Shown: positions 1-64,000 of the stretch, in pieces
Position numbering within the stretch: the stretch's first letter is position 1
How the letters are laid out: the number at the start of each line of letters is the position of its first letter
NCBI RefSeq assembly: GCF_001592755.1
Contig: NZ_LUKF01000017.1
Span: 62,001 to 126,000, forward strand
DNA: 64,000 nt
DNA from: Bdellovibrio bacteriovorus
Lineage (GTDB): Bacteria; Bdellovibrionota; Bdellovibrionia; Bdellovibrionales; Bdellovibrionaceae
Direction of reading: 5' to 3'
Program-made: the position numbers and the translations under genes
Notes under the pieces: generated by a model
What the model was told of the DNA's origin: nothing
Seen by the model: the letters and a program-made list of their open reading frames with translations, nothing else
Database searches by the model: none

Positions 1-791
1 TGAATTGTGGAGCTATTTCGGGGCAGCTCGCAGAGTCGGAACTCTTCGGTCACAAAAAAGGTGCATTCACAGGGGCGACGGAAACTCGCTCAGGGAAGTT
101 TGAAAGTGCGGATGGTGGAGATATTTTCCTAGATGAGTTAGCTACTTTGAATATGGACATTCAAGTAAAGCTGTTGCGTGTTCTTAGTAGTGGCGACATT
201 TATCCAGTAGGACAAGATGTCGGTAAGAAAGTAAATTGCCGTACTATTGCTGCTACGAATGAAAACCTAGAAGAACTTATCAAAGAGAAAAAGTTCCGCG
301 AGGATCTGTTCTTTAGAATTAAAAACTTCACGATCACTCTGCCACCGTTGCGTGAACGCAAAGAAGACATTTTAGATTTAGCGCACGAGTTTTTAAGAAA
401 AGGGAACTATGGCGACAAACACTTTAGCTCTCAGGCGGAGGCTTTGCTCTTAAGCTATTCTTGGCCAGGAAATATCCGTGAATTAAAGTCGGCCGTGGAA
501 GTGGCATCCGTACTTGCAGATGGCAATGAATTGCAACCCGGGGATATTACACCTCACTTGGTTCAGTCCGCGCCGGTGTATGAAGAAGTTCTTAAGAATC
601 ATTCGATCACGGAAATTGACGAAAAGGCTTTAGAAGGGCGCTTCAGTCACTTGGTTTCCGAATTTGAATTAAAGCTGATCGACTTTGCTATGCAGAAAAA
701 AGGCTCTGAATCGGCAGCGGCTCGTTATCTAGGGATTCCAAGAAGTACTTTAGGGGATTTACGTCGTCGTTTGGCGGGAATTAAGAAATAG
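1..791 (+). CDS. Sigma-54-dependent transcriptional activator, 3' part
   Basis: The reading frame is open from the left edge (first full codon at position 3), so the start lies outside the window. The fragment holds the middle and end of an AAA+ enhancer-binding domain: the sigma-54-contacting loop GAFTGA at fragment codons 20-25, a Walker B-like GGDIFLDE, the arginine-rich sensor segment FREDLFFRI, and the LPPLRERKEDI and WPGNIREL signatures. The last 40 residues form a Fis-type helix-turn-helix (AAARYLGIPRSTLGDLRRR). Such proteins hydrolyse ATP to open sigma-54 holoenzyme promoters. The N-terminal sensor domain and target genes are not visible. A terminator follows within 10 nt, so it ends a transcript. 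Confidence 0.93.
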   Translation, partial: NCGAISGQLAESELFGHKKGAFTGATETRSGKFESADGGDIFLDELATLNMDIQVKLLRVLSSGDIYPVGQDVGKKVNCRTIAATNENLEELIKEKKFREDLFFRIKNFTITLPPLRERKEDILDLAHEFLRKGNYGDKHFSSQAEALLLSYSWPGNIRELKSAVEVASVLADGNELQPGDITPHLVQSAPVYEEVLKNHSITEIDEKALEGRFSHLVSEFELKLIDFAMQKKGSESAAARYLGIPRSTLGDLRRRLAGIKK

Positions 792-800
792 TGTCTTAGA

Positions 801-833
801 AGGATCTCTGATAATTCTGGAGGTCCTTTTTTT
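801..833 (+). terminator. Intrinsic terminator after sigma-54 activator
   Basis: AGGATCTC (801-808) pairs with GAGGTCCT (820-827) as an 8-bp stem with one G-U pair, an 11-nt loop and a T7 run to 833. It lies 10 nt after the stop codon. Confidence 0.8.
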
Positions 834-853
834 AGCCGCATTTAAGTTGCGCG

Positions 854-2443
854 CTATTCTTTGTCTTTCGTTTTAATATACGCTTCCAGAAGCCACTTAC
901 GAAGGTGCTTCAGGTAATAATCTTTCATTCCGAAAAACACGAAATGATTCAAATAGCCTTCCCCGGATTTATTGGGTTCGTTGAAGTTCACGGTTCCAAT
1001 GATCTCGGGCGTATCGAGTTCTTCGGGACGCCATAAGATAAACTCCCTAAAGGCTCCAATGCTGATGGCGCGGTAATATTTTAGAACTAAGCCTGCTTCG
1101 GAAATCTGTGTGATCTGAACTGGGTTAGCCACTTTCAGAGCACCTGAATCTTTCACGCTCCCCAGTGTTGTGGCTTCTTTGTTCAGAAGGTGCGGGTTTA
1201 AGCACAGTGTCTTTTTTAAGATGTACGACTTATCAAGGGGAGTGAAATAGATCTCTTTCACCCATTCAGATAAGTCCTTCATCACTTCAAAGCTCAGTTT
1301 TCGTTTTGAAACCAAATAAAGATCGGGGAAGTTCTGCAGTTGAACTCCGTGTTTGGCGGCGCGATCAGTAAGATATTGCTGAATTTGTTCCCAGCGCTTC
1401 TTTTTTTCGATATCAAAGATTTCATAGTTTGCAAAAACCATGTCGAAAGTTTCTGGAAGCTGCTGGCGATGAACCGTGTCTTTGTCAGAAAGGTCAGAAA
1501 GAAGCTGACCCAACAAAGAGTATTGGAAAACTTCCGCATTCTTAAACTTATCCGTAAAGAAGTTTTTGACCTCAAGACCCAAAGCGGCGTCTTCATCTAA
1601 AACTAGTATTCGTGTCTGACGGCCATGAGTATTTAAAAGTTCCGTTGTTTGATGAGCTTTATCTTGAAGAATATTTCTTCGCACCTGGCTGACCTGCTTG
1701 TTGTCGGCCCCAAAAAAGTGAAATTCGCAAAGAAAGTCTTTGTCGCTTACGGGCTTACAGGATTTGCAATAAGCAAGAACGCTCTTGATATTGCCAGAGG
1801 TGAACGAGTCACTGTAATACTTCGTCATAGCCCCGATTTTAATCTCGTGATTATTCATCGTCGTAAAGCCGATTTCAGAAATCGAGTTCAGTGAAACCTC
1901 TTTCAGCATTTCAATGGTGGAGCTGATGTTCATAGAGGCTACGGTCGTTGAAGTGACCGGGTGGTGGCCTGTCAGTGCATACTCTAAATGCTGCTTTAAG
2001 ATAAGCTTATCAAAGGGCTTAAAGATGACATTATTGATAATACGTTCTTCGGCCAGGGCGATATTAAAGTCCGGGCTATCAAAAGCCGTCAGAATCAGAG
2101 CCGTAGGTTCTTGCTCGGAACACATTTTCTTACGCATAAAAAAATCACGGGCCCGTTTTATCAGGCCCATGTTTTGTATCCCTAGGAATTCATTTTTTGC
2201 GATGACCAAACGAAGTTCGTGTGTTGCTGCCGGAGAGACGTCTTCACTTGTGTCGTCTTTGTGTTTACGGCCTCCCGGGGCTAATGCCAAGGGGCCTGCG
2301 GTCAGTGCAGTTTTAAGCCATTCGTGAAATTCTGAAAGGTTGAGGAAGAAGCGAATATGAAGCTGGGGATCTATACTTTTTAAGGTGTCGAATAGATCCT
2401 TCTGGATACGTTCATCATCTTCGAGGACGTATATGAACTTCAT
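854..2443 (-). CDS. Duplicated pseudo-receiver/PilZ-like regulatory protein
   Basis: 529 residues that look like two copies of a receiver-plus-PilZ unit. Copy 1: residues 1-160 begin with a receiver-type acidic pocket (YVLEDDERI), but the strand that should carry the phospho-acceptor Asp reads LRLVIAKNEF; the conserved Lys-Pro (IFKPFDK) is kept. A PilZ-like segment follows (about 170-265, SISEIGF). Copy 2: about 277-405 begins ILVLDEDAAL, again without a clear acceptor Asp, followed by a second PilZ-like segment (about 425-520, ISEAGLVL). Both PilZ-like parts lack the full (D/N)xSxxG motif and an obvious RxxxR, so c-di-GMP binding is doubtful. The domain calls are my inference from motif spacing. 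A TATAAT box lies 6 nt before the ATG and no Shine-Dalgarno is seen. Confidence 0.7.
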   Translation of the reverse strand: MKFIYVLEDDERIQKDLFDTLKSIDPQLHIRFFLNLSEFHEWLKTALTAGPLALAPGGRKHKDDTSEDVSPAATHELRLVIAKNEFLGIQNMGLIKRARDFFMRKKMCSEQEPTALILTAFDSPDFNIALAEERIINNVIFKPFDKLILKQHLEYALTGHHPVTSTTVASMNISSTIEMLKEVSLNSISEIGFTTMNNHEIKIGAMTKYYSDSFTSGNIKSVLAYCKSCKPVSDKDFLCEFHFFGADNKQVSQVRRNILQDKAHQTTELLNTHGRQTRILVLDEDAALGLEVKNFFTDKFKNAEVFQYSLLGQLLSDLSDKDTVHRQQLPETFDMVFANYEIFDIEKKKRWEQIQQYLTDRAAKHGVQLQNFPDLYLVSKRKLSFEVMKDLSEWVKEIYFTPLDKSYILKKTLCLNPHLLNKEATTLGSVKDSGALKVANPVQITQISEAGLVLKYYRAISIGAFREFILWRPEELDTPEIIGTVNFNEPNKSGEGYLNHFVFFGMKDYYLKHLRKWLLEAYIKTKDKE

Positions 2444-2449
2444 ACTTTT

Positions 2450-2455
2450 ATTATA
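2450..2455 (-). promoter_or_regulatory. -10 box (TATAAT) six nt before start codon
   Basis: On the minus strand TATAAT occupies 2455-2450 and the ATG begins at 2443. A start point 6-7 nt downstream would fall on the A of the ATG, predicting a leaderless mRNA. No convincing -35 box is seen. Confidence 0.5.
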
Positions 2456-2487
2456 TCTTGAAATGAGTCACGAAAGTAAAATTATTT

Positions 2488-2832
2488 TTAAGGGGACCGA
2501 AAAATAAAATAAACAGCTCCAATCAAACACAAGCCAGCCCATAAGAAATCTAGCTTCAGTGATTGTTTCATATAGAGAACTGAAAAGCCGGCAAAGACCA
2601 CCATGGTGATCACTTCTTGAATGATCTTGAGCTGTGGCAGGGTGAACTGAGTGTACCCTATACGATTGGCAGGAACTTGAAGCAGATATTCAAAAAAAGC
2701 AATGCCCCAACTGACAAGAATAGCCACCCATAAGGCAGATTCTTTGAAGGACTTTAAGTGTCCATACCAAGCAAAGGTCATGAACACATTTGAAAGAACT
2801 AAAAGACTGATAGGAAGGATGGCTTGGCTCAT
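2488..2832 (-). CDS. DUF486 family small membrane protein
   Basis: 114 residues with four predicted transmembrane helices, matching the four-helix DUF486 family in length and in the motifs FMTFAWYGHLK and FEYLLQVPANRIGY. The family resembles small drug/metabolite transporters but its substrate is unknown. It is the last gene of a minus-strand operon: its ATG (2832-2830) overlaps the stop codon of the Na/Pi symporter gene as TAATG, so the two are probably translationally coupled. Confidence 0.85.
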   Translation of the reverse strand: MSQAILPISLLVLSNVFMTFAWYGHLKSFKESALWVAILVSWGIAFFEYLLQVPANRIGYTQFTLPQLKIIQEVITMVVFAGFSVLYMKQSLKLDFLWAGLCLIGAVYFIFRSP

Positions 2833-4436
2833 TACGAAGACCTTTGGTTATAAGCATGATTGCACAGCAAGCTTGCGATACGACGATACTCACTCAACAG
2901 ATCCAAATGGATGGAACTTGTATTGATCGAAGAGTTCATTCCACGGTTCAAGCGGCTGATGTGGTTTTCACGAAGAGTGATTTCCGTCTTCGCTAAATCA
3001 CGTTTCAGCTGAATGGCTTCTTCTGAAAGTTCTTTGTTCTGATAGGCATTAATGGCCATCGCCGCCACTTTCACTACTTGTTGGTGCATTTGGCAGATTT
3101 CCGACCAACCTTCGGTAGAAAACTCAAGTTTTAAGGCGTTCTTTTTAATGGCTAAAGCCAGGATGTTGATGTCAATCGCGTCAGCGGCTCTTTCTAAGTC
3201 GCTGAGGAACATGATCATATTCATCACGTTCTGATGCACAACTGTGTTGGACTTGTTCGCGTGATCTAGAAGGAACATTTTGGTTTCGCGGTATAAGAAA
3301 TCGACTTTGTTGTCGCGGTCTTTGATCGAATCGAAATCTTTAGGATCATTGGTCTCAAAAAGACGAATGGAATCTTTAATCATTCCTAAGACGATATCCG
3401 CTGTGCGCATGATTTCGCGATTCGCATAAGACACGGCCAAGGCTGAAGACTGATAGTTATCAAGTTTTACAAACTCTGTTCCAAACTCTTCGGAAGCTTG
3501 TTTGGGGAACATTTTTTCGATCAGCTCTGCACCTTTATTGATGAATGGGTAAAAGATCACCGCTGACAGAATATTGAAGATTAAGTGAGCATTGGCGATT
3601 TGGCGCGACGTGGTCGTGTCGAAAGTATTCAGGAAATCAATGAAGAGCTGAGTGAACGGATAGAAGATCACGACACTGATTGTTTTATAGAAGAAGTGAG
3701 CCCACGCCACTTGACGACCGATATAGTTACCGCCCGCAGCCGCAATCAAAGCGACTGACGTCGTTCCGATGTTGGCTCCATACACCCAAATCATGGCGTC
3801 GTAGAATGTAATCGCTTTTACGGCCGCTAAGCTCATCGCAAGACCGATCGTGACGGCACTACTTTGAACAAAAGCACAGAACACAATAGAGATAAGTAGC
3901 GAGTATCCGGGATTGTCACGAACGTTTTGGAAAAGATCCGTCAATAGTGGATTTTCCGCAAAGTGATGAGAAGACACCGAAATCAAATTCAAACCAAAGA
4001 ACAAAAGACCGAAGCCCATGAAAACCAAAGACAGATTTTTGAAAACGGTTTTCTTGGATTTAAAATAAAACGCAAACGCAATGGCAAATACAGGAAGGGC
4101 ATAAGAACCCAAATCCAAAGAGATAAACTGAACCGTGAGTGTCGTACCGATGGCCGTACCAATGATCACGCCCATCACTTGGCGAAGATTGATCACGCGT
4201 GCTGAGCCCAAGCCCACAAGCATAGAGGTCACGGCGCCCGAACTTTGCATCAATGTCGTAAGAACAACCCCTGTAAGAATCGCGAGAAATTTACTTTGCG
4301 AAAGACGATTCAAAAGAATCGTGATTTTCCCCGCCATTAGTTTTTCTAAAGACGAAGAAGCCAGTCCCATCCCGTACAAGAAGAGAGCCACCCCGCTGAT
4401 CAGGATGATGAAATAGGAGTTGTGCGTATCAATCAT
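2832..4436 (-). CDS. Na/Pi cotransporter family protein with PhoU-like domain
   Basis: 534 residues. The first 330 or so contain about nine hydrophobic segments with the family's repeated QSS motifs (TTLMQSSGAVTSMLVG and FCAFVQSSAVTIGLA), which line the transport path of NptA/PNaS symporters. From about residue 345 the protein becomes a soluble helical domain of PhoU type (IMRTADIVLGMI, LSDLERAADAID). Expected role: sodium-coupled phosphate movement across the inner membrane. The gene overlaps its upstream neighbour by 4 nt (ATGA) and its downstream neighbour by 1 nt, making a tight three-gene operon. No pho regulators are nearby. Confidence 0.92.
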   Translation of the reverse strand: MIDTHNSYFIILISGVALFLYGMGLASSSLEKLMAGKITILLNRLSQSKFLAILTGVVLTTLMQSSGAVTSMLVGLGSARVINLRQVMGVIIGTAIGTTLTVQFISLDLGSYALPVFAIAFAFYFKSKKTVFKNLSLVFMGFGLLFFGLNLISVSSHHFAENPLLTDLFQNVRDNPGYSLLISIVFCAFVQSSAVTIGLAMSLAAVKAITFYDAMIWVYGANIGTTSVALIAAAGGNYIGRQVAWAHFFYKTISVVIFYPFTQLFIDFLNTFDTTTSRQIANAHLIFNILSAVIFYPFINKGAELIEKMFPKQASEEFGTEFVKLDNYQSSALAVSYANREIMRTADIVLGMIKDSIRLFETNDPKDFDSIKDRDNKVDFLYRETKMFLLDHANKSNTVVHQNVMNMIMFLSDLERAADAIDINILALAIKKNALKLEFSTEGWSEICQMHQQVVKVAAMAINAYQNKELSEEAIQLKRDLAKTEITLRENHISRLNRGMNSSINTSSIHLDLLSEYRRIASLLCNHAYNQRSS

Positions 4437-5176
4437 GATGTAGTTCCATTGTGCTCATTAAAGTGAATTAAGCTCCAAAAGAATAAGATTGTAGCAATGA
4501 TGCCAGGAATAAGGAAGCCCCAATACTGTGCGTGAAGATAAACGTAAGCAGATACGAGTGAACCTAGAATGAAAGACGAAATCAGTCCGACACGCATCCA
4601 GTTGGCGCGAATTTCATTCGTGCGTGGCTGAATTTTGTGAGAACGCGTGATCACACGCACAAGGCCGATTCCTAAGTCTGTGGTGATACCAGTGAGGTGA
4701 GTCGTGCGAATAATGGCGCCGAATGCAGAAGTGACGGTGGCATTTTGAATTCCGCAGGCCAAGCAAAGAGCTGCAAGTAAGATATATCCATGACGAGCCA
4801 AAGGAGCACCAAATTCACCAAAGACACCGAGATTTCCCAGAGTCGCCACCATGATGGTTAAGAAAAGAATCAAAAGCATCACAAAAGGATAAAGAGGTTT
4901 GCGACCGGTTTGAATGCGACGATCGACGAAGAAAGCTGAAAGCATGGCTCCCCCGATGAAGAAGCCAGGGACAGTCAACATTCCTAGGGACTGTATCCAC
5001 TTTCCTTGTGCGGCCTCCGTGCCGATCAAAGTTCCAAAACCCGTGACATGAGAAACAAAGCGGTGACAGGCAAGGTATCCGCCCGTGTTAATAGCTCCTG
5101 CTTGAAAGGCCATCGAAAGCCAGATGGTGACGTTAGAGCGACTGAAGTGAGAAAGAGTTTGGTGATAGGAGAACAT
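4433..5176 (-). CDS. DUF1275 (YoaK-like) membrane protein
   Basis: About 247 residues with six or seven hydrophobic segments. It shows the DUF1275 layout: an N-terminal AGAINTGGYLA segment, a GTLIG motif and a later TTHLTGITTDLG motif. Function is unknown. The frame is also open to a TTG at 5197, but I prefer the ATG at 5176 because the residues after it (MFSYHQTLSHF) look like a normal cytoplasmic N-terminus. It is the first gene of the operon DUF1275 - Na/Pi symporter - DUF486, ending in a 4-nt overlap with the next gene. Confidence 0.85.
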   Translation of the reverse strand: MFSYHQTLSHFSRSNVTIWLSMAFQAGAINTGGYLACHRFVSHVTGFGTLIGTEAAQGKWIQSLGMLTVPGFFIGGAMLSAFFVDRRIQTGRKPLYPFVMLLILFLTIMVATLGNLGVFGEFGAPLARHGYILLAALCLACGIQNATVTSAFGAIIRTTHLTGITTDLGIGLVRVITRSHKIQPRTNEIRANWMRVGLISSFILGSLVSAYVYLHAQYWGFLIPGIIATILFFWSLIHFNEHNGTTS

Positions 5177-5255
5177 TCTCGAAATAGAGTAAAACAACTC
5201 TTCTAAAAAGACAAAAGACCCCTATATACTTAGACCTAAGAAAGAGGAAAGACTC

Positions 5256-5663
5256 ATGACAGCCAAAACACCGGTTTTAGTCGTTGCAGCGGTGATCCGC
5301 CGTTTTGCTGACACGGAAAAAAGAATTCTGATCGTGCGCCGGGGTCCAGAGCAAAGTGGCGCCGGTTTTTGGGAGTTTCCGGGTGGCAAGGTGGAATTGG
5401 GGGAGTCTCCTGAACAAGCTTTGCAGCGTGAAATCGATGAGGAGTTGGGGATCTCTATCCGCGTAGGAGATCTTATCGGTGAAGCTGACTTTTCTTATCC
5501 CACAAAGCTCATACGTCTTCGCGTGTACTGGGCCGAAACCTTGCAAAGTGATTTGGTGCTGACAGAACACGACGCCTTTAAATGGTGTCTGCCTCATGAA
5601 ATCAAAGTCGATGAGCTTTCCGAAGCGGATCGGCCTTTTGTTGAGAAGATCTTAGGGAAGTAA
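5256..5663 (+). CDS. Nudix (MutT-like) NTP pyrophosphohydrolase
   Basis: 135 residues, the usual size of MutT/NudG-type enzymes. The full Nudix box is present at about residues 44-67 (GGKVELGESPEQALQREIDE followed by ELGI), with all catalytic Glu residues. Such enzymes hydrolyse oxidised or non-canonical (d)NTPs and keep them out of DNA and RNA; the exact substrate cannot be read from the sequence. A Shine-Dalgarno GAGGAAA precedes the ATG. The last 12 nt overlap the end of the convergent DCC-family gene. Confidence 0.92.
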   Translation: MTAKTPVLVVAAVIRRFADTEKRILIVRRGPEQSGAGFWEFPGGKVELGESPEQALQREIDEELGISIRVGDLIGEADFSYPTKLIRLRVYWAETLQSDLVLTEHDAFKWCLPHEIKVDELSEADRPFVEKILGK

Positions 5664-6041
5664 GTAAGAGCGCTCTTCCGGGGTGGGAAGGCGACAGAAC
5701 TCTCTTTCGCCAAACCACTTGTAGCGATTTTTTGCCACGTATTTGTAAATGAGATCACGCAAAGGTCCGGGAATGATCATCGCGAGAGAGAAGATTCTAA
5801 AAAAGCCTCCCAGTCCCGACACAATTTTAATGACCGCAGCGGAGCGACGATAGATCTTACCTTTCTCAAAGTAGATCACTGTATCAAGATCTGTCCGGTC
5901 TTGAGCGGGCAGAAGTTCTTCAGCCGTGCTTCCTTGAAGGGGGGCAAAAAGGAAAAGATGAGTTTTATCGCGACTGATCACAGCGTCGACAAAACCATTA
6001 CAAAGGTGGCAAACACCATCAAAAAAGACAACGTTTCGCAT
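5652..6041 (-). CDS. DCC-family (DUF393) thiol-disulfide oxidoreductase-like protein
   Basis: 129 residues starting MRNVVFFDGVCHLCNGFVD. The N-terminal DGxCxLC motif defines the DCC family (DUF393), and the rest follows it (FAPLQG, DTVIYFEKGKIYRRSAAVIK, RNRYKWFG). The family is thioredoxin-like and poorly characterised. An upstream in-frame ATG exists at 6062, but a strong Shine-Dalgarno (AAGGTGG) lies inside that extension about 8 nt before the ATG at 6041, so I choose 6041. Convergent with the Nudix gene. Confidence 0.88.
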   Translation of the reverse strand: MRNVVFFDGVCHLCNGFVDAVISRDKTHLFLFAPLQGSTAEELLPAQDRTDLDTVIYFEKGKIYRRSAAVIKIVSGLGGFFRIFSLAMIIPGPLRDLIYKYVAKNRYKWFGEREFCRLPTPEERSYLLP

Positions 6042-6117
6042 TTTTAAATCCACCTTTTCCATAGCAATTCCAGGCTACAGTCTTTATAATGAAACTTCAA
6101 GTTGAGGAGTCCTGTTC

Positions 6118-6735
6118 ATGGAAGTCTTTTTATTTCCTCTAGTCAACGTCACTTTGTTTCCGCGAACGACGAAGCCTCTCAATATTTTTGAACCTCGTTA
6201 TCTTTCCATGATTAAAGAAGCCGTGGCCACACAGACGCCAGTTGCGTTGGGTTTTATCGAAGACCCGTCAAAGGTCGCGTCAGTTCGTCCGGGTGAAAAC
6301 GTCCCTTTTGTTCGCGAAATTGCGGGTTATGGATACGCGCAAATCGTAGAGGAAAGATTGAACGGGACTCTTTTGGTCTTTTTGCAAGGGCAAGGCAAGT
6401 TACGTTTGGGCAAGGTCCTTGATCGCGGCACTCCTTACATCATTTGCGAAGGCCACATCATTCCTGAAAAAACAGTTCTTGAGCCGAATTATCAGACAGA
6501 ACTCAACGCCATTCATCGCATTCTTGTGCGTTGGATACAGACGCACATTCCAGATCCGCAGCAACGAGACATTTTCATGCGCAATCTTGTGCATCCCGAA
6601 GAGATCATCGGAAGTTTCGCTTCTTATTTAGTGCGTGATTACGATTTGCAACAAATGGTGCTCGAATATGACGACATCAACGAGAAGGTGCATTTTCTGC
6701 ACCGTCTGATTGAGTCCAATGAGCTTACGACTTAA
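6118..6735 (+). CDS. LON substrate-binding-domain protein
   Basis: 205 residues matching the stand-alone Lon N-terminal (LAN) domain family. It opens FLFPLVNVTLFPRTTKPLNI, followed by FEPRYLSMIKEAV, and has the family's GYAQIVEERLNGTLLVFLQG core and a helical C-terminus. There is no ATPase or protease domain, so it is not a Lon protease; related proteins are presumed to bind unfolded polypeptides. A good Shine-Dalgarno (GAGGAG) precedes the ATG. The 3' end overlaps the convergent haem A synthase gene by 11 nt. Confidence 0.9.
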   Translation: MEVFLFPLVNVTLFPRTTKPLNIFEPRYLSMIKEAVATQTPVALGFIEDPSKVASVRPGENVPFVREIAGYGYAQIVEERLNGTLLVFLQGQGKLRLGKVLDRGTPYIICEGHIIPEKTVLEPNYQTELNAIHRILVRWIQTHIPDPQQRDIFMRNLVHPEEIIGSFASYLVRDYDLQQMVLEYDDINEKVHFLHRLIESNELTT

Positions 6736-7666
6736 CCGGGCTCGCTTCTAAATTATCCAAGTGCACAGTCTCTGCACGAACAAAGAAAACCCATTGAAGT
6801 AAAATCACCCACACTGAGTGCGCTAGCGCGAGATGCACAATCTTCATCCAAACCGGTGCGTGCAAAAGTAAGGTCAGAATTCCAAACACGATGGCTGTGA
6901 TCAGCGCTAAGCTCATTTGGTAAGAGCGACGTTCCACTAAAAGAGATTCGGCGGTTTGCGCTTTGATCCAGAAGAACAGGGCCAAACTTCCTCCACCTAA
7001 AAGGGCAAGCACCGGATGTAGGCCACGCAAGCGAACTAAGAAGTGAGAGTTCGAATCAAAATCGGCCAGCAAGCCCTCCCACAGATTTTCAGTCGGGAAG
7101 AGTGAGTTAGAAAGCGACGCCCAAGCGCCAGTGATGCCGATGATCACAATAGCCCACGGCAAATAGCGATAGCGTTTGTCTTCTTTTGAAGGCGCTTGCA
7201 ACTCTGATTGCAAAGTCGCCGCCGAAAAAGCCAGAGCCGCAGAGCCCGTCAGCATAAATGAATTCAATTGGTGAAGAGCCATAACAAAGGCGCGATAAGG
7301 TGTGTCGTTCGTCGTGACCAATCCAAACAGAACTAATTTTGCGCCCAAAAGAGCTTCGGTAATCGTAAAGATCAAAGTGGCGAAAGCCATCTTTCTGGCA
7401 AAGTGAGTTTTCGGATAAATTTTGCGGGCGGCCCACCAAAAGTAAATCACGACGAGCCCGTAAATACCTGACATCAAGCGGTGGCCGTACTCCACCCAGG
7501 TCTTTCCGCGTTGGGCTTCAGGAATAAGTTGCCCGTGGCATAGTGGCCATGTGTCGCCACAACCATCACCTGAATGAGAAATGCGCACCCACGCGCCCCA
7601 AAGAATCACCAAGATCGTGTAAAACAAAAGGCCAAATGCAAATTTCTTGAAAGTAGGTTTCGTCAT
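6725..7666 (-). CDS. ctaA: Haem A synthase (COX15/CtaA family)
   Basis: 313 residues with eight predicted membrane helices. The conserved haem-ligand histidines and loops are visible: WVRISHSGDGCGDTWPLC with its Cys pair, EYGHRLMSGI, ALHQLNSFML, LRGLHPVLALLGG and HLALAHSVWV. CtaA/COX15 oxidises haem O to haem A for aa3-type cytochrome oxidases, implying aerobic respiration. I start at the ATG at 7666; another in-frame ATG lies at 7684. The choice rests on a candidate promoter (TTGACC, 17-nt spacer, TACTTC) whose start point would fall at 7666. Divergent from the zinc exporter gene. Confidence 0.92.
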   Translation of the reverse strand: MTKPTFKKFAFGLLFYTILVILWGAWVRISHSGDGCGDTWPLCHGQLIPEAQRGKTWVEYGHRLMSGIYGLVVIYFWWAARKIYPKTHFARKMAFATLIFTITEALLGAKLVLFGLVTTNDTPYRAFVMALHQLNSFMLTGSAALAFSAATLQSELQAPSKEDKRYRYLPWAIVIIGITGAWASLSNSLFPTENLWEGLLADFDSNSHFLVRLRGLHPVLALLGGGSLALFFWIKAQTAESLLVERRSYQMSLALITAIVFGILTLLLHAPVWMKIVHLALAHSVWVILLQWVFFVRAETVHLDNLEASPVKS

Positions 7667-7674
7667 AGAAAAAA

Positions 7675-7703
7675 GAAGTATCATGCCCCGAAAATGCGGT
7701 CAA
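7675..7703 (-). promoter_or_regulatory. Candidate promoter of haem A synthase
   Basis: On the minus strand TTGACC (7703-7698), a 17-nt spacer and TACTTC (7680-7675) precede the ATG at 7666 by 8 nt, with no Shine-Dalgarno between. The -35 is close to consensus; the -10 is weak. Confidence 0.4.
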
Positions 7704-7719
7704 TCTCGAGGGGCGGCGA

Positions 7720-7749
7720 TTGACTTCCTGACAAGGAAAAGAGTTAAAT
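7720..7749 (+). promoter_or_regulatory. Candidate promoter of zinc CDF exporter
   Basis: TTGACT (7720-7725), an 18-nt spacer and TTAAAT (7744-7749) lie 5 nt before the ATG at 7755. The only AAGG is 1 nt from the ATG, too close to act as a Shine-Dalgarno, so the mRNA is probably leaderless. Confidence 0.45.
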
Positions 7750-7754
7750 AAGGC

Positions 7755-8696
7755 ATGTCAGAAACATCAAAGTCCGCTCACCACCATCATCATCATTCAC
7801 ATGCCCATGGGCATCACCACCACCACTCGCATGGCGCCGTTATGGGTCGTATGAAATGGGCTTTGGCATTGAATCTAGGTTTTGCTTGTATCGAGCTTGT
7901 CGGTGGCTTGTGGACGAACAGTGTGGCGATTCTGAGTGATGCCTTGCACGACTTCGGTGACGCCTTAGCCGTGACCCTGGCGATTGTGCTTGAAAAGTTC
8001 TCGCATAAAAAAAGTGATGGGAATTTTTCTTACGGCTATAGACGTTTTTCCACCCTCGGTGCTTTGATTACCGGAATCATATTGATTGTCGGGTCGGTGT
8101 TGATTTTGATTGAGTCCGTGCCCAGACTTTTGAATCCGCAACAGCCTCATGCTGACGGAATGATTTTGCTGGCCATTTTAGGTGTGAGCGTGAATGGTTT
8201 TGCTGCGTACCGAATTTCTAAGGGGGAATCCCTGAATGAAAAGATGTTGATGTGGCATATGATCGAAGACGTGATGGGGTGGGTTTTGGTGTTAACCGGA
8301 GCCATCGTCATGAAGTTCTTCGATCTACCGCAGCTGGATGCGGGCATGGCGATCGCATTGGCTTTGTGGATCATGCACAATGTCTTTAAGAATCTGCGCG
8401 AAGCTTTGAAAGTTTTCCTAATGGCATCGCCGACCAACATCGAAGTTGAACATGTTGAGCAGGCGATTCGTAAAATCGAAAAAGTCCAGGACGTGCATCA
8501 CGGTCATCTGTGGTCTTTGGATGGAGAGAATCACATTTTCACGGGACATGTGGTCTTGGGTCCTGATGCGACTGTTTCAGATATGGAAATCGTAAAAACA
8601 AAAGTCAAAAAGCTGGTGAAGGATTTTGGGATCGTCGAAGCGACGATCGAAACCGAAGTCGCTGGTTTTACGTGTCTCGATCCGGAACATAAATAA
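7755..8696 (+). CDS. Cation diffusion facilitator (zinc exporter, CzcD/ZitB type)
   Basis: 313 residues. The first 27 are extremely His-rich (two runs HHHHHHSHAHG and HHHHHSHG), a cytoplasmic metal buffer typical of zinc CDFs. Six membrane helices follow, with the metal-site motifs SDALHDFGDA in helix 2 and MWHMIEDVMGW in helix 5, the H/D pattern associated with Zn2+ selectivity. The C-terminal 90 residues form the cytoplasmic dimerisation domain (HGHLWSLDGENHIFTGHVVL). The protein exports Zn2+ in exchange for protons across the inner membrane. The gene stands alone. Confidence 0.95.
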   Translation: MSETSKSAHHHHHHSHAHGHHHHHSHGAVMGRMKWALALNLGFACIELVGGLWTNSVAILSDALHDFGDALAVTLAIVLEKFSHKKSDGNFSYGYRRFSTLGALITGIILIVGSVLILIESVPRLLNPQQPHADGMILLAILGVSVNGFAAYRISKGESLNEKMLMWHMIEDVMGWVLVLTGAIVMKFFDLPQLDAGMAIALALWIMHNVFKNLREALKVFLMASPTNIEVEHVEQAIRKIEKVQDVHHGHLWSLDGENHIFTGHVVLGPDATVSDMEIVKTKVKKLVKDFGIVEATIETEVAGFTCLDPEHK

Positions 8697-8777
8697 AAAT
8701 GATGAAAGAATGTGCAATGTTTCTGTCTCACCACGAAACGTTTTAGGCACAAAAATCTATTTATTCCCTCGGTTTAA

Positions 8778-8806
8778 TAAAAGTTTTTCCTAATAAAGTC
8801 CGATAA
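8778..8806 (+). promoter_or_regulatory. FliA (sigma-28)-like promoter of prepilin cassette
   Basis: TAAAAGTTT (8778-8786) and TCCGATAA (8799-8806) match the flagellar sigma-28 consensus TAAAGTTT / GCCGATAA with one mismatch in the -10 and a spacer one base longer than usual. The gene starts 29 nt downstream behind an AGGA Shine-Dalgarno. No other close match with both boxes was noticed between genes in the window. Confidence 0.55.
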
Positions 8807-8834
8807 GTACGTTAAGGAAACGTTAGGAAAAATT

Positions 8835-11800
8835 ATGCGAAATACGGTACGTAACTCTGCAGGTAACGTTTTGTTACAAATCTTGGCGGCCACCGCTGTG
8901 ATGAGTACCTCTTTTTATTTCCTCACCAACTACGTGATTGGCCAGAAAGAACAAGTAGCTAAAACCGCGAACCTCGTGAATGTTCGCTTCGCGCTGAATA
9001 GTGCGATGGACTATGTGATTTTCGGCGTTCGTCAGAAGTATTGTTTTTCTAATGATGACATGCTCTTAGCTGAGCCTGCTGAAAAATGCAACCTCACGAA
9101 CACGGGCAGCGTTGAACGTCTGATCATGTCGGTAGAGCAGGAAAACTTCATTCGTCAATTGCTTGCTAATGGTCAAAGCGTTGGAGACGTTGATCCGAAT
9201 AATATTCGTTTAAAAACTATTGATCGTTACATCCGCGTGAATGCGGCATCCACAAACCATCCGTTGTTCCCGGTGTTGCAAAGCTTGAAAATGGTCAAAG
9301 GAGCTGATGGAAAACCAGTGGCCATTGATGGTATTGGAGTGAAGATCACCCGTGATGACAGTGCCTTTCTTCCTCGTTCAGGCCGTGAAGTTTATGCGAC
9401 AATCACGGTACTCTTGAAAACTCATCGTGATCAAACGGAGCCTATTCGCATCGGTAATAAAGATTTAAGTATTAGTTCTCAGATTGTTGTGTACCCACGC
9501 GAAGTGGGCTCGTTTGCACTCTTAGTTCCAAATGATTTGCATCTGGATTCGACTTGGGACGCGCAAATGGAAAAAGGTGATCTTTCGATTCATAAATTCA
9601 ATAATCGTGCGGAGCTTGGTAACAGCCAGGGGTTGGTTTTCTTAAGTCCTGTCTTTGTGAATAAAAACATTCATATCGCCGTGGATAATGGTACTGACGA
9701 AACGGATCCTGGTGCTGTTCAGTATTCTGCGGTTACCTTTGCGGACCGGGTTTATCTTGGAAACGGTTGGGTGAAATCTAACGGTTCTAACTACACACCT
9801 AGAACTTCAGGTGGAATGACCGATCGCTACTGGGCTGATGCCCGCACTTTCGGTGGTTTCCTAAAGGGAATCGAAAATGACGGTGGTTTGGATTTAGGTC
9901 TTCACTATTTCGCAAAAATCTTATCAGGAACGGTACCTAAAAGTGATTTGATGAGCCAGTGTATTGAGCTGACAAAAAAGCAATCAAGTCGTGAATATAT
10001 GTACCAATCAAAGCTGGGTGTGACCCTGAATTCATCAGAGAACAACAATTTTGATTATCGATTATTTCTGTCTAACGGGAATTATTTCAGTAAGCAAACG
10101 GATTCTTTAACTCTTAATAAGGACAATTGGGGGACGGGAACGGCTGAGCTGATTTCTGATGACTACAATGACGCCGTCGTTAAAGTGCGCGTCGACATCG
10201 GTGACAAATGGGTTGAGGCTCAGATGCCGCGTGATGCGACATTGAAATTAAAAGTTCAAGTCGGATCCTCAACATATTACAACAGCCTCAAATCTGCGGT
10301 TTCAGCGAAAGAATATGCCCGTACTAGCGCCGTTGCTAAATATGATAAATTAGAGGATGACCTTGAGGCGGCTCGCGCAAGTCTAACATCTTGGGAAACG
10401 AAGCTTGCCTCTGAAGAGGCGAAACCCGAGAAAAAAGCAAGTTCAGGTGGCGGCACTACCGCACCTTCCACGACTTCCACTTCCACTTCGACGAGTGGTG
10501 CAAGTGTTCCTTCTAGCACAACAGAAACGGAGATGGCATCTACCTCGACGGAGTCATCTGGCAGTTCCTCTTCTTCAAGCGGCACGACAGTGACTGAAAC
10601 GTCACCATCCACGGAAGGCTCAACTTCGAGTGGTACTTCCAGTGGGGCGACTTCGGGTGACAAAGTAGAATATCAAGACCCAGCGAAGATTGCTTACTAT
10701 GAAGATCAGATTGAGGAAACAAAGAAAACTATCACGAGTCTTAATACTCAATTGGTAGATCAACAGAAGGTAGTTGAAGACGCTAACTATCAAGTGAGTG
10801 TCGCAAAAAGTGCGGTTTCAAACTACGAGTATTTGGTAGCAAACCCTCCTTATATTGAGATTGAAACTGACAAAGTAAAATCTTATTGGGGATTTACGTC
10901 TTACGATAAATTGGATTTCCAAGTGCGCGTTAAAAATGCCGGAAGTTTGATCGGAAAAGATGGTACTAAGATCGCTCCTGTCGTCGGAGTTCAAGCGTAC
11001 GATGGTACGTACTGGAGAAGTAATCCTATCGTGAATCCAGCTAACGCCAACCTTCTTGGCTATCTGAATTTTAAATTTGATGGAACGACTTCGAACCTCA
11101 ATCCTCCCAATGCCGTCTCGCGTACGCCAGCAAGTACTGCTGAAAGTTTGAATGAAGGTGGTACGGACTGGGCGAAACTTGCTGAAGACTGCGAAAATGC
11201 TCGTAATGCGCAATCCTCACAATCCTTCGGTGGTGCTGGTTGGAATACCAGCTTTGCACCAAGCACAAGAACATCATGGAATTTCGCAGGTGGGGAAGAA
11301 GTAGGTAAAGATCCAGGTCTTCCTAGTCTTGAAATCGTGAACTCAACAAGAAGTACAGCGACGTTCCAGGTTCGTTCTATCGTCGGTAAGTGTTTGATCG
11401 ATTCAACATCTGACTTTGTCACGGGTTTCTTTGCTTGTGATGAATTGGAAATTGAAGCTCGCTCTAAACCTTTACGCATCATTGGTACTTTCATCGTAGG
11501 TAAATTGCGTCTGCATCCAGATGCGATTCGCGCGGGGATCACGTGGAGTACCATTTATCATCCGCAATCGACGAAAGAATTGCGCGCTGCTAAAATTCTG
11601 AAGCCACTTTCCGGAGGAGAGGACTGTAATGCCAAGATTGTTGACCCGATTTGGCATCCAATTCCTTCGGTCCAAGGAGTCGCTGATCGTATGGCATGTA
11701 ACACGATCAGTTTGAGAGCTAAAGCGGATCCATTCCAATGGACATCGGTTGATCCGGATTGTGGTCTGATTTCAGGTGCATCGAATACGACATGTAAACG

Positions 11801-11852
11801 TCGTCTGGTGCGTTTCTTCGTGGCAGAACAGTCCCGCGAAGGAGGCTTATAA
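8835..11852 (+). CDS. Giant atypical prepilin-like protein (1005 aa)
   Basis: The N-terminus is prepilin-like: a short basic leader ending SAG (residues 8-10), then a hydrophobic helix NVLLQILAATAVMSTSFYF; mature position 5 is Gln15 instead of the usual Glu. The body is far larger than an ordinary pilin. About 491-535 and 616-665 are predicted helices with coiled-coil character that bracket a Ser/Thr-rich disordered stretch (about 535-609), so they could form a helical hairpin. Both sides have beta-rich segments with alternating hydrophobics. The C-terminal part has several Cys that could form disulfides. It overlaps the next prepilin gene (stop and ATG share bases at 11850-11852). I infer a pilus or type II secretion tip component with a surface domain; no specific family is recognised. 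Confidence 0.7.
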   Translation: MRNTVRNSAGNVLLQILAATAVMSTSFYFLTNYVIGQKEQVAKTANLVNVRFALNSAMDYVIFGVRQKYCFSNDDMLLAEPAEKCNLTNTGSVERLIMSVEQENFIRQLLANGQSVGDVDPNNIRLKTIDRYIRVNAASTNHPLFPVLQSLKMVKGADGKPVAIDGIGVKITRDDSAFLPRSGREVYATITVLLKTHRDQTEPIRIGNKDLSISSQIVVYPREVGSFALLVPNDLHLDSTWDAQMEKGDLSIHKFNNRAELGNSQGLVFLSPVFVNKNIHIAVDNGTDETDPGAVQYSAVTFADRVYLGNGWVKSNGSNYTPRTSGGMTDRYWADARTFGGFLKGIENDGGLDLGLHYFAKILSGTVPKSDLMSQCIELTKKQSSREYMYQSKLGVTLNSSENNNFDYRLFLSNGNYFSKQTDSLTLNKDNWGTGTAELISDDYNDAVVKVRVDIGDKWVEAQMPRDATLKLKVQVGSSTYYNSLKSAVSAKEYARTSAVAKYDKLEDDLEAARASLTSWETKLASEEAKPEKKASSGGGTTAPSTTSTSTSTSGASVPSSTTETEMASTSTESSGSSSSSSGTTVTETSPSTEGSTSSGTSSGATSGDKVEYQDPAKIAYYEDQIEETKKTITSLNTQLVDQQKVVEDANYQVSVAKSAVSNYEYLVANPPYIEIETDKVKSYWGFTSYDKLDFQVRVKNAGSLIGKDGTKIAPVVGVQAYDGTYWRSNPIVNPANANLLGYLNFKFDGTTSNLNPPNAVSRTPASTAESLNEGGTDWAKLAEDCENARNAQSSQSFGGAGWNTSFAPSTRTSWNFAGGEEVGKDPGLPSLEIVNSTRSTATFQVRSIVGKCLIDSTSDFVTGFFACDELEIEARSKPLRIIGTFIVGKLRLHPDAIRAGITWSTIYHPQSTKELRAAKILKPLSGGEDCNAKIVDPIWHPIPSVQGVADRMACNTISLRAKADPFQWTSVDPDCGLISGASNTTCKRRLVRFFVAEQSREGGL

Positions 11853-12292
11853 TGAAAACATGGAATAACAAAGGTCAGACGCTGGTTGAAGCGATCGTGG
11901 GATTTGCACTATTGACTGTCGTAGGTACGGCTTTCGTCGGTGGTATGGCGCAGTTAAGAAAAACAACGGCGCAGACCGTGCAGCTTTCGTCATCGGATAA
12001 ACAAATCAATGACATCGCAGAGAACATCAAGGCCGGCGTTGAAAACTATCAAGTGAACTTTGACTATGAGTCGGGAACATCTTCAGTGTTGGCTTTGGAT
12101 AAATTGCCTATGGCGTGGGATACCGGACGCGTGGCTAAGCGCGAGGACTGCAAAGAGTGCGCAGGTACTTACGGTTACACGATTCAACCTTATGAAGAAT
12201 TCCGTGGTCTTTACAAAGTGACTCTACGCATGACTCACAAATCATGGACAGAGCCTTACAAAGATTACGTTTTCGTGGTGAGTGCAAAATGA
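11852..12292 (+). CDS. Type IV prepilin / pseudopilin with methylation motif
   Basis: 146 residues. The leader MKTWNNKG ends in Gly8, followed by QTLVEAIVGFALLTVV with Glu at mature position 5: a textbook prepilin-peptidase cleavage/N-methylation site. The rest is a small pilin-like globular domain with a CKEC motif (a possible disulfide). It probably sits in the inner membrane before assembly into a pilus or pseudopilus tip. It is translationally coupled to both neighbours: its start overlaps the stop of the giant prepilin gene and its stop overlaps the next start as ATGA. Confidence 0.88.
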   Translation: MKTWNNKGQTLVEAIVGFALLTVVGTAFVGGMAQLRKTTAQTVQLSSSDKQINDIAENIKAGVENYQVNFDYESGTSSVLALDKLPMAWDTGRVAKREDCKECAGTYGYTIQPYEEFRGLYKVTLRMTHKSWTEPYKDYVFVVSAK

Positions 12293-13293
12293 TGTTGATG
12301 AATAAAAAAGGCTTCACAGCCATAGAAGTTGCAATTGGTATTGGTGTGGTCGCAATCCTCACAACGGCCGTGCTTGCGACTCAGTTGATGGTCACTAAAG
12401 AGCAGGTGAAACTTCAAACCAAGCTTGAAGATTCCATTGATACGAATTTGGCCGAACGAGTGGTCTTCTCTGACTTGAATGCGGTCGAGCCGTCGTACAA
12501 TAATCTGACGGTGAAAGACGATAGAGGTCTTCCATTCTTCGATTATTATCCGGATGTACCAGCAAACTTGTTGGGTAAAAAGGAAGATCTAGAAAGAAAT
12601 ATTACTTTGAAGCTGGGCGGCCGTACAGAAATGTTTGTTCTGCTTCAAGACCTCAATGCGGGCGCGTTGATGAACTATGACCCGGTGGCGGCTTATGATA
12701 TTGGAGCTGTTCCGTCGGATTTCAACAAATCAGCAACGCTGTCTTTTTCCTCACTGAATAAAAGCAAATGGGTCGAAAAGCAAAGACCGGCCTTTTGGGT
12801 GCGTGGAAGAGCTTTGATGTTAGATACGCCAGCACGTTTGCGCCCAATTAGAACGGATGGTTCTGTTGATATGAAGGTCGCTCCTCGCAGTCCAATATTT
12901 ATTGGATATGTTGATGAAAACTCCTTAAAAATAGATGCGACAATTAAGGGGCTTGTTGACCTGAAAGAGCCCGAGTTTGGAAGCACATTGGATTCGGTAG
13001 ATAAATTCTTGCGGGCGGCGCCGTCTATTGGCGGGGGCCAATCGATCGTGCGTATGCGGGCTGTAAGATTGATTCGCTACTTCCTGCAACCTCAAGAAGA
13101 TGCCCGTTACGTCGGTAAGCCTGCGAATCTTTATAAATCTGTTTATGAAGATGGGAGATGGTCAGAGCCCTTCTTGATGGCCGATGCGGTGGCAGAGTTT
13201 CATCTTCGCCGCGATTCAGTTTTGAAACGAATGATTTATTTTAAAGTTAAGAAAATGGATAAAAAGGACCCGACGAAGACCGCCGGTCTTTAA
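12289..13293 (+). CDS. Prepilin-type minor pilin / pseudopilin, 334 aa
   Basis: I start at the ATG at 12289, which overlaps the previous stop (ATGA); the frame extends further upstream but only into the neighbour. The leader MMLMNKKG is followed by FTAIEVAIGIGVVAILTTAV, a perfect prepilin motif with Glu at mature +5. At about 334 residues it is the size of GspK-like or PilW/PilX-like minor components. The remainder is not recognised. A 17-nt gap with an AGGGGG Shine-Dalgarno separates it from the EF-hand gene, so all four genes form one operon. Confidence 0.85.
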   Translation: MMLMNKKGFTAIEVAIGIGVVAILTTAVLATQLMVTKEQVKLQTKLEDSIDTNLAERVVFSDLNAVEPSYNNLTVKDDRGLPFFDYYPDVPANLLGKKEDLERNITLKLGGRTEMFVLLQDLNAGALMNYDPVAAYDIGAVPSDFNKSATLSFSSLNKSKWVEKQRPAFWVRGRALMLDTPARLRPIRTDGSVDMKVAPRSPIFIGYVDENSLKIDATIKGLVDLKEPEFGSTLDSVDKFLRAAPSIGGGQSIVRMRAVRLIRYFLQPQEDARYVGKPANLYKSVYEDGRWSEPFLMADAVAEFHLRRDSVLKRMIYFKVKKMDKKDPTKTAGL

Positions 13294-13310
13294 AGGTTTC
13301 AGGGGGAATT

Positions 13311-14558
13311 ATGGGTACGTTATCAAAAAACAGTGTCGCTCTGGGGGCGCTTGTATTTTTCAGTATTCCGTCCTTGGCGGCTGATAAAGATTTTCCAATG
13401 TCGGTCAACTCGGCGACATCGGGTGACTCTGTCGTGTCGGCGCCGGCCTCAGGGTTGGTGACGAGATCTGGTAAAACGGAAGTCATGATCAAAGTCAATA
13501 ATTCTTGCTTTGGAACCAACCTTCGCGGTGTAGGGAATCCTTTGGCGCCTAGCTCTATCATTCAGGCAAGTTTTGTTATGGTGATTGGTGGAAAAGAATA
13601 TCCTATTACAGTTGAATATCCAGCGATGTTAGTAACGGCTGCGGGCATGTCCGGCGGTGGAACTGTAGCTCCAATGTCAGCAGATAAGTTTTCTATCCCT
13701 GGCGGTGGATCTGCAGGAATTTTCGGAAACAGCGTTATCTTGAAAACGCCAATTCCAACGAGTGTTACGATTGATGATGAAGGTAACGTAACGGAAAAAG
13801 CAAAAGGTGATGTATATCTAAAAAGCTATGCATTCAATCAGGAAATCACATCTTGTAGTGGTTCAGCTGTTTATGGTGCTTACGGACACTCATCTAGTCA
13901 TGCCACTTATCCATGCGGTGATTACATGGGGAAAAATGGAGCGCTATCAGCCTCCTTCGGCGGTATCTCCGTATCCTCCGATAAATCCAACATCGACATC
14001 AACGTCTCTTTCCCAGGGCAAACAGGCTTCTGCGGTGGTTACTGGTCACCTCTGATGGTGTTCTGGGATGATGAAAGACCGAAGTTTGATGCGATCAGTG
14101 ATTTCCCTCTAAATCCCTTCGGTAAAACGATGTGGCCCGAGGCGAAGTCTCCAGGTTGGTTCGTGGCTTTGGATCGCGATAAGTCGGGTATGATCGATCA
14201 ACGTAACGAGCTCTTTGGTGATAACGCAGACAAAGTAAATGGCTTTGAAGTCTTAAAGCAATTCGATTCGAACAAAGACGGCTTTATCGATAAGAAAGAT
14301 AAAGAGTTTAAGAAACTTGTTCTGTGGAATGATGCGAACGGCGACGGTATTTCACAAAAAGAAGAAGTCGTGAAACTTTCTGAAAAGATCACGAAGATTT
14401 CTTTGAACTATGAAAAAGGTGTTGTCAGACCGATCGGCCGCTACGCCGAAGCTCGTGAAAGAGCGAAATTCTGGTACAAAGAAAAAGGCAAAGTGAAGCA
14501 AGGGGATATCATAGATATCTGGCTGGCTCCAGCAGAAACAAAGCTGAGTCAAAGATAA
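13311..14558 (+). CDS. Secreted EF-hand calcium-binding protein
   Basis: 415 residues. Residues 1-24 look like a signal peptide ending SLAA. The middle is Gly/Ser-rich and predicted beta. The C-terminal third carries three EF-hand-type loops: DRDKSGMIDQRNELFG (from residue 288, the pattern seen in many secreted bacterial Ca2+-binding proteins), then DSNKDGFIDKKD and DANGDGISQKEE. Its position as last gene of the prepilin operon suggests a calcium-dependent partner or tip protein of the same machine; this is inferred from context. A strong terminator follows 6 nt after the stop. Confidence 0.85.
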   Translation: MGTLSKNSVALGALVFFSIPSLAADKDFPMSVNSATSGDSVVSAPASGLVTRSGKTEVMIKVNNSCFGTNLRGVGNPLAPSSIIQASFVMVIGGKEYPITVEYPAMLVTAAGMSGGGTVAPMSADKFSIPGGGSAGIFGNSVILKTPIPTSVTIDDEGNVTEKAKGDVYLKSYAFNQEITSCSGSAVYGAYGHSSSHATYPCGDYMGKNGALSASFGGISVSSDKSNIDINVSFPGQTGFCGGYWSPLMVFWDDERPKFDAISDFPLNPFGKTMWPEAKSPGWFVALDRDKSGMIDQRNELFGDNADKVNGFEVLKQFDSNKDGFIDKKDKEFKKLVLWNDANGDGISQKEEVVKLSEKITKISLNYEKGVVRPIGRYAEARERAKFWYKEKGKVKQGDIIDIWLAPAETKLSQR

Positions 14559-14560
14559 GA

Positions 14561-14590
14561 AAAAGGCGGGTGAATCCCGCCTTTTTTATT
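14561..14590 (+). terminator. Intrinsic terminator of prepilin operon
   Basis: GGCGGG (14565-14570), loop TGAAT and CCCGCC (14576-14581) followed by T6. An A-run before and T-run after make it symmetric, so it could work in both directions. Confidence 0.88.
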
Positions 14591-14594
14591 TTTC

Positions 14595-14649
14595 ACTGCC
14601 ATCGTGGCAGTAGCAATGGACCCAACGTCTGCACTTCCACAGTGGAAGT
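14595..14649. repeat. Two further palindromes between convergent genes
   Basis: ACTGCCA-TCG-TGGCAGT (14595-14611) and ACTTCCAC-A-GTGGAAGT (14633-14649) are perfect inverted repeats lying between the operon terminator and the stop of the tlpA-like gene. Neither has a T-tract, so their role is unclear. Confidence 0.6.
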
Positions 14650-14679
14650 AAAATAGACTTCGTTGTCCTCGTCGAAAAA

Positions 14680-15171
14680 CTATTTCAACAAATCCTGAAT
14701 CGTCTTTTCCAAAAGTGCCGGCTTATCCGGGCCAAATCCGCGATAGAAAGTCACCGGTTTTAAATTCTTATCAAATACATACAGCGTCGGCAGAGCTTGG
14801 ACTTTAAATTCTCCCAGCATTTTTCTATCTTGATCCTGATAGATATAGAAATCGAATTTCTGGCCTTTTAAAAATGCATCCCGCTCTTTCAGGTCATCGT
14901 CTTCATTAACGGCGATAACAACCAGACCCTTATCCTTATAAGCCTTATAAAGGCGATTGTAGTGCGGTAAAGCCTCTTTGCACGGTGTGCACCAAGAAGC
15001 CCAGAAGTCCACCAGGACAACTTTACCTCTTAATTTCTCAAAAGAAATTCCTTGGGCGGGGGATAAAGGAGCGGCAGAGATCTTTTTAAAATCCACATCG
15101 AAATTCGTGGGTGTCGCAGCTAACGCAGCCACAGGAAAGAAAAGAGAAATAAAAAACAGACGAGCCAACAC
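14680..15171 (-). CDS. TlpA-family periplasmic thioredoxin
   Basis: 163 residues starting with GTG. An N-terminal signal peptide (MLARLFFISLFFPVAALA) exports it to the periplasm. The thioredoxin fold is plain: VLVDFWASWCTPCKEALPHY holds the active site CTPC, and the cis-Pro loop is QALPTLYVFD. TlpA/ResA-like proteins reduce disulfides in periplasmic targets such as cytochrome c apoproteins or copper-site proteins. It begins directly after the stop of the ABC1 kinase gene on the same strand, so the two are probably co-transcribed. Confidence 0.92.
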   Translation of the reverse strand: MLARLFFISLFFPVAALAATPTNFDVDFKKISAAPLSPAQGISFEKLRGKVVLVDFWASWCTPCKEALPHYNRLYKAYKDKGLVVIAVNEDDDLKERDAFLKGQKFDFYIYQDQDRKMLGEFKVQALPTLYVFDKNLKPVTFYRGFGPDKPALLEKTIQDLLK

Positions 15172-16581
15172 CTAAGAAATCCTCTCGACATATTTCAGTA
15201 AAAGATCACGTCCACGGATCTTCGCGCGGATGATAGATAAGAAAATAAAAACGCCACCCGTTTTACGATCCAAAAAAATCATCTCTTTTGGCGGAGTTCT
15301 CCAGGAGAAGTGACGAATGATCTGAAAGGCCTTTTTTGAAAGACGTTGTGGCAGATCCGTATTCTTCCAATCATAAAGTCCTTCGGCATCGACGCGACCT
15401 TCTTGATTGCGCGGGTCTTCGGGAGCAATAAAGGGTTCGACGGTTTCAAAACAGAACTCTTCAAAAAGTCGCTTTAGTTCATCGGCGTCACCTTCGCGGA
15501 TGAAGCGCAAGTCTAATGCAGAAGATTGAAACAAGTCGCGGTCGTTGTATAATGAACCCTTCACCATGCGACGGTAAGGATTTAAAAACTCGACGTCGTA
15601 TTCACGTGTAGCGCCAAAATCCAAAAGCACCAACTGATCATGTCCTTGAGGATTCAAGCGAATGCGATAGTTGCCGCTGTGAGGATCCGTTTGAACCACA
15701 CCCCATTCAAAGATTTCTTTGAAATAGAGTTCCAAGAAATTCATCGCCAGTTTGTTGCGACGATCTTGGGGCAGACTTTGAATTAAAGGATCATCAACAC
15801 GAATGCCGCGCTCAAAAGTCGTCGCTAAAATTTTAGGGCCTGAATACTCACGAATTACTTTAGGGACGATGTAGCGAGAATCATCTTTCAGTCGAGCATA
15901 AAAATCTTCGGTCAACTGAGCTTCAATGTCATAATTCGTTTCCTGCACCAGCATTTCACGAACTTCGGCAAAAAGAGGATTTAAATCAAAATCCTTCGGC
16001 AAAAGCTTCAACGTGCCTAATAAAGTGCGGATCGCACGCAAATCGCTGTCGATAGCTTTATCCACATTCGGGTATTGAATCTTAAGAACAATACTTTCGC
16101 CCGTCGCTTTTACGCGGGCCCGATGAACCTGCCCCATAGAAGCAGATGCCAAAGCCTCTTTTTCAATTTCTAGCTCAGCCAGTTTTTCTGCTGACAGATG
16201 TTTCTTCAGTGTTGGTTCAATAGCTTCCCATGTAAGTGGAATAGAATCAGACTGCAAAGAGCGAAGAAGCTGATTGGCCTCGGGAGGAAGAAAATGTTCT
16301 CCATACATAGACAACATCTGGCCCGCCTTCATGAGGCTGCCTTTAAGTTCGCCAAGTTCAGAACTTATTAAGGAGGCTTGGTTCTGCAAAAGCTTTTTCC
16401 AGTTTTCTTCTTTATCTTCTTTGGATTTTAAAGCGGATGTGACACCATGTGAAGCCAAGGATGCGCCGGCTTGAATGGTCAATTTTGCCAAAGACAAACT
16501 ACGGGAAAACATCGAAGATTTGATCTTGTCGAGATTCTTAGTTTGTTTTTTGTCAGACTTCTTGCCGTCCATGGAAACCAA
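15172..16581 (-). CDS. ABC1/AarF (UbiB-like) atypical kinase
   Basis: 469 residues. The ABC1 family pattern is clear: an N-terminal KxGQ-type region (LKGSLMKAGQMLSMYG), the Ala-rich nucleotide loop (ASASMGQVHRARV), the conserved Lys (VLKIQYP), and the catalytic QTDPHSGNYR and LLDFGATREY segments. Relatives (UbiB, Coq8) support isoprenoid-quinone biosynthesis. The TTG at 16581 has AAGG five nt upstream; an ATG at 16572 is the alternative and would shorten the protein by three residues. Followed without a gap by the tlpA-like gene. Confidence 0.9.
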   Translation of the reverse strand: MVSMDGKKSDKKQTKNLDKIKSSMFSRSLSLAKLTIQAGASLASHGVTSALKSKEDKEENWKKLLQNQASLISSELGELKGSLMKAGQMLSMYGEHFLPPEANQLLRSLQSDSIPLTWEAIEPTLKKHLSAEKLAELEIEKEALASASMGQVHRARVKATGESIVLKIQYPNVDKAIDSDLRAIRTLLGTLKLLPKDFDLNPLFAEVREMLVQETNYDIEAQLTEDFYARLKDDSRYIVPKVIREYSGPKILATTFERGIRVDDPLIQSLPQDRRNKLAMNFLELYFKEIFEWGVVQTDPHSGNYRIRLNPQGHDQLVLLDFGATREYDVEFLNPYRRMVKGSLYNDRDLFQSSALDLRFIREGDADELKRLFEEFCFETVEPFIAPEDPRNQEGRVDAEGLYDWKNTDLPQRLSKKAFQIIRHFSWRTPPKEMIFLDRKTGGVFIFLSIIRAKIRGRDLLLKYVERIS

Positions 16582-16617
16582 ATTTACCTTAACTCGCAGA
16601 AATATTAAACTTTTATT

Positions 16618-17928
16618 ATGGCAAATGTGACGTTCTTCTGGTTCCGCCGCGATTTACGACTCAATGATAACGCGGGACTTTATGCCGCACTGAAAGAGAA
16701 GAAGGAAAATGTTCTTCCTCTCTTTATCTTCGATACGGAAATCTTAGAGAAGTTAAAGGATCGACGTGACGCGCGTGTGTCTTTTATTCATCAAACCATT
16801 GCCGATCTAAAGAAAGAGCTTAACGAAAAAGGTTCTGACCTGTTGGTCAGACATGGAAAGCCTTTAGATATCTTGAAGCAACTGGCTAAGGAAAAGGAAG
16901 TATCGGCGATCTATACAAATCACGATTATGAACCCTCGGCGCGCGAAAGAGATGAAAAGGTTTCGCATTGGGCGGCCAAGCAGAATATCGAGTTTAAAAC
17001 ATTCAAAGATCAAACTCTGTTTGAAAAGGATGAAATCCTCACTGACACTAAAAAACCTTATACCGTTTTTACACCCTACAAGAAAAAGGTCCTTTCGAAG
17101 CTGACGGACTTCTATTTAAAATCCTATCCGAATAAAAAATACGAAAAGGCCTACGCGAAAGTCAGTCGTCCTGAAAAGCTGCTTTCTTTGAAAGACATCG
17201 GTTTTGAAAAAACAGAGTTAGCTTTTCCGCCAGCTAAGATTTCGATCAAAATAATAAAAGAATATGCAAAGACCCGTGATTTTCCGGCTCTAGAAAATGG
17301 CACGACTCGACTTGGACTTCATTTAAGATTTGGAACAGTGAGTATCCGTGAGTTAGCAAGGATCGGGAAAAAGCACTCTGAAGTTTGGTTGAGCGAACTG
17401 ATCTGGCGGGACTTTTTTATGCAGATCCTGTGGCATTTTCCCTTAGTTGAAAAACAGAGTTTTCGTCCTGAATACGACAAGATTGAGTGGAGAAAATCTA
17501 AAAAAGATTTTGAACGTTGGTGCGAAGGAAAAACGGGGTATCCTTTAGTGGACGCGGGCATGAGGCAGCTTAACGCCACAGGCTTTATGCACAACCGCGT
17601 GCGCATGGTGACCGCGAGTTTTCTGTGCAAACATTTATTAACTTATTGGTATGATGGCGAAAGATACTTTGCAGAAAAATTATTAGATTATGATTTAGCT
17701 GCGAACAACGGGAATTGGCAATGGGCCGCGGGGACGGGCTGCGATGCGGCTCCTTACTTTCGAATTTTTAATCCCGAAGCCCAGGCAAAGAAGTTTGATC
17801 CCGATGAAGAGTATATTAAAACGTGGGTTCCAGAAATAGGCACGGATGAGTATCCTGAACCCATGATAGATCACGCAGAGGCCCGCGGCCGCTGTTTGCA
17901 AGCCTATTCAAAAGCTCTAAGAAAGTAG
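16618..17928 (+). CDS. phrB: Deoxyribodipyrimidine photolyase
   Basis: 436 residues, usual for class I CPD photolyases. The N-terminal Rossmann-like antenna domain begins VTFFWFRRDLRLNDNAGL. The C-terminal FAD domain has TRLGLHLRFGTVS, WRDFFMQILWHFP, GYPLVDAGMRQLNATGFMHN, RVRMVTASFL and the signature NWQWAAGTGCDAAPYFRIFN. The enzyme uses blue light and FADH- to split UV-induced pyrimidine dimers. It is divergent from the ABC1 gene with only 36 nt between the two starts; a TATTAA box lies 9 nt before the ATG and no Shine-Dalgarno is seen. Confidence 0.96.
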   Translation: MANVTFFWFRRDLRLNDNAGLYAALKEKKENVLPLFIFDTEILEKLKDRRDARVSFIHQTIADLKKELNEKGSDLLVRHGKPLDILKQLAKEKEVSAIYTNHDYEPSARERDEKVSHWAAKQNIEFKTFKDQTLFEKDEILTDTKKPYTVFTPYKKKVLSKLTDFYLKSYPNKKYEKAYAKVSRPEKLLSLKDIGFEKTELAFPPAKISIKIIKEYAKTRDFPALENGTTRLGLHLRFGTVSIRELARIGKKHSEVWLSELIWRDFFMQILWHFPLVEKQSFRPEYDKIEWRKSKKDFERWCEGKTGYPLVDAGMRQLNATGFMHNRVRMVTASFLCKHLLTYWYDGERYFAEKLLDYDLAANNGNWQWAAGTGCDAAPYFRIFNPEAQAKKFDPDEEYIKTWVPEIGTDEYPEPMIDHAEARGRCLQAYSKALRK

Positions 17929-17934
17929 GAAGTG

Positions 17935-19299
17935 ATGCGCATTCTGATGACGGGGGCCACAGGCCTTATCGGTAAAGAATTAGGAAAAGTCTTAGCAGAA
18001 AAAGGTCACGAGATCGTGGTGATCAGCCGCAGCTTAAGCAAAGCTCGCGAAAATTTGCCGTTTCCTTGCGAGGTGGTGGTCGGCGATTTGATGGATGGAC
18101 CAGTAAAGGACGCAAAACTTTTGCATGTCGATACGGTCATCAATCTGATGGGCGAACCCGTTGTTGAAGGTCGCTGGTCGGAAGAAAAAAAACGTAAGAT
18201 TTATAACTCGCGTGTTCAAGGCACAAGACATCTGATTCAAAGTATTCCGGAATCCACAAGAACTTTTATCTCTAGCTCTGCCATTGGCTACTACGGTGAT
18301 TGCGGTGACGAGGTTTTGCGCGAAGAACATGCTGCCGGAAATGATTTCTTAGCTCGAGTGACGCTTGCGTGGGAGGCCGAATCAGAAAAAGCTCCTGGCC
18401 GAAAAGTTTTTATTCGTACGGGCATCGTTCTTTCTCAGCAGGGTGGAGCCTTAGAGCAAATGATGTTTCCCTTCAGAGCCGGTGTAGGCGGCATACTAGG
18501 TTCGGGTCGGCACTACATGAGTTGGATACATCTTCAAGATATCGTAGGCCTTTACGTATTCGCTTTAGAAAACACCCAAGTGAACGGCCCGCTCAATGGT
18601 GTTGCGCCTGTGCCGGTCACGAATCGGGAGTTGTCTGAAGTCTTAGCAAGTAAATTAGGAAAAAAATTAGGACCGCCGGTTCCCTCCGCGGCCCTTAAAG
18701 TTCTTTTCGGAGAAGTTGCAACAGTGATGCTTTCTTCGATGCGCGGATCGACTGAAAAAAGTGAAGCTCTGGGATATGAATTCCAGTATCGAACGGTCGA
18801 TCAAGCTCTTGAAGAAATCTGTGAGCCATTCAGATCTGGAGAAGATATTTTCTACTCGGAACAATTTCTTCCCGATCCACCGGAAAAGATTTTTCACTTC
18901 TTTCAGGATGCCTATAATTTAGAGCAAATCACTCCGCCGACTTTGAATTTTCATATCGAGAATATTTCAACGCCGGAAGTGCGGCAGGGGACCCTGATCG
19001 ATTATAAACTTAAAATCCGCGGCGTTCCCGTCAAATGGCGGACTGAGATCGACGAGTGGCAACCGCCACATCGCTTTGTCGATAAACAACTTCAGGGACC
19101 CTATCGCATGTGGCATCACACTCATCAGTTTCGTCCTTTCTGTGGCGGCACTTTGATGATTGATCGCGTTCGCTATCGTTTGCCATTGGGACATCTGGGT
19201 TGGCTTGTCGCAGGCAAATGGATTCGCAAGGATGTAGAGAATATTTTTGCGTTCAGAAAGCGCTTTATTTCCACTCTGGAAATTCCTAAGAAGGGTTGA
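17935..19299 (+). CDS. TIGR01777-type epimerase fused to SRPBCC domain
   Basis: 454 residues. About 1-300 are a short-chain dehydrogenase-like epimerase of the YfcH/SulA type: nucleotide loop MTGATGLIGKELG, INLMGEPV, ISSSAIGYYGD, then a DUF1731-like tail. Residues 305-455 form a second domain of SRPBCC (START/polyketide-cyclase) type (SEQFLPDPPEKIFHFFQDAY, TLIDYKLKIRGVPVKWRTEI), a hydrophobic-ligand pocket. I use the ATG at 17935, four nt after AGGA; a GTG at 17932 is too close to that site. It starts 6 nt after the photolyase stop and is probably co-transcribed. Substrate unknown. Confidence 0.88.
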   Translation: MRILMTGATGLIGKELGKVLAEKGHEIVVISRSLSKARENLPFPCEVVVGDLMDGPVKDAKLLHVDTVINLMGEPVVEGRWSEEKKRKIYNSRVQGTRHLIQSIPESTRTFISSSAIGYYGDCGDEVLREEHAAGNDFLARVTLAWEAESEKAPGRKVFIRTGIVLSQQGGALEQMMFPFRAGVGGILGSGRHYMSWIHLQDIVGLYVFALENTQVNGPLNGVAPVPVTNRELSEVLASKLGKKLGPPVPSAALKVLFGEVATVMLSSMRGSTEKSEALGYEFQYRTVDQALEEICEPFRSGEDIFYSEQFLPDPPEKIFHFFQDAYNLEQITPPTLNFHIENISTPEVRQGTLIDYKLKIRGVPVKWRTEIDEWQPPHRFVDKQLQGPYRMWHHTHQFRPFCGGTLMIDRVRYRLPLGHLGWLVAGKWIRKDVENIFAFRKRFISTLEIPKKG

Positions 19300-19404
19300 G
19301 TATTTGCTCCCATCTTATCATTAGGTTTTCAATAAACAGGAAATTCCGTGTAAATGAAAACCCAAAGACAATGGGAGCGATATTTATTGACCCTCCGTGG
19401 GTTT

Positions 19405-19439
19405 GTTTTTAGAAATCGCTGCATTCGATTTTTAAAAAC
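19405..19439 (+). promoter_or_regulatory. 5'-UTR hairpin just upstream of Shine-Dalgarno
   Basis: Positions 19405-19418 pair with 19426-19439 as a 14-bp stem with one G-U pair and a 7-nt loop. The hairpin ends 4 nt before the AAGGAG Shine-Dalgarno (19443-19448) of the gene at 19454. Hairpins here often stabilise abundant mRNAs, but thermosensing or protein binding is possible. Confidence 0.6.
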
Positions 19440-19453
19440 AACAAGGAGATAAA

Positions 19454-19963
19454 ATGAAAAAATTTGCTCTAGCTCTATTGACGACTCTGGCATTCGCTCA
19501 AGCTCACGCACAAACTAATCAAGACTTGGTTCTTGATGGCGAAAGATGGTTGGCTAAATTCACTGCTTACGTTTGCGACGACGGTAACACTCAAGTTGCT
19601 ACTCCTGAAGAAATCGCTGCCAAAGGCATCCAATTCACAACAGCTTCTGCTGATTACTCTTTAGATAACATCTTGTTGAAAGCGACATTCTCTGAAGATG
19701 GCGCGACTTGCAGCTACAGCGCTCTTTTGTTTGCTGACAACGCAGCTTGGACTGTAAAATTGGAAAAATCGAATGCTTATGCAACTGCGGGTACTTCTAC
19801 ATGTGCAGCTGGTAAAGCTTTCCTAGACAATCTTCTTTCTTTCAATGCTTACAAATACCTTCATGGTCGCGTAGCGCTTTACGTTCCAGTGGCTGATGCT
19901 GCTAAACTTTGCTCTTCTGACAAAGTGGGTATCCATATCCAAGTTACTGGTCGCGTGAAATAA
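19454..19963 (+). CDS. Small secreted protein, unknown function
   Basis: 169 residues with a clear signal peptide (MKKFALALLTTLAFAQAHAQ). The mature part has four Cys in positions compatible with disulfides and no family I recognise. The gene looks made for high expression: a perfect AAGGAG Shine-Dalgarno at good spacing, an upstream hairpin at 19405-19439, codon choice strongly favouring GCT, ACT and CTT-type codons, and a strong terminator 25 nt after the stop. I infer an abundant periplasmic or secreted protein. Confidence 0.8.
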   Translation: MKKFALALLTTLAFAQAHAQTNQDLVLDGERWLAKFTAYVCDDGNTQVATPEEIAAKGIQFTTASADYSLDNILLKATFSEDGATCSYSALLFADNAAWTVKLEKSNAYATAGTSTCAAGKAFLDNLLSFNAYKYLHGRVALYVPVADAAKLCSSDKVGIHIQVTGRVK

Positions 19964-19987
19964 TTGCTCGTTTGCATAGCAAATAGA

Positions 19988-20011
19988 GGGGTCGCAAGGC
20001 CCCTTTTTTTT
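19988..20011 (+). terminator. Intrinsic terminator with GCAA tetraloop
   Basis: GGGGTC (19988-19993), loop GCAA and GGCCCC (19998-20003), a 6-bp stem with one U-G pair, followed by T8. Confidence 0.9.
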
Positions 20012-20051
20012 AGAGTAAATCTCGGTCTTTTTTGCTCTCTGCCAATCTAAG

Positions 20052-20084
20052 TCCCTTATAGGGCCGCTCGAGGGAAATTCCCTC
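20052..20084. promoter_or_regulatory. Palindromes in siderophore operon upstream region
   Basis: CCCT-TAT-AGGG (20052-20062) and GAGGGAA-A-TTCCCTC (20070-20084) lie 8 bp apart, about 140 bp before the operon. CTCGAGGGA occurs here and again near 20138. They may be operators; no classical Fur box was recognised. Confidence 0.35.
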
Positions 20085-20220
20085 TGAGTCTCTCTCAATA
20101 CGTTTGCAACAAATTCTCTATAGGCTTTCAGTCGACTCTCGAGGGACAAACCACCTTGTTCCACTGTATTCCCCATGTTAAAAGCTTTGTTCCGTATTGA
20201 TTCCTATTTGCAGGTAGCTC

Positions 20221-21531
20221 GTGAAAAGTCGCTTTTTTAAACTCTTTTATAAAATTCATATCTACGCCGGCTTTTTTGTCGCTATCCACTTATTTGTGTT
20301 TATAACCACCGGTGCGGTTCTTCTTTTCAAAGATGAAATCGAAGGCGGGGAGTCTCACGCAGAACATCACGAAGCCATCCAGCTTCCCGCATTGGATGCT
20401 CACTTACAAAAAATTCTAGCTCGTTATCCAACGGATCGCCCCTTAGCCTTCAATATTGAAGAGTCCGACCCGGATGTGGCGCAAATTCGCATGGGTCTTA
20501 ATGGCTCAAAAATGTTTCGGGAATCTCGCCGTGTGTATTTCAATATTCACACAGGCGAGGAAGTCGCAGCGCCGCAGAAAACCAGTTCGTTAATGGATTT
20601 TATTTTGCGTCTGCATCGTGAACTCCTCATGGGTTCCAACGGCAAAATCTATGTGGGCTTCGTTGGTCTTCTTTATGCCTTTGTTCTTATTTCGGGATTT
20701 TTTATTTATGGAAACTTCGCCAAAAAAACGCAGTTTGGAGAAGTTCGCCAAAACACCTCACGCATGTTCAATAGCGACCTTCATCGCTTTTTGGGAATGA
20801 GCATTTTTGCCTGGGGATTGATGATTGCGCTTACAGGTCTTCTTTTAGGAGTGTCTTCAACGCTCATCAAGGTTTTCCAATACAGTGAACTCCAAAAGCT
20901 CACAGCACAATATCCGGAAGCTCCGGAGCCTCCTTATGCTTCGTTAGATCTTGTCTTGGCGGAGGCACAAAAAGCTCTTCCCGGTACAAGCTTTGATTAC
21001 TTGGCGTTTCCGAATTCCCAGTTTTCTCCACCAGGGCATTTCTTGGTGTTGATGCATGGAAATACCGCTTGGACGGAGCGCTTGGTGGAGCTTGTCGTTG
21101 TCGACGCGGTTACTGGCAAGCTTACCGAGGTTCGCTCTTTACCGTGGTACTTAAAAGCGGCCATGCTTTCTGAACCGCTTCACTTTGGTAATTACGGCGG
21201 TCTGTTTTTAAAAATCGTGTGGCTGATTCTTTCAGTGATTTCTTTATTCTTACCGATCTCAGGCCTGTACATCTGGTGGGATCGTCGCAGCAAGAAAGGG
21301 GCAGCGAGCACGGCAACGGCGGCAAAGTCTTCTTTAACCATCGGAAAAGGTAGACTCTTTAAGCGTCCGTACTTAATGCCCACGATCATCGCTCTGACTT
21401 CGGTCACAGCCGTCGTTGGAAGTTTCTTAACGACGGGACTCGTGAATACGCTCCTTGCTCTCTTCCTCGCTTTACCTGCGTACTTCGTTCTTCGCCTGGT
21501 CGTGCGCTGGCTTCGTAAAGGATCCGTATGA
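20221..21531 (+). CDS. PepSY-domain membrane protein, probable ferri-siderophore reductase
   Basis: 436 residues, GTG start after AGGTAG. It has the PepSY-associated transmembrane layout: a first helix with KIHIYAGFFVAIHLF, a periplasmic PepSY-type region, LHRELLMG, a second helix pair, DLHRFLGMSIFAWGL with further His, and two C-terminal membrane segments. The conserved membrane histidines are likely haem ligands. Related inner-membrane proteins next to siderophore genes (FpvG, FoxB, PiuB families) reduce Fe3+ in the periplasm to free it from the siderophore. It opens the siderophore operon and overlaps the MFS gene by 4 nt. Confidence 0.85.
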   Translation: MKSRFFKLFYKIHIYAGFFVAIHLFVFITTGAVLLFKDEIEGGESHAEHHEAIQLPALDAHLQKILARYPTDRPLAFNIEESDPDVAQIRMGLNGSKMFRESRRVYFNIHTGEEVAAPQKTSSLMDFILRLHRELLMGSNGKIYVGFVGLLYAFVLISGFFIYGNFAKKTQFGEVRQNTSRMFNSDLHRFLGMSIFAWGLMIALTGLLLGVSSTLIKVFQYSELQKLTAQYPEAPEPPYASLDLVLAEAQKALPGTSFDYLAFPNSQFSPPGHFLVLMHGNTAWTERLVELVVVDAVTGKLTEVRSLPWYLKAAMLSEPLHFGNYGGLFLKIVWLILSVISLFLPISGLYIWWDRRSKKGAASTATAAKSSLTIGKGRLFKRPYLMPTIIALTSVTAVVGSFLTTGLVNTLLALFLALPAYFVLRLVVRWLRKGSV

Positions 21532-22721
21532 ATTTAAGAAGCCTGCTTGGACACTTGAATAGCGCCACTTTCAGTGCGGTTCAAATGATGACTTTCACCT
21601 TCATCCCCTTGATGGCGGAGAAGGGAAGCTTAAGTCTTTCTTCTGTAATCTTGAGTTTCAGCGTGGGCTCGTTTTTGTTTTTGTGGTCCAGTCCTTTCTG
21701 GGCGGCCCAAAGTGATCGTTACGGACGCATGAAGATCTTAGCTGTGGGCATGCTCGGAGTTTTTGTTTCATCGGGTTTAATTCTGTTCCTGCTTTTAAAC
21801 CCTGGCTCCATTTTGCAAAACGAACTTTTAATGTGGAGCAGTCGTTTGTTGTACGGTCTAACAGCATCAGCGGTTGTGCCAGTAGCCCAGGCTTTACAAA
21901 TTGATCTGCATCCAGAACAAACAGCCCTAAAATCCATGCTGAGCAATTCGATGAGTTTAAACATCGGACGCGCTTTAGGTCCGCTCACTCTGCTTTTAGG
22001 TGGAGCTAGCAACATGCTAGGAATTCTGCAATTAGCGACAATGTGGTCTTTTGTTCTTTTGGTTCTTAATATTATTGGAACTAGACAATCATTACCAAAC
22101 CGCACAGTGGCTTCAGAACAAAGTCTGATTAAAACTTGGTGGTCTGATGTGGTGCGTGTTCAAGACGTCGTGATTCTAGCTCTGCTTTTCACGAGCTATA
22201 TCGGTATCTTGAATTTTTCATTAGCATCTCTTTTGAAGAAAACTTTTGAGCTGACCAGTGCCGATTCGAGCGTCCTTATGGCGCAAGTATTATTGGGAAG
22301 CGCTATACTTGCTGTCGTCACCCAGGCCATCGGGAAAATGCTTTTTAAGAATCCTTGGCAAGGCGCGATGGTCTTTGGAGGAGTCAGCCTTTTGCTCGGC
22401 AGTCTTGTTCTTCAATACATGCAAAACAAAACAGAGCTCGGGATTGCGATCACTTTCTTATCGGTGGGTATTTCCCTGATTCCACCTTGCTATCTTGCTT
22501 TGATGGCGGCTCGTGGCTCCCAAGATCATTTCGGTCGCAGAGCCGGGCTTGCGGCTGCTGCTAACACCATCGGCTATGCGGTCGGCGGAGCTATTGCTTC
22601 TTTCACTTTCAAAATAAATCTGATCAGCATTGAAATGGTCATGACTCTGGTCTCTGTGCTCATGATCGCAAGTATTGCCCTGTTATATAAAAACAGAAAC
22701 CGCGAGGCGAAGTATGTCTAA
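21528..22721 (+). CDS. MFS exporter, ShiF-like
   Basis: 397 residues with about twelve predicted membrane helices and the MFS loop SDRYGRMKIL between helices 2 and 3. In enterobacterial aerobactin loci an MFS gene, shiF, lies directly before iucA, the same place as here, so I infer export of the finished siderophore. Its start overlaps the PepSY gene (ATGA) and its stop overlaps the iucA-like start. The family match is by size, topology and context; I cannot prove orthology to ShiF. Confidence 0.85.
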   Translation: MNLRSLLGHLNSATFSAVQMMTFTFIPLMAEKGSLSLSSVILSFSVGSFLFLWSSPFWAAQSDRYGRMKILAVGMLGVFVSSGLILFLLLNPGSILQNELLMWSSRLLYGLTASAVVPVAQALQIDLHPEQTALKSMLSNSMSLNIGRALGPLTLLLGGASNMLGILQLATMWSFVLLVLNIIGTRQSLPNRTVASEQSLIKTWWSDVVRVQDVVILALLFTSYIGILNFSLASLLKKTFELTSADSSVLMAQVLLGSAILAVVTQAIGKMLFKNPWQGAMVFGGVSLLLGSLVLQYMQNKTELGIAITFLSVGISLIPPCYLALMAARGSQDHFGRRAGLAAAANTIGYAVGGAIASFTFKINLISIEMVMTLVSVLMIASIALLYKNRNREAKYV

Positions 22722-24471
22722 CTTCCAGAGCTTGGCACTGAAACATACGATCTCTTGTTTCTTTAACTCTTTATTTAGAGAGTATCAGAATTATTCCTAC
22801 CAAAATATTTCTGCAGAAAACGCAAAAGTCGCAATCGTTGTCGACGTCCCAGAGAAGGGGACCGTACTGATCCCACTCGCTAAGAAATCCTTATTGGGTC
22901 GCCACGAATATCAAGGAGACTTTCTTCTTAAATCCGCGCTGGGAACCGAGGCTATTAGCTTTGAGACAACAGTCGATCTTATTTTAGATCTTCTGTGCCA
23001 GCATTGGAACGAACCTTCAGAAAAGAAAAGCATTTTCGTCGATCGTCTGAAGAACAGTTTGCACAATATGGAGCTTTCTTTAAAAGCTCGTCATCAGGAC
23101 TTAAAAAACCTTTACAGCCAAAAGATCTCTTTTGAACAGGCGGAGCAGGGCTTGATGATTGGTCACAACTTTCACCCGTATCCGAAAATGCGTGAAGGTT
23201 TTGATGACAAGGATTTTGAAATTTACTCTCCAGAAATGGGCGGGCATTTCGGTCTGCATTGGTTTTTTGCGAAGCCAGAAATCTTGCATTTACAAAAAGC
23301 AGCGTCCTTTACCACGTCGGCGTGGACGAAAATGCTTTTTGAATCAGAAGTATCCTCTGTCATTCCTGAAGGCATGATTCCATTCCCCGTACATCCTTGG
23401 CAAGCACAGCATCTTCTAAAAAACGAGGCTGTACAAAGCTATCTTAAGTCAGGACAGCTCGTTGACGCCAGATTGAGCACGCCGAAGACTTGGTATCCAA
23501 CTTCCTCTTTACGCTCGGTGTACTCTCGTCAAAGTCCTTATATGCTGAAGTTCTCTTTAACACTCAGACTGACGAATTCAATTCGTCACCTGACGGACGT
23601 CGAAGTTGTTAGAGGCCTTCAAGTCTATGACGTGATGAACACAGCGACCGGTCAACAATTCCGCAAAGAACATCCGCAGTTTGAAATTATCTTTGAACCT
23701 GCGTTTGCCGCTCTTAAAAATCAACAAGGCGGTATTATTTCTGAGAGCATCGTGGTTTGTCGCGAAAATCCATTCCAGAAGGAAGAAGCGGCGTTTGAAA
23801 ACATTGTGGTGTCCACTTTAGCTCAAGACAACCCATTAGGTGGCGAAACCTTGATTTGGCAACAGGTGGAAAAGCACGCGGGTTTGTCGAAGGTCTCTTT
23901 AGCAAAAGCTAGTGAACAGTGGTTTCAACAGTATCTTCACGTAGCTCTAAGGCCTTTCGTAGTTGCGCAATCCGAGTACGGCGTTTTATTAGGCGCCCAT
24001 CAGCAGAATATGATTTTGCAAATCAAAGACGGCTTGCCGGTCAAAGCCTACTTCCGCGATTGCCAGGGCACAGGTTATAGCGAGCATGGCTTTAAACTCT
24101 TTCACCAAGACGTGGCTTCTTTAACCCGCGAAAATGGCAATGTCCTAGATAACAAGGGCAATATTCTTTTTGCTTACTACCTTCTAGTAAACTCGACATG
24201 GAACGTGATGGCCGCTTTATCACATCCCAACGGCGTGAGTGAAGAGCGTCTTTTAGAAATGCTTATCGAGTTTATGACAAGTATGAATAAGCCCACCTTG
24301 CCGGACTCAAGCTTTTTAGATTACGTCCTTAAAGAGGCACGTATCTATCAAAAGGGAAACTTCATTTGCAGTCTGCAAAACTTGAATGAAAATACCGCCA
24401 CCAACCCTCTGGCGATTTACAATTTAATTGATAATCCTCTTGCTACAAAGAAAACGGAGACCGTTCTATGA
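22714..24471 (+). CDS. iucA: NIS siderophore synthetase, IucA-like
   Basis: 585 residues from the ATG at 22714, which overlaps the MFS stop. It belongs to the IucA/IucC family of ATP-dependent siderophore synthetases: GHNFHPYPKMREGF near residue 150, FPVHPWQ with His227, KFSLTLRLTNSIRHL, and the C-terminal ferric-reductase-like/FhuF-type region (YGVLLGAHQQNMIL, FRDCQGTGY). IucA joins N6-acetyl-N6-hydroxylysine to citrate through an acyl-adenylate. The iucA assignment over iucC comes from its place before the acetyltransferase gene, as in the aerobactin operon. Confidence 0.9.
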   Translation: MSNFQSLALKHTISCFFNSLFREYQNYSYQNISAENAKVAIVVDVPEKGTVLIPLAKKSLLGRHEYQGDFLLKSALGTEAISFETTVDLILDLLCQHWNEPSEKKSIFVDRLKNSLHNMELSLKARHQDLKNLYSQKISFEQAEQGLMIGHNFHPYPKMREGFDDKDFEIYSPEMGGHFGLHWFFAKPEILHLQKAASFTTSAWTKMLFESEVSSVIPEGMIPFPVHPWQAQHLLKNEAVQSYLKSGQLVDARLSTPKTWYPTSSLRSVYSRQSPYMLKFSLTLRLTNSIRHLTDVEVVRGLQVYDVMNTATGQQFRKEHPQFEIIFEPAFAALKNQQGGIISESIVVCRENPFQKEEAAFENIVVSTLAQDNPLGGETLIWQQVEKHAGLSKVSLAKASEQWFQQYLHVALRPFVVAQSEYGVLLGAHQQNMILQIKDGLPVKAYFRDCQGTGYSEHGFKLFHQDVASLTRENGNVLDNKGNILFAYYLLVNSTWNVMAALSHPNGVSEERLLEMLIEFMTSMNKPTLPDSSFLDYVLKEARIYQKGNFICSLQNLNENTATNPLAIYNLIDNPLATKKTETVL

Positions 24472-25457
24472 GCACGATACAAGTATTTAAAACCTATGCC
24501 TGCGCGACGGCCGAAAACTTTCAAGTTTCTTTAGAACCTTCGGGCGGTACTGTGAAAACGGGTGCTCAAGCTTGGAACTTTAAATTAGATCAAACAGAGC
24601 AAACGAAGATTGTGTCTTTAGAAACGTCTATTTCTTTAACGGGCGCTTTAGCGACTCTTGAAGCTCTGTTTGGTTTGGATCCCGCTTGTCAGAAAATTTC
24701 TTTATCTTCGGCTCATCCAGAACTAAAAAACCTTTTGGCTTCAAAGACAGATTCATTGGAAGTCAGTCGTACGGACTTCTTCCAACTTCGTCCTCTATGG
24801 GTTCATAATGGTCTTGAAAACGTCGGTCCTGAGCGTTGGACTGAAACTAAAGAAGTACAGCATCCTGTCCGTTCGCGTATTCAAGAAGGCCAAGTGCTTT
24901 ATCAAAGAACCATCCCGGGGATCGATAAAGTTTTGCGTTTCCGAGTTGCTGATATTGAAAAAGACCTGGATATTTTCCACGAGTGGCACAATCAACCTCG
25001 CGTCCTCAAATTCTGGGAACTTGATAAGCCGAAAGAAGAATTGCGCGACTACTTAAAAAAAGGTCTTCAAGACCCTCATCAATTCCCGGTGATCTTAGAG
25101 TTTGATGAAACTCCGATTGGTTACTTTGAAATGTATTGGACGAAGGAAGACCGCCTGGGGCCCTACTATGACTCTGAAGCTTTTGACCGTGGCTTCCATT
25201 TTCTTATCGGAAATATCGAAGTGCTAGGTTTTAAAAACACAGACGCGATTTTAAAAGCTGTATGTCACTATCTTTTCTTGGAAGAGCCTCGCACACGTAA
25301 AATCATGGCAGAACCTCGCTCTGACAATACGAATGTGTTGAAGTATCTGGAAACATTTAAAGCGTGGAGAAAAGTGAAGGAATTTGATTTCCCTCACAAA
25401 CGTGCAGCCTTGCTTGAATGCAAGCGTGAACTTTTCTTTGGGAATAACTATCTATGA
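24468..25457 (+). CDS. iucB: N-hydroxylysine acetyltransferase, IucB-like
   Basis: 329 residues, close to IucB. The C-terminal 180 residues are a GNAT fold of the siderophore type: DLDIFHEWHNQPRVLKFWEL, PVILEFDETPIGYFEMYW, the RGFHFLIG segment and a terminal KIMAEPRSDNTNVLKYLE. IucB uses acetyl-CoA to acylate N6-hydroxylysine, making the hydroxamate that the synthetases attach to citrate. It overlaps both neighbours by 4 nt (ATGA), so translation is coupled through the operon. Confidence 0.9.
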   Translation: MSTIQVFKTYACATAENFQVSLEPSGGTVKTGAQAWNFKLDQTEQTKIVSLETSISLTGALATLEALFGLDPACQKISLSSAHPELKNLLASKTDSLEVSRTDFFQLRPLWVHNGLENVGPERWTETKEVQHPVRSRIQEGQVLYQRTIPGIDKVLRFRVADIEKDLDIFHEWHNQPRVLKFWELDKPKEELRDYLKKGLQDPHQFPVILEFDETPIGYFEMYWTKEDRLGPYYDSEAFDRGFHFLIGNIEVLGFKNTDAILKAVCHYLFLEEPRTRKIMAEPRSDNTNVLKYLETFKAWRKVKEFDFPHKRAALLECKRELFFGNNYL

Positions 25458-27202
25458 TGTCTGTGACCGACTGGCGAAAAATCAATTTGCAAATGATCGC
25501 AAAAAGTTTGCAAGAGTTGACCTATGAACAGGTTCTGAATCCTGTTGCGACAGAGACTCGCGAGGAATCTACAGTCGGTCCTTATGAAGTGAAACTTTCT
25601 TCAGGCGTCAACTACAGTTTTCAAGCTTGGCGTGGCGCTTGGACTGATTTGAAAGTGCAAGCGGGCAGCATTCTTCGCAACGGCAAATTAGCCGAAAGCG
25701 CGGGGCAGTTTTTCATCGATATTCAAAAAGAGACCGGAATGGACGATATCATTCTTGGTAATTTTTTAGAAGAAATGCACAACACGCTTTACGCGGATCT
25801 GCATATCCTGCAAAGAAATCGTGGTTACAGTCTAGAACAAATCACCGACATGAGCGGTGAATCCGTGCAAACAGTTCTGAAAGGGCATCCTAAGATTTTA
25901 CTTAACAAGGGACGCATCGGTTGGAGCGCGAACGATCAAGATCAGTATGGTCCTGAATTTCAAAAGCCCATTCAGTTTGCATGGCTTGCCGTGAACCGGT
26001 CATTGTGTCTTGCGGGAATTGATACCTCGTTAGAAGGTGAGGCCTTTTTAGCAGAATGCATTCAAGACGTAGACGCATTTAAATTAGAACTTACCAAAAA
26101 ATCTATCAAAGAAGCCGATGTCTATTTTGTCCCGGTTCACCCATGGCAATGGGAGCGTTACATAAAAATTCAGTTTGCCGAATATCTCCACACGGGGAAA
26201 GCACATTATTTGGGAACTTGGGGTGATCGGTACATTCCACAGATCAGTCTTCGCACTTTTTCAAATATTTCTCGTCCTAAAAATTTAGACGTAAAACTTC
26301 CGATCACGATTTTAAATACGTCAGCGATTCGTGGCATCCCAGGTAAATACATGAAGCAGGGGCCCGCGCTCAGTCATGCGCTGACAGCGCTTTGTCGCGG
26401 TGATCATCAACTTAGCGCCGTCACCGTCCTAGAAGAAAAAGCGGGTATTTCGGTTTCTCATCCTCTTTACCAACAAATAGGGGAAGCCCCGTATCGCTAT
26501 AACGAGTTCTTGGGTGTTTTGTGGCGCCAAAGCTCTTCTTCGCACTTAAAGGACGGTGAGAAGGCATTAATCGCGGGAAGTCTTTTCCACGTCGACGAAA
26601 GCGGTCGTTCTTTGGTCGGCGCCTATATTGAAAAATCGGGGTTGAGCACCGACGAGTGGCTAAAAGCATATTTCAATAGTGTTTTCATTCCGCTTTATCA
26701 CCTTCAAGTTCAACACGGGGTGGGGCTTGTGGCTCATGGGCAGAACGTCGTTGTGCGTATGAAAAATCACACGCCTGTAGGGCTTTTCCTAAAAGATTTT
26801 CAGGGTGATTTGCGACTGAGCCAGGATTCCGAGGCTCTTTCTGGATTTGATCTGACTCGTTTACCGAAACACTATTTGATTCATGATCTTTTGACTGGTC
26901 ATTTAGTCACGGTCTTACGATTTATCTCTGAAACTTTGCAAGAATGCGATAAATATCCCGAGGACAAGTTTTACGCAGTTCTCGGACAATGTCTGCAAGA
27001 CTATTTACAGAAAAATCCTGCGCTCGCGACTTCAAAAGACTTTAAGAGCGTGGATCTTCTGCAGGAAAAGTTTCACCGCGTGTTGGTGAATAAAGTGCGA
27101 TTTAAGATTGGCTACGCGGATTCTGCCGAGCGTCCGCTGCCAATACTGGGCGATGATTTAGTGAATCCGATTGCCCAGGCGTTGAAAAAGGTGAGTTTAT
27201 GA
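25454..27202 (+). CDS. iucC: NIS siderophore synthetase, IucC-like
   Basis: 582 residues, second member of the IucA/IucC family in this operon. Typical motifs: GHPKILLNKGRIGW (the nucleotide-binding HP-K region), VPVHPWQWERYI with His229, SLRTFSNI, GVGLVAHGQNVVVRM and LKDFQGDLRL. IucC adds the second N-acetyl-N-hydroxylysine to the citrate mono-amide, completing aerobactin. It lies between the acetyltransferase and hydroxylase genes, the same order as iucB-iucC-iucD. Overlaps with both neighbours are 4 nt. Confidence 0.9.
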   Translation: MMSVTDWRKINLQMIAKSLQELTYEQVLNPVATETREESTVGPYEVKLSSGVNYSFQAWRGAWTDLKVQAGSILRNGKLAESAGQFFIDIQKETGMDDIILGNFLEEMHNTLYADLHILQRNRGYSLEQITDMSGESVQTVLKGHPKILLNKGRIGWSANDQDQYGPEFQKPIQFAWLAVNRSLCLAGIDTSLEGEAFLAECIQDVDAFKLELTKKSIKEADVYFVPVHPWQWERYIKIQFAEYLHTGKAHYLGTWGDRYIPQISLRTFSNISRPKNLDVKLPITILNTSAIRGIPGKYMKQGPALSHALTALCRGDHQLSAVTVLEEKAGISVSHPLYQQIGEAPYRYNEFLGVLWRQSSSSHLKDGEKALIAGSLFHVDESGRSLVGAYIEKSGLSTDEWLKAYFNSVFIPLYHLQVQHGVGLVAHGQNVVVRMKNHTPVGLFLKDFQGDLRLSQDSEALSGFDLTRLPKHYLIHDLLTGHLVTVLRFISETLQECDKYPEDKFYAVLGQCLQDYLQKNPALATSKDFKSVDLLQEKFHRVLVNKVRFKIGYADSAERPLPILGDDLVNPIAQALKKVSL

Positions 27203-28470
27203 ACAGACATTATGACCTAATCGGACTCGGTATCGGTCTTTTTAATTTAAGTGTGGCCGCTCTTCTGCACAAAACTCCGGGCATTAAGTTTGCGTTTTTT
27301 GATCGTAAGCACCGTTTTGATTGGCATTCTGAAATCATGTTCGCCGACTCTGAAATGCAGACGTCTTATCTTAAAGATCTGGTTACGGCGGCTGATCCTA
27401 CAAGCCCGTTCACTTTCATGAACTATCTGGTGCAAAAGGGATTGTTTTATTCGTTCATCAACACGAATCGTAAAACCATCACACGTCGTGAATTTGAAAT
27501 GTACTGTCAATGGGTCAGCCAAAATATGCCTGAACATCTTCACTTCGACAGTGAAGTGCAGTCTGTGCGCTATGATGGCGAGAAGTTCATTTTGCAAATT
27601 AATAATGAAACATATACGGCGACAAATATCTGCATCGGCACAGGCCTTGTTCCGCATTTGCCAGATTTTGCGAAAGAACTGGAAGGTCCCGATGTTTTCC
27701 ATGCTAAATCCAGTTACATCAAAGTATTAGATGCCACGAATAAAGACGTTGTCGTTGTGGGTGGTGGTCAAACGGGCCTAGAGATTTTCCGCAATTGTCT
27801 TCAAGGAAAATGGGGGCATCCGAAAAGTTTGAAATTGATTGCTAGTCGCCCCAATCTAGAACCCCTAGATAATTCTCCATTTGTGAACGAATACTTTGCG
27901 CCTTCCTACGTGCATGAGTTCTTGCAACTGGATCAATCCTTAAAAGATCCTATCGTGAAGTATCAAAAGCTTGCGAGTGACGGAAATACTCCAGAATACT
28001 TAGATACACTGTATCGCGATCTTTATCAGTTAAAGCACGTGTGGGGTGATTCCCGCGATATTCAAATTCTTCCCTATCGTCGTGTGACAAGCATGCAAAA
28101 GTGGGGAGAGCGTTACACCTTGAATATTAAAAACGGCTTCAATAAAGCTGAAGAAACTTCGAATGCGGATACGGTGATTCTAAGCACAGGCTTCCGAGTC
28201 AATATTCCAAATATTATTGAACCGTTGCGCACCTTGATTGAATTTGATGGCGACGGACGTTTCATCATGAAAGAAAACTTCCAGGTTTCCTGGAAGGGGT
28301 CCGAGAAAAACAAAGTTTATGCCTTGAACTTTAGCCGTCACGGTCACGGGATTTCAGAACCACAAACAAGTCTGATGGCGTGGCGTTCGGCGAAAATCAT
28401 CAACGATTTAATGCAAAAAGAAGTTTTCCCTATCAACAGAGCAGTACCAAATTTTACGACATACACCTAG
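27199..28470 (+). CDS. iucD: L-lysine N6-monooxygenase, IucD-like
   Basis: 423 residues. Flavin N-hydroxylase features: N-terminal FAD site YDLIGLGIGLFNLSVAALL, substrate region MQTSYLKDLVTAADPTSPF typical of IucD/PvdA/SidA enzymes, NADPH site VVVVGGGQTGLEIF (residues about 189-202), and the ATGY-like motif as LSTGFRVNIP. It hydroxylates the side-chain amine of lysine (or ornithine) with O2 and NADPH, the first step to the hydroxamate. IucD is favoured by operon context; ornithine cannot be excluded. The gene ends 8 nt before the receptor gene. Confidence 0.93.
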   Translation: MNRHYDLIGLGIGLFNLSVAALLHKTPGIKFAFFDRKHRFDWHSEIMFADSEMQTSYLKDLVTAADPTSPFTFMNYLVQKGLFYSFINTNRKTITRREFEMYCQWVSQNMPEHLHFDSEVQSVRYDGEKFILQINNETYTATNICIGTGLVPHLPDFAKELEGPDVFHAKSSYIKVLDATNKDVVVVGGGQTGLEIFRNCLQGKWGHPKSLKLIASRPNLEPLDNSPFVNEYFAPSYVHEFLQLDQSLKDPIVKYQKLASDGNTPEYLDTLYRDLYQLKHVWGDSRDIQILPYRRVTSMQKWGERYTLNIKNGFNKAEETSNADTVILSTGFRVNIPNIIEPLRTLIEFDGDGRFIMKENFQVSWKGSEKNKVYALNFSRHGHGISEPQTSLMAWRSAKIINDLMQKEVFPINRAVPNFTTYT

Positions 28471-28478
28471 GTGACACT

Positions 28479-30629
28479 ATGAAAAGACTAGCCCTTCTAT
28501 TATTGCTTCTTCCGATCAGCGTTTTAGCCCAAGATGCTGAAACAACAACGCCTTCCGAGACTCCACCTGCAGCCACAGAGCCCACCGAAAGCCGCATTGA
28601 AGGTATCCAGGTTCAGGGAAATAAAGAAAATAAAACTTATCAAGAAAGTACTGAAAGTATTTCGGTTCTAAAGAGCAATGAAGTTGATGCTCCGGTGCAA
28701 AAGGATTCTTTGCAGGTGATTAACGCCGCTCCGAACGTCACCGTGAACAAGAATGACGACAGCTTTAGTATTCGCGGTATTAATAATACGGGTGTCACGG
28801 GCTTCCAAAAAGACAATCTTTCATCCGTTATTATCGACAACGTCTTTCAAACAGATCTGGCGATCAAAGCAGGAAGCTTCGAGCTGTGGGACACAGAACA
28901 ACTGGAGCTTTACCGAGGGCCTCAGTCGACAACTCAAGGTGTGAATTCCTTGGCAGGAAGTATTTTGCTTTTCCATAACAAGCCTTCGGAGCAAAACGAA
29001 GTGATGGGACGTTTGGGGTATGGAAGTTACAACCACTTCAACTTAGCCGCTTTGGGAAATACGGCTTGGCTTGAAGGCGCCCTCAAAGGTCGTATTTCTT
29101 ATAATCACGATCAAGATGACGGCTTTATCAAAAACATCACGACGAACAATTCCAAATGGGGCAAAAAATCAAAAGACGCTTTAACAGTGGACTTGGTTTA
29201 CGACCTTAACGCCACGGATTTTCTTCGTTGGAATACAAAACTCTTTCAAAACGAAACAGGCGGAAACTACGTGCAAAGCGCCAATCCGTTTGATTATGAA
29301 GTGAGTGAAGACGTTGATTCTGACAGCAAGACAAACAATCAACAGACCTCTTTGACTTATTCAAAACAAATCAATGAGTCGTGGAGAAACGAAACTATCG
29401 CTGCGTACTCAATGGCGAAAAACGATGAAACAAGTGATGCCGACGGTACAAGCAACCCTTCAGCGGGCGTACGTACCGAAGAACATAACGACCGTTTCAT
29501 CAGCATCGAAAATCTTTTAAAATACCAAAGTGCGAATGTGAAAAACGTCTTGGGTTTCCACGCGCACGATTATTATCTTAAAGACTATGCGCACTTTAAT
29601 ATTCTGTACCCGCTACCTGGCAACGTCTATACGCCGATTGATTCCATTCAAGAAACTGAAAAATACCGCACGGTCTTTGCCCTATTTGATTCTTATCTTT
29701 GGAAGTTTACCCAGAATCAATCGATCAACCTGGGCCTGCGTTATGAGTTCGTGAAAAACAAATACGGTGCTTTGGTCGACGCGACGAGAACTCAAAACTT
29801 AGGTGCCGGGATGAATGCGGTTGTCGATAATTACTTGAACAGCGTATCGGGCAGCTACGAAGATACTGACGAAAATTCCATTCTTCTTCCCAAAGTGGCG
29901 TACATGATCACTCAGGATCAACATACGTACGGCTTAACTTATTCAGAAGGGTATAGAACGGGTGGCTTAAGTATCAACCGTAAGCGTGTTCAAGTAGATA
30001 AGTACGATCCCGAAAAAACGAACAACTATGAATTGTCTTACAAGCTCGCTGAAAGCTTTGGAACTTTAAGCTCCAACGTTTTTTATACAGACTGGCAAGA
30101 CCAACAAGTCTTGGTTCAGCTTTCGAGCGACATCTTTGATACCCAAGTCGTCAATGCGGCTTCGTCTGAGCTTTATGGTGCAGAGGTCGAGCTGACGATG
30201 ACTCCCGCTGTTCGCCACCAAGTCACCGTGGGCGCGGGTTACGTGAAAACTCGCTTTAAGGACTTCGTCAGCGGAACAAAAGATTATTCGAACAATGAAT
30301 TTCCATTCGCACCTAACTGGACGGGTAAGATCAATTACGGGTATCAAGTCAGTGCTGAATGGACTCTCACAAGCACACTAAGATACTTGGGAACATCTTA
30401 CGGCAATGCCGAAAATACGATTGATTCTCCGGAGCAATTCTATTGGGATGGCACCGTTCAGTATGCTTTAAGCCAATGGAATATGGGCGTGGATTTTTAC
30501 GTCAGAAATATTTTGAATTCACAGTATGTGATCTATGACCGCACCTCTTCTATCGGCGGGCAGACCGTGAATTACAAACAAGTCAATTCACCTCAAGAGC
30601 TGGGCGTGAATCTATCTTGGTATTTATAA
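28479..30629 (+). CDS. iutA: TonB-dependent siderophore receptor, IutA-like
   Basis: 716 residues from the ATG at 28479, which gives a proper signal peptide (MKRLALLLLLLPISVLAQ); longer in-frame starts run into iucD. After a low-complexity linker with a possible TonB box (IEGIQVQGN), the plug domain shows SFSIRGINNTGV and LELYRGPQSTTQGVNSLAG. The rest is a beta-barrel with alternating aromatic strands, ending VNLSWYL instead of the usual terminal Phe. It would import the ferri-siderophore across the outer membrane using TonB energy. TonB/ExbBD are not in the window. The iutA name is from position; sequence specificity is not proven. Confidence 0.9.
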   Translation: MKRLALLLLLLPISVLAQDAETTTPSETPPAATEPTESRIEGIQVQGNKENKTYQESTESISVLKSNEVDAPVQKDSLQVINAAPNVTVNKNDDSFSIRGINNTGVTGFQKDNLSSVIIDNVFQTDLAIKAGSFELWDTEQLELYRGPQSTTQGVNSLAGSILLFHNKPSEQNEVMGRLGYGSYNHFNLAALGNTAWLEGALKGRISYNHDQDDGFIKNITTNNSKWGKKSKDALTVDLVYDLNATDFLRWNTKLFQNETGGNYVQSANPFDYEVSEDVDSDSKTNNQQTSLTYSKQINESWRNETIAAYSMAKNDETSDADGTSNPSAGVRTEEHNDRFISIENLLKYQSANVKNVLGFHAHDYYLKDYAHFNILYPLPGNVYTPIDSIQETEKYRTVFALFDSYLWKFTQNQSINLGLRYEFVKNKYGALVDATRTQNLGAGMNAVVDNYLNSVSGSYEDTDENSILLPKVAYMITQDQHTYGLTYSEGYRTGGLSINRKRVQVDKYDPEKTNNYELSYKLAESFGTLSSNVFYTDWQDQQVLVQLSSDIFDTQVVNAASSELYGAEVELTMTPAVRHQVTVGAGYVKTRFKDFVSGTKDYSNNEFPFAPNWTGKINYGYQVSAEWTLTSTLRYLGTSYGNAENTIDSPEQFYWDGTVQYALSQWNMGVDFYVRNILNSQYVIYDRTSSIGGQTVNYKQVNSPQELGVNLSWYL

Positions 30630-30636
30630 TCTAAAA

Positions 30637-31395
30637 TCAACCTTTGTTGCGCAGTTCGCGTAAATAAGTGAACTGCTGCACATTGCGTGCAAGTAAAAAC
30701 GGATTGACCTTTTTTTCGATAAAAAGTTTTAAAGGGACGCTCGGGATATCAAGGCCGCGTCTGTTGGTGAGTTCGTTTTCGTAAAGCTCTAAGTCTTCAT
30801 CATCGCCCGTGATCGGTGAATCATCCAAGCTAGAAAGCATCTTACAGAACTGAAGATTGGTTTCTGTATATTCGTGAGTGCAGTAAACCAGAGTTTCTGG
30901 AGGTAACGCTTTAATACGTTGCAAGCTTTGATACATCTGATCGTAAGTGCCTTCAAAAAGACGTCCACAGCCTAATCCAAAAAGCACATCTCCAGAAAAA
31001 AGCCACTTTTTATCGGCACACCAGTAGGCGACGTGTCCCAAGGTGTGACCGGGAAGTTCCATCACTGAAAAAGAAAAGCTTCCAAGTTGAACTTTGTCGC
31101 CCTCTTGCACGTATTCAGAGGCAAAGGGGATTTGATTCTTATTTTTCAAGGGGGCATAGATCGGGGCTTTAAAAGCTTCGACAAGCTCTTTCGTGCCACC
31201 GATATGATCGTTGTGGTGATGGGTCAGAAGAACGCCATCCAAAGTGAGCTCTCGGTCTTTCAGATACTGAACAATAGGGGGCGCCTCGCCGGGATCCACG
31301 ATCAAAGCTTTGCGCTCATCTTCATCAATCAAAATGAACACGTAGTTGTCTTCAAAGATAGGGACGAGTTCCACTCGCAATAGGCCTGAGCTCAT
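30637..31395 (-). CDS. gloB: Hydroxyacylglutathione hydrolase (glyoxalase II)
   Basis: 252 residues of the metallo-beta-lactamase fold. The binuclear metal motif THHHNDHIGG is at about residue 57, with the further ligands in ELPGHTLGHVAYW and FSGDVLFGLGCGRLFEGT and VYCTHEYTETNLQF, all characteristic of GloB. The enzyme hydrolyses S-D-lactoylglutathione in methylglyoxal detoxification. Convergent with the siderophore receptor gene (7 nt apart) and divergent from the Bfd-like gene across a palindromic region. Confidence 0.93.
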   Translation of the reverse strand: MSSGLLRVELVPIFEDNYVFILIDEDERKALIVDPGEAPPIVQYLKDRELTLDGVLLTHHHNDHIGGTKELVEAFKAPIYAPLKNKNQIPFASEYVQEGDKVQLGSFSFSVMELPGHTLGHVAYWCADKKWLFSGDVLFGLGCGRLFEGTYDQMYQSLQRIKALPPETLVYCTHEYTETNLQFCKMLSSLDDSPITGDDEDLELYENELTNRRGLDIPSVPLKLFIEKKVNPFLLARNVQQFTYLRELRNKG

Positions 31396-31444
31396 CCCAC
31401 TATTGTCCCTTTAATTTGTAGGGACGACAAGACCTAGGTGGGAT
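31394..31444. promoter_or_regulatory. Nested inverted repeats between gloB and Bfd-like gene
   Basis: ATCCCAC (31394-31400) faces GTGGGAT (31438-31444), enclosing GTCCCT (31405-31410) and AGGGAC (31420-31425). The nest occupies the divergent control region and overlaps the gloB start codon. Confidence 0.4.
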
Positions 31445-31466
31445 TGATTGATAACAATAACTGGCC

Positions 31467-31495
31467 TTGGACGATGACAGACTTCCATCTAAAAT
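31467..31495 (+). promoter_or_regulatory. Promoter of Bfd-like gene
   Basis: TTGGAC (31467-31472), a 17-nt spacer and TAAAAT (31490-31495) place the start point around 31502, about 4 nt before the ATG at 31506. This argues against the in-frame TTG at 31467, which lies inside the -35 box. Confidence 0.5.
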
Positions 31496-31505
31496 AAGTA
31501 TTCCT

Positions 31506-31943
31506 ATGAAAATCAAAGTGGAACTCGAAGGCCGAGATTTAATTGAAGTAGATTGTGAAGGTGAAAATCTTCAGAAACCAGGAGCTATTAAAAAAGTCTC
31601 TATTTTGGGCTGCTCTGAATTCATGGGAATGATGCAACAAATGCGTCGTCATTTTGGAAATGATCTAAGCAAGTGGCCCGTGCCCGAAGGTCACGATCAT
31701 TCCAGTCTTTTGCTTAAAGAAATGATTTTAAAATTGCGTGGAGAGTGGAACTTTCCCTATGACGAAGAAGAACTTTGTCATTGCCGAAGTGTTCCCGCTC
31801 ATACGGTAGATCAGACGATCGTTGCTGGAGCACATTCACCGGAAGTCGTGACTCGTCAGACATCGGCAAGTTCTAATTGCGGCACCTGCCGTCCTAATGT
31901 TCAAAAAATCATTGATTATCGTTTAGGAAAAAAGACGGCCTAG
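31506..31943 (+). CDS. Protein with C-terminal Bfd-like [2Fe-2S] domain
   Basis: 145 residues. The first 85 or so are not recognised (MKIKVELEGRDLIEVDCEGE, then KVSILGCSEFMGMMQQMRR). The last 55 are a Bfd-type ferredoxin module: LCHCRSVPAHTVDQTIVAGA and SNCGTCRPNVQKIIDY, giving the C-x-C ... C-x2-C ligand set. Such domains carry a [2Fe-2S] cluster and pass electrons to bacterioferritin or nitrite/sulfite reductases. The start is set by the promoter at 31467-31495. It is convergent, with a 4-nt overlap, with a second Bfd-like gene. Confidence 0.8.
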   Translation: MKIKVELEGRDLIEVDCEGENLQKPGAIKKVSILGCSEFMGMMQQMRRHFGNDLSKWPVPEGHDHSSLLLKEMILKLRGEWNFPYDEEELCHCRSVPAHTVDQTIVAGAHSPEVVTRQTSASSNCGTCRPNVQKIIDYRLGKKTA

Positions 31944-32197
31944 TCTTTCTTGGGTCCTGGGACTTTTCCAGTCAGGTCCTCGGTTATTTTATCGGGGAAG
32001 GTGCCATTTTTAAGGTAATGTTCTAGCAGAGGACCTAGTTTGCGACGGCAAGAACCTCCGCAAGGGCCAACGCCAGCTGAAGTGGTGTCGAATATGTCGT
32101 TCAATGTATGAGCGCCATTGCGAATCGCTTCTTCAATGGCTTCCCGGCTTATATTGTTGCAGCGACAGATGATTTCGCTCTTCTTTTTGGCGCCCAT
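31940..32197 (-). CDS. Small Bfd-like (2Fe-2S)-binding protein
   Basis: 85 residues. The Bfd fold signature is IICRCNNISREAIEEAIRNG near the N-terminus and a second ligand pair in GVGPCGGSCRRKLGP. The second pair is C-x3-C, one residue wider than the C-x2-C of classical Bfd. The C-terminal 25 residues are charged. Bfd releases iron from bacterioferritin by reducing it; whether this protein does so is unknown, as no bacterioferritin gene is near. Convergent with the other Bfd-like gene. Confidence 0.82.
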   Translation of the reverse strand: MGAKKKSEIICRCNNISREAIEEAIRNGAHTLNDIFDTTSAGVGPCGGSCRRKLGPLLEHYLKNGTFPDKITEDLTGKVPGPKKD

Positions 32198-32325
32198 CTC
32201 ACGATTGTAATGCCGTGCGATGCAAAAGGATACGGTGGACAGGCCAAAAGTGCGGTGCGTTATATTGCATTGATAAGTCCAGGAGAATCCTGTAAAACAA
32301 GTGTCCTTCTAACAACGGAGAAGAA

Positions 32326-32814
32326 ATGGCCACTAATACTACTGATAAACTTCCCATGACAATTCGCGGAAAAGCGATGCTTGAGGCCGAACTCAAGAAA
32401 CTTCTGTTGGAAGAAAGACCTTCTGTGATCCGCGCGATCGAAGAAGCTCGCGCTCAAGGCGATATCTCAGAAAATGCAGAATATGAGTCTGCAAAAGAAC
32501 GCCAAGCTATGATCGAAGGTCGTATTGCTGAAATTCAAGGCAAACTTGCCGGCGCTGAAGTTATCGATACGGCTCAAATCAAAGCAGATCGCATTGTTTT
32601 CGGTGCGGTTGTTCAAATCGTGGACACGGAATCTGAAGAGGAAGTGACTTATCAAATCGTAGGCGTCGATGAATCTGACGTTAAAGGTGGTTTGATCTCT
32701 ATCCTTTCTCCATTGGCTCGTGCTTTGATCGGTAAACGTGTGGGTGACACAGTTACGGTGCAAAGCCCCAAAGGTGACAAAGAATTCGAAGTTCTTAACT
32801 TCCACTATAAGTAA
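32326..32814 (+). CDS. greA: Transcription elongation factor GreA
   Basis: 162 residues. The N-terminal coiled coil (residues about 10-78) has the signature EARAQGDISENAEYESAKER whose acidic tip residues enter the RNA polymerase secondary channel and trigger transcript cleavage. The C-terminal FKBP-like domain ends PLARALIGKRVGDTVTVQSP. GreA rescues backtracked polymerase. A Shine-Dalgarno (GGAG) precedes the ATG. Confidence 0.97.
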   Translation: MATNTTDKLPMTIRGKAMLEAELKKLLLEERPSVIRAIEEARAQGDISENAEYESAKERQAMIEGRIAEIQGKLAGAEVIDTAQIKADRIVFGAVVQIVDTESEEEVTYQIVGVDESDVKGGLISILSPLARALIGKRVGDTVTVQSPKGDKEFEVLNFHYK

Positions 32815-32865
32815 TTTTCTTTGAAAAGACATTGTCGGTCCATGGCCTCCAAGAGACAATAGGTC

Positions 32866-34839
32866 ATGGACTCGCGCAAACGCTCTTACTCTCGCTCCGC
32901 ATCTGATAAACATCTCATTGCTGAACAGCCTGGAATGGTCCTTCTTATTTCAGGCTTTTTATTGGCGTTTTTCATTGGCTATACAACGAAGTCATTGTTG
33001 TCGCCCTCGCGTGTAGCGGCCCGAATTGAAAAAGCAGCGAGCCACATTCACAAAGACATCAAAGTCACTTTCAACTCGGCCCACTTTAGTTTGGCTGATG
33101 GAATTCTTCCACGTATCGCGGTGATTATCACCGGTGTGCGTATGGAGTCCGCAAAAGAATGTTGGGGAGCTCCGGTTCTTGAAGTGGATGAGTTGCGTTT
33201 GCCATTTTCGTTTTTGAATGTTTTGAGAGGCCGTGGTCCGATAAAGAATATTGAAGCCAATCTTGTGCAATTGAATCTACGAAATAGTATTAAAGATTGT
33301 GCTGCCGAAGAGTCAGAGCAAATGCAAGAAAACGGGACTGTTGCAGCGCCGCTGGTGAGCTTAACTCCGTCAGAGCCTTCAACGAAATACCGCAATGACA
33401 TCAGTGGAGTTTTCGTACAAAAACTGCGCATCACCGCAGAAAAGTACCCGCAGTATTATTCTGAACTTTTGAATTTTGCCGTGAAGGTGAAATCTTTCGA
33501 ACCCCGCGTGATCGAACTCACGGCGAAAAGTCATCTGCTGAAAGACGATCAGGTCGGAGACTATCTTTCCCATGCTAATTTGTACATGCAGTACAAAGAA
33601 TCCCCTGAAGCCACTGTGCAGACGCATTTCTTCGGAAACTGGCGCGAAGGGCATTACAGTATTATCGCCAACTACACCATTGATGACCGCATGCTGGCCA
33701 TCGAGTCGGACTTAAAACACATTCCTTTAAGTCAAATCTTGGGCATTCTTCAAAAGTACAACCTGGCTTCAAAGGATTTAAACGGTCGTCAAGTGTGGAT
33801 CTCTTCTAAGGCTCGCATGATGGGAGCTCTTGATGATCTTTACAAGATTCCTTTGGAAGTGCGTGATTTAAGACTTGAAGGCGACCTGGGTGAAATGAAG
33901 GTCGATAAAATCGACATCACAGCTTTAGAGCCTTTGAAATATTCGCCAATTATCGTGGATGTAAAGAGGCTGGATATTGCAAAGCTCTTAGTGCTGTTGA
34001 ATCGTCCTAAGGACACAAGTGTTCTAGGGGATCTTGGAAGCTTCACGGGCCGCGCCGAAATTCATTCGGATCGGAAGATGAAAATGTCCGGAGAACATCG
34101 CGGGCTGGAATTCGTATTTTCAAATAAAGGCCAAAGAGAAACACAAGTCATCGAAAACATGGTGGGTGATATCAGTCTTGATGGCGATACCTGGAACTTT
34201 CAAGTAAAGCGTGTTGAACCACGTGGCGGCGTTTTCATCGGGGATGTGAAAGTCAAAGCGGACCGTGATTTTGAAGAGATCGATATCAAAGCGGGTGTGG
34301 ATGAAATTTCTTTTGCAGCCCCGGTGCAAAGCTTGATGACCAATGGTGGAGAAGTCGGTCTTGTCAGCATCGATGGCGATATTCGTTTAAAAAAAGGACA
34401 GCTGGATTTCTTAAAAGGCCTTGTGCGTGTCGACGCCATGAATGTCGAAGGCATGCAGTTTAATAAAACCAAAGCGACTTTGGATTGGGCTCATGGCGAA
34501 GTTCAACTTAACACCCAGGTCCGCACACTGAAAGTCAGTGACACCTCTGCGGGAGCTGGAATTTTAAAGCAAGTAACGGAACCTGCATGGTGGAACGGAA
34601 ATACTTTAACCATGTCCGACCTGACGGGGCAGTTTCAGTTTAAAAGTCTTCAGAATTTAACGTGGAAGAACTTCCAAGCGCACACCAGTAGAAACGGTCG
34701 ATTGCTGACAGAGGGATCATGGAATGAGGAAGGCCGCTTAAAGGGTCAAGTGCACAATCGCGAAGGCAAAGTTCATCGTCGCTGGATCATTGAGGGAACT
34801 CGTGAGACGCCGGTGTTTGTTGAGGATAAGAGGAAGTGA
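32866..34839 (+). CDS. AsmA-like single-pass membrane protein
   Basis: 657 residues. One N-terminal transmembrane helix (about 26-45, VLLISGFLLAFFIGYTTK) is followed by a long periplasmic part with repeated beta-strand pairs, including LPRIAVIITGVRM, KNIEANLVQLNLR and VSIDGDIRLKKGQL. This layout fits the AsmA/DUF3971 relatives of bridge-like lipid transporters; the assignment is by architecture, not a diagnostic motif. Its stop overlaps the start of a glycerophosphodiesterase gene, so a role in envelope lipid handling fits. Confidence 0.6.
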   Translation: MDSRKRSYSRSASDKHLIAEQPGMVLLISGFLLAFFIGYTTKSLLSPSRVAARIEKAASHIHKDIKVTFNSAHFSLADGILPRIAVIITGVRMESAKECWGAPVLEVDELRLPFSFLNVLRGRGPIKNIEANLVQLNLRNSIKDCAAEESEQMQENGTVAAPLVSLTPSEPSTKYRNDISGVFVQKLRITAEKYPQYYSELLNFAVKVKSFEPRVIELTAKSHLLKDDQVGDYLSHANLYMQYKESPEATVQTHFFGNWREGHYSIIANYTIDDRMLAIESDLKHIPLSQILGILQKYNLASKDLNGRQVWISSKARMMGALDDLYKIPLEVRDLRLEGDLGEMKVDKIDITALEPLKYSPIIVDVKRLDIAKLLVLLNRPKDTSVLGDLGSFTGRAEIHSDRKMKMSGEHRGLEFVFSNKGQRETQVIENMVGDISLDGDTWNFQVKRVEPRGGVFIGDVKVKADRDFEEIDIKAGVDEISFAAPVQSLMTNGGEVGLVSIDGDIRLKKGQLDFLKGLVRVDAMNVEGMQFNKTKATLDWAHGEVQLNTQVRTLKVSDTSAGAGILKQVTEPAWWNGNTLTMSDLTGQFQFKSLQNLTWKNFQAHTSRNGRLLTEGSWNEEGRLKGQVHNREGKVHRRWIIEGTRETPVFVEDKRK

Positions 34840-35639
34840 TGATTTTTTTCGTCGCGCTCTTACTGCTGGGACTCTTTCTTTTCATAAAACACTTCACATG
34901 GAAAGCTTTACCTTGGCCAGAAGGTGCGGTGAAACCTCCTCCTTACCAAGGGCATCGAGGCTACTGGAAGGGTGGAGCTCAAGAAAACACTCTAGCGTCT
35001 TTTGAGGCAGCAAAACGACGGGGCCTGATGATGATCGAGTTGGACATCCGATTGTCTGGCGATGGTGTGCCGGTTGTTTTTCACGACACGGATTTGAAAC
35101 GCCTTAAAGAAATAGAAAAGATCGTTTTGCATATGACGGCGACAGAATTAAGAGCGGAAGCTGGAGCCCCCAGTCTTGAAGAGGTTTTTCAGTCTGAACT
35201 TATTCCTTCGTTTATCAATATCGAATTGAAGACTTCAGCCATGTGGGATGGAACTTTAGAAAGAGCTGTCGCTGATTTAATTAAAAAATATAAAATGGAA
35301 AAGCGGGTCCTCTTTTCAAGCTTTAACCCTTTATCTTTATGGAGACTCAGTCGTCTTCTGCCACAGGTCCCGCGCGCGCTTTTAGCAACGCAAGAAGAAG
35401 AACCAGAAAATAAAATCTATTTAAAGCATCTGTGGCTGGCACCCTATGTGCGTATTCACGCTTTGCATTTGGATTATCACTATGTCAGTGTCGAAGACTT
35501 AAAGCGGTGGCAGAAAAGAAAAGTGCCAGTGGCGCTCTGGACGGTGAATGATAAAGAAAAGGCCGAAGCTTACTTAAAGGCGGGAGCTTTGAGTATCATT
35601 TCAGATACGTTAGGAGAAAAGCCCTCAGCAAATCTGTGA
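34839..35639 (+). CDS. Glycerophosphodiester phosphodiesterase
   Basis: About 266 residues. The GDPD TIM-barrel motifs are complete: GHRGYWKGGAQENTLASFEA, MMIELDIRLSGDGVPVVFHD (Glu/Asp metal ligands and the catalytic His), FINIELKT and VALWTVND. It hydrolyses deacylated phospholipids to sn-glycerol-3-phosphate and an alcohol. One N-terminal hydrophobic stretch (FFVALLLLGLFLFI) suggests membrane anchoring. The ATG at 34839 follows AGGA by four nt; a GTG three bases earlier is the alternative. Confidence 0.93.
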   Translation: MIFFVALLLLGLFLFIKHFTWKALPWPEGAVKPPPYQGHRGYWKGGAQENTLASFEAAKRRGLMMIELDIRLSGDGVPVVFHDTDLKRLKEIEKIVLHMTATELRAEAGAPSLEEVFQSELIPSFINIELKTSAMWDGTLERAVADLIKKYKMEKRVLFSSFNPLSLWRLSRLLPQVPRALLATQEEEPENKIYLKHLWLAPYVRIHALHLDYHYVSVEDLKRWQKRKVPVALWTVNDKEKAEAYLKAGALSIISDTLGEKPSANL

Positions 35640-35659
35640 AGGCTTTCCGATAAAAACAA

Positions 35660-35896
35660 TTAAGAATTTTGTGTTTCTGTTTGTTTTTGCGATTGAGTCG
35701 TTTGTTGAGACGTGTGGTTCACTTGTTTGTGATCCTGGATGTCTTTTGGATCCACGTCGATTTCATTAAGACCTTGTTTAAAACCACGGATGGCTTTACC
35801 CAAACCTTGTCCCAATTGTGGAAGACGGCTTGGTCCAAAGAAAATCAAACCAAGAATTGCAAGAAGTAGAATGTGCGTAAGGCTAAACTCACCCAT
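35660..35896 (-). CDS. tatA: Sec-independent translocase TatA/TatE subunit
   Basis: 78 residues. One N-terminal transmembrane helix (LTHILLLAILGLIFFGPSRL) carries the TatA FGP motif, followed by the amphipathic helix LGQGLGKAIRGFKQGLNEI and a polar, Gln/Thr-rich tail. TatA oligomers form the channel for folded protein export. The start is fixed by GGGAGG upstream of the ATG at 35896; the longer frame has no such site. TatB and TatC are not in the window. Confidence 0.92.
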   Translation of the reverse strand: MGEFSLTHILLLAILGLIFFGPSRLPQLGQGLGKAIRGFKQGLNEIDVDPKDIQDHKQVNHTSQQTTQSQKQTETQNS

Positions 35897-35971
35897 GGGG
35901 TTCCTCCCAGAAATTTCTTTAAGAATACACTTTTTAGACCTGTCTGGGAGGAAAATCAACGAGAACGGCGG

Positions 35972-36448
35972 TTATTCGACGGGCATTTCGACGATTTCAA
36001 CCTGATCCGCGTCAGAGGCTTCTTGTTCTAAAGCGTTTGGAGCGTCTTCAGAGCCCACTGTAACAACTTTCGTGCCTTCAGATACTGTCTGTACCGGGGC
36101 TGTTTCCGTTGTAATAGCGGTTCTGCCAGGAAGTTCTTTAGCAATACCTTTAACTGGTCGAGCAGCTTGAACCTCTTTAACTGTCGGAGCTGAGTTTTTT
36201 GCGGATTTCTTTCCGCCCATCTTTTTCAACTCTTTATCGTATTTGGCTTTCAGCTCAGAAAGCTCTTTTTGATAGTTTTTTCGGATTTCTTCGACCTGGT
36301 TGTTGCGAGCCTCTGTGATACACGCAGAGTAAGTTTGCATCGCGATTTCTTTAGCGGAAGCGCGGCATGTAAGCTCAGCGGAAGTCTGCTGAGTAAAAGC
36401 ATTCGCACCAAACAAGATTGTCGCAAAAAATGAAAGAATCGTTTTCAT
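35972..36448 (-). CDS. Secreted helical protein, unknown function
   Basis: 158 residues. An N-terminal signal peptide (MKTILSFFATILFGANAF) is followed by a highly charged helical stretch at about 50-85 (VEEIRKNYQKELSELKAKYD) likely to form a coiled coil, then a Pro/Ala/Thr/Glu-rich disordered tail. Two Cys (residues about 28 and 43) flank a conserved-looking helix and may pair in the periplasm. GGGGTAAC acts as Shine-Dalgarno. No family recognised. It shares strand with tatA but a 75-nt gap separates them. Confidence 0.75.
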   Translation of the reverse strand: MKTILSFFATILFGANAFTQQTSAELTCRASAKEIAMQTYSACITEARNNQVEEIRKNYQKELSELKAKYDKELKKMGGKKSAKNSAPTVKEVQAARPVKGIAKELPGRTAITTETAPVQTVSEGTKVVTVGSEDAPNALEQEASDADQVEIVEMPVE

Positions 36449-36643
36449 AAGTTACCCCATTCAACAGGGCTTCCTAATCCAAGATCCGTGCCGCGCCCTT
36501 GTTGCTCAAGAGGCCTTTTAAACCTGAGTTCCTTGTGTTTTTTACATTGGTGTACAGACAATTGGCGTCCCTAAAGCGACTGCCCAATTACATATGGCGT
36601 GCGGGTAGAGCCCAGTTAAAATTAAAGGACGACGGGGGTCGCC

Positions 36644-37546
36644 GTGAAAGTGCTGCTCGCCTTACTTATTGGTTTAATCATAAATATCTCCTATGCCCAA
36701 GACACTTTTGTGCAAAGAAGTAATCGGCCTACCGTGCCTTGGGCCGTGACGGATCTTCCTCCCTTTTATGTTCTATCAGGCCCGCATGCTGGGGAAGGCC
36801 GCATAGATCGAATCCGTGTGTTGATTCAAAAAGAAATTCCCGAGCTTCAGTTTGTGGATATGAATATCGGCATCGGTCGCGCCGTCGAATTGTGGAAGAT
36901 GAATAAAGAAGTTTGCTTCGGATCGGCTTTGAAAACCAAAGAACGCATGCGCTGGGCTTACTTCACTGTCTCTGCATTTCAGCCGGGTAGCGAGCTGATG
37001 CTTGTAACAATGAACCGCGCTTTATTAGAAACGCCGGCGAAAAAAGTGTCCTTGAAAAAGCTTCTCCGAGAGAATCGTTGGAAAGGCTTCATCCCGATGG
37101 AGAGATCCTACGGCGAGAACGTCGATAAAATCATCAAAGATAACTATGTTTTGGTGGACGCCAAAGAGTCTCGGACTTTAACCCCAGACTTCGGCAGCAT
37201 TCTTAAAGTGGTCGCCAAAAAAAGATATGACTTCACGATTGAGTATTCTTCGGTAGTCAACGCTTACAACGCGCGCAATATCACCGAACCGGCTTTGATG
37301 ATGAAGCCAATCCTAGAGTCGACGGGCTATGTACCGCTTTATTTTGCATGTACGAAAAATGACTGGGGTCGAAGCGTGGTGCAAAAGGTGGATCAAGCTA
37401 TGCAGAAAATCGCGCCGACCAAAGAATATCAAGAAGCCATCGAGGCCTGGATGGAGCCTCAGACTTTGAAGAAGAATCACGAGGCCCTGCAAGAGTTTTA
37501 TCATCGCAGGGCTCAGGGACCGTGGAATACTCTTAACGACGAATAG
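36644..37546 (+). CDS. Periplasmic solute-binding protein (TIGR02285-like)
   Basis: 300 residues, GTG start after GGGGG. Signal peptide MKVLLALLIGLIINISYAQ. The mature protein resembles family 3 extracellular solute-binding proteins of the TIGR02285 branch: VPWAVTDLPPFYVLSGPHAG, a short RIDRIRVLIQKEIP and CFGSALKTKERMRWAYFT. It probably binds an amino acid or similar small ligand. No transporter permease sits beside it on the same strand; its end overlaps oppC of the opposite strand by 14 nt. Confidence 0.78.
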   Translation: MKVLLALLIGLIINISYAQDTFVQRSNRPTVPWAVTDLPPFYVLSGPHAGEGRIDRIRVLIQKEIPELQFVDMNIGIGRAVELWKMNKEVCFGSALKTKERMRWAYFTVSAFQPGSELMLVTMNRALLETPAKKVSLKKLLRENRWKGFIPMERSYGENVDKIIKDNYVLVDAKESRTLTPDFGSILKVVAKKRYDFTIEYSSVVNAYNARNITEPALMMKPILESTGYVPLYFACTKNDWGRSVVQKVDQAMQKIAPTKEYQEAIEAWMEPQTLKKNHEALQEFYHRRAQGPWNTLNDE

Positions 37547-38750
37547 CTTTTGGATCAATGGCGTTTTGTAAGCCGTCGCCAAGATAGTTAAAGCTGATAG
37601 TCGTGATAAGGATCATCACACCGGGAAGAATGGCTAAGAACGGAGCTTGGTAAATAAGTTCTTGCGCATTGTTAAGCATATTTCCCCAGCTTGGCATCGG
37701 CGGCATGATACCCAATCCAAGGAAACTTAAAGCAGCTTCAAACAGGATGGATTCGCCCACGCCCAAAGTGATGGAAACCAGAATGGGAGCAATCACGTTC
37801 GGGAACATGTGACGTACGATGATGGTGCTGTCTTTTGCGCCGAGTGTTCTTGCGGCTAAGACGAACTCACGCTCACGAATTGAAAGAATACTTCCTCGCA
37901 CTAAGCGCGCGACCGTCATCCAAGAGAAAATACAAAGGATGATGATCATCTTAAAGACACTCTCATTCGATGTGCTTACCAAAGCTTTCAGCCAAGGGAT
38001 CTTAGTCAAATCGATGGCGGCAATCACGATAAGAACCGGGATGTGCGGTAAAGAAAGAAGGGCATCCGTGACACGCATTAAAACAGTGTCAATCAGTCCG
38101 CCATAGAAGCCCGCGATACTGCCGATAAGAAGTCCCACCAAAGCAGAGGCGATGGCGACAAGGACGCCGACACCCATAGAAACGCGCGTTCCATAGACCA
38201 GACGAATGAAAACATCGCGGCCCAATTCATCTGTTCCAAAAAGATGGAAGGTCTCAAAGTTTTTAAATAATGAAATCAAGCCTGTAGCTTCTGCCAGGTT
38301 CAAAGATTCAAGATGAGATACGGCTTGTTTTACATCTTGAGCCGCTAGCTCATAAATCGCATCGGCCTCTGCAACTTGCACAATGCCTTTTTCGATAAGG
38401 GCTTTTTGAATTTTATCAGCGGTCTCTGGATGGACCGTGATGTAGCGTTCGATATCAGTTTCACGAACGTCTTGACCTACTTGCGCCGTTGTCATGGGCG
38501 CTAAATAACGGTTTCCTACGTTCTGTGCATCGGGGTCTAAATCTGTGATGCTTTGAATTTGATTTGCAAAGATCGCAATCAGCATCAGGAAACTGATAAC
38601 AACAGCACCGGCTACGGCTGCTTTATGCTCCATAAACTGCGTAAGCACCATTTTCCACATGGGCTGGGCTTTTTCAATTTTGGCGCGTTCCTCAAGGGAA
38701 AGGCCGGTGTCGATTTCAATTTCATTCATTGTGATTTCATTTGAACTCAT
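37533..38750 (-). CDS. oppC: Oligopeptide ABC transporter permease OppC, with insertion
   Basis: 405 residues, about 100 more than usual OppC/DppC. The last two thirds are a standard permease: FGTDELGRDVFIRLVYGTRV, six membrane helices, and the EAA loop LAARTLGAKDSTIIVRHMFP. The excess lies in the first periplasmic loop (residues about 70-165), a hydrophilic helical insert including VHPETADKIQKALIEKG. The partner permease OppB precedes it with an 11-nt gap. It forms half of the inner-membrane channel for peptides. Last gene of the sohB-opp operon. Confidence 0.92.
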   Translation of the reverse strand: MSSNEITMNEIEIDTGLSLEERAKIEKAQPMWKMVLTQFMEHKAAVAGAVVISFLMLIAIFANQIQSITDLDPDAQNVGNRYLAPMTTAQVGQDVRETDIERYITVHPETADKIQKALIEKGIVQVAEADAIYELAAQDVKQAVSHLESLNLAEATGLISLFKNFETFHLFGTDELGRDVFIRLVYGTRVSMGVGVLVAIASALVGLLIGSIAGFYGGLIDTVLMRVTDALLSLPHIPVLIVIAAIDLTKIPWLKALVSTSNESVFKMIIILCIFSWMTVARLVRGSILSIREREFVLAARTLGAKDSTIIVRHMFPNVIAPILVSITLGVGESILFEAALSFLGLGIMPPMPSWGNMLNNAQELIYQAPFLAILPGVMILITTISFNYLGDGLQNAIDPKAIRR

Positions 38751-38761
38751 CGTCTTAGCCC

Positions 38762-39733
38762 TTATTGGTACGAAATTCTTGGATCTGCAAATCCATACAA
38801 GATGTCAGCAAGAAGATTCGCCAAAAGAACCATGCTGACAGAGATAACAAAAGAAATCATCGCGACATTGTAGTCGTTACCGATGATGGAGTCGTAAACC
38901 AGTTTACCCACACCTTGGTAAGCAAAAACGGTTTCCGTTAAAATTGCACCCGAGAAAAGACCCGAGAAACTTAACGCCAGGATCGTGATCAAAGGAATCA
39001 AAGCATTGCGGAATCCGTGTTGCCAGATCACGCGACGACGCGAAAGACCTTTGGCGCGGGCCGTGCGGATAAAATCATTTCTCATGGCTTCAAGCATTGC
39101 CGAACGAGTGAAGCGAGAAAAACGACCAATCTGTTGAATAGCTAAACTGAGAACCGGAAGAATGAGATAGACAGAACGATCCGCAAGATCCGCCCAAAAA
39201 CCCATAGGGCCCGCACCAATAGTTTGAGTGCCGCCCGCAGGAAGAATAGGTATCTTCACGGCGAAAATAATAATCAAAACAATCGCTAGCCAGAAAGAGG
39301 GAATGGAGATGCCGGCAAAAGAGAAAAGATTCACGAAGTAATCTGTCTTACTTCCTGGTTTCAGCGCCGAAATCACACCCAGCGGTATTGCGATCAATAA
39401 CGAAAGTGCCAAGGAGGCAAAAGAAAGAATAAATGTGTTCCAAAGGCGAGGCCCCATAAGTTCTTGAACAGGAACACGGTAGGTACGGCTGTAACCCAAA
39501 TCACCTTGGGCGATAGAAGCCACCCAGTTTGCGTATCTTTTGTAAACGGGCTGGTCTAAACCATACAAAGCTTTCAGACGGGCTACGTCTTCAGCAGTGA
39601 TCTTAGGATTCGAAGCGACCATCATGTCTACAGGATCCCCGGGCATTAAGCTCATCAAATAAAAACACACGTACGAAAGCACGGCAATCACAGCGAGTGT
39701 TTGTAAGATTCTACGGGTAATAAATGTAGTCAT
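38762..39733 (-). CDS. oppB: Oligopeptide ABC transporter permease OppB
   Basis: 323 residues, six membrane helices, normal OppB/DppB length. Signatures: N-terminal RRILQTLAVIAVLSYVCFYL, LYGLDQPVYKRYANW, and the EAA loop RTARAKGLSRRRVIWQHGFR that contacts the ATPases. The C-terminus AFADPRISYQ-like (GFADPRISYQ) is typical. Shine-Dalgarno GAGGAA. It lies between oppA and oppC. Confidence 0.95.
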   Translation of the reverse strand: MTTFITRRILQTLAVIAVLSYVCFYLMSLMPGDPVDMMVASNPKITAEDVARLKALYGLDQPVYKRYANWVASIAQGDLGYSRTYRVPVQELMGPRLWNTFILSFASLALSLLIAIPLGVISALKPGSKTDYFVNLFSFAGISIPSFWLAIVLIIIFAVKIPILPAGGTQTIGAGPMGFWADLADRSVYLILPVLSLAIQQIGRFSRFTRSAMLEAMRNDFIRTARAKGLSRRRVIWQHGFRNALIPLITILALSFSGLFSGAILTETVFAYQGVGKLVYDSIIGNDYNVAMISFVISVSMVLLANLLADILYGFADPRISYQ

Positions 39734-39792
39734 GATGGTTCCTCACTCAAAGCTCTGTCCTGAATTTCAAAACAGAGCCTTTAAAAAATATC

Positions 39793-41484
39793 TTAGTTCA
39801 ATGACCAGTCTTCTACGTTGTTAGTTTCGTAGAATTGGTGACCTGACATTTTGTAGTTTTTCAAATTCTTAGGCGTTACAGAAATGTCTGAACGGTAGTA
39901 AAGCGGAAGCACTGGAACATCCATTGTGTAGGCTTTCAAAATGTCATGAACAAGAGTGACGCGCTTTTGCGGGTTGAACTCGACATCCAAAGCATCCAAG
40001 TTTTTATCCACTGCTGGATTTGCCCAACCGTGGAAGTTTTGTCCAGACCAACCGTTAGAGTTGTTAGGAATTGCTTTAGAAGAAACCGTGGAACGGGGGC
40101 TGTTTTCAGGTGAAGACACCCAAGCAAACAAGGCCAATCCGTCGAACTTACGTTTTGTCATAGTTTCGGCGAAGAACACACGCGCCGGCTCGTTTTTCAC
40201 AAGAACTTCGATGCCCGCTTGTTTCCATTGATTTTGCAAATAAACCTGAACCAACTCACGAGTTTTATTTCCCGCTGTTGTTTGGAATACCAAAGAAAGA
40301 CGTTTGCCATCTTTTGCGCGGTATCCATCAGCACCCATTTTCCAGCCAGCTTCATCCAAAAGTTTACCGGCTTCACGCTTAGAATAGCGGTACACTGTGA
40401 CCACTTTAGGATCTGCCGTGAACCAAGGATCTTTCGGAGACAGGTTGTGAATCGCCACTTGTTGTTTGCCTTCGAAAAGAGCTTTTACCAAGTCATCGCG
40501 ATTGATGGAGTAAAGAAGAGCTTTACGTACACGCACATCTTTAAGAATCGGGTTGTCCAATTTAAGGTCGATGTGTTCGTAAGTCACGGACGGAACGAAG
40601 TGAACGTCATAAGGAAGGTTTTCTGTTTTAGCTTTCTTTTCAAAAGCCAAAGCCTGGTCGAAATCCAAACCCAAAGTAGAGATCATATCGATCGTGCCCG
40701 AACGAAGATTCGCTTCCATTGTTCCTGTATTAGGAATCAACTTCACGATGATTTTTTTGATCTGAGGTTGTTTGCCATAAAAATGAGGATTTGGAGCAAA
40801 CGCCACGTGCGATCCCAATTTCACTTCAGAAATCACGTAGGGTCCGTTGTAAAGACCTGGGTTTGTCGCGTTACGAACATAGTTTGAGTTCTTTTCGTAG
40901 CCCTCTTTTTGTTTTCCGTACTTATCAAAAACCGGCTTTTCGATATGAGTAGGAACCGGGAAGAACTGAGCTAATTGATAGAAATCCCATTTCGCCTTGT
41001 CGTATTTGAACGTACATTTCTTAGGATTTTTTGGATCAATGTCGATTTTTTCAACTTGCGTCCAATTTTCTTTTTCACCAACGCTGACGTTGTTGCTAGT
41101 GGCGATTGTGTGAGCTGTGATGAAGTCTTGGCAGATAACGGGTTTTCCATCACCCCATTTTGCACTCTCAAGAATCTCCCAAGTCGCAACAACTTTCTTT
41201 TTACCACCGTCATCGACGATCTTAGCCGTGCCCTTGTCCAAAGAAGGAATTTCTTTAGCCAATTGAGCGACCCATTTACCTTCTGGTGTCAGGTTCACTA
41301 AAGAGCGGCCTACCAAACGGTACATGTAAGCAGAAGCCGACATGGTCATGATCAACGGATTCATCGTCTCAAATTCTTGAGAGATTCCGATTTTAAGCTC
41401 ATTGTTAGATGGAGCAGCCAAGGCCTGACTTGTAAAGCCAACACCTGCTACCAGCATGAGTCCTTTCGCTAACTTATTCAACAT
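39793..41484 (-). CDS. oppA: Oligopeptide ABC transporter substrate-binding protein OppA
   Basis: 563 residues from the ATG at 41484, which has AAGGAG upstream and yields a signal peptide (MLNKLAKGLMLVAGVGFTSQ, cleaved after ALA). Family 5 binding protein: NELKIGISQEFETMNPLIMT, VATWEILESAKWGDGKPV, and LKDVRVRKALLYSINRDDLV. It captures peptides in the periplasm and delivers them to OppBC. It is encoded between oppF and oppB. Confidence 0.95.
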   Translation of the reverse strand: MLNKLAKGLMLVAGVGFTSQALAAPSNNELKIGISQEFETMNPLIMTMSASAYMYRLVGRSLVNLTPEGKWVAQLAKEIPSLDKGTAKIVDDGGKKKVVATWEILESAKWGDGKPVICQDFITAHTIATSNNVSVGEKENWTQVEKIDIDPKNPKKCTFKYDKAKWDFYQLAQFFPVPTHIEKPVFDKYGKQKEGYEKNSNYVRNATNPGLYNGPYVISEVKLGSHVAFAPNPHFYGKQPQIKKIIVKLIPNTGTMEANLRSGTIDMISTLGLDFDQALAFEKKAKTENLPYDVHFVPSVTYEHIDLKLDNPILKDVRVRKALLYSINRDDLVKALFEGKQQVAIHNLSPKDPWFTADPKVVTVYRYSKREAGKLLDEAGWKMGADGYRAKDGKRLSLVFQTTAGNKTRELVQVYLQNQWKQAGIEVLVKNEPARVFFAETMTKRKFDGLALFAWVSSPENSPRSTVSSKAIPNNSNGWSGQNFHGWANPAVDKNLDALDVEFNPQKRVTLVHDILKAYTMDVPVLPLYYRSDISVTPKNLKNYKMSGHQFYETNNVEDWSLN

Positions 41485-41522
41485 ACGTACTCCTTGTTGA
41501 TTAAAATAATTCCCAAAAATTA

Positions 41523-42494
41523 TTATTTTGCCGTCGTCAACCAACACGCCTTTTGATGCGTGCCTTCGCCCTCTAAAACTGGAATCTGTGAAGCACAGAC
41601 ATCCATCTTATGTGGGCAGCGCGGATGGAAAGTACAACCCGATGGTGGGTTGATCGGACTTGGAACTTCTCCACCCAAAGATTTCTTCATGACTTTTTTA
41701 CCGTGACCTACGCGAGGAATCGCACTGATCAAAGCTTGCGTGTAAGGATGTTTGGGATTGCTGAAAAGCTCGTCGCGGGAAGCGATTTCCACGATTTTAC
41801 CCAAGTACATCACCGCAATACGATCGCAAGTGTGTTCGATCACAGAAAGATCATGAGAGATAAAGATATAAGTCAGGTTTAATTTCTCTTGAAGGTCCTT
41901 CAGAAGATTCAAAATCTGCGCTTGGATCGAAACATCCAAGGCGCTGACAGGCTCGTCACAGATGATAAGTTCGGGATTCAAGGCGATGGCACGGGCGATA
42001 CTGATACGCTGACGTTGGCCCCCTGAAAACTCATGCGGGTAACGATTGACGTGGGCTTTGCGAAGTCCCACAAGTTCAATCAATTCCAAAACACGGGCAT
42101 TGCGTTCCGCCGGTGTCCCCACGTCGTGGATGTCCATCGGCTGACGAATGATTTGTCCTACGGTCATGCGTGGATCCAACGATGCATACGGATCTTGGAA
42201 AATCATCTGCATGTTTTTACGTTTTTTACGAAGAGCTTCGCCTTTTAAAGTTAAAAAGTCTTGCCCGTCAAAACTGATCGCACCACCTGTGGGCTCATAA
42301 AGACGAATCAAGGTGCGACCTAATGTGGATTTTCCACAGCCAGATTCGCCAACAAGACCTAAAGTTTCACCTTTACGAACATAAAGGGACACATCGTCGA
42401 CAGCTTTTACGCTAGCCACTTCACGCAGCAAAAGACCTTTGCGGATCGGGAAGTGCTTTTTAATGTTCTTTGCATCAAGAATGATATCGCTCAT
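41523..42494 (-). CDS. oppF: Oligopeptide ABC transporter ATPase OppF
   Basis: 323 residues. Walker A GESGCGKST, signature FSGGQRQR, Walker B LIICDEPVSALD and the H-loop FISHDLSV are intact. The C-terminal oligopeptide extension has the Cys motif GCTFHPRCPHKMDVC, which carries an iron-sulfur cluster in DppD/OppF relatives studied structurally. It pairs with OppD to power peptide import. 14 nt downstream of oppD. Confidence 0.95.
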   Translation of the reverse strand: MSDIILDAKNIKKHFPIRKGLLLREVASVKAVDDVSLYVRKGETLGLVGESGCGKSTLGRTLIRLYEPTGGAISFDGQDFLTLKGEALRKKRKNMQMIFQDPYASLDPRMTVGQIIRQPMDIHDVGTPAERNARVLELIELVGLRKAHVNRYPHEFSGGQRQRISIARAIALNPELIICDEPVSALDVSIQAQILNLLKDLQEKLNLTYIFISHDLSVIEHTCDRIAVMYLGKIVEIASRDELFSNPKHPYTQALISAIPRVGHGKKVMKKSLGGEVPSPINPPSGCTFHPRCPHKMDVCASQIPVLEGEGTHQKACWLTTAK

Positions 42495-42508
42495 TTTCTT
42501 CCCCGCAA

Positions 42509-43480
42509 TTAAAGTGGATTAAAACAAGCCACATTGTGACCCGGTTTGATTTCCACCAATGGTGGTTTATTCGCCGTGCATTCACCTTTAGCGCGAGTGC
42601 ATCTGTTTACAAACGGACAGCCGCGCGGAAGATCAAAAGGAGCTGGCACGCTGCCTTCGATAGTATTCAGACGTTTCACTCTTTCGCCGAATTTAGGACG
42701 GGAAGAGATCAAGGCTGCTGTATAGGGGTGGCGAGGGTTTAAGAAAAGTTCTTGGGTTTCAGATTGCTCGCATGTTTGTCCGCCGTACATAACTAAAACG
42801 CGGTCGGAAATTTCAGAAATCACTCCCAGATCATGGGTGATGAACTGAACGGTCATATTGAATTTAGCTTGGAGGGTTTGAATCAGCTCCAGAATCTGCG
42901 CTTGAATTGTTACGTCCAAAGCCGTCGTTGGCTCATCGGCAATCAAGAATGTAGGATCGCAAGAAAGAGCCATGGCGATCATCGCTCTTTGTCTCATACC
43001 GCCTGAAAGTTGGTGAGGGTAGGCGGTATAGCGCTCTTCGGGGGAAGGAATGCCGACCAAGCGAAGCATTTCAATCGCACGCTCTTTTGATTCTTTCGGA
43101 GAACACTTTTTGTGTTTCATAATTTGTTCATCCATCTGATAGCCGATGGTAAGAACGGGGTTTAAAGCTGTCATGGGCTCTTGAAAGATCATGGCCATTT
43201 CACCGCCACGAACTTCAGACATTGCGCCTTCAGAAAGTTTTAAAAGATCGCGGCCATTTAACAGAACCTGGCCCCCGGAAACTTGTCCCGGTTTTTCAAT
43301 CAAACGCATCAAAGAATAAGACGTGACGGATTTACCACTTCCGGATTCGCCCACGATGCCCAGAGTCTGTCCTTTTTGGATGGAATAACTGATGTTATTC
43401 ACCGCGCGCACAGGTCCGGCGTTGGTGTGAAAGGTCGTTTCTAAGTTTTTAACTTCAAGTACTGGAGTTTGCACCGTCAC
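42509..43480 (-). CDS. oppD: Oligopeptide ABC transporter ATPase OppD
   Basis: 323 residues, GTG start with AAGG four to five nt upstream. Walker [10 protein letters not shown], signature LSGGMRQR, Walker [12 protein letters not shown] and H-loop FITHDLGV. The C-terminal extension has the Cys cluster [15 protein letters not shown]. Together with OppF it forms the ATPase pair of the importer. It lies 9 nt after sohB. Confidence 0.95.
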
Positions 43481-43489
43481 ATGTCCTTC

Positions 43490-44509
43490 TTAAAGAAAGC
43501 GTCGAGTTTCTAATTCTTCCAAAATGGAAAGGCTGCCTTTTTTGAACGCCTTGCCGATAATTCCCGTGAGTTTATCACTAAAACTCTCATGATGTTCGTA
43601 CTTTACTTTAACTATTTGATGCTGTTGTGAAAGATCGAGCAAATAATCGTCGCTGGTGCGGATTTCATCAACCAAACCCTTCGCGATAGCCTGTTCACCG
43701 TACCAATATTCGCCAGTCGCGACCTCATTCAAATTGAGATTCGGGCGGGATTTATGAACGAAGTTCTTAAACAAAACGTGAGTATCCTCAAGTTGTTCTT
43801 TAAATTTTTCTTCACCCTTGGGAGTGATTTCTCCTAAAAGGCTGACCGTGCGTTTGTATTCGCCCGCTGTGTATTCTTTGAAATCCACGTCGTGCTTTTT
43901 AAGAACGCGGTGAAGATTTGGAACTTGGGCGACAACGCCGATAGAGCCCACGATCGCAAACGGCGCACAAAGAATTTTGTTCGCCGTGCAAGACATTAGG
44001 TAGCCGCCGCTTGCCGCGACTTTGTCCACACAGATTGTCAGAGGAATTTGTTTTTCACGGATACGCAAAAGTTGAGAAGCCGCCAGTCCATAGCCATGAA
44101 CAACGCCTCCAGGACTTTCCACGCGAACCACGACTTCGTCTTTGGGCGTGGCAATTGTCAGGATGGCAGTTACTTCTTCGCGCAGGTTTTCAACCGCTGA
44201 AGCTTTCACATCGCCTTCGAAATCAATCAGGAAGATTTTCTTTTCTTGATCGCGGGATTTGTTTTCAGAACTCTTCTTTTCTTCTTTAAGTTTTTTACGC
44301 AACTCTTTGCGTTCGTTTTTAGTTAAAGTTTGCGCTTTAAGAAGGGTTTTAAAATTTTTGTATTTCTTGTGAAGAAGTTCGACTTGAATTTCGTTTTTAT
44401 GACCGGCCTTCGCCGCGACCATGGCGATCACCAAAATGACGGCGATGATGGCAAAAAGAATCAAAAATGTCTGCGCTGCGAAAATACCAATGTGTTCTAA
44501 TGCGTTCAT
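43490..44509 (-). CDS. sohB: SohB-type membrane-anchored serine protease
   Basis: 339 residues. An N-terminal membrane helix (FLILFAIIAVILVIAMVAA) is followed by a charged helical linker and a ClpP/crotonase-fold peptidase S49 domain. The nucleophile Ser is in DKVAASGGYLMSC and the catalytic Lys in TAGEYKRTVSLLGE, the Ser/Lys dyad of SohB/SppA proteases. It probably degrades periplasmic or membrane peptides. AAGGAG precedes the ATG. It is first gene of an operon with oppDFABC, so its peptide products and the importer may be functionally linked. Confidence 0.93.
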   Translation of the reverse strand: MNALEHIGIFAAQTFLILFAIIAVILVIAMVAAKAGHKNEIQVELLHKKYKNFKTLLKAQTLTKNERKELRKKLKEEKKSSENKSRDQEKKIFLIDFEGDVKASAVENLREEVTAILTIATPKDEVVVRVESPGGVVHGYGLAASQLLRIREKQIPLTICVDKVAASGGYLMSCTANKILCAPFAIVGSIGVVAQVPNLHRVLKKHDVDFKEYTAGEYKRTVSLLGEITPKGEEKFKEQLEDTHVLFKNFVHKSRPNLNLNEVATGEYWYGEQAIAKGLVDEIRTSDDYLLDLSQQHQIVKVKYEHHESFSDKLTGIIGKAFKKGSLSILEELETRRFL

Positions 44510-44616
44510 GAGGCTCCTTCGAACAAGGGCTTACGTTATTCAGGAATTGGCCAAAGGTCGAGCATCTTTTTTGTTTGCTCAAAAAAATTCTGGGAGCCTG
44601 ATAAGCTGGTGCCAAG

Positions 44617-45366
44617 ATGATCCATTCACGCGCGTTTTTCATCAGCATTGTTGTAGCTCTTTTTTGTGCCAATTCGTGGGCGCAAAATGCTGAAATTGAA
44701 CGCCTTTCCGGTTTTGCTCAGCATCAAAAAAATCTCGATCAATTCGACGTCGCTCGTAGCAAAGGGGAACGTGCTCATCTCGAAGAAGAAGAACAGTGGG
44801 AGAACCAAAAACTGCGCGCCCTCGATGATTACAAAAAACGTAAATCGAGCGTGAAGATGAGTGAGGATGGCGCGGAAGCTCAAGCTGATGCGGCTGCTAA
44901 GAAAAAAGTGGCGCAGGAATATGAAAATTCTCGCGAACAGTATGCCGCTCAAAAATCAAAGCTTACAGCGATGGACCGACAAGCTCTTCATTTGCCCACC
45001 GAGGCTACAGAGTTAGGACTCGATGAATTGCGTCCGCGCTATGATTATCGCAAGCGTGCGATGTTTGGTGCTCAGACGAAGTTTGCTCGTCCTGGTTCTT
45101 CTTCAAGTTCAGGTGGAAGCAGTGGATTTGGTGGGGGAGGAGGCTCTTCATTCCCACCACCGCCTACGTTTGATGATTTCGGGGGAGGAGACGGAGGTTA
45201 CGTTCCGGCTCCCAATATGTCTGATGATTTCGGTGATGTTCCGCCACCGCCGCCGCCGCCACCTCCAGGATTTGGAGATGATTTTGGAGGCTTCCAAGGT
45301 GGATCTGACTTCCCACCGCCACCGCCTCCACCGCCGCCTTTTGGTGATGAAGGTGGAGAATTCTAA
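44617..45366 (+). CDS. Secreted protein with polyproline/glycine tail
   Basis: 249 residues. Signal peptide about 1-22 (FFISIVVALFCANSWA). Residues 25-150 are charged and helical (HLEEEEQWENQKLRALDDYK), a likely coiled coil. From about 150 the protein is disordered: Ser/Gly runs, then PPPP and two runs of nine consecutive prolines alternating with DDFG/FGDE motifs. Runs this long need EF-P for translation. It resembles proline-rich surface or cell-wall proteins in composition only; no family is recognised. It is divergent from sohB. Confidence 0.75.
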   Translation: MIHSRAFFISIVVALFCANSWAQNAEIERLSGFAQHQKNLDQFDVARSKGERAHLEEEEQWENQKLRALDDYKKRKSSVKMSEDGAEAQADAAAKKKVAQEYENSREQYAAQKSKLTAMDRQALHLPTEATELGLDELRPRYDYRKRAMFGAQTKFARPGSSSSSGGSSGFGGGGGSSFPPPPTFDDFGGGDGGYVPAPNMSDDFGDVPPPPPPPPPGFGDDFGGFQGGSDFPPPPPPPPPFGDEGGEF

Positions 45367-46079
45367 CTTTCTTTAATGAGTTCCTCTGTTGAAAGACCGG
45401 AGAACTCTTTGATGCCTCGCATGAGATACCAAAAGATTCCCAAGAGGAAAATAATAGAAGGAACCATGATGATGGCCATCGACCACGTCGTCATCTCTGC
45501 AATTTGATCGTTGAGCACTAAGGACTGTGCTTCCGATGACAAGTTTGAATCGATATTAATGAAAATACGTCGTGCCAGTACGAAGTTGCAAACCGCACTG
45601 AATGCGAAAGAAAGAGAAAGCCATATAGTCGCCTTTCTCATGTGATCGTGAAATTCGACCTGCTTGCCATGTTCTTTCAAACGGTCTTCCAGCAGATCTA
45701 CTTTCATGATCGAGGGATTTAAAAACAAAGTCTCGATAAACGGGCGCTTCGTGAAAGCGGAACCCAAAACGAAAAGTCCCACGAGCGCTGGAAAGGCCGC
45801 CTCTTTAACGGCAAACCAGAATCCGTGCAGACCCAATAAAGCCAGGCCCCCTGTGAGAAGGACATTGAGAAGTCCTAGCGCCGAAAACGCATTGGCTTTT
45901 TTGCGCTTGATTAAATCATAGGCGCCGTATCCTAAAGGAAACGCCAGAGCTAAGATCAATGCCCAAAAGGGGCCGATGAATTTGCTTAATTTATTTAAAA
46001 TTAAAACAGGAAGTACGATATTGAAAACGAGGTTCAAAAGCCCGTTTTCCTTTGGCGGATTTTCTTGGACAGATTGCAT
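45363..46079 (-). CDS. VC0807-family membrane protein
   Basis: 238 residues with about six membrane helices. The pattern NIVLPVLILNKLSKFIGPFW, YGAYDLIKRKKANAFSALGL, RPFIETLF and WLSLSFAFSAVCNFVLAR fits the VC0807 family, related to intracellular septation protein A. Function unknown. It is convergent with the polyproline gene (4-nt overlap) and divergent from the first Fpg-like gene. Confidence 0.75.
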   Translation of the reverse strand: MQSVQENPPKENGLLNLVFNIVLPVLILNKLSKFIGPFWALILALAFPLGYGAYDLIKRKKANAFSALGLLNVLLTGGLALLGLHGFWFAVKEAAFPALVGLFVLGSAFTKRPFIETLFLNPSIMKVDLLEDRLKEHGKQVEFHDHMRKATIWLSLSFAFSAVCNFVLARRIFINIDSNLSSEAQSLVLNDQIAEMTTWSMAIIMVPSIIFLLGIFWYLMRGIKEFSGLSTEELIKES

Positions 46080-46185
46080 CCCAGCATAGTTGTCGGCTTA
46101 TCTAAAAAAGGCAAGCTGCGCTGTGCGTAGAAATGCAAATTAGCACAGGGTCTACATAATCCGCAGAAATGGACTAACATGGGCT

Positions 46186-47052
46186 ATGCCTGAATTAGCC
46201 GAAGTCGAAACAGTCCGTCGTCGCATCGAAGAGCAGCTTAAGAAAAAGAAAATCAAAGAAATCACTTTGGATAAAAGTGACCGGCACTTTTTCGCTTTTG
46301 CTCCCGTCAAAGAAGTCGAAAAAGCTTTGGTCGGTGCACGTATCACTGGGGCAGGTCGCAAGGGAAAGTATTTTTGGATCGAGCTGGATCGTAAACCCTG
46401 GCCGCTGATCCATTTAGGAATGAGTGGAAATACCACATTCTTAAATCCAAAGATCAAAGGATCATCTCACGAACATACCTGGGGAGGAGCGCAGCTTTGG
46501 AAAGAGCGCGATAAAAAACTTATTGAAAAACTTTGGTTCAGTCGACTGCTTTTACATCTAGAAGGTGGAGTTGAAATGTCCATCGTCGATCCACGTCGTT
46601 TCGGTCGTATGTGGTTGACGGAGGATCCGTGGACTCATCCACGCATTAAAAAGTTAGGCTATGATCCACTTTTAGATTTTCCTTCGGTGAAAGTGCTTTC
46701 CGAAAAACTAAAGAAAAGAAAAAAGGCGATTAAAGCTGTTCTATTGGATCAATCTCTCTTCGCCGGCATCGGCAATTGGCTCGCCGACGAGATCTTATAT
46801 CAATCAAGAATTTCTCCACATCATCTGGCTTCGCAATTGACGCCGGCTCAAATAAAAAAACTGCACCAACAAACGCTCGCCGTCGTCAAAAAAGCCGTCG
46901 CCGTGGACGCAGACTACGAAAGATACCCTAAAACCTGGCTTTTCCACGAACGCTGGGGAAAAGCTAAAAACGCGAAAACTTCCAAAGGAAAAATCATGCA
47001 TGAAGAAGTCGGCGGCCGCACCACCGCCTGGGTCCCAGGCTGGCAGAAATAA
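46186..47052 (+). CDS. Fpg/Nei-family DNA glycosylase with zincless finger
   Basis: 288 residues starting MPELAEVETVRRR, so Pro2 and Glu3 of the Fpg active site are present. The H2TH region (SLFAGIGNWLADEILYQSRI) is also intact. The C-terminal four-Cys zinc finger of MutM is missing; in its place is GGRTTAWVPGWQK, which keeps the Arg and the final Gln-Lys of the beta-hairpin. That is the zincless-finger design known from NEIL1 and some plant and viral Fpg proteins. It should excise oxidised bases. A canonical mutM lies 120 nt downstream. Confidence 0.88.
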   Translation: MPELAEVETVRRRIEEQLKKKKIKEITLDKSDRHFFAFAPVKEVEKALVGARITGAGRKGKYFWIELDRKPWPLIHLGMSGNTTFLNPKIKGSSHEHTWGGAQLWKERDKKLIEKLWFSRLLLHLEGGVEMSIVDPRRFGRMWLTEDPWTHPRIKKLGYDPLLDFPSVKVLSEKLKKRKKAIKAVLLDQSLFAGIGNWLADEILYQSRISPHHLASQLTPAQIKKLHQQTLAVVKKAVAVDADYERYPKTWLFHERWGKAKNAKTSKGKIMHEEVGGRTTAWVPGWQK

Positions 47053-47172
47053 ACAAAAGGTGCCGTGTTAAAGGTTGATCAAAGTCTAAGACTCGTCATT
47101 GCTTCGCGCTGCGACTGGTCAATTTCTGGAAATGCACTATTATAAGAGCATTGCCACAAGGTGGGTGCTCAA

Positions 47173-47985
47173 ATGCCAGAACTTCCCGAGGTCGAAGTCG
47201 TTCGCCGCGGATTAGAAAAAATCCTTAAAGATGAACCCGTTTTAGAAAAGATCGAGTTGAAAAGACCCGATTTGCGCGAGCCTATTCCTGCTAAAAAATT
47301 AAGCACTTTGGTTGGGGAAAAACTTTTATCCGTAGAAAGAAGAGCGAAATATCTTCTGCTTTGGACGAAAAAAGGCGCGATGCTTTCACATTTAGGAATG
47401 ACGGGGACGTGGCGCGTGGCTCCTCCCGGAGACGAGCGGTTGCACGATCATATCTATCTTCATTTTTCTGGAAATCTGCGTTTGGCTTACCGGGATCCGC
47501 GGCGATTTGGTTATTTTGATTTTGTGCAAAATCCCTTGGAACACCCGAAATTAAAGGGTTTGGGGCCAGAGCCCTTAACCAAAAACTTTAGCGGCAAAGA
47601 ACTTTGGGAAAGTCTGCGCGGTAAAGAAGTCGCCATCAAAGTCGCGATCATGGATCAAAAGATCGTCGTAGGGGTGGGGAATATCTATGCCAGCGAAGCC
47701 TTGTTTGCGGCGGGAATTAAGCCCACTTTATCGGCGCAAAAGCTGTCACGGGAGCGTGCGGACGTGCTTGCAAAAGAGATTAAAAAAATTTTATCTCGGT
47801 CCATCGAACTCGGTGGATCCTCGATCAGTGACTTTGCTCAAGCCAGTGGAGAGAGCGGTTACTTCCAATCAACTTTCAGAGTGTACGATCGCGCGAAACA
47901 GCCGTGTGTGACTTGCGGGCAACAGGTGAAATCCAAAGTTTTGGGCGGAAGAAATACGTTCTGGTGTTCAACTTGCCAAAAATAA
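47173..47985 (+). CDS. mutM: Formamidopyrimidine-DNA glycosylase MutM
   Basis: 270 residues. The start must be the ATG at 47173, because the catalytic residue is Pro2 of MPELPEVEVVRRGL; AAGGTGG lies 9 nt upstream, and the GTG at 47161 would bury the proline. H2TH motif: VGVGNIYASEALFAAGI. C-terminal zinc finger complete: CVTCGQQVKSKVLGGRNTFW then CSTCQK. MutM removes 8-oxoguanine and FapyG and nicks the abasic site. A zincless paralogue precedes it. Confidence 0.97.
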   Translation: MPELPEVEVVRRGLEKILKDEPVLEKIELKRPDLREPIPAKKLSTLVGEKLLSVERRAKYLLLWTKKGAMLSHLGMTGTWRVAPPGDERLHDHIYLHFSGNLRLAYRDPRRFGYFDFVQNPLEHPKLKGLGPEPLTKNFSGKELWESLRGKEVAIKVAIMDQKIVVGVGNIYASEALFAAGIKPTLSAQKLSRERADVLAKEIKKILSRSIELGGSSISDFAQASGESGYFQSTFRVYDRAKQPCVTCGQQVKSKVLGGRNTFWCSTCQK

Positions 47986-48131
47986 TTTTAAAAATTCGTT
48001 TGCTATCCGGCGGCACTTTTGTGTAATTTGGTCCTTAGTCGAGTTTTAAAACAAAAATGCGGACCGTCTCGAAACGTTAAAGAACGTGGCTGAGTGGAAT
48101 GCACAAATTAATAAACGAAGGGACAACAACA

Positions 48132-48347
48132 ATGAAAGCAATCGTTATCGCTGCTTTGCTAGCACTTTCTTTCACAACTGGTTTCACTTGCTCTAAAAAC
48201 CAACCTGCTGAGCAAGCACCTGCAACTACTGAAACAGCTCCTGCTACTGAAGCAGCTCCAGCTGAAGGTACTCCTGCAGCTACTACTGAAGCAGCTCCTG
48301 CTACTACAGAGACTGCTCCTGCAGCTCCTGCTGGCGAAACTAAGTAA
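48132..48347 (+). CDS. Small secreted Ala/Pro/Thr-repeat protein
   Basis: 71 residues from the ATG at 48132 (AAGGGA upstream). The first 20 residues are a signal peptide with Cys20 (FTTGFTC); the residue before the Cys is Thr, so it is not a classical lipobox although lipidation is possible. The mature part is an imperfect repeat of PATTEAAPA/TETAPA, 50 residues of Ala, Pro, Thr and Glu with no hydrophobic core. Probably a disordered surface or periplasmic protein. Strong terminator follows. Confidence 0.75.
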   Translation: MKAIVIAALLALSFTTGFTCSKNQPAEQAPATTETAPATEAAPAEGTPAATTEAAPATTETAPAAPAGETK

Positions 48348-48386
48348 TTTTAGCCTTCGGGCAAAAATAGCTTAGAGCTACAAACG

Positions 48387-48417
48387 AAGCCCTCGAAAGA
48401 GGGCTTTTGTTTTTTCT
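48387..48417 (+). terminator. Intrinsic terminator with GAAA tetraloop
   Basis: AAGCCCTC (48387-48394), loop GAAA, GAGGGCTT (48399-48406), followed by a T-rich tract. A smaller TTCG-loop hairpin (GCC-TTCG-GGC) precedes it at about 48354-48363. Confidence 0.9.
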
Positions 48418-48475
48418 CAGACTCTTCCTCATATTTTTTCTACCTTCCGTATATATAGACAAGCGTCTGAACCGC

Positions 48476-48504
48476 TTGCACATACTCACATTCCAGAGTC
48501 TAAT
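48476..48504 (+). promoter_or_regulatory. Candidate promoter of fadE-like gene
   Basis: TTGCAC (48476-48481), a 17-nt spacer and TCTAAT (48499-48504). The GTG start at 48543 with AAGGAG follows at a normal leader length. Confidence 0.4.
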
Positions 48505-48542
48505 TACTGTGTATCAATTTAAAGGATTAAAGGAGATACATC

Positions 48543-50996
48543 GTGGATTCTATCAACTCTCTTTATGGGTTTTTCTTAGAGAGCTGCACATGGGCCTGGG
48601 TTTTGGGCTCCGTCGCTCTTTTGTTGTTTGTCGGGTTCTTTGGCAGCCCGCTGATCGTGTGGACGATCGCGCTTGCAGCGATCTTGTTCGGTTTCGGAGC
48701 TCCAACATGGTTGTGGATTGTGTTCGCTGTTTTGGCAGTGATCTTCAACATTCCACCAATTCGCGCGGCCCTGGTGACTTCGGGCGTGTTTGGCATCTTC
48801 AAGAAATTTGAATTCTTGCCAAAAATTTCTGACACAGAAAAAGCGGCATTGGATGCCGGTGTGGTGTGGGTAGAAAAAGATCTTTTCTCTGGTAAACCTA
48901 ACTTCACGAGCTTGATGAATGAGCCTTATCCAAGTTTGACGGCTGAAGAAAAAGCTTTCATGGACGGCCCCGTGAACACGCTTTGTGCGATGATCGATCA
49001 CTGGCAAATCTATAAGACAAAAGAAATTCCACAAGATATCTGGGATTACATCCGTAAAGAAAAATTCTTGGGCATGATTGTTCCGAAAGAGTACGGCGGT
49101 TTGGGCTTCTCGGCTCTTTGCCATTCTGAAGTGATTATGAAACTTTCTTCGCGCTCTATTTCGGTCGCGATCCAAGTGATGGTTCCAAACTCTTTGGGCC
49201 CTGCAGAGCTTCTTGCTCACTACGGGACTGACAAACAAAAAGACTACTGGTTGCCTCGTTTGGCTGATGGCCGCGAGATTCCTTGCTTCGGTTTGACAGA
49301 ACCCACAGCGGGTTCGGATGCCGGTGCGATCACATCAACAGGTATTTTATTTAAAGACACTGACGGTAAAATTAAGATCAAATTGAACTGGAATAAACGT
49401 TGGATCACTCTAGCGGCGATTTCTTCAGTGATTGGTTTGGCATTCCGTCTTCGTGACCCGGAAAATCTTTTGGGTAAAGGCGAGGACGTAGGTATCACTT
49501 GTGCCTTGATTCCTTCTAAAACTCCAGGTGTTGTTCTGGGCCGTCGTCACGATCCATTGAACACTCCGTTCTACAACTGTCCTACGCAAGGTAAAGATGT
49601 TGTCGTCGATGCTGAAGAAGCTATCGTCGGCGGTCTTGGTGGGGCCGGTCGTGGTTGGATGATGTTGATGGAGTGTTTGGCTGCAGGTCGCGGTATCTCA
49701 TTGCCAGCTCAAGCAACAGGCGGCGCAAAACTTGCGACTCGCGTGACGTCAGCTCACTCTGTGGTTCGTCGTCAGTTCGGTGTTTCTATCGGTAAATTTG
49801 AAGGTGTTGAAGAACCTTTGGCTCGTATCGGTGCTTCGACATACGCTCTAGAAGCGATGAGAATCTACACTTTGGGTGCTCTTGATAAAGGTATCAAGCC
49901 AGGTGTGATCACAGCGATGCAAAAATACTATTCTACTGAGATGGGCCGTAAGTCGATCAACGACGCGATGGACATCATGGGTGGTGCGGGTATCTCTATG
50001 GGACCTCGCAACGTTTTGGCTGAAATCTATATCGCGACTCCAATCGGTATCACGGTTGAAGGTGCGAACATCATGACTCGTACTTTGATCATCTTCGGTC
50101 AAGGGGCTCTTCGTGCGCATCCATTTGCTTACGCAGAAGTAAAAGCTTATGAAGCAAATGATTTGAAAGCGTTTGATAAAGCCTTCTTCGGTCACATTGG
50201 TCACATCGTACGCAACACCTGCCGTGCGATCCTTCTTTCATTGTCTCGTGGTTACTTGGCAGCAACTCCAGACTGTCATCCACAAATGAAAATCTACTTC
50301 CGTCGTCTTTCTTGGACTTCGGCAACATACGCATTGCTTGCTGACGTAGCGATGGGCGTATTGGGTGGATCTTTGAAAATGAGAGAGAAAATCACGGGTC
50401 GTTTTGCGGATATCTTGGCAAATATGTATATCGCGACTTCGATCCTTCGTCGTTTCGAAGCAGAAGGTCGTCGTGAAGAGGATCTGGCTTTCGTTCACTA
50501 CAACTTGAAATACAACATGGCTGAAATCCAAAAAGGTTTCGATGGTATCTTTGACAACTTGAAGATCCCTGGCCTTCGTTGGTTCTTCAAAGGTTGGATC
50601 GGTGCTTGGTCTCGTATCAACTCTATCGGTTCACAAGCTTCTGACGGTTGGTCCCACGCGATTGCTTCAGCGATGATGAAAGAAGGCGGCATCCGTGATC
50701 GTTTGACAGCGGGTATCTATATGCCAACAAATCGCAATGATCAGTTGGGTCGCCTTGAGTATGCAATGTCTGTGACTTTGCAAGCGGAAGCAGCAGAAAA
50801 GAAAATCAAAAAAGCCATCCGTGATGGAGCTCTTCCTAAGAAGAAGGCGCATCTATTGTTGGACGAAGCTAAAGGTAAGAATATTATTACTGAAGCTGAG
50901 TATAAACTTATGCAGGAAGCCGAGCCAGTTCGTTATGACGCTATCCTGGTGGATGACTTCTCAGAAGAACAATACCACGCAAATAAAGTTCTTTAA
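48543..50996 (+). CDS. fadE: FadE-type acyl-CoA dehydrogenase
   Basis: 817 residues, GTG start behind AAGGAG. The length matches E. coli FadE (about 814), much longer than the 380-residue family standard. Two or three N-terminal membrane segments (residues about 15-75) anchor it. The dehydrogenase core follows: EKFLGMIVPKEYGGLGFSAL, CFGLTEPTAGSDAGAIT, GGAGRGWMMLMECLAAGRGI, MGGAGISMGPRNVLAEIY. The helical C-terminal domain is DUF1974-like. It oxidises long-chain acyl-CoA to trans-2-enoyl-CoA, first step of beta-oxidation. It is monocistronic with its own terminator. Confidence 0.95.
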   Translation: MDSINSLYGFFLESCTWAWVLGSVALLLFVGFFGSPLIVWTIALAAILFGFGAPTWLWIVFAVLAVIFNIPPIRAALVTSGVFGIFKKFEFLPKISDTEKAALDAGVVWVEKDLFSGKPNFTSLMNEPYPSLTAEEKAFMDGPVNTLCAMIDHWQIYKTKEIPQDIWDYIRKEKFLGMIVPKEYGGLGFSALCHSEVIMKLSSRSISVAIQVMVPNSLGPAELLAHYGTDKQKDYWLPRLADGREIPCFGLTEPTAGSDAGAITSTGILFKDTDGKIKIKLNWNKRWITLAAISSVIGLAFRLRDPENLLGKGEDVGITCALIPSKTPGVVLGRRHDPLNTPFYNCPTQGKDVVVDAEEAIVGGLGGAGRGWMMLMECLAAGRGISLPAQATGGAKLATRVTSAHSVVRRQFGVSIGKFEGVEEPLARIGASTYALEAMRIYTLGALDKGIKPGVITAMQKYYSTEMGRKSINDAMDIMGGAGISMGPRNVLAEIYIATPIGITVEGANIMTRTLIIFGQGALRAHPFAYAEVKAYEANDLKAFDKAFFGHIGHIVRNTCRAILLSLSRGYLAATPDCHPQMKIYFRRLSWTSATYALLADVAMGVLGGSLKMREKITGRFADILANMYIATSILRRFEAEGRREEDLAFVHYNLKYNMAEIQKGFDGIFDNLKIPGLRWFFKGWIGAWSRINSIGSQASDGWSHAIASAMMKEGGIRDRLTAGIYMPTNRNDQLGRLEYAMSVTLQAEAAEKKIKKAIRDGALPKKKAHLLLDEAKGKNIITEAEYKLMQEAEPVRYDAILVDDFSEEQYHANKVL

Positions 50997-51019
50997 TCTA
51001 GGACTTTGAATTGTGAGTG

Positions 51020-51056
51020 AAGCCCCGGCCTATTGGTTCGGGGCTTTTTCTTTTTT
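51020..51056 (+). terminator. Intrinsic terminator of fadE
   Basis: AAGCCCCG (51020-51027) pairs with CGGGGCTT (51039-51046) around an 11-nt loop, followed by a T-rich tract to 51056. Confidence 0.9.
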
Positions 51057-51084
51057 CGTGGCTGGGTTGGGCTTCGGGCGGGGC

Positions 51085-51230
51085 TTTGCGTGGGAAGGTA
51101 TTTGTGGATATTTACTTTCGGGCGGCACGCCATCCGGGCTCATTGCCGCCGCACTTCGTGCGGTTCGCGCATCCATGCGCCGGCAAAGGCCTTTCTTCAG
51201 TAAATCTCCACAAATACCTTCCCACGCAAA
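51085..51230. repeat. 146-bp structured inverted-repeat element
   Basis: Arms of 32 bp (51085-51116 and 51199-51230) are reverse complements with a single mismatch. The 82-bp GC-rich core holds more hairpins: GGCG-GCA-CGCC (51121-51131), and a junction where TTGCCG (51143-51148) pairs with CGGCAA (51181-51186) around CCGCAC-TTC-GTGCGG (51149-51163) and GCGCAT-CC-ATGCGC (51167-51180). There is no convincing ORF. It could be a REP/BIME- or MITE-like element or a structured RNA. It lies in the 440-bp gap between fadE and the CBS transporter gene. Confidence 0.8.
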
Positions 51231-51297
51231 ACTGCTCGAATTTCCAATTCATCGTCTAAAAGGAAACAGCTTTGAACGGGTGTTTTAAAATAGAGAG

Positions 51298-51437
51298 TTT
51301 GAATGAAGAATGTTGGTGGATCTTTTCTTTTGAATCACCAAGATGGTTTTTCGTTGGGAGTGGGGTCCTGCAGACGGCAGATTTTTGGGATGGCTAGTGA
51401 TTTTTTTGAGCGCCTGGAGGGGGGCGCTCTTTTTTTT
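51298..51437 (+). ncRNA. Candidate small RNA ending in orphan terminator
   Basis: A strong terminator, GAGCGCC (51408-51414) with GGCGCTC (51423-51429) then T8, has no gene before it; fadE already has its own terminator. Upstream are TTGGTG/CACCAA (51313-51341) and CTGC-AGACG-GCAG (51368-51380) stems. A TAAAAT box at 51286-51291 would start an RNA near 51298, but its -35 is poor. The only ORF, from 51303, runs through the terminator into antisense sequence and is not credible. Confidence 0.4.
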
Positions 51438-52497
51438 AGCGGCGGCCAAAGGGTCTGCGGGATTTTGTTGTTAGCAGACGTTTTATCAATCCGTCGTCGT
51501 CTTCATCTGCTATTTCGCCGATGATTTCTTCAAGGATGTCTTCCATGGTTATGATGCCTACGACCGTGTCTTTGTCGTAGACAAGGGCCATGTGACTTTT
51601 CTTTTCTTGCATCAGTTTTAGTGCCTTGAGGGCGTCGTCGCCTTCGGCTACTTTGAGGATCGGTCTTACTATGGACGGCCAGTTGGTGTCGCCGCTACCG
51701 ATATAGGTGATGAATTCTTTTGTGTGTAACAGACCTAGTGGGACGCCGGCCTCATTCACTACCGGAAGTCTTGTATGGCCAGAGCCTACGGCCAGAGTTA
51801 AGACCTCTGAGACGGGTAGATCCACGGAGACTTTTACGGTGTTTTCCCAATCAACCATCATATCTTCGGCTTGTTTGGCTTCGATATTCACGAGGTTGAT
51901 CACGAACTGTCTGTGAGTTTTTGATAGCGAGTCGATGCTAATCGAAGTTTCTTCTGTCGGAGAAGGCTCTGCTAAAGCACCGCGCGCCGCTTTCTTTTGG
52001 AAAATGCGCACGATCGCGTGGGTCATATTTTCTAAAAGGTTCACGACGGGTGAAAGAACCTTATCGAAAGTGAAAAGGCCTTTTGCCGAGATCAACGCGA
52101 TTTTTTTTGAGTTCTTTAAAGCCAAGCTTTTCGGCACGAGTTCGCCGATCACAACACTCGCGACAGTGATTGGAATAACCACGATCAAGATTGAAAGAGC
52201 TTCGGCAAAGTCCTCACTGATTCCGAAACGGCGTTCGAAAATAGGTGACAGAGATTCTTCAGCCCCCGCTCCGCCGACCGCCGCAGAGATGGCGCCGACC
52301 AGGGTGATCCCGATTTGCAGAACGGAAAGCGTTCTTTCAGGAGTGAGACGCAGGCGAAGTATCAAACTTGCGTTGGAGTCGCCTTTGTCGGCGAGCTTTC
52401 TTAATTCAACGCGGTTGACGCTGACGAAAGCCATCTCCACCGCAGAAAATACAGCATTCAGCGCTAGGCACACTAGCACTACTATAAATTCGATCAT
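51436..52497 (-). CDS. CNNM/CorC-type transporter (DUF21 plus CBS pair)
   Basis: 353 residues. The N-terminal DUF21 membrane domain (about 1-150) shows FSAVEMAFVSVNRVELRKLA and FGISEDFAEALS followed by VIGELVPKSLALKNS, the hallmarks of CNNM/CorC (often labelled hemolysin-like) proteins. Two CBS domains follow (about 205-335: HTRLPVVNEAGVPLG, HMALVYDKDTVVGIITMEDI). The usual C-terminal CorC/HlyC domain is absent. Family members take part in Mg2+ or other divalent cation transport. Its 3' end abuts the tail of the opposite-strand terminator at 51408-51437. Confidence 0.92.
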   Translation of the reverse strand: MIEFIVVLVCLALNAVFSAVEMAFVSVNRVELRKLADKGDSNASLILRLRLTPERTLSVLQIGITLVGAISAAVGGAGAEESLSPIFERRFGISEDFAEALSILIVVIPITVASVVIGELVPKSLALKNSKKIALISAKGLFTFDKVLSPVVNLLENMTHAIVRIFQKKAARGALAEPSPTEETSISIDSLSKTHRQFVINLVNIEAKQAEDMMVDWENTVKVSVDLPVSEVLTLAVGSGHTRLPVVNEAGVPLGLLHTKEFITYIGSGDTNWPSIVRPILKVAEGDDALKALKLMQEKKSHMALVYDKDTVVGIITMEDILEEIIGEIADEDDDGLIKRLLTTKSRRPFGRR

Positions 52498-52716
52498 GGG
52501 GAGATCTCCGGTTTTAATAGAGAAAGAAATACTTTATAGGTCGGGTAAGGGTCAGGATCCATAGATTGAAAATAACGATATCAAATATAGCAGGGCTCTA
52601 GCTAAGTTATTTGCGCTGCGTTAATGAAATGTGGACATTCTAATTGCCTTTTATGTCGCTCCTAGGCAGAAGAAGCGGCACAGCAACTGTACATTCTTAA
52701 TGACTTAGGGGGTCCC

Positions 52717-53289
52717 ATGAAAATGATGACGATTGTTTTCTCTCTTCTTCTTTCATCCACAGCTTTTGCCACGTGGGCCGAAGACTTTGAACTTCTTAAA
52801 GATGTGCCTCGTAGTTACGAAGATTCCGGATCTATCTGTGAAGAAGTCGCGCGCATTGAAGTACAACGTGAATACCAGAAGCCTCAATATGATGTCATTG
52901 TCGGCATCGCTTACGGAAATGAATCCCGTGTGATCGGTGAGTTGGATATCGTTGTCTTTGATAACAACCTCAATAAGGTTATCAAAATTGGCGAAGTGAA
53001 GTGCTGGAAGGACATGCGTGGTGGTTTGGAAAAAGCCAAAGAACAGCGTGCTCGTTTCTTGAAAACAGTTCGTTCTACAGCGAATAATTTAAGATTCTTT
53101 TCCACTTCGACGAAAGAAGCTTATTCTCCCGAGCAATTTAAATTCGTGAACGAGTTTTTCTCGATGGGACAAAAGGGCACGGTGAGTGCGGGTTATGACA
53201 AAGAACTCGAATACACTTTAAAAGAGATGCACAACTACCGCTACGAGATGATTCGTTGTCAAAATCGCAAAGAGTGCGCTCGTCCTTAA
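52717..53289 (+). CDS. Secreted protein with PD-(D/E)XK nuclease-like core
   Basis: 190 residues. Signal peptide about 1-18 (MKMMTIVFSLLLSSTAFA). The segment at residues 74-97 reads GELDIVVFDN then IKIGEVKCW, matching the active-site layout of PD-(D/E)XK nucleases such as YraN/UPF0102 and RecB-like enzymes: Asp77, then Glu93-x-Lys95, with candidate helix-1 acids at Glu42/43. Cys41, Cys97 and two near the C-terminus suggest disulfides outside the cytoplasm. The nuclease call is inferred from motif only. AGGGGG is the Shine-Dalgarno; stands alone. Confidence 0.7.
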   Translation: MKMMTIVFSLLLSSTAFATWAEDFELLKDVPRSYEDSGSICEEVARIEVQREYQKPQYDVIVGIAYGNESRVIGELDIVVFDNNLNKVIKIGEVKCWKDMRGGLEKAKEQRARFLKTVRSTANNLRFFSTSTKEAYSPEQFKFVNEFFSMGQKGTVSAGYDKELEYTLKEMHNYRYEMIRCQNRKECARP

Positions 53290-53318
53290 TCTGATCTAGA
53301 GCAGGGCCTTTGGATGTG

Positions 53319-53350
53319 GGGGCCCTTTGCAGTCCCTGCGAAAGGGCCCC
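53319..53350. terminator. Long GC-rich hairpin between convergent genes
   Basis: GGGGCCCTTTGCAG (53319-53332), loop TCC, then CTGC, one bulged G and AAAGGGCCCC (53341-53350). It separates the secreted nuclease-like gene from the minus-strand response regulator gene. The tail on the plus side is only weakly T-rich, so it may act as a barrier or bidirectional terminator. Confidence 0.6.
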
Positions 53351-53372
53351 TCTCGTCGTTCAATAGGTTTCC

Positions 53373-53798
53373 CTAAACCGAACGCAAAATAAAATTAAAT
53401 GAACGCATCATCGAGCTGAACGCCTGACGCTTATTAATGAATCCCATGTACGTGAAGTTGCGCACCAAGGGGAGCTCTAGCTCCTCTTCGCTATGGCCCG
53501 TATAAATGACGACAGGGATGGGTTTGCGAAGCTTGTGAACCTTTCTTTCTGTTAAAAGACGGTCCATTAATAGAAGCGTGTCACGGCCTCCCATTTGTGG
53601 CATTTGCCAGTCTAAAACAACCAAATCAAAATGTCGGTTCACAAGAAGAGGAATAGCATCTTGACCGTCGAATGCCATCGTCACGTCGCATTTGTAGTGA
53701 TCTAGGATGTGTGACATGAGCTTTACAGAATCTAAGCTATCATCAATGACCAACACGCGTTGTGCGTGCTGCTTTTCTAAAGATGTCTCGATCACCAT
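53373..53798 (-). CDS. CheY-like single-domain response regulator
   Basis: 141 residues, receiver domain only. Acidic pair in RVLVIDDSLDSVKLM, phospho-acceptor Asp in LVVLDWQMPQMGG, Thr in VVIYTGHSEEE, and the late Lys in FINKRQ (in place of KP). There is no output domain, so it signals through protein-protein contact. No histidine kinase is adjacent. Good Shine-Dalgarno (AGGAGAAC). Separate from RNase Y, whose terminator lies 100 nt upstream. Confidence 0.92.
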   Translation of the reverse strand: MVIETSLEKQHAQRVLVIDDSLDSVKLMSHILDHYKCDVTMAFDGQDAIPLLVNRHFDLVVLDWQMPQMGGRDTLLLMDRLLTERKVHKLRKPIPVVIYTGHSEEELELPLVRNFTYMGFINKRQAFSSMMRSFNFILRSV

Positions 53799-53901
53799 GA
53801 GTTCTCCTTCGTTACCACCTTATTTGAACCTAAAGTGGGTCGGAGAATCTTCTAAAACAGCAAAGATGATGGGGTTTTAATAAAAGGTCTGTTGTTATGC
53901 A

Positions 53902-53932
53902 GAAAGAACTCGCATTTTAAGCGAGTTCTTTC
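53902..53932 (-). terminator. RNase Y terminator containing the stop codon
   Basis: A perfect 12-bp stem (53902-53913 with 53921-53932) has a 7-nt loop that contains the rny stop codon (53917-53919). On the minus strand the stem ends in TTCTTTC, a weak U-tract. Confidence 0.65.
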
Positions 53933-55500
53933 CTTGTTTGTTCTGTAACAACAGTTTCACGAACTACAACCACCTTGATTTGCCCAGGGTAGTTGCATTC
54001 TTCTTCGATGCGCGAAGCTATTTTTTTCGAAAGATCTAAAGCTTGAGAGTCGTCAACTTTCTTCCCGTTAACAAGGACACGGCATTCGCGTCCGCCGCTA
54101 AGAACGAAACAGTCCGTAACTCCAGGGAAGGAGCGGGCGATGTCTTGAAGTTCAGAAACTTTCTGGTTGTAAGATTCAATCGTTGAGCGGCGAGCGCCCG
54201 GGCGGGCTCCCGAAACAGCATCGGCAGCGATGACTAAGAAAGCGTGATCTGTCGAAGGTTGCTCATCAAAGTGATGGGCCTTGACCGCATGAACAACATC
54301 CGGAGCTTCTCCGCGAGCCGCGATAAAGTCAGCACCAATTACGGCATGGCCGCCTTCCATCACGTGATCCATGGATTTACCGATATCGTGAAGCATACCT
54401 GCACGGCGTGCTTTTTTAATATCTAAACCCAATTCGGCCGCCATCAAGCCCGCAAGCCATCCAACTTCACCGCAGTGGAAGTATTGATTTTGAGTGAAAG
54501 AATAACGATAGCGCAAAGAACCCATCATCTGACGGACTTCGACGTTCAAGCCTTCCAGTTTCAACTCTTTAGCTAAAGCATCGCCATCGTGTTTGATGTT
54601 TTTGAAAAGCTCTTTCTTCTGATTTTCAGCGATTTTTTTGATGAAATCAGGATTGATGTTTTTCTTTTCCTTGAAGATGCGCTCTAAAGTTCTGCGTGTC
54701 AGTTCGCGGCGAACCGGATCAAAACCCGCAACACCGACCATGTCCATGCCTTCCTCGACGATGATGTCGCAACCGCAAGCATCTTGAACAGCTTTGATGT
54801 TGTTTCCATTAGGGTCGCAGAAAAGTTTGCGGATATGGTTATCAGGGAAGTTCACAGCACCAATACCGCGTTCCGCGCAGTAAGGGCGGGCGAAACGATC
54901 GATCACCAGGCTAAGAATTTTCTTCGCACGTTGTTCGGCATGTTCTTTCAAGTCTTCTTCAGACTCTTGAATATAGCGAGCCGCACGACGACGAGACTCT
55001 TCTTCCATTTGTGCTTTGAGCTGATTTTTGAATTCTTCAGCAGAAGTGCCCAGTCTTTCAGTCAATTTTAGGACTAAGTCTTTATTGAGGTTTTTCTGAG
55101 CGTCTTTAAGTTTATTCAGTTCCGACTCTTGCGCGCGCAAAGCTTGTTCCTGAGTTTTCACTTCAGATTCACGCTCTTGCAGCTTCTTTTTTTCTTCTTG
55201 AACTATTGAATCGGCTTTCGCTTTCTTTTCATTCGCTAGCTCTTGCAGTTCTTCAATGCGACCTTCCACCTTCAACATTTCAGGTTCCACTTTGGTCCAC
55301 ATTTCCATTTCAATTTCTTGAACGCGTTCTTTTTCTTCCAGTGCTTTCAGTTCAGCCACTTCTTTAGCTTCACCGACGATATCAGAGGCTTCTTCACGAG
55401 CATGACGCAAAGTGCGCGCGTTTAAGATCTTGTGCAAGGCCCAGCCTGCGCCACCACCGGCGATCAGAGCGAATAGAGCTGTAGCAATCATTGCAATCAT
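53917..55500 (-). CDS. rny: Ribonuclease Y
   Basis: 527 residues. N-terminal membrane anchor (MIAMIATALFALIAGGGAGW), a long charged coiled coil to about residue 200, a KH domain and an HD phosphohydrolase domain with AGMLHDIGKSMDHVMEGGHA. The C-terminal GVTDCFVLSGGRECRVLVNG is family-typical. RNase Y is a membrane-bound endoribonuclease that starts mRNA decay. AGGAG precedes the ATG. The stop codon sits in the loop of the terminator hairpin. Confidence 0.97.
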   Translation of the reverse strand: MIAMIATALFALIAGGGAGWALHKILNARTLRHAREEASDIVGEAKEVAELKALEEKERVQEIEMEMWTKVEPEMLKVEGRIEELQELANEKKAKADSIVQEEKKKLQERESEVKTQEQALRAQESELNKLKDAQKNLNKDLVLKLTERLGTSAEEFKNQLKAQMEEESRRRAARYIQESEEDLKEHAEQRAKKILSLVIDRFARPYCAERGIGAVNFPDNHIRKLFCDPNGNNIKAVQDACGCDIIVEEGMDMVGVAGFDPVRRELTRRTLERIFKEKKNINPDFIKKIAENQKKELFKNIKHDGDALAKELKLEGLNVEVRQMMGSLRYRYSFTQNQYFHCGEVGWLAGLMAAELGLDIKKARRAGMLHDIGKSMDHVMEGGHAVIGADFIAARGEAPDVVHAVKAHHFDEQPSTDHAFLVIAADAVSGARPGARRSTIESYNQKVSELQDIARSFPGVTDCFVLSGGRECRVLVNGKKVDDSQALDLSKKIASRIEEECNYPGQIKVVVVRETVVTEQTRKELA

Positions 55501-55629
55501 AAGGGTACTCCTAACCCTCTTAGTCTACCGTCCCTTGTGTTCCAACGCAAATGATCCGGCCATAGGGGCAGCGCTTTACTTCTGGCGTTATGAATTGTAG
55601 CCTTCTTAAAAACGTCCTCGGAGGAACTG

Positions 55630-56100
55630 ATGGGTCATATGGAGTGTCAAACTAAATGGGTGGGTAAATTGGGCTTTGAAGCTCACGTACGCCATCACAA
55701 ATTTCTTATCGACGGAAAACCCGAAGACGGAGGTATGGATCAGGCAGCGACGCCTAAAGAAATCATGCTGACGGCGATTTGCACTTGCTCAGGAATGGAT
55801 GTGGTTTCGATCCTGCAAAAAATGCGATTAAATCTTCAGTCTTGCGATGTTCTGGCTCAGACCGATACGACGGACACTCATCCCAAAATTTTTAAAGAAG
55901 TGAAATTGCAGTACAAGATTGTGGGTCCTGACGTTAAGCCCGAGCAGGCTTTGAAAGCCGTTCGTTTGTCTATGACAAAATACTGTGGCGTGAGCGCCAT
56001 GGTTGTGAAGGCGTCTCCGATTCACTATGAAGTTTTTGTGAATGACGTGAAAGTCGGTGAGGCCTACGCGGATTTCGCCCAGGAATCTGTCACCACATGA
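55630..56100 (+). CDS. OsmC-family peroxiredoxin
   Basis: 156 residues. OsmC/Ohr fold: DQAATPKEIMLTAICTCSGM with Cys in the active-site helix and a second Cys in MTKYCGVSAMV. These thiols reduce organic peroxides in Ohr/OsmC enzymes; the Cys spacing fits the YhfA-like branch better than Ohr. Shine-Dalgarno GGAGG. Its stop overlaps the arfB start by 4 nt, so the two are co-translated. Confidence 0.9.
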   Translation: MGHMECQTKWVGKLGFEAHVRHHKFLIDGKPEDGGMDQAATPKEIMLTAICTCSGMDVVSILQKMRLNLQSCDVLAQTDTTDTHPKIFKEVKLQYKIVGPDVKPEQALKAVRLSMTKYCGVSAMVVKASPIHYEVFVNDVKVGEAYADFAQESVTT

Positions 56101-56501
56101 TTTCTATTCAGATTCCCTTTCATGAAATGGACTTTACTTACGCGCGGTCACGAGGTCCTGGAGGACAGAATGTGAACCGCACAAATTCAGCAGCCATTTT
56201 GCGATGGAATTTGTGGGCCTCGACCTCTTTGACAGACGAGTTGAAAGAGCGCTTGGGGCAAAAATTAAAGGGAAAATTGACAGAAGAAGGGGATCTTATC
56301 ATTCGCAGCGACGTGCACCGGGATCAAGATCAAAACCGGTCCGAATGCATTCGTCGCTTGCATGAGACGTTGAAGAGAGCTCTTTTTGTTCCGAAAAAAC
56401 GCATTGCTACCAAACCGACAAAAAGCTCTCAACGCAAAAGACTTGAAAGCAAGAAGCAGCATTCAGAGGTCAAGTCTTTGCGTCAGAAAGTAAAAGTTTA
56501 G
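56097..56501 (+). CDS. arfB: Ribosome-rescue peptidyl-tRNA hydrolase ArfB
   Basis: 134 residues, the size of ArfB/YaeJ. The release-factor GGQ motif is in ARSRGPGGQNVNRTNSAA. The C-terminal tail is basic and Lys/Arg-rich (KKRIATKPTKSSQRKRLESK), the part that enters the empty mRNA channel of stalled ribosomes. It lacks codon-recognition domains, so it is not a release factor. It overlaps the OsmC gene start-to-stop and the convergent MFS gene by 4 nt. Confidence 0.95.
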   Translation: MISIQIPFHEMDFTYARSRGPGGQNVNRTNSAAILRWNLWASTSLTDELKERLGQKLKGKLTEEGDLIIRSDVHRDQDQNRSECIRRLHETLKRALFVPKKRIATKPTKSSQRKRLESKKQHSEVKSLRQKVKV

Positions 56502-57739
56502 ATAACAGGTTCTGCTAAGTGAGCATCGGCAGATTTCGTCGGCGATGTTTCCACCGCTTGAATTTTCTTTGAAAGATAAATCGCTACGAAAGTAAACGCC
56601 ACGGCCACATAACCAACGATGTTGTAGTTTTCCAAGCGTCCTGCCGCATTTGTCGTCACAATCCAACCGGCGATGTAACTAGAAACTGCTGATGACAGCT
56701 GCTGCACGCAGCTCACAATACTCATAAAGCTTCCTCGAGTCTGTGGCAGGGCCGTTCCAGATACCAATGCGGTCGCCGGAATCATACGTCCTCCCGACGA
56801 AACAAAGAAGAAGGCGCAAATAGCTAGAATAATCCAAAGAGGTGTCGGACCTAAATGCGTGATCACCCAGTAGGGAAGCAAAGTGATTAAAGCGCCCCAC
56901 AAAAATACTTTGTGCTTACCATAACGATCCGCCAAACGACCGATCCAAGGCGATGTGAAGATCGTAAAGATTCCGCCGGTCATATACATGAACGGAAGTT
57001 GCGCCTCGGTCATTCCGGCGTTGGCGACCAACGAAGGTGAAAGAAAAGGGATGATCGCAAAGTGACCAAACATCACTGAGGACATGAACAATAAAGCGCG
57101 GCGCTGATTCTTATTGTGAAGAATGCGAGTCAGAACCCGATGAGGTGGTTCTTTGGCGCGGGCTTCCATCAGATGCAAACGCATCGGAGGCACATGGAAC
57201 CAAATGACTAAGCAGAGTGCTAAAGAGATAACGCCCAAAAATACAAAGGGAGCATGCCAAGAATATTGATTTGCTAAGAACAAACTGAACGGCACGCCTA
57301 AAACGGAAGCCATGGAAAAAGAGGTCATGATAACACCCATGGCGCTTCCACGGCGTTCGTAAGAAATCGCATCACTGACGATAGAAAGAACAAGGGAGCT
57401 TAAAACTCCACCAAAGATTCCCGTCAATCCACGAGCCAAAAGCAAGGTTTCGTAAGAGGGAGAGACCCCGCAGGCCACCGTGCCTAAAGAGAATCCGATA
57501 AAGAAAAATAACAGACTGAGTTTGCGATCAAACTTATCCATAAAGAAGGAAGCCATGAATCCGCTAATGCCGGCACAGAATGTATACGATGACACGAGGA
57601 GTCCGAACTGATGGGGATTGATTGCAAACATGCGCATCAATTGCGGCCCCAGCGGCATCATGATCATGAAGTCGACGATAGAGCTGAACTGAATTGCTGC
57701 GAGAATGCCTAAGAGAATCTTTTCTTGCTTTGAAAACAC
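56498..57739 (-). CDS. MFS transporter (drug/arabinose-efflux type)
   Basis: About 413 residues with twelve membrane helices. Helix 1 reads FSSIVDFMIMMPLGPQLMRM and the helix 2-3 loop FMDKFDRKLSLL, as in the CynX/AraJ-like MFS branch; RGLTGIFGGVLSSLV is helix 4. Substrate unknown. I prefer the GTG at 57739, which has AAGGA eight nt upstream; the longer frame to a GTG at 57766 has no ribosome-binding site and overlaps the divergent promoter. Divergent from the small membrane-anchored gene. Confidence 0.87.
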   Translation of the reverse strand: MFSKQEKILLGILAAIQFSSIVDFMIMMPLGPQLMRMFAINPHQFGLLVSSYTFCAGISGFMASFFMDKFDRKLSLLFFFIGFSLGTVACGVSPSYETLLLARGLTGIFGGVLSSLVLSIVSDAISYERRGSAMGVIMTSFSMASVLGVPFSLFLANQYSWHAPFVFLGVISLALCLVIWFHVPPMRLHLMEARAKEPPHRVLTRILHNKNQRRALLFMSSVMFGHFAIIPFLSPSLVANAGMTEAQLPFMYMTGGIFTIFTSPWIGRLADRYGKHKVFLWGALITLLPYWVITHLGPTPLWIILAICAFFFVSSGGRMIPATALVSGTALPQTRGSFMSIVSCVQQLSSAVSSYIAGWIVTTNAAGRLENYNIVGYVAVAFTFVAIYLSKKIQAVETSPTKSADAHLAEPVI

Positions 57740-57756
57740 GGCGGGGGTCCTTTTTG

Positions 57757-57783
57757 TTGACGCCACTTAAAGTAACCGATAAT
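57757..57783 (+). promoter_or_regulatory. Candidate promoter of gene at 57792
   Basis: TTGACG (57757-57762), a 15-nt spacer and GATAAT (57778-57783) lie 8 nt before the ATG. No Shine-Dalgarno is present, so a leaderless mRNA is likely. The spacer is shorter than optimal. Confidence 0.4.
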
Positions 57784-57791
57784 TCATTTCT

Positions 57792-58181
57792 ATGGCAACA
57801 ATTTGGAAGTTTACAAAATTCGTATTGGGACTTGTTCTCGTCATCGCGCTTGTGTGGGTTGTTATGGCGAATTACAGTGTTATTTTTTCTAAAACCATTA
57901 TCGGAGAAATCACAGCTGTTGAGCGCGTAGAGCTTCCAGTTGCTTTGGTAACCAGAGCAGAAGGTGATATTACCTCGAAAGTCTTTTCATTTGCGATCGG
58001 TATCAAAGATAGTAAGACCGGCGAAATCTACACCGCCTCTTCAGAAGATCGTCAATGGGCGGTGGCGCAAAAGGGGCAATGTGCAGAAGCGGTGTTCCTG
58101 CCATACCCACCTTGGCAGTTTACAAAAAAAGATACTTTCTTCGGGGCTCGCTTAGTTCGTCTTTACGAATGCGCGAAGTAG
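57792..58181 (+). CDS. Small single-pass membrane protein, unknown
   Basis: 129 residues. One N-terminal helix (FVLGLVLVIALVWVVMANYS) anchors a 95-residue domain predicted to face the periplasm, with two Cys (CAEAVFLPYPPWQF and the terminal YECAK). The EDRQWAVAQKGQCAEAV stretch recalls small DUF proteins of unknown role; I do not assign a family. It is followed after 10 nt by the TauE-like gene and likely heads the operon 57792-59396. Confidence 0.75.
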   Translation: MATIWKFTKFVLGLVLVIALVWVVMANYSVIFSKTIIGEITAVERVELPVALVTRAEGDITSKVFSFAIGIKDSKTGEIYTASSEDRQWAVAQKGQCAEAVFLPYPPWQFTKKDTFFGARLVRLYECAK

Positions 58182-58191
58182 GCCTTAGAAA

Positions 58192-59007
58192 ATGTTAGAG
58201 CTCTTGCTATTCGCCACGGCCATCGGTGCTGGATTTTTAGGGGCCCTTTTAGGGCTCGGCGGTGGTTTGATTATCGTTCCTGTTTTGACTCTCGTGTATC
58301 ACGTCAATATTCGATATGCGATTGCAGCAAGTTTGATTTCGATTGTGGCGACAAGTTCTGGAGCGGCGGCCAGTTACCTGAAAGACTCTCTGACTAATTT
58401 ACGACTTGCGGTGTTTCTTGAAATCGGCACCGTGACTGGCGCCATCGTCGGATTTTTTATTGCTTCCTATATTCAGGCTCAATTTTTATTTCTTCTTTTC
58501 GGACTCCTTTTATTGTTTTCCGCTTTGATGATGTTTAGAAAAAGATCCGAGCATCTGACAGCCGAAAATCACCCGTGGGCGGAATCTTTGAAGCTTGACG
58601 GCTCCTATCCAGAAGCTGATGGCAAATGGATGTCTTACAAAGTTCAGAATGTTCCTTTCGGTCTTTTTGCCATGTTTGGTGCGGGGATTCTTTCGGCTCT
58701 GTTGGGTATTGGCAGCGGCATCTTTAAAGTTTTGGCGATGGACGGCGCGATGAAGCTGCCGATTAAAGTCTCTTCCGCGACGTCAAATTTCATGATCGGG
58801 GTCACAGCTTCGGCAAGTGCCGGGGCTTACCTTTTACGCGGAGATATTCATCCGCAGATCGCAGCTCCGGTTGCTGTGGGGATTATCGTCGGCTCATTTA
58901 TCGGAGCCAAGGCCATGACGAAAATGCCTGCCAAAAGAATTCGCCAGATCTTTGTGGTCGTTCTTGTAGTTGTTTCCGTGCAAATGATTATTAAGGGGCT
59001 TTCATGA
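58192..59007 (+). CDS. TauE/SafE-family (DUF81) sulfite/organosulfonate exporter
   Basis: 271 residues, eight predicted membrane helices in two homologous halves. The repeated Gly-rich motif LGALLGLGGGLIIVPVLTLV in helix 1 and AGILSALLGIGSGIFKV in the second half are diagnostic of TauE/SafE. Members export sulfite, sulfonates or related anions. It overlaps the DUF1634 gene by 4 nt, a pairing commonly seen for this family. Confidence 0.92.
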   Translation: MLELLLFATAIGAGFLGALLGLGGGLIIVPVLTLVYHVNIRYAIAASLISIVATSSGAAASYLKDSLTNLRLAVFLEIGTVTGAIVGFFIASYIQAQFLFLLFGLLLLFSALMMFRKRSEHLTAENHPWAESLKLDGSYPEADGKWMSYKVQNVPFGLFAMFGAGILSALLGIGSGIFKVLAMDGAMKLPIKVSSATSNFMIGVTASASAGAYLLRGDIHPQIAAPVAVGIIVGSFIGAKAMTKMPAKRIRQIFVVVLVVVSVQMIIKGLS

Positions 59008-59396
59008 CGGTGCAATCGGTGAACTCGGAAGAGAAAACATTGAACCGCTTGGAATATCGTATCAGCCAGCTTTTGCGCAGTGGTGTCTTGTTTGCGGGAA
59101 TCTTTCTTTTGGTAGGTTGGTTGTGGATGTGGTGGAAAGGGGAGCAAAGTCTTTCCTCTTTAACTGAATATCAACCAACATCCTTGTTTGAGAATCTGCA
59201 ATGGGCTCTGCTCATGCAAGATCGCGCGATGCTTATTTCCTATACGGGACTGATTATTCTGGTGTCGCTGCCGGTTGTGCGTGTGTTCTTGACGGGAATT
59301 CTTTTTATTAAGCAAAAAGAAAACAAGCTGGCCCTCATGGCGTTTGCAGTGTTCGTTGTTTTGATTGGCAGTTTCTTTTTAGGTATCGATCTCTGA
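59004..59396 (+). CDS. DUF1634 membrane protein
   Basis: 130 residues, three membrane helices (about 30-50, 70-95, 105-128). The sequence RISQLLRSGVLFAGIFLLVG and the helix SYTGLIILVSLPVVRVFLTG match DUF1634, a family found next to TauE/SafE permeases and presumed to be an accessory subunit. Its start overlaps the permease stop. End of the operon; convergent with the small minus-strand gene 3 nt away. Confidence 0.9.
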   Translation: MTVQSVNSEEKTLNRLEYRISQLLRSGVLFAGIFLLVGWLWMWWKGEQSLSSLTEYQPTSLFENLQWALLMQDRAMLISYTGLIILVSLPVVRVFLTGILFIKQKENKLALMAFAVFVVLIGSFFLGIDL

Positions 59397-59399
59397 AAA

Positions 59400-59609
59400 T
59401 TAGAACAATTTATTAGCCAGGTATAACGGCAACAGAATATACAACGTCACATCGCGAATCAGATAGTAGGCAAAAAAGACCGCGAAGAACTTCCACCCAT
59501 ATCGTTTTATCACGCCCTTCAGACCGCTTTCACGAAAGACCTGCTTGGCCTCACGAACAACTTTTGGCGTCAGGCGGTCGAGCAATTTGGGTTTTGCGGA
59601 GTTTGCCAT
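59400..59609 (-). CDS. Small membrane protein under structured leader
   Basis: 69 residues. A basic N-terminal half (LLDRLTPKVVREAKQVFRES) is followed by a hydrophobic helix (FFAVFFAYYLIRDVTLYILL). No family recognised, but the composition is coding-like. What is unusual is its leader: a terminator-like hairpin whose 3' arm contains the AAGGGG Shine-Dalgarno, a U7 tract, and the ATG immediately after. Expression probably depends on read-through or opening of that hairpin. Confidence 0.65.
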   Translation of the reverse strand: MANSAKPKLLDRLTPKVVREAKQVFRESGLKGVIKRYGWKFFAVFFAYYLIRDVTLYILLPLYLANKLF

Positions 59610-59720
59610 AAAAAAAGGCCCCTTAACTGAAGTCTTCTTTCCTTTATAAGAGCTTAGTTTAAGGGGTCAAGTAAAAGGGCAGGACCGCAAAGAGGGGTTT
59701 TCGCGGGAGCCTGCTTCTAT
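59610..59720 (-). promoter_or_regulatory. Structured leader / attenuator or small RNA
   Basis: A predicted 110-nt leader. Hairpin 1 (59714-59679) is GCAGG/CCTGC plus CCGC/GCGG with a loop containing ACCCCT. Hairpin 2 (59668-59617) is a 12-bp stem with one bulge and one wobble, followed by U7 (59616-59610) and then AUG. The 3' arm AAGGGG is both terminator arm and Shine-Dalgarno, and the hairpin 1 loop could pair with it instead. This is the form of a transcription or translation attenuator; it could equally be a small RNA with the ORF read through. Confidence 0.5.
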
Positions 59721-59726
59721 ATCCTT

Positions 59727-59755
59727 ATTTCATTCTTGATGGTGCATTTTGTCAA
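59727..59755 (-). promoter_or_regulatory. Promoter with perfect -35 box for structured leader
   Basis: On the minus strand TTGACA (59755-59750), a 17-nt spacer and TGAAAT (59732-59727). The start point would be near 59720, just before hairpin 1 of the leader. Confidence 0.6.
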
Positions 59756-59794
59756 TGCTGGTAGGTCTTCAGGCGTGGGCCTAGAATTTCAAAT

Positions 59795-60280
59795 ATGAAC
59801 ATGAAAAATTTCAAACTGACAGCCTTTGTGAATCTTTACGGTCTTTTAAAAATTCCGTTGGTCTTATTCGTCAATCCACGCGTGATTGAATCAACAGCGC
59901 AACGTTTCGTTTTAAAAATTCCTTTAAACTATCGTACTAAGAATCATCTTAATTCCATGTACTTCGGGGCTTTAGGAATAGGTGCTGAACTTTCAATTGC
60001 GGCAGCAGCTGTGGTGGCGATTTCAGAAAGTAAGCAGAAAATTGATTTTATTTTTAAAGATTTCTCAGGTCAGTACATCAAACGCGCCGATGGCGATGTG
60101 CATTTTATCTGTGATGAGATCGAAGCTGTTCGGGGTTTGATTGAAGAATCAAAAACCAACCCGGCTCGTCTTGAAAGAAAGATGAAAGGGTATGCGGTTG
60201 TACCTAAATCAAATCCGACCGAGCCCGTAATGACTTACGAGCTCACTCTGTCGGTGCGTAACAGATCAATCAAGTCCTAA
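59795..60280 (+). CDS. DUF4442 hotdog-fold protein
   Basis: 161 residues. NHLNSMYFGALGIGAELSIA is the helix of the hotdog fold seen in DUF4442 thioesterase-like proteins, followed by the beta-sheet strands IDFIFKDFSGQYIKRA and MTYELTLSVRNR. Such proteins may act on acyl-CoA or acyl carrier thioesters, but activity is unproven. A TAGAAT box lies 7 nt before the ATG with no Shine-Dalgarno. Convergent with the nitronate monooxygenase gene (15-nt overlap). Confidence 0.82.
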   Translation: MNMKNFKLTAFVNLYGLLKIPLVLFVNPRVIESTAQRFVLKIPLNYRTKNHLNSMYFGALGIGAELSIAAAAVVAISESKQKIDFIFKDFSGQYIKRADGDVHFICDEIEAVRGLIEESKTNPARLERKMKGYAVVPKSNPTEPVMTYELTLSVRNRSIKS

Positions 60281-61264
60281 GCTTGAAAGATTTTTTACGC
60301 TTTGATCATACTCTGTGATGAGTTTTTCATAGATCTCTTTCACGCTTAAAATCTCTTCCACTAAGCCCACCGACTGGCCCGCGGTCCAAACAGTCTTCCA
60401 GGTGGGTTTGCTGGCTGCTTCCTCTAAAGACTTCATTCCCATAAGATGAATCAGTGGCACCATGTATTTCTTCGTCATCTTGTGGTCTTTTAAAACCTTC
60501 ATGGCCCACGGAAGGTCTGTTCCGATTTTTTGCACGTAGGGCGTGTTAATAACTGCCGCAGGTGTTCCCGACACTCGCGTGGTCATCACGATATCTTCCG
60601 GAGACGATTTAATAATCGCTTCTTTATAAGCTTCGTCGACTTGCGCTTCACGACTGGCAATGAATCTTGTTCCTACGCTAACACCAGAGGCACCTAGAGC
60701 TAAAACCGCTGACATCATCGAACCATGAGAAATTCCTCCCGCGGCCACGATAGGAATTTGCAAGCGAGTTTTAAGCCAAGGAATTAATACCAAAGGAGAA
60801 ATGGGACCCGCATGTCCACCAGCGCCGCTAGACACTGCAATCACACCATCGGCGCCCATGTCTTGAACCTTCAAAGCGTGTTCTAGATTTGTGACATCGC
60901 AAAGAACTTTCGCGCCGTTTTTGTGGGCTTCTTTGATCACTTCCTTGGGGCTTCCTAAAGAGGTGATAAAAAGTTCCACACCGTTGTCTAGAGCGTGCTT
61001 CAGATCTTCTGACTGGCGAGCGTTGCTTTTGTTGACGATGATGTTAACGCCAATGGGTTTTTTCGTGCGGCTTTTGATTTCTTTTAAAGCTTCTACGTAT
61101 TTTTCAATAGGTCGGTAATTTAAAGCCGGGAAGGTTCCAATGCCGCCGCTCTCACTGGCTTGTACGACGATGTCAGTATTGCTGACCAAAAACATCGGCG
61201 CGGCGATGATGGGATAATCAATCTTCATCATCTCGGTGAATGGCGTTTTGATTTTCTTTAACAT
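60266..61264 (-). CDS. Nitronate monooxygenase (2-nitropropane dioxygenase family)
   Basis: 332 residues of an FMN TIM barrel: IDYPIIAAPMFLVSNTDIVV, GGIGTFPALNYRP, the active-site SSGAGGHAGP with catalytic His, IVAAGGISHG and GVSVGTRFIASREA for phosphate binding. The family oxidises alkyl nitronates, a detoxification role; some members have other flavin-dependent roles. It lies 75 nt downstream of a tetR-family gene on the same strand, behind a terminator-like hairpin that contains its own Shine-Dalgarno. Confidence 0.92.
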   Translation of the reverse strand: MLKKIKTPFTEMMKIDYPIIAAPMFLVSNTDIVVQASESGGIGTFPALNYRPIEKYVEALKEIKSRTKKPIGVNIIVNKSNARQSEDLKHALDNGVELFITSLGSPKEVIKEAHKNGAKVLCDVTNLEHALKVQDMGADGVIAVSSGAGGHAGPISPLVLIPWLKTRLQIPIVAAGGISHGSMMSAVLALGASGVSVGTRFIASREAQVDEAYKEAIIKSSPEDIVMTTRVSGTPAAVINTPYVQKIGTDLPWAMKVLKDHKMTKKYMVPLIHLMGMKSLEEAASKPTWKTVWTAGQSVGLVEEILSVKEIYEKLITEYDQSVKNLSSLGLD

Positions 61265-61310
61265 AAAAAAACCCTCCTAGAGTCCCATTTAAGGATACGA
61301 GGAGGGGTTT
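61265..61310 (-). promoter_or_regulatory. Terminator-like hairpin hiding a Shine-Dalgarno
   Basis: On the minus strand AAACCCCTCCT (61310-61300) pairs with AGGAGGGTTT (61278-61269), one C bulged, around a 21-nt loop, then a run of T to 61265 and ATG at 61264. AGGAGG is the natural Shine-Dalgarno of the nitronate monooxygenase gene. It may terminate the tetR transcript, attenuate the downstream gene, or both. Confidence 0.6.
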
Positions 61311-61339
61311 AAGAGGCAAGGGAATTCTTGGATTTAATC

Positions 61340-61966
61340 CTAAGGATTCAAATAGCGACGGATCAGCAAGAAGACTTCTTTCTTTATAGCGTCTTCACGC
61401 TCTTGCGACTGAGGTCCTAGCAACGCCAGATGCAAAATATTGTTAAAGCAACTGACGATGAAAAGCGCCATCATATCACGATCGCGACCTGGAATGGGTG
61501 GCATGTGGGCTAAGACCGCTTTTTGATAGTGTTCAAAGAACACACGGCGAGTATCCCAGTAATCCAGCATTCCTTGAACGCCTTGCAATGCCGTTCTTAG
61601 GGGACGGTTGTCGTGAAAGCGTGTGAACCCGATATCAATGAAAGCATGAACTTTAGAGTCCAAATCTGTCGCTTGAAGTTTTGCTAAGTTTTCCTCGATG
61701 TAGGCGAGGTCTTTTTGCAAAAGATCATCAATAACTGCGGCAACAATGGCTTCTTTGTTTGCGAAGAATTGATAAAGAGAACCGATACTCACTCCGGCCA
61801 TCTCTGCAATTTTATCTGTTGTAATTGCGTGATACGGCTCTTGAACGAGAAGTCGGGCACAAGATTCCACTATGCTCGCAACGGTCTCTTTGGAACGTTT
61901 TTGAACCGGAATTTTGAGCATATATTTCTTTTCAGGATTTGTGTGGCTGATAGGAGCAGCACCCAT
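61340..61966 (-). CDS. TetR/AcrR-family transcriptional regulator
   Basis: 208 residues. The N-terminal helix-turn-helix is at about residues 40-65 (TTDKIAEMAGVSIGSLYQFF followed by ANKEAIV). The C-terminal ligand domain is helical with Met-rich stretches and no family assignment. I start at 61966, where AAGGAGG precedes the ATG; an upstream in-frame ATG at 62035 lacks such a site. It lies upstream of nitronate monooxygenase, which it may control, together with its own promoter. Confidence 0.9.
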   Translation of the reverse strand: MGAAPISHTNPEKKYMLKIPVQKRSKETVASIVESCARLLVQEPYHAITTDKIAEMAGVSIGSLYQFFANKEAIVAAVIDDLLQKDLAYIEENLAKLQATDLDSKVHAFIDIGFTRFHDNRPLRTALQGVQGMLDYWDTRRVFFEHYQKAVLAHMPPIPGRDRDMMALFIVSCFNNILHLALLGPQSQEREDAIKKEVFLLIRRYLNP

Positions 61967-62506
61967 AACTTCCTCCTTTCGAGGCTTATAAACTTTGCTC
62001 GTATTCATATTCGGTCTTTGAGGGGCAATATTCAATACTAGGAACCAAAGTATCGATTAGCAGTACTGGAGTGCCGGCGGAGAGTACGTCTTGACTGAAA
62101 CTTAACATAAATCACGAACGTTAGTCTCATTTTAGTCCAGAGATCTTTAAGTCGAGCAATATTACTTAAATGCAATCAAAGATCGATTGAAATACGAAAT
62201 TTCTAATATCTTTTTCCCCGCCGAAAGCAAAAACCATCTCTCAGATTTCAAGTTTCTAATGAAGATCCGTGTGTCTTTCATCATTTTTTTGCCGTAGATA
62301 CCCGGGAGAACGCCTAAAAACAGAGGTTTTCGGTGTCACCACCGCCATTCATGAAACCTCGTCTGGCGCGCTGCGCGTGCCATTTTTTTCTGTCGTCCTC
62401 ACATTTTCATCTCGTACAATTGTGAGGGGAAAATAAATTCCAATCATGATCTGCATCATCGACATACGAGGTTGTATTCACGAAACTGAAAGGCAGGAGG
62501 CTTCAC
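61967..62506. other. 540-bp divergent intergenic region, tetR to luxR-type gene
   Basis: AT-rich region without a credible ORF. It must contain the promoters of the minus-strand tetR gene and the plus-strand luxR-type gene. Visible items: GTACT/AGTAC half-sites near 62064-62087, TTGACT at 62091 without a good -10, a strong plus-strand terminator at 62364-62389, and CCTCACA/TGTGAGG arms between about 62397 and 62428. Confidence 0.6.
62364..62389 (+). terminator. Orphan plus-strand intrinsic terminator
   Basis: TGGCGCGC (62364-62371), loop TGC, GCGTGCCA (62375-62382), an 8-bp stem with one G-U, followed by T7 (62383-62389). No plus-strand gene lies between it and the divergent tetR start, so it should end a small RNA or act as an attenuator 118 nt before the luxR-type gene. 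Confidence 0.75.
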
Positions 62507-63025
62507 GTGAATCTAAATGAAATGCTGAATGCTGAAATGAGTTTAGGTAAAAAAATGGGTGTTTGTGTGAAGGATTTGGAGCAGCGAGTGCTTTTTCAAA
62601 ACGACAACTCCATTCATACCTGCGGCCCGATGGTGGGGCAGATTTGCAATAAGACATGCAATGCTCTTTGCAAAAAGATCGACGAGTGTAAAGCTGTGTC
62701 TCCCGGTATGCATCTTTTTAAAGATCACGAAATTGATGGTCAAAAAGTGGATATCACGATTGTGAACGATGGCGAGCGTATCATGACGTTCATGTATCTT
62801 CTGGAAAACCAAGAGCAAGCCAAGCTTAAACAAGAAGCTTTCTTCCGCGAAAAAGGTCTGACGAAGAGCGAATTGCGAATCATGAGCTTGGTGTTAGAAG
62901 GTCATACGAATGCCGCTATCGCCGAAAAGCTTTTTATCTCTAAGGCGACTTTGAAAACGCATTTGAATAATATCTATAAGAAACTTCCAGACTCTATGCG
63001 TCCCTCACAGGGGCGGGGCGCTTAA
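62507..63025 (+). CDS. LuxR-type regulator with cysteine-rich sensor domain
   Basis: 172 residues, GTG start behind AGGAGG. The C-terminal GerE/LuxR helix-turn-helix runs from about 120 (LTKSELRIMSLVLEGHTNAA then IAEKLFISKATLKTHLNNIY). The N-terminal domain has six Cys (20, 39, 47, 51, 55, 61), the last five spaced C-x7-C-x3-C-x3-C-x5-C. That spacing suggests a metal or iron-sulfur site and a redox, oxygen, NO or metal signal; this is inference. No receiver domain is present. Convergent with the universal stress protein gene. Confidence 0.85.
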   Translation: MNLNEMLNAEMSLGKKMGVCVKDLEQRVLFQNDNSIHTCGPMVGQICNKTCNALCKKIDECKAVSPGMHLFKDHEIDGQKVDITIVNDGERIMTFMYLLENQEQAKLKQEAFFREKGLTKSELRIMSLVLEGHTNAAIAEKLFISKATLKTHLNNIYKKLPDSMRPSQGRGA

Positions 63026-63996
63026 GGTGCAGGCGTATCAATAAAGCGGTCTTCCTGTTTGTCGTAGAAGTGACGAGTCAGAACATACACGGGGCAGGTC
63101 GCTTTACGAACCACATTGCGTGTGTAACTTCCTAAGAGGGCCGCACTCATAGGGCCGCTCTGTGCTTCCATCACGATTAAGTCAGACTGATGAGTGTCTA
63201 CGGCATCGATAATCAATTCATCAATCGGTTTAAAAGTATTATCAATATGGAAATGCGCGATCACGCCTTCCTTCGCGGCCCAATCCACCCATTGCTGGGC
63301 GCGATGAGATTGCGCCTCGATCTGACTTTCAACGATTTGTTCTAGCGTCATCATCTTCCCGTCGTAGTTGTAAACGCGAGGACGTGTATCCAGATCAAAA
63401 AGACTTTCAATAGGACGGGCGATAGCGTGCAGAAGCAAAACTTCGGCATTGAATTTACGGGCCAGATCTAAAACATGGCGGAAGTTGTCTTTTGAATGCT
63501 CTCCAAACTCCGTCGGGAACAAAATGCTACGACTGCTGCGTGTTTTTAAAGCGTGACTGCCAACCACACACACGGGCACTTCCGATTGCAGCAGTAAACT
63601 TTCCGCAAAGCTTCCTAAGATAAATCTTTGAAAGCCCTGGCGTCCGTGGCTTCCCACGATGATCAGATCCGCGTGGCTTTTTAAAGCGTAATTCGAAAGT
63701 GTCTCGGCGGCACCTGCGTGTGATTGCGAGGCGTGCGGAATGACTTTGGGTTCTTTTAAAAATGGAAGATTGTAGTCAGAAAGAACTTCGCGAAATAAAG
63801 ATTCTGCTGTTTTTGAATGGTCCGTCACCCAGGCCGGTACTTCGTAGGTGGGAAGAACGATTTCATTTTCCCTGAGCAGATAAAGTGGTTCAATCTCTGC
63901 CTGAGTGGTTTCATGAAGATGGGTGATGTAGTCCGCCATCTTCTGGTTTAGCTCTTTGTTATCCTCAAACGCGTCCATAGCCCAGATGATTCTCAT
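63022..63996 (-). CDS. Tandem universal stress protein
   Basis: 324 residues with two UspA domains. The first (1-150) keeps the ATP-binding G-x2-G-x9-G-S/T pattern: IIVGSHGRQGFQRFILGSFA, then VPVCVVG. The second (about 160-315) ends DLIVMEAQSGPMSAALLGSY, then CPVYVL, a degenerate version of the loop. Tandem Usp proteins are linked to survival of starvation, oxidative or respiratory stress. The start codon is 4 bases from the window edge, so the promoter is not visible. It overlaps the end of the luxR-type gene by 4 nt. Confidence 0.93.
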   Translation of the reverse strand: MRIIWAMDAFEDNKELNQKMADYITHLHETTQAEIEPLYLLRENEIVLPTYEVPAWVTDHSKTAESLFREVLSDYNLPFLKEPKVIPHASQSHAGAAETLSNYALKSHADLIIVGSHGRQGFQRFILGSFAESLLLQSEVPVCVVGSHALKTRSSRSILFPTEFGEHSKDNFRHVLDLARKFNAEVLLLHAIARPIESLFDLDTRPRVYNYDGKMMTLEQIVESQIEAQSHRAQQWVDWAAKEGVIAHFHIDNTFKPIDELIIDAVDTHQSDLIVMEAQSGPMSAALLGSYTRNVVRKATCPVYVLTRHFYDKQEDRFIDTPAP

Positions 63997-64000
63997 AAGA

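Follow-up and report, generated by a model that had tools for sequence, protein, structure and literature searches.

The window, by which we mean the whole 64,000-nt stretch of Bdellovibrio bacteriovorus DNA analysed here, carries on its minus strand a gene for a 69-aa membrane protein (p69) that matched no family or structure in Pfam, NCBIfam or the PDB. The intergenic space between p69 and a divergent DUF4442 gene (div) holds a predicted small RNA, which would start at a putative promoter (P1) and end at a terminator-like hairpin directly before the p69 start codon (Table 1). A first-pass annotation of this DNA had described a TTGACA -35 box with 17-nt spacing, an RNA of ~110 nt with hairpin 1 and a terminator hairpin, and a terminator 3' arm that doubles as the Shine-Dalgarno (SD) sequence and leads through U7 into the ATG. 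Each of these features was recovered: the -35 box lies on the minus strand and P1 is backed by its conservation, the predicted RNA measures 111 nt and both of its hairpins covary, and the overlap of arm, SD, U-tract and start codon can be read directly from the letters. A further pair of boxes, TTGACC-16-TATAAA (P2), went unmentioned in that annotation and lies inside hairpin 2. The window RNA folds with a minimum free energy of -32.8 kcal/mol (z -2.45), a stability equalled in 1/200 shuffles. Its P1 -10 box is weak (4/6 consensus matches), and a consensus promoter and terminator scan called neither P1 nor the hairpin-2 terminator, because position 2 of the -10 is not an A and the loop of hairpin 2 exceeds the length that the rule allows. 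No conserved open reading frame that could encode a leader peptide was seen within the RNA.

Table 1. Features of the p69 locus and of a neighbouring overlay, in window coordinates.
Feature	Position	Strand	Remarks
P1, putative sRNA promoter TTGACA-17-TGAAAT	59727..59755 (-35 59755-59750, -10 59732-59727)	-	predicted start ~59720
Predicted small RNA	59610..59720	-	111 nt; 77-141 nt in relatives
Hairpin 1	59679..59714	-	C-rich loop ACCCCUCUU in the window copy
Hairpin 2, putative sRNA terminator	59619..59666	-	3' arm is also the p69 SD
P2, putative internal p69 promoter TTGACC-16-TATAAA	59643..59670 (boxes 59670-59643)	-	inside hairpin 2
AAAGGA, fitting ANGGA (CsrA-like)	59640..59645	-	in the hairpin-2 loop, overlapping the P2 -10
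Shine-Dalgarno AAGGGG	59619..59624	-	within the hairpin-2 3' arm, 9 nt 5' of the ATG; from sequence
U7 tract	59610..59616	-	runs into the ATG at 59609; from sequence
p69, 69-aa membrane protein gene	59400..59609	-	
div, divergent DUF4442 gene	59795..60280	+	syntenic anchor of the sRNA; Pfam DUF4442
Second overlay, TTGCCT-16-TATCCT	61264..61319	-	CCCTCCT in the spacer pairs SD AGGAGGG; T7; ATG of a nitronate monooxygenase-family gene

We compared the locus across 24 Bdellovibrio congeners, with the window genome as G000. The p69 orthologue occupies the syntenic place in 15/24, beside div, DUF1634 and TauE genes; div itself was found in 61/66 genomes of the family. P1 precedes p69 in 13/15 of these genomes. 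Every one of the 13 P1-bearing leaders places hairpin 2 over the SD, and 12 of them carry the hairpin-1 structure, that of G011 being the least similar. Most p69-bearing copies also share the sequence GCACCAT within the P1 spacer. Six genomes in which p69 is missing from this locus (G010, G012, G013, G015, G022, and G023) encode distant p69-like small membrane proteins at other loci, which may reflect relocation or duplication of the protein family.

The spot beside div was extracted from all congeners to find further copies of the RNA. The first copy standing alone emerged as a weak model match in G016, where the same RNA lies at the syntenic place and p69 is absent. Eight such copies were identified in total (G008, G010, G012, G013, G015, G016, G020, and G023), all at loci lacking p69, and each has a promoter-like P1, hairpin 1 and a terminal hairpin that leads into a U-rich tract, the G010 copy being the weakest in this respect; hairpin 1 itself serves as the terminator in G012 and G023. 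The RNA is thus present in 21/24 congeners and missing from G002, G005, and G022. Nearly all of the 21 share a P1 of the form TTGAC[A/T] with a 17-nt spacer; the spacing is less clear in G014, and the G012 variant reads TTGCAG-17-GATAAT. Retention in eight species whose locus has no p69 shows that the RNA is independent of this gene, and the species that lost or never had p69 offer a natural experiment separating the two. No genome yielded a credible copy other than the syntenic one. Searching with a family-wide model gave no convincing match at any other site, and no copy was recognisable outside the genus, where the best model matches (G027, G046, G048, and G058) were unrelated hairpins or coding sequence. 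The first-pass annotation knew of no class for this RNA, in agreement with our Rfam search, in which neither the window nor the element nor any of the stand-alone copies scored above the gathering threshold of a family. At the sequence level the RNA has its own promoter, an intrinsic terminator and covarying secondary structure, and it is most likely an uncatalogued sRNA gene common to most Bdellovibrio predators.

Support for the secondary structure came from arm-permutation and covariation tests, both of which ignore shared ancestry: hairpin-1 arms paired far better with their own partners than across species (mean duplex energy -20.8 vs -9.4 kcal/mol, z -9.1, permutation p ~1e-5, 14 sequences), the same arm swap for hairpin 2 gave p 0.002 for whole halves and 0.0003 for the outer arms, and column-wise covariation of hairpin 2 was 0.314 against 0.186 in shuffled alignments, a score reached in 0/500 shuffles and by no slid control. 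The size of hairpin 1 ranges from none (G007) to ~60 nt and its loop sequence varies; with length and loop both variable, it has no aptamer-like core. CCCUC recurs in the loop region of 17/21 copies and GUUCUCA in 11/21, and many relatives show the form GUUCUCA..UUCCCUC. The hairpin-2 loop contains AAGGA in 17/19 copies bearing this hairpin, including those without P2. CsrA is encoded in 4/4 genomes tested, and we speculate that the loop could be a candidate CsrA site.

P2 is woven into hairpin 2, whose 5' arm falls within the promoter spacer and whose loop contains the -10. All 15 p69-bearing genomes carry the -35 TTGACC (CTGACC in G007), followed by a spacer of 15-17 nt and a TATAAA-like -10 that is looser in G005. 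Among sRNA copies, this -35 occurs in 13/13 with p69 and in 0/8 without it (Fisher p 5e-6, phylogeny ignored), an association that links P2 with p69 and P1 with the sRNA. The sole exact match to TTGACC-N14-17-TWTAAAGGA in the genome is P2 itself. Two genomes have p69 and P2 without P1, namely G002, where no P1 is recognisable, and G005, which also lacks the masking hairpin; P2 alone thus seems enough for p69 expression.

We infer transcription, termination, translational effects and action in trans along the following lines. P1 would produce a small RNA of ~75-140 nt, divergent from the DUF4442 gene and composed of hairpin 1 with its C-rich loop and a terminator. Where p69 lies downstream, hairpin 2 would act as the terminator while also supplying the P2 spacer (5' arm), the P2 -10 (loop) and the SD (3' arm). 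Since the P1 RNA carries both arms of hairpin 2, it would either end before p69 or, on read-through, keep the SD masked. A P2 transcript would start past the 5' arm, and because it lacks this arm its SD should be free. The membrane protein would then be made from P2, and P1 would yield the sRNA and silence its own read-through. The sRNA probably acts in trans, its C-rich loop pairing with SD regions of target mRNAs. We consider it probable that the locus is organised in this way, as an sRNA gene transcribed from P1 whose terminator doubles as p69 signals, with p69 expressed from P2. Points against it are the weak P1 -10 of the window copy, the missing loop motif in four p69-bearing species, the absence of the HD100 copy from a published attack-phase sRNA set (see below) and the outcome of a target search. 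This search, by exact complement of the loop, yielded no target: matches outside the locus fell mostly within a conserved coding stretch of a single ATPase gene. In five congeners this gene, PilB/GspE-like as judged by eye, contains a 13-nt complement of the loop motif in its coding sequence, probably through protein conservation.

Other readings of the same features have to be weighed against the sRNA gene with an internal p69 promoter. The first-pass annotation had proposed a riboswitch-like attenuator acting on p69 in cis, with hairpin 1 sensing a signal and toggling the terminator/SD hairpin. This would account for the retention of P1 and of both hairpins, the second overlapping terminator and SD, before p69 in most of the 13 species, about half of which have a tract of U5-U7; the run before p69 spans 2-7 in relatives, however, and is degraded in several p69-bearing species. 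A cis attenuator is not expected to outlive its gene, yet the RNA and its terminator persist at the syntenic locus of the eight congeners without p69. The hairpin-1 loop does contain the CCCCU that was proposed to compete for the SD, but the best fold found that pairs the SD with upstream sequence reaches -24.2 vs -32.8 kcal/mol, and neither of the two folds proposed as an exclusive switch leaves the SD unpaired. Forced alternative pairings are ~2-20 kcal/mol worse, with the SD still paired in each. Covariation, suggested at the outset as a check, supported hairpins 1 and 2. The loop/SD alternative is absent, like the loop motif, from four p69-bearing species (G014, G021, G007, and G011) and energetically poor elsewhere. 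We found neither a conserved ligand-binding core, hairpin 1 being without a constant core and absent in G007, nor a conserved exclusive fold that frees the SD or removes the terminator. P2 moreover bypasses the supposed switch and offers a simpler route to a translatable mRNA, and we regard attenuation as distinctly unlikely.

A further alternative is an RNA without trans function: the P1 transcript would be only a silent isoform that blocks p69 synthesis from read-through, as for T4 gene e or I-TevI, which provide the precedent (PMC2988022, PMC3014915). As far as the letters tell, the T4-type elements are in place, with a hairpin over the SD that would mask it on long transcripts only and, inside that hairpin, an internal promoter whose transcripts would lack the 5' arm. 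What makes this reading unlikely is that P1, hairpin 1 and the terminator are kept in eight species with no p69 to silence. It is very improbable that the locus consists of DNA-level signals, that is, two promoters and an inverted-repeat operator with incidental RNA structure. The P1 and P2 boxes are indeed among the most conserved bases, and an inverted repeat is made up by the two arms of hairpin 2, but the arms of hairpin 1 covary strongly over varied sequences and loop lengths, a property not required of a protein operator, and loops are variable.

An overlay of similar design lies nearby in the window, before a nitronate monooxygenase-family gene (Table 1). Nine congeners keep it, with arm changes that compensate each other (permutation p 0.0024), and in most of them T7 runs into the ATG. 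Located 3' of a TetR gene, this hairpin can be read as the putative terminator of that gene. Clear SD overlays numbered only three in the ~0.8 Mb sampled, those of p69, the nitronate monooxygenase-family gene and an NmrA-family gene after recN. In the last case (G000:C16:460152-460197, plus strand), a perfect terminator hairpin lies after recN; its 3' arm, AAGGAGG, forms the SD of the NmrA-family gene, and T7 and the ATG come next. We rejected the terminator-SD-AUG overlay as a genome-wide habit: in the ~0.8 Mb sampled, hairpins with T5 followed by ATG (25 and 27) were not above permuted trinucleotides. The interest of the design lies in its compactness, with one hairpin that would serve as terminator and ribosome-binding-site mask and hold the promoter of the next gene, at two neighbouring genes. 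A bolder conjecture, which we advance tentatively and consider rather doubtful, is that in a genus-wide Bdellovibrio sRNA gene terminator, promoter spacer and SD are one and the same element, such that ~60 bp would balance a trans-acting RNA against a membrane protein; P2 would have originated in the terminator arm or have decayed from it, and the AAGGA loop may bind CsrA.

Among known systems, riboswitch and attenuator leaders share with this locus a terminator-like hairpin that overlaps the SD beside a start codon. Unlike them, the Bdellovibrio RNA has no aptamer-like core and no alternative fold with a free SD, and it is kept without the gene. Within the genus, a mapping study of strain HD100 described eight attack-phase sRNAs, of which merRNA carries a c-di-GMP aptamer (PMC3627812). 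The RNA described here is likewise an intergenic structured RNA, but it coincides with none of the eight and does not match the merRNA family. In the HD100 genome the c-di-GMP riboswitch lies within the interval published for merRNA. The HD100 copy (~2,063,597-2,063,730, plus strand) is accordingly not among the eight attack-phase sRNAs, and the growth phase was unmapped in that study (PMC3627812). The present RNA is a further conserved sRNA candidate of the genus, with predicted start, structure and end.

Several sRNAs, including RsaE, RNAIII, FsrA, and LhrC, pair with SD regions through C-rich UCCC loops (PMC4132741). The Bdellovibrio RNA resembles them in being structured, with a UCCC-type stretch that is unpaired and could bind SD regions; it comes from a different phylum, and the likeness observed is one of loop type. 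The closest parallel to the arrangement at p69 is found in phage T4, where long transcripts of gene e and I-TevI hide the SD and transcripts from a nested late promoter, which lack the 5' arm, are translated (PMC2988022, PMC3014915). Both systems combine an SD-masking hairpin with an internal promoter whose transcripts start beyond the 5' arm, the transcripts being predicted in our case. They differ in that the long transcript of Bdellovibrio appears to be a conserved sRNA that persists independently, its hairpin has terminator character, and, unlike the T4 late promoter, P1 and P2 both look like housekeeping-type promoters.
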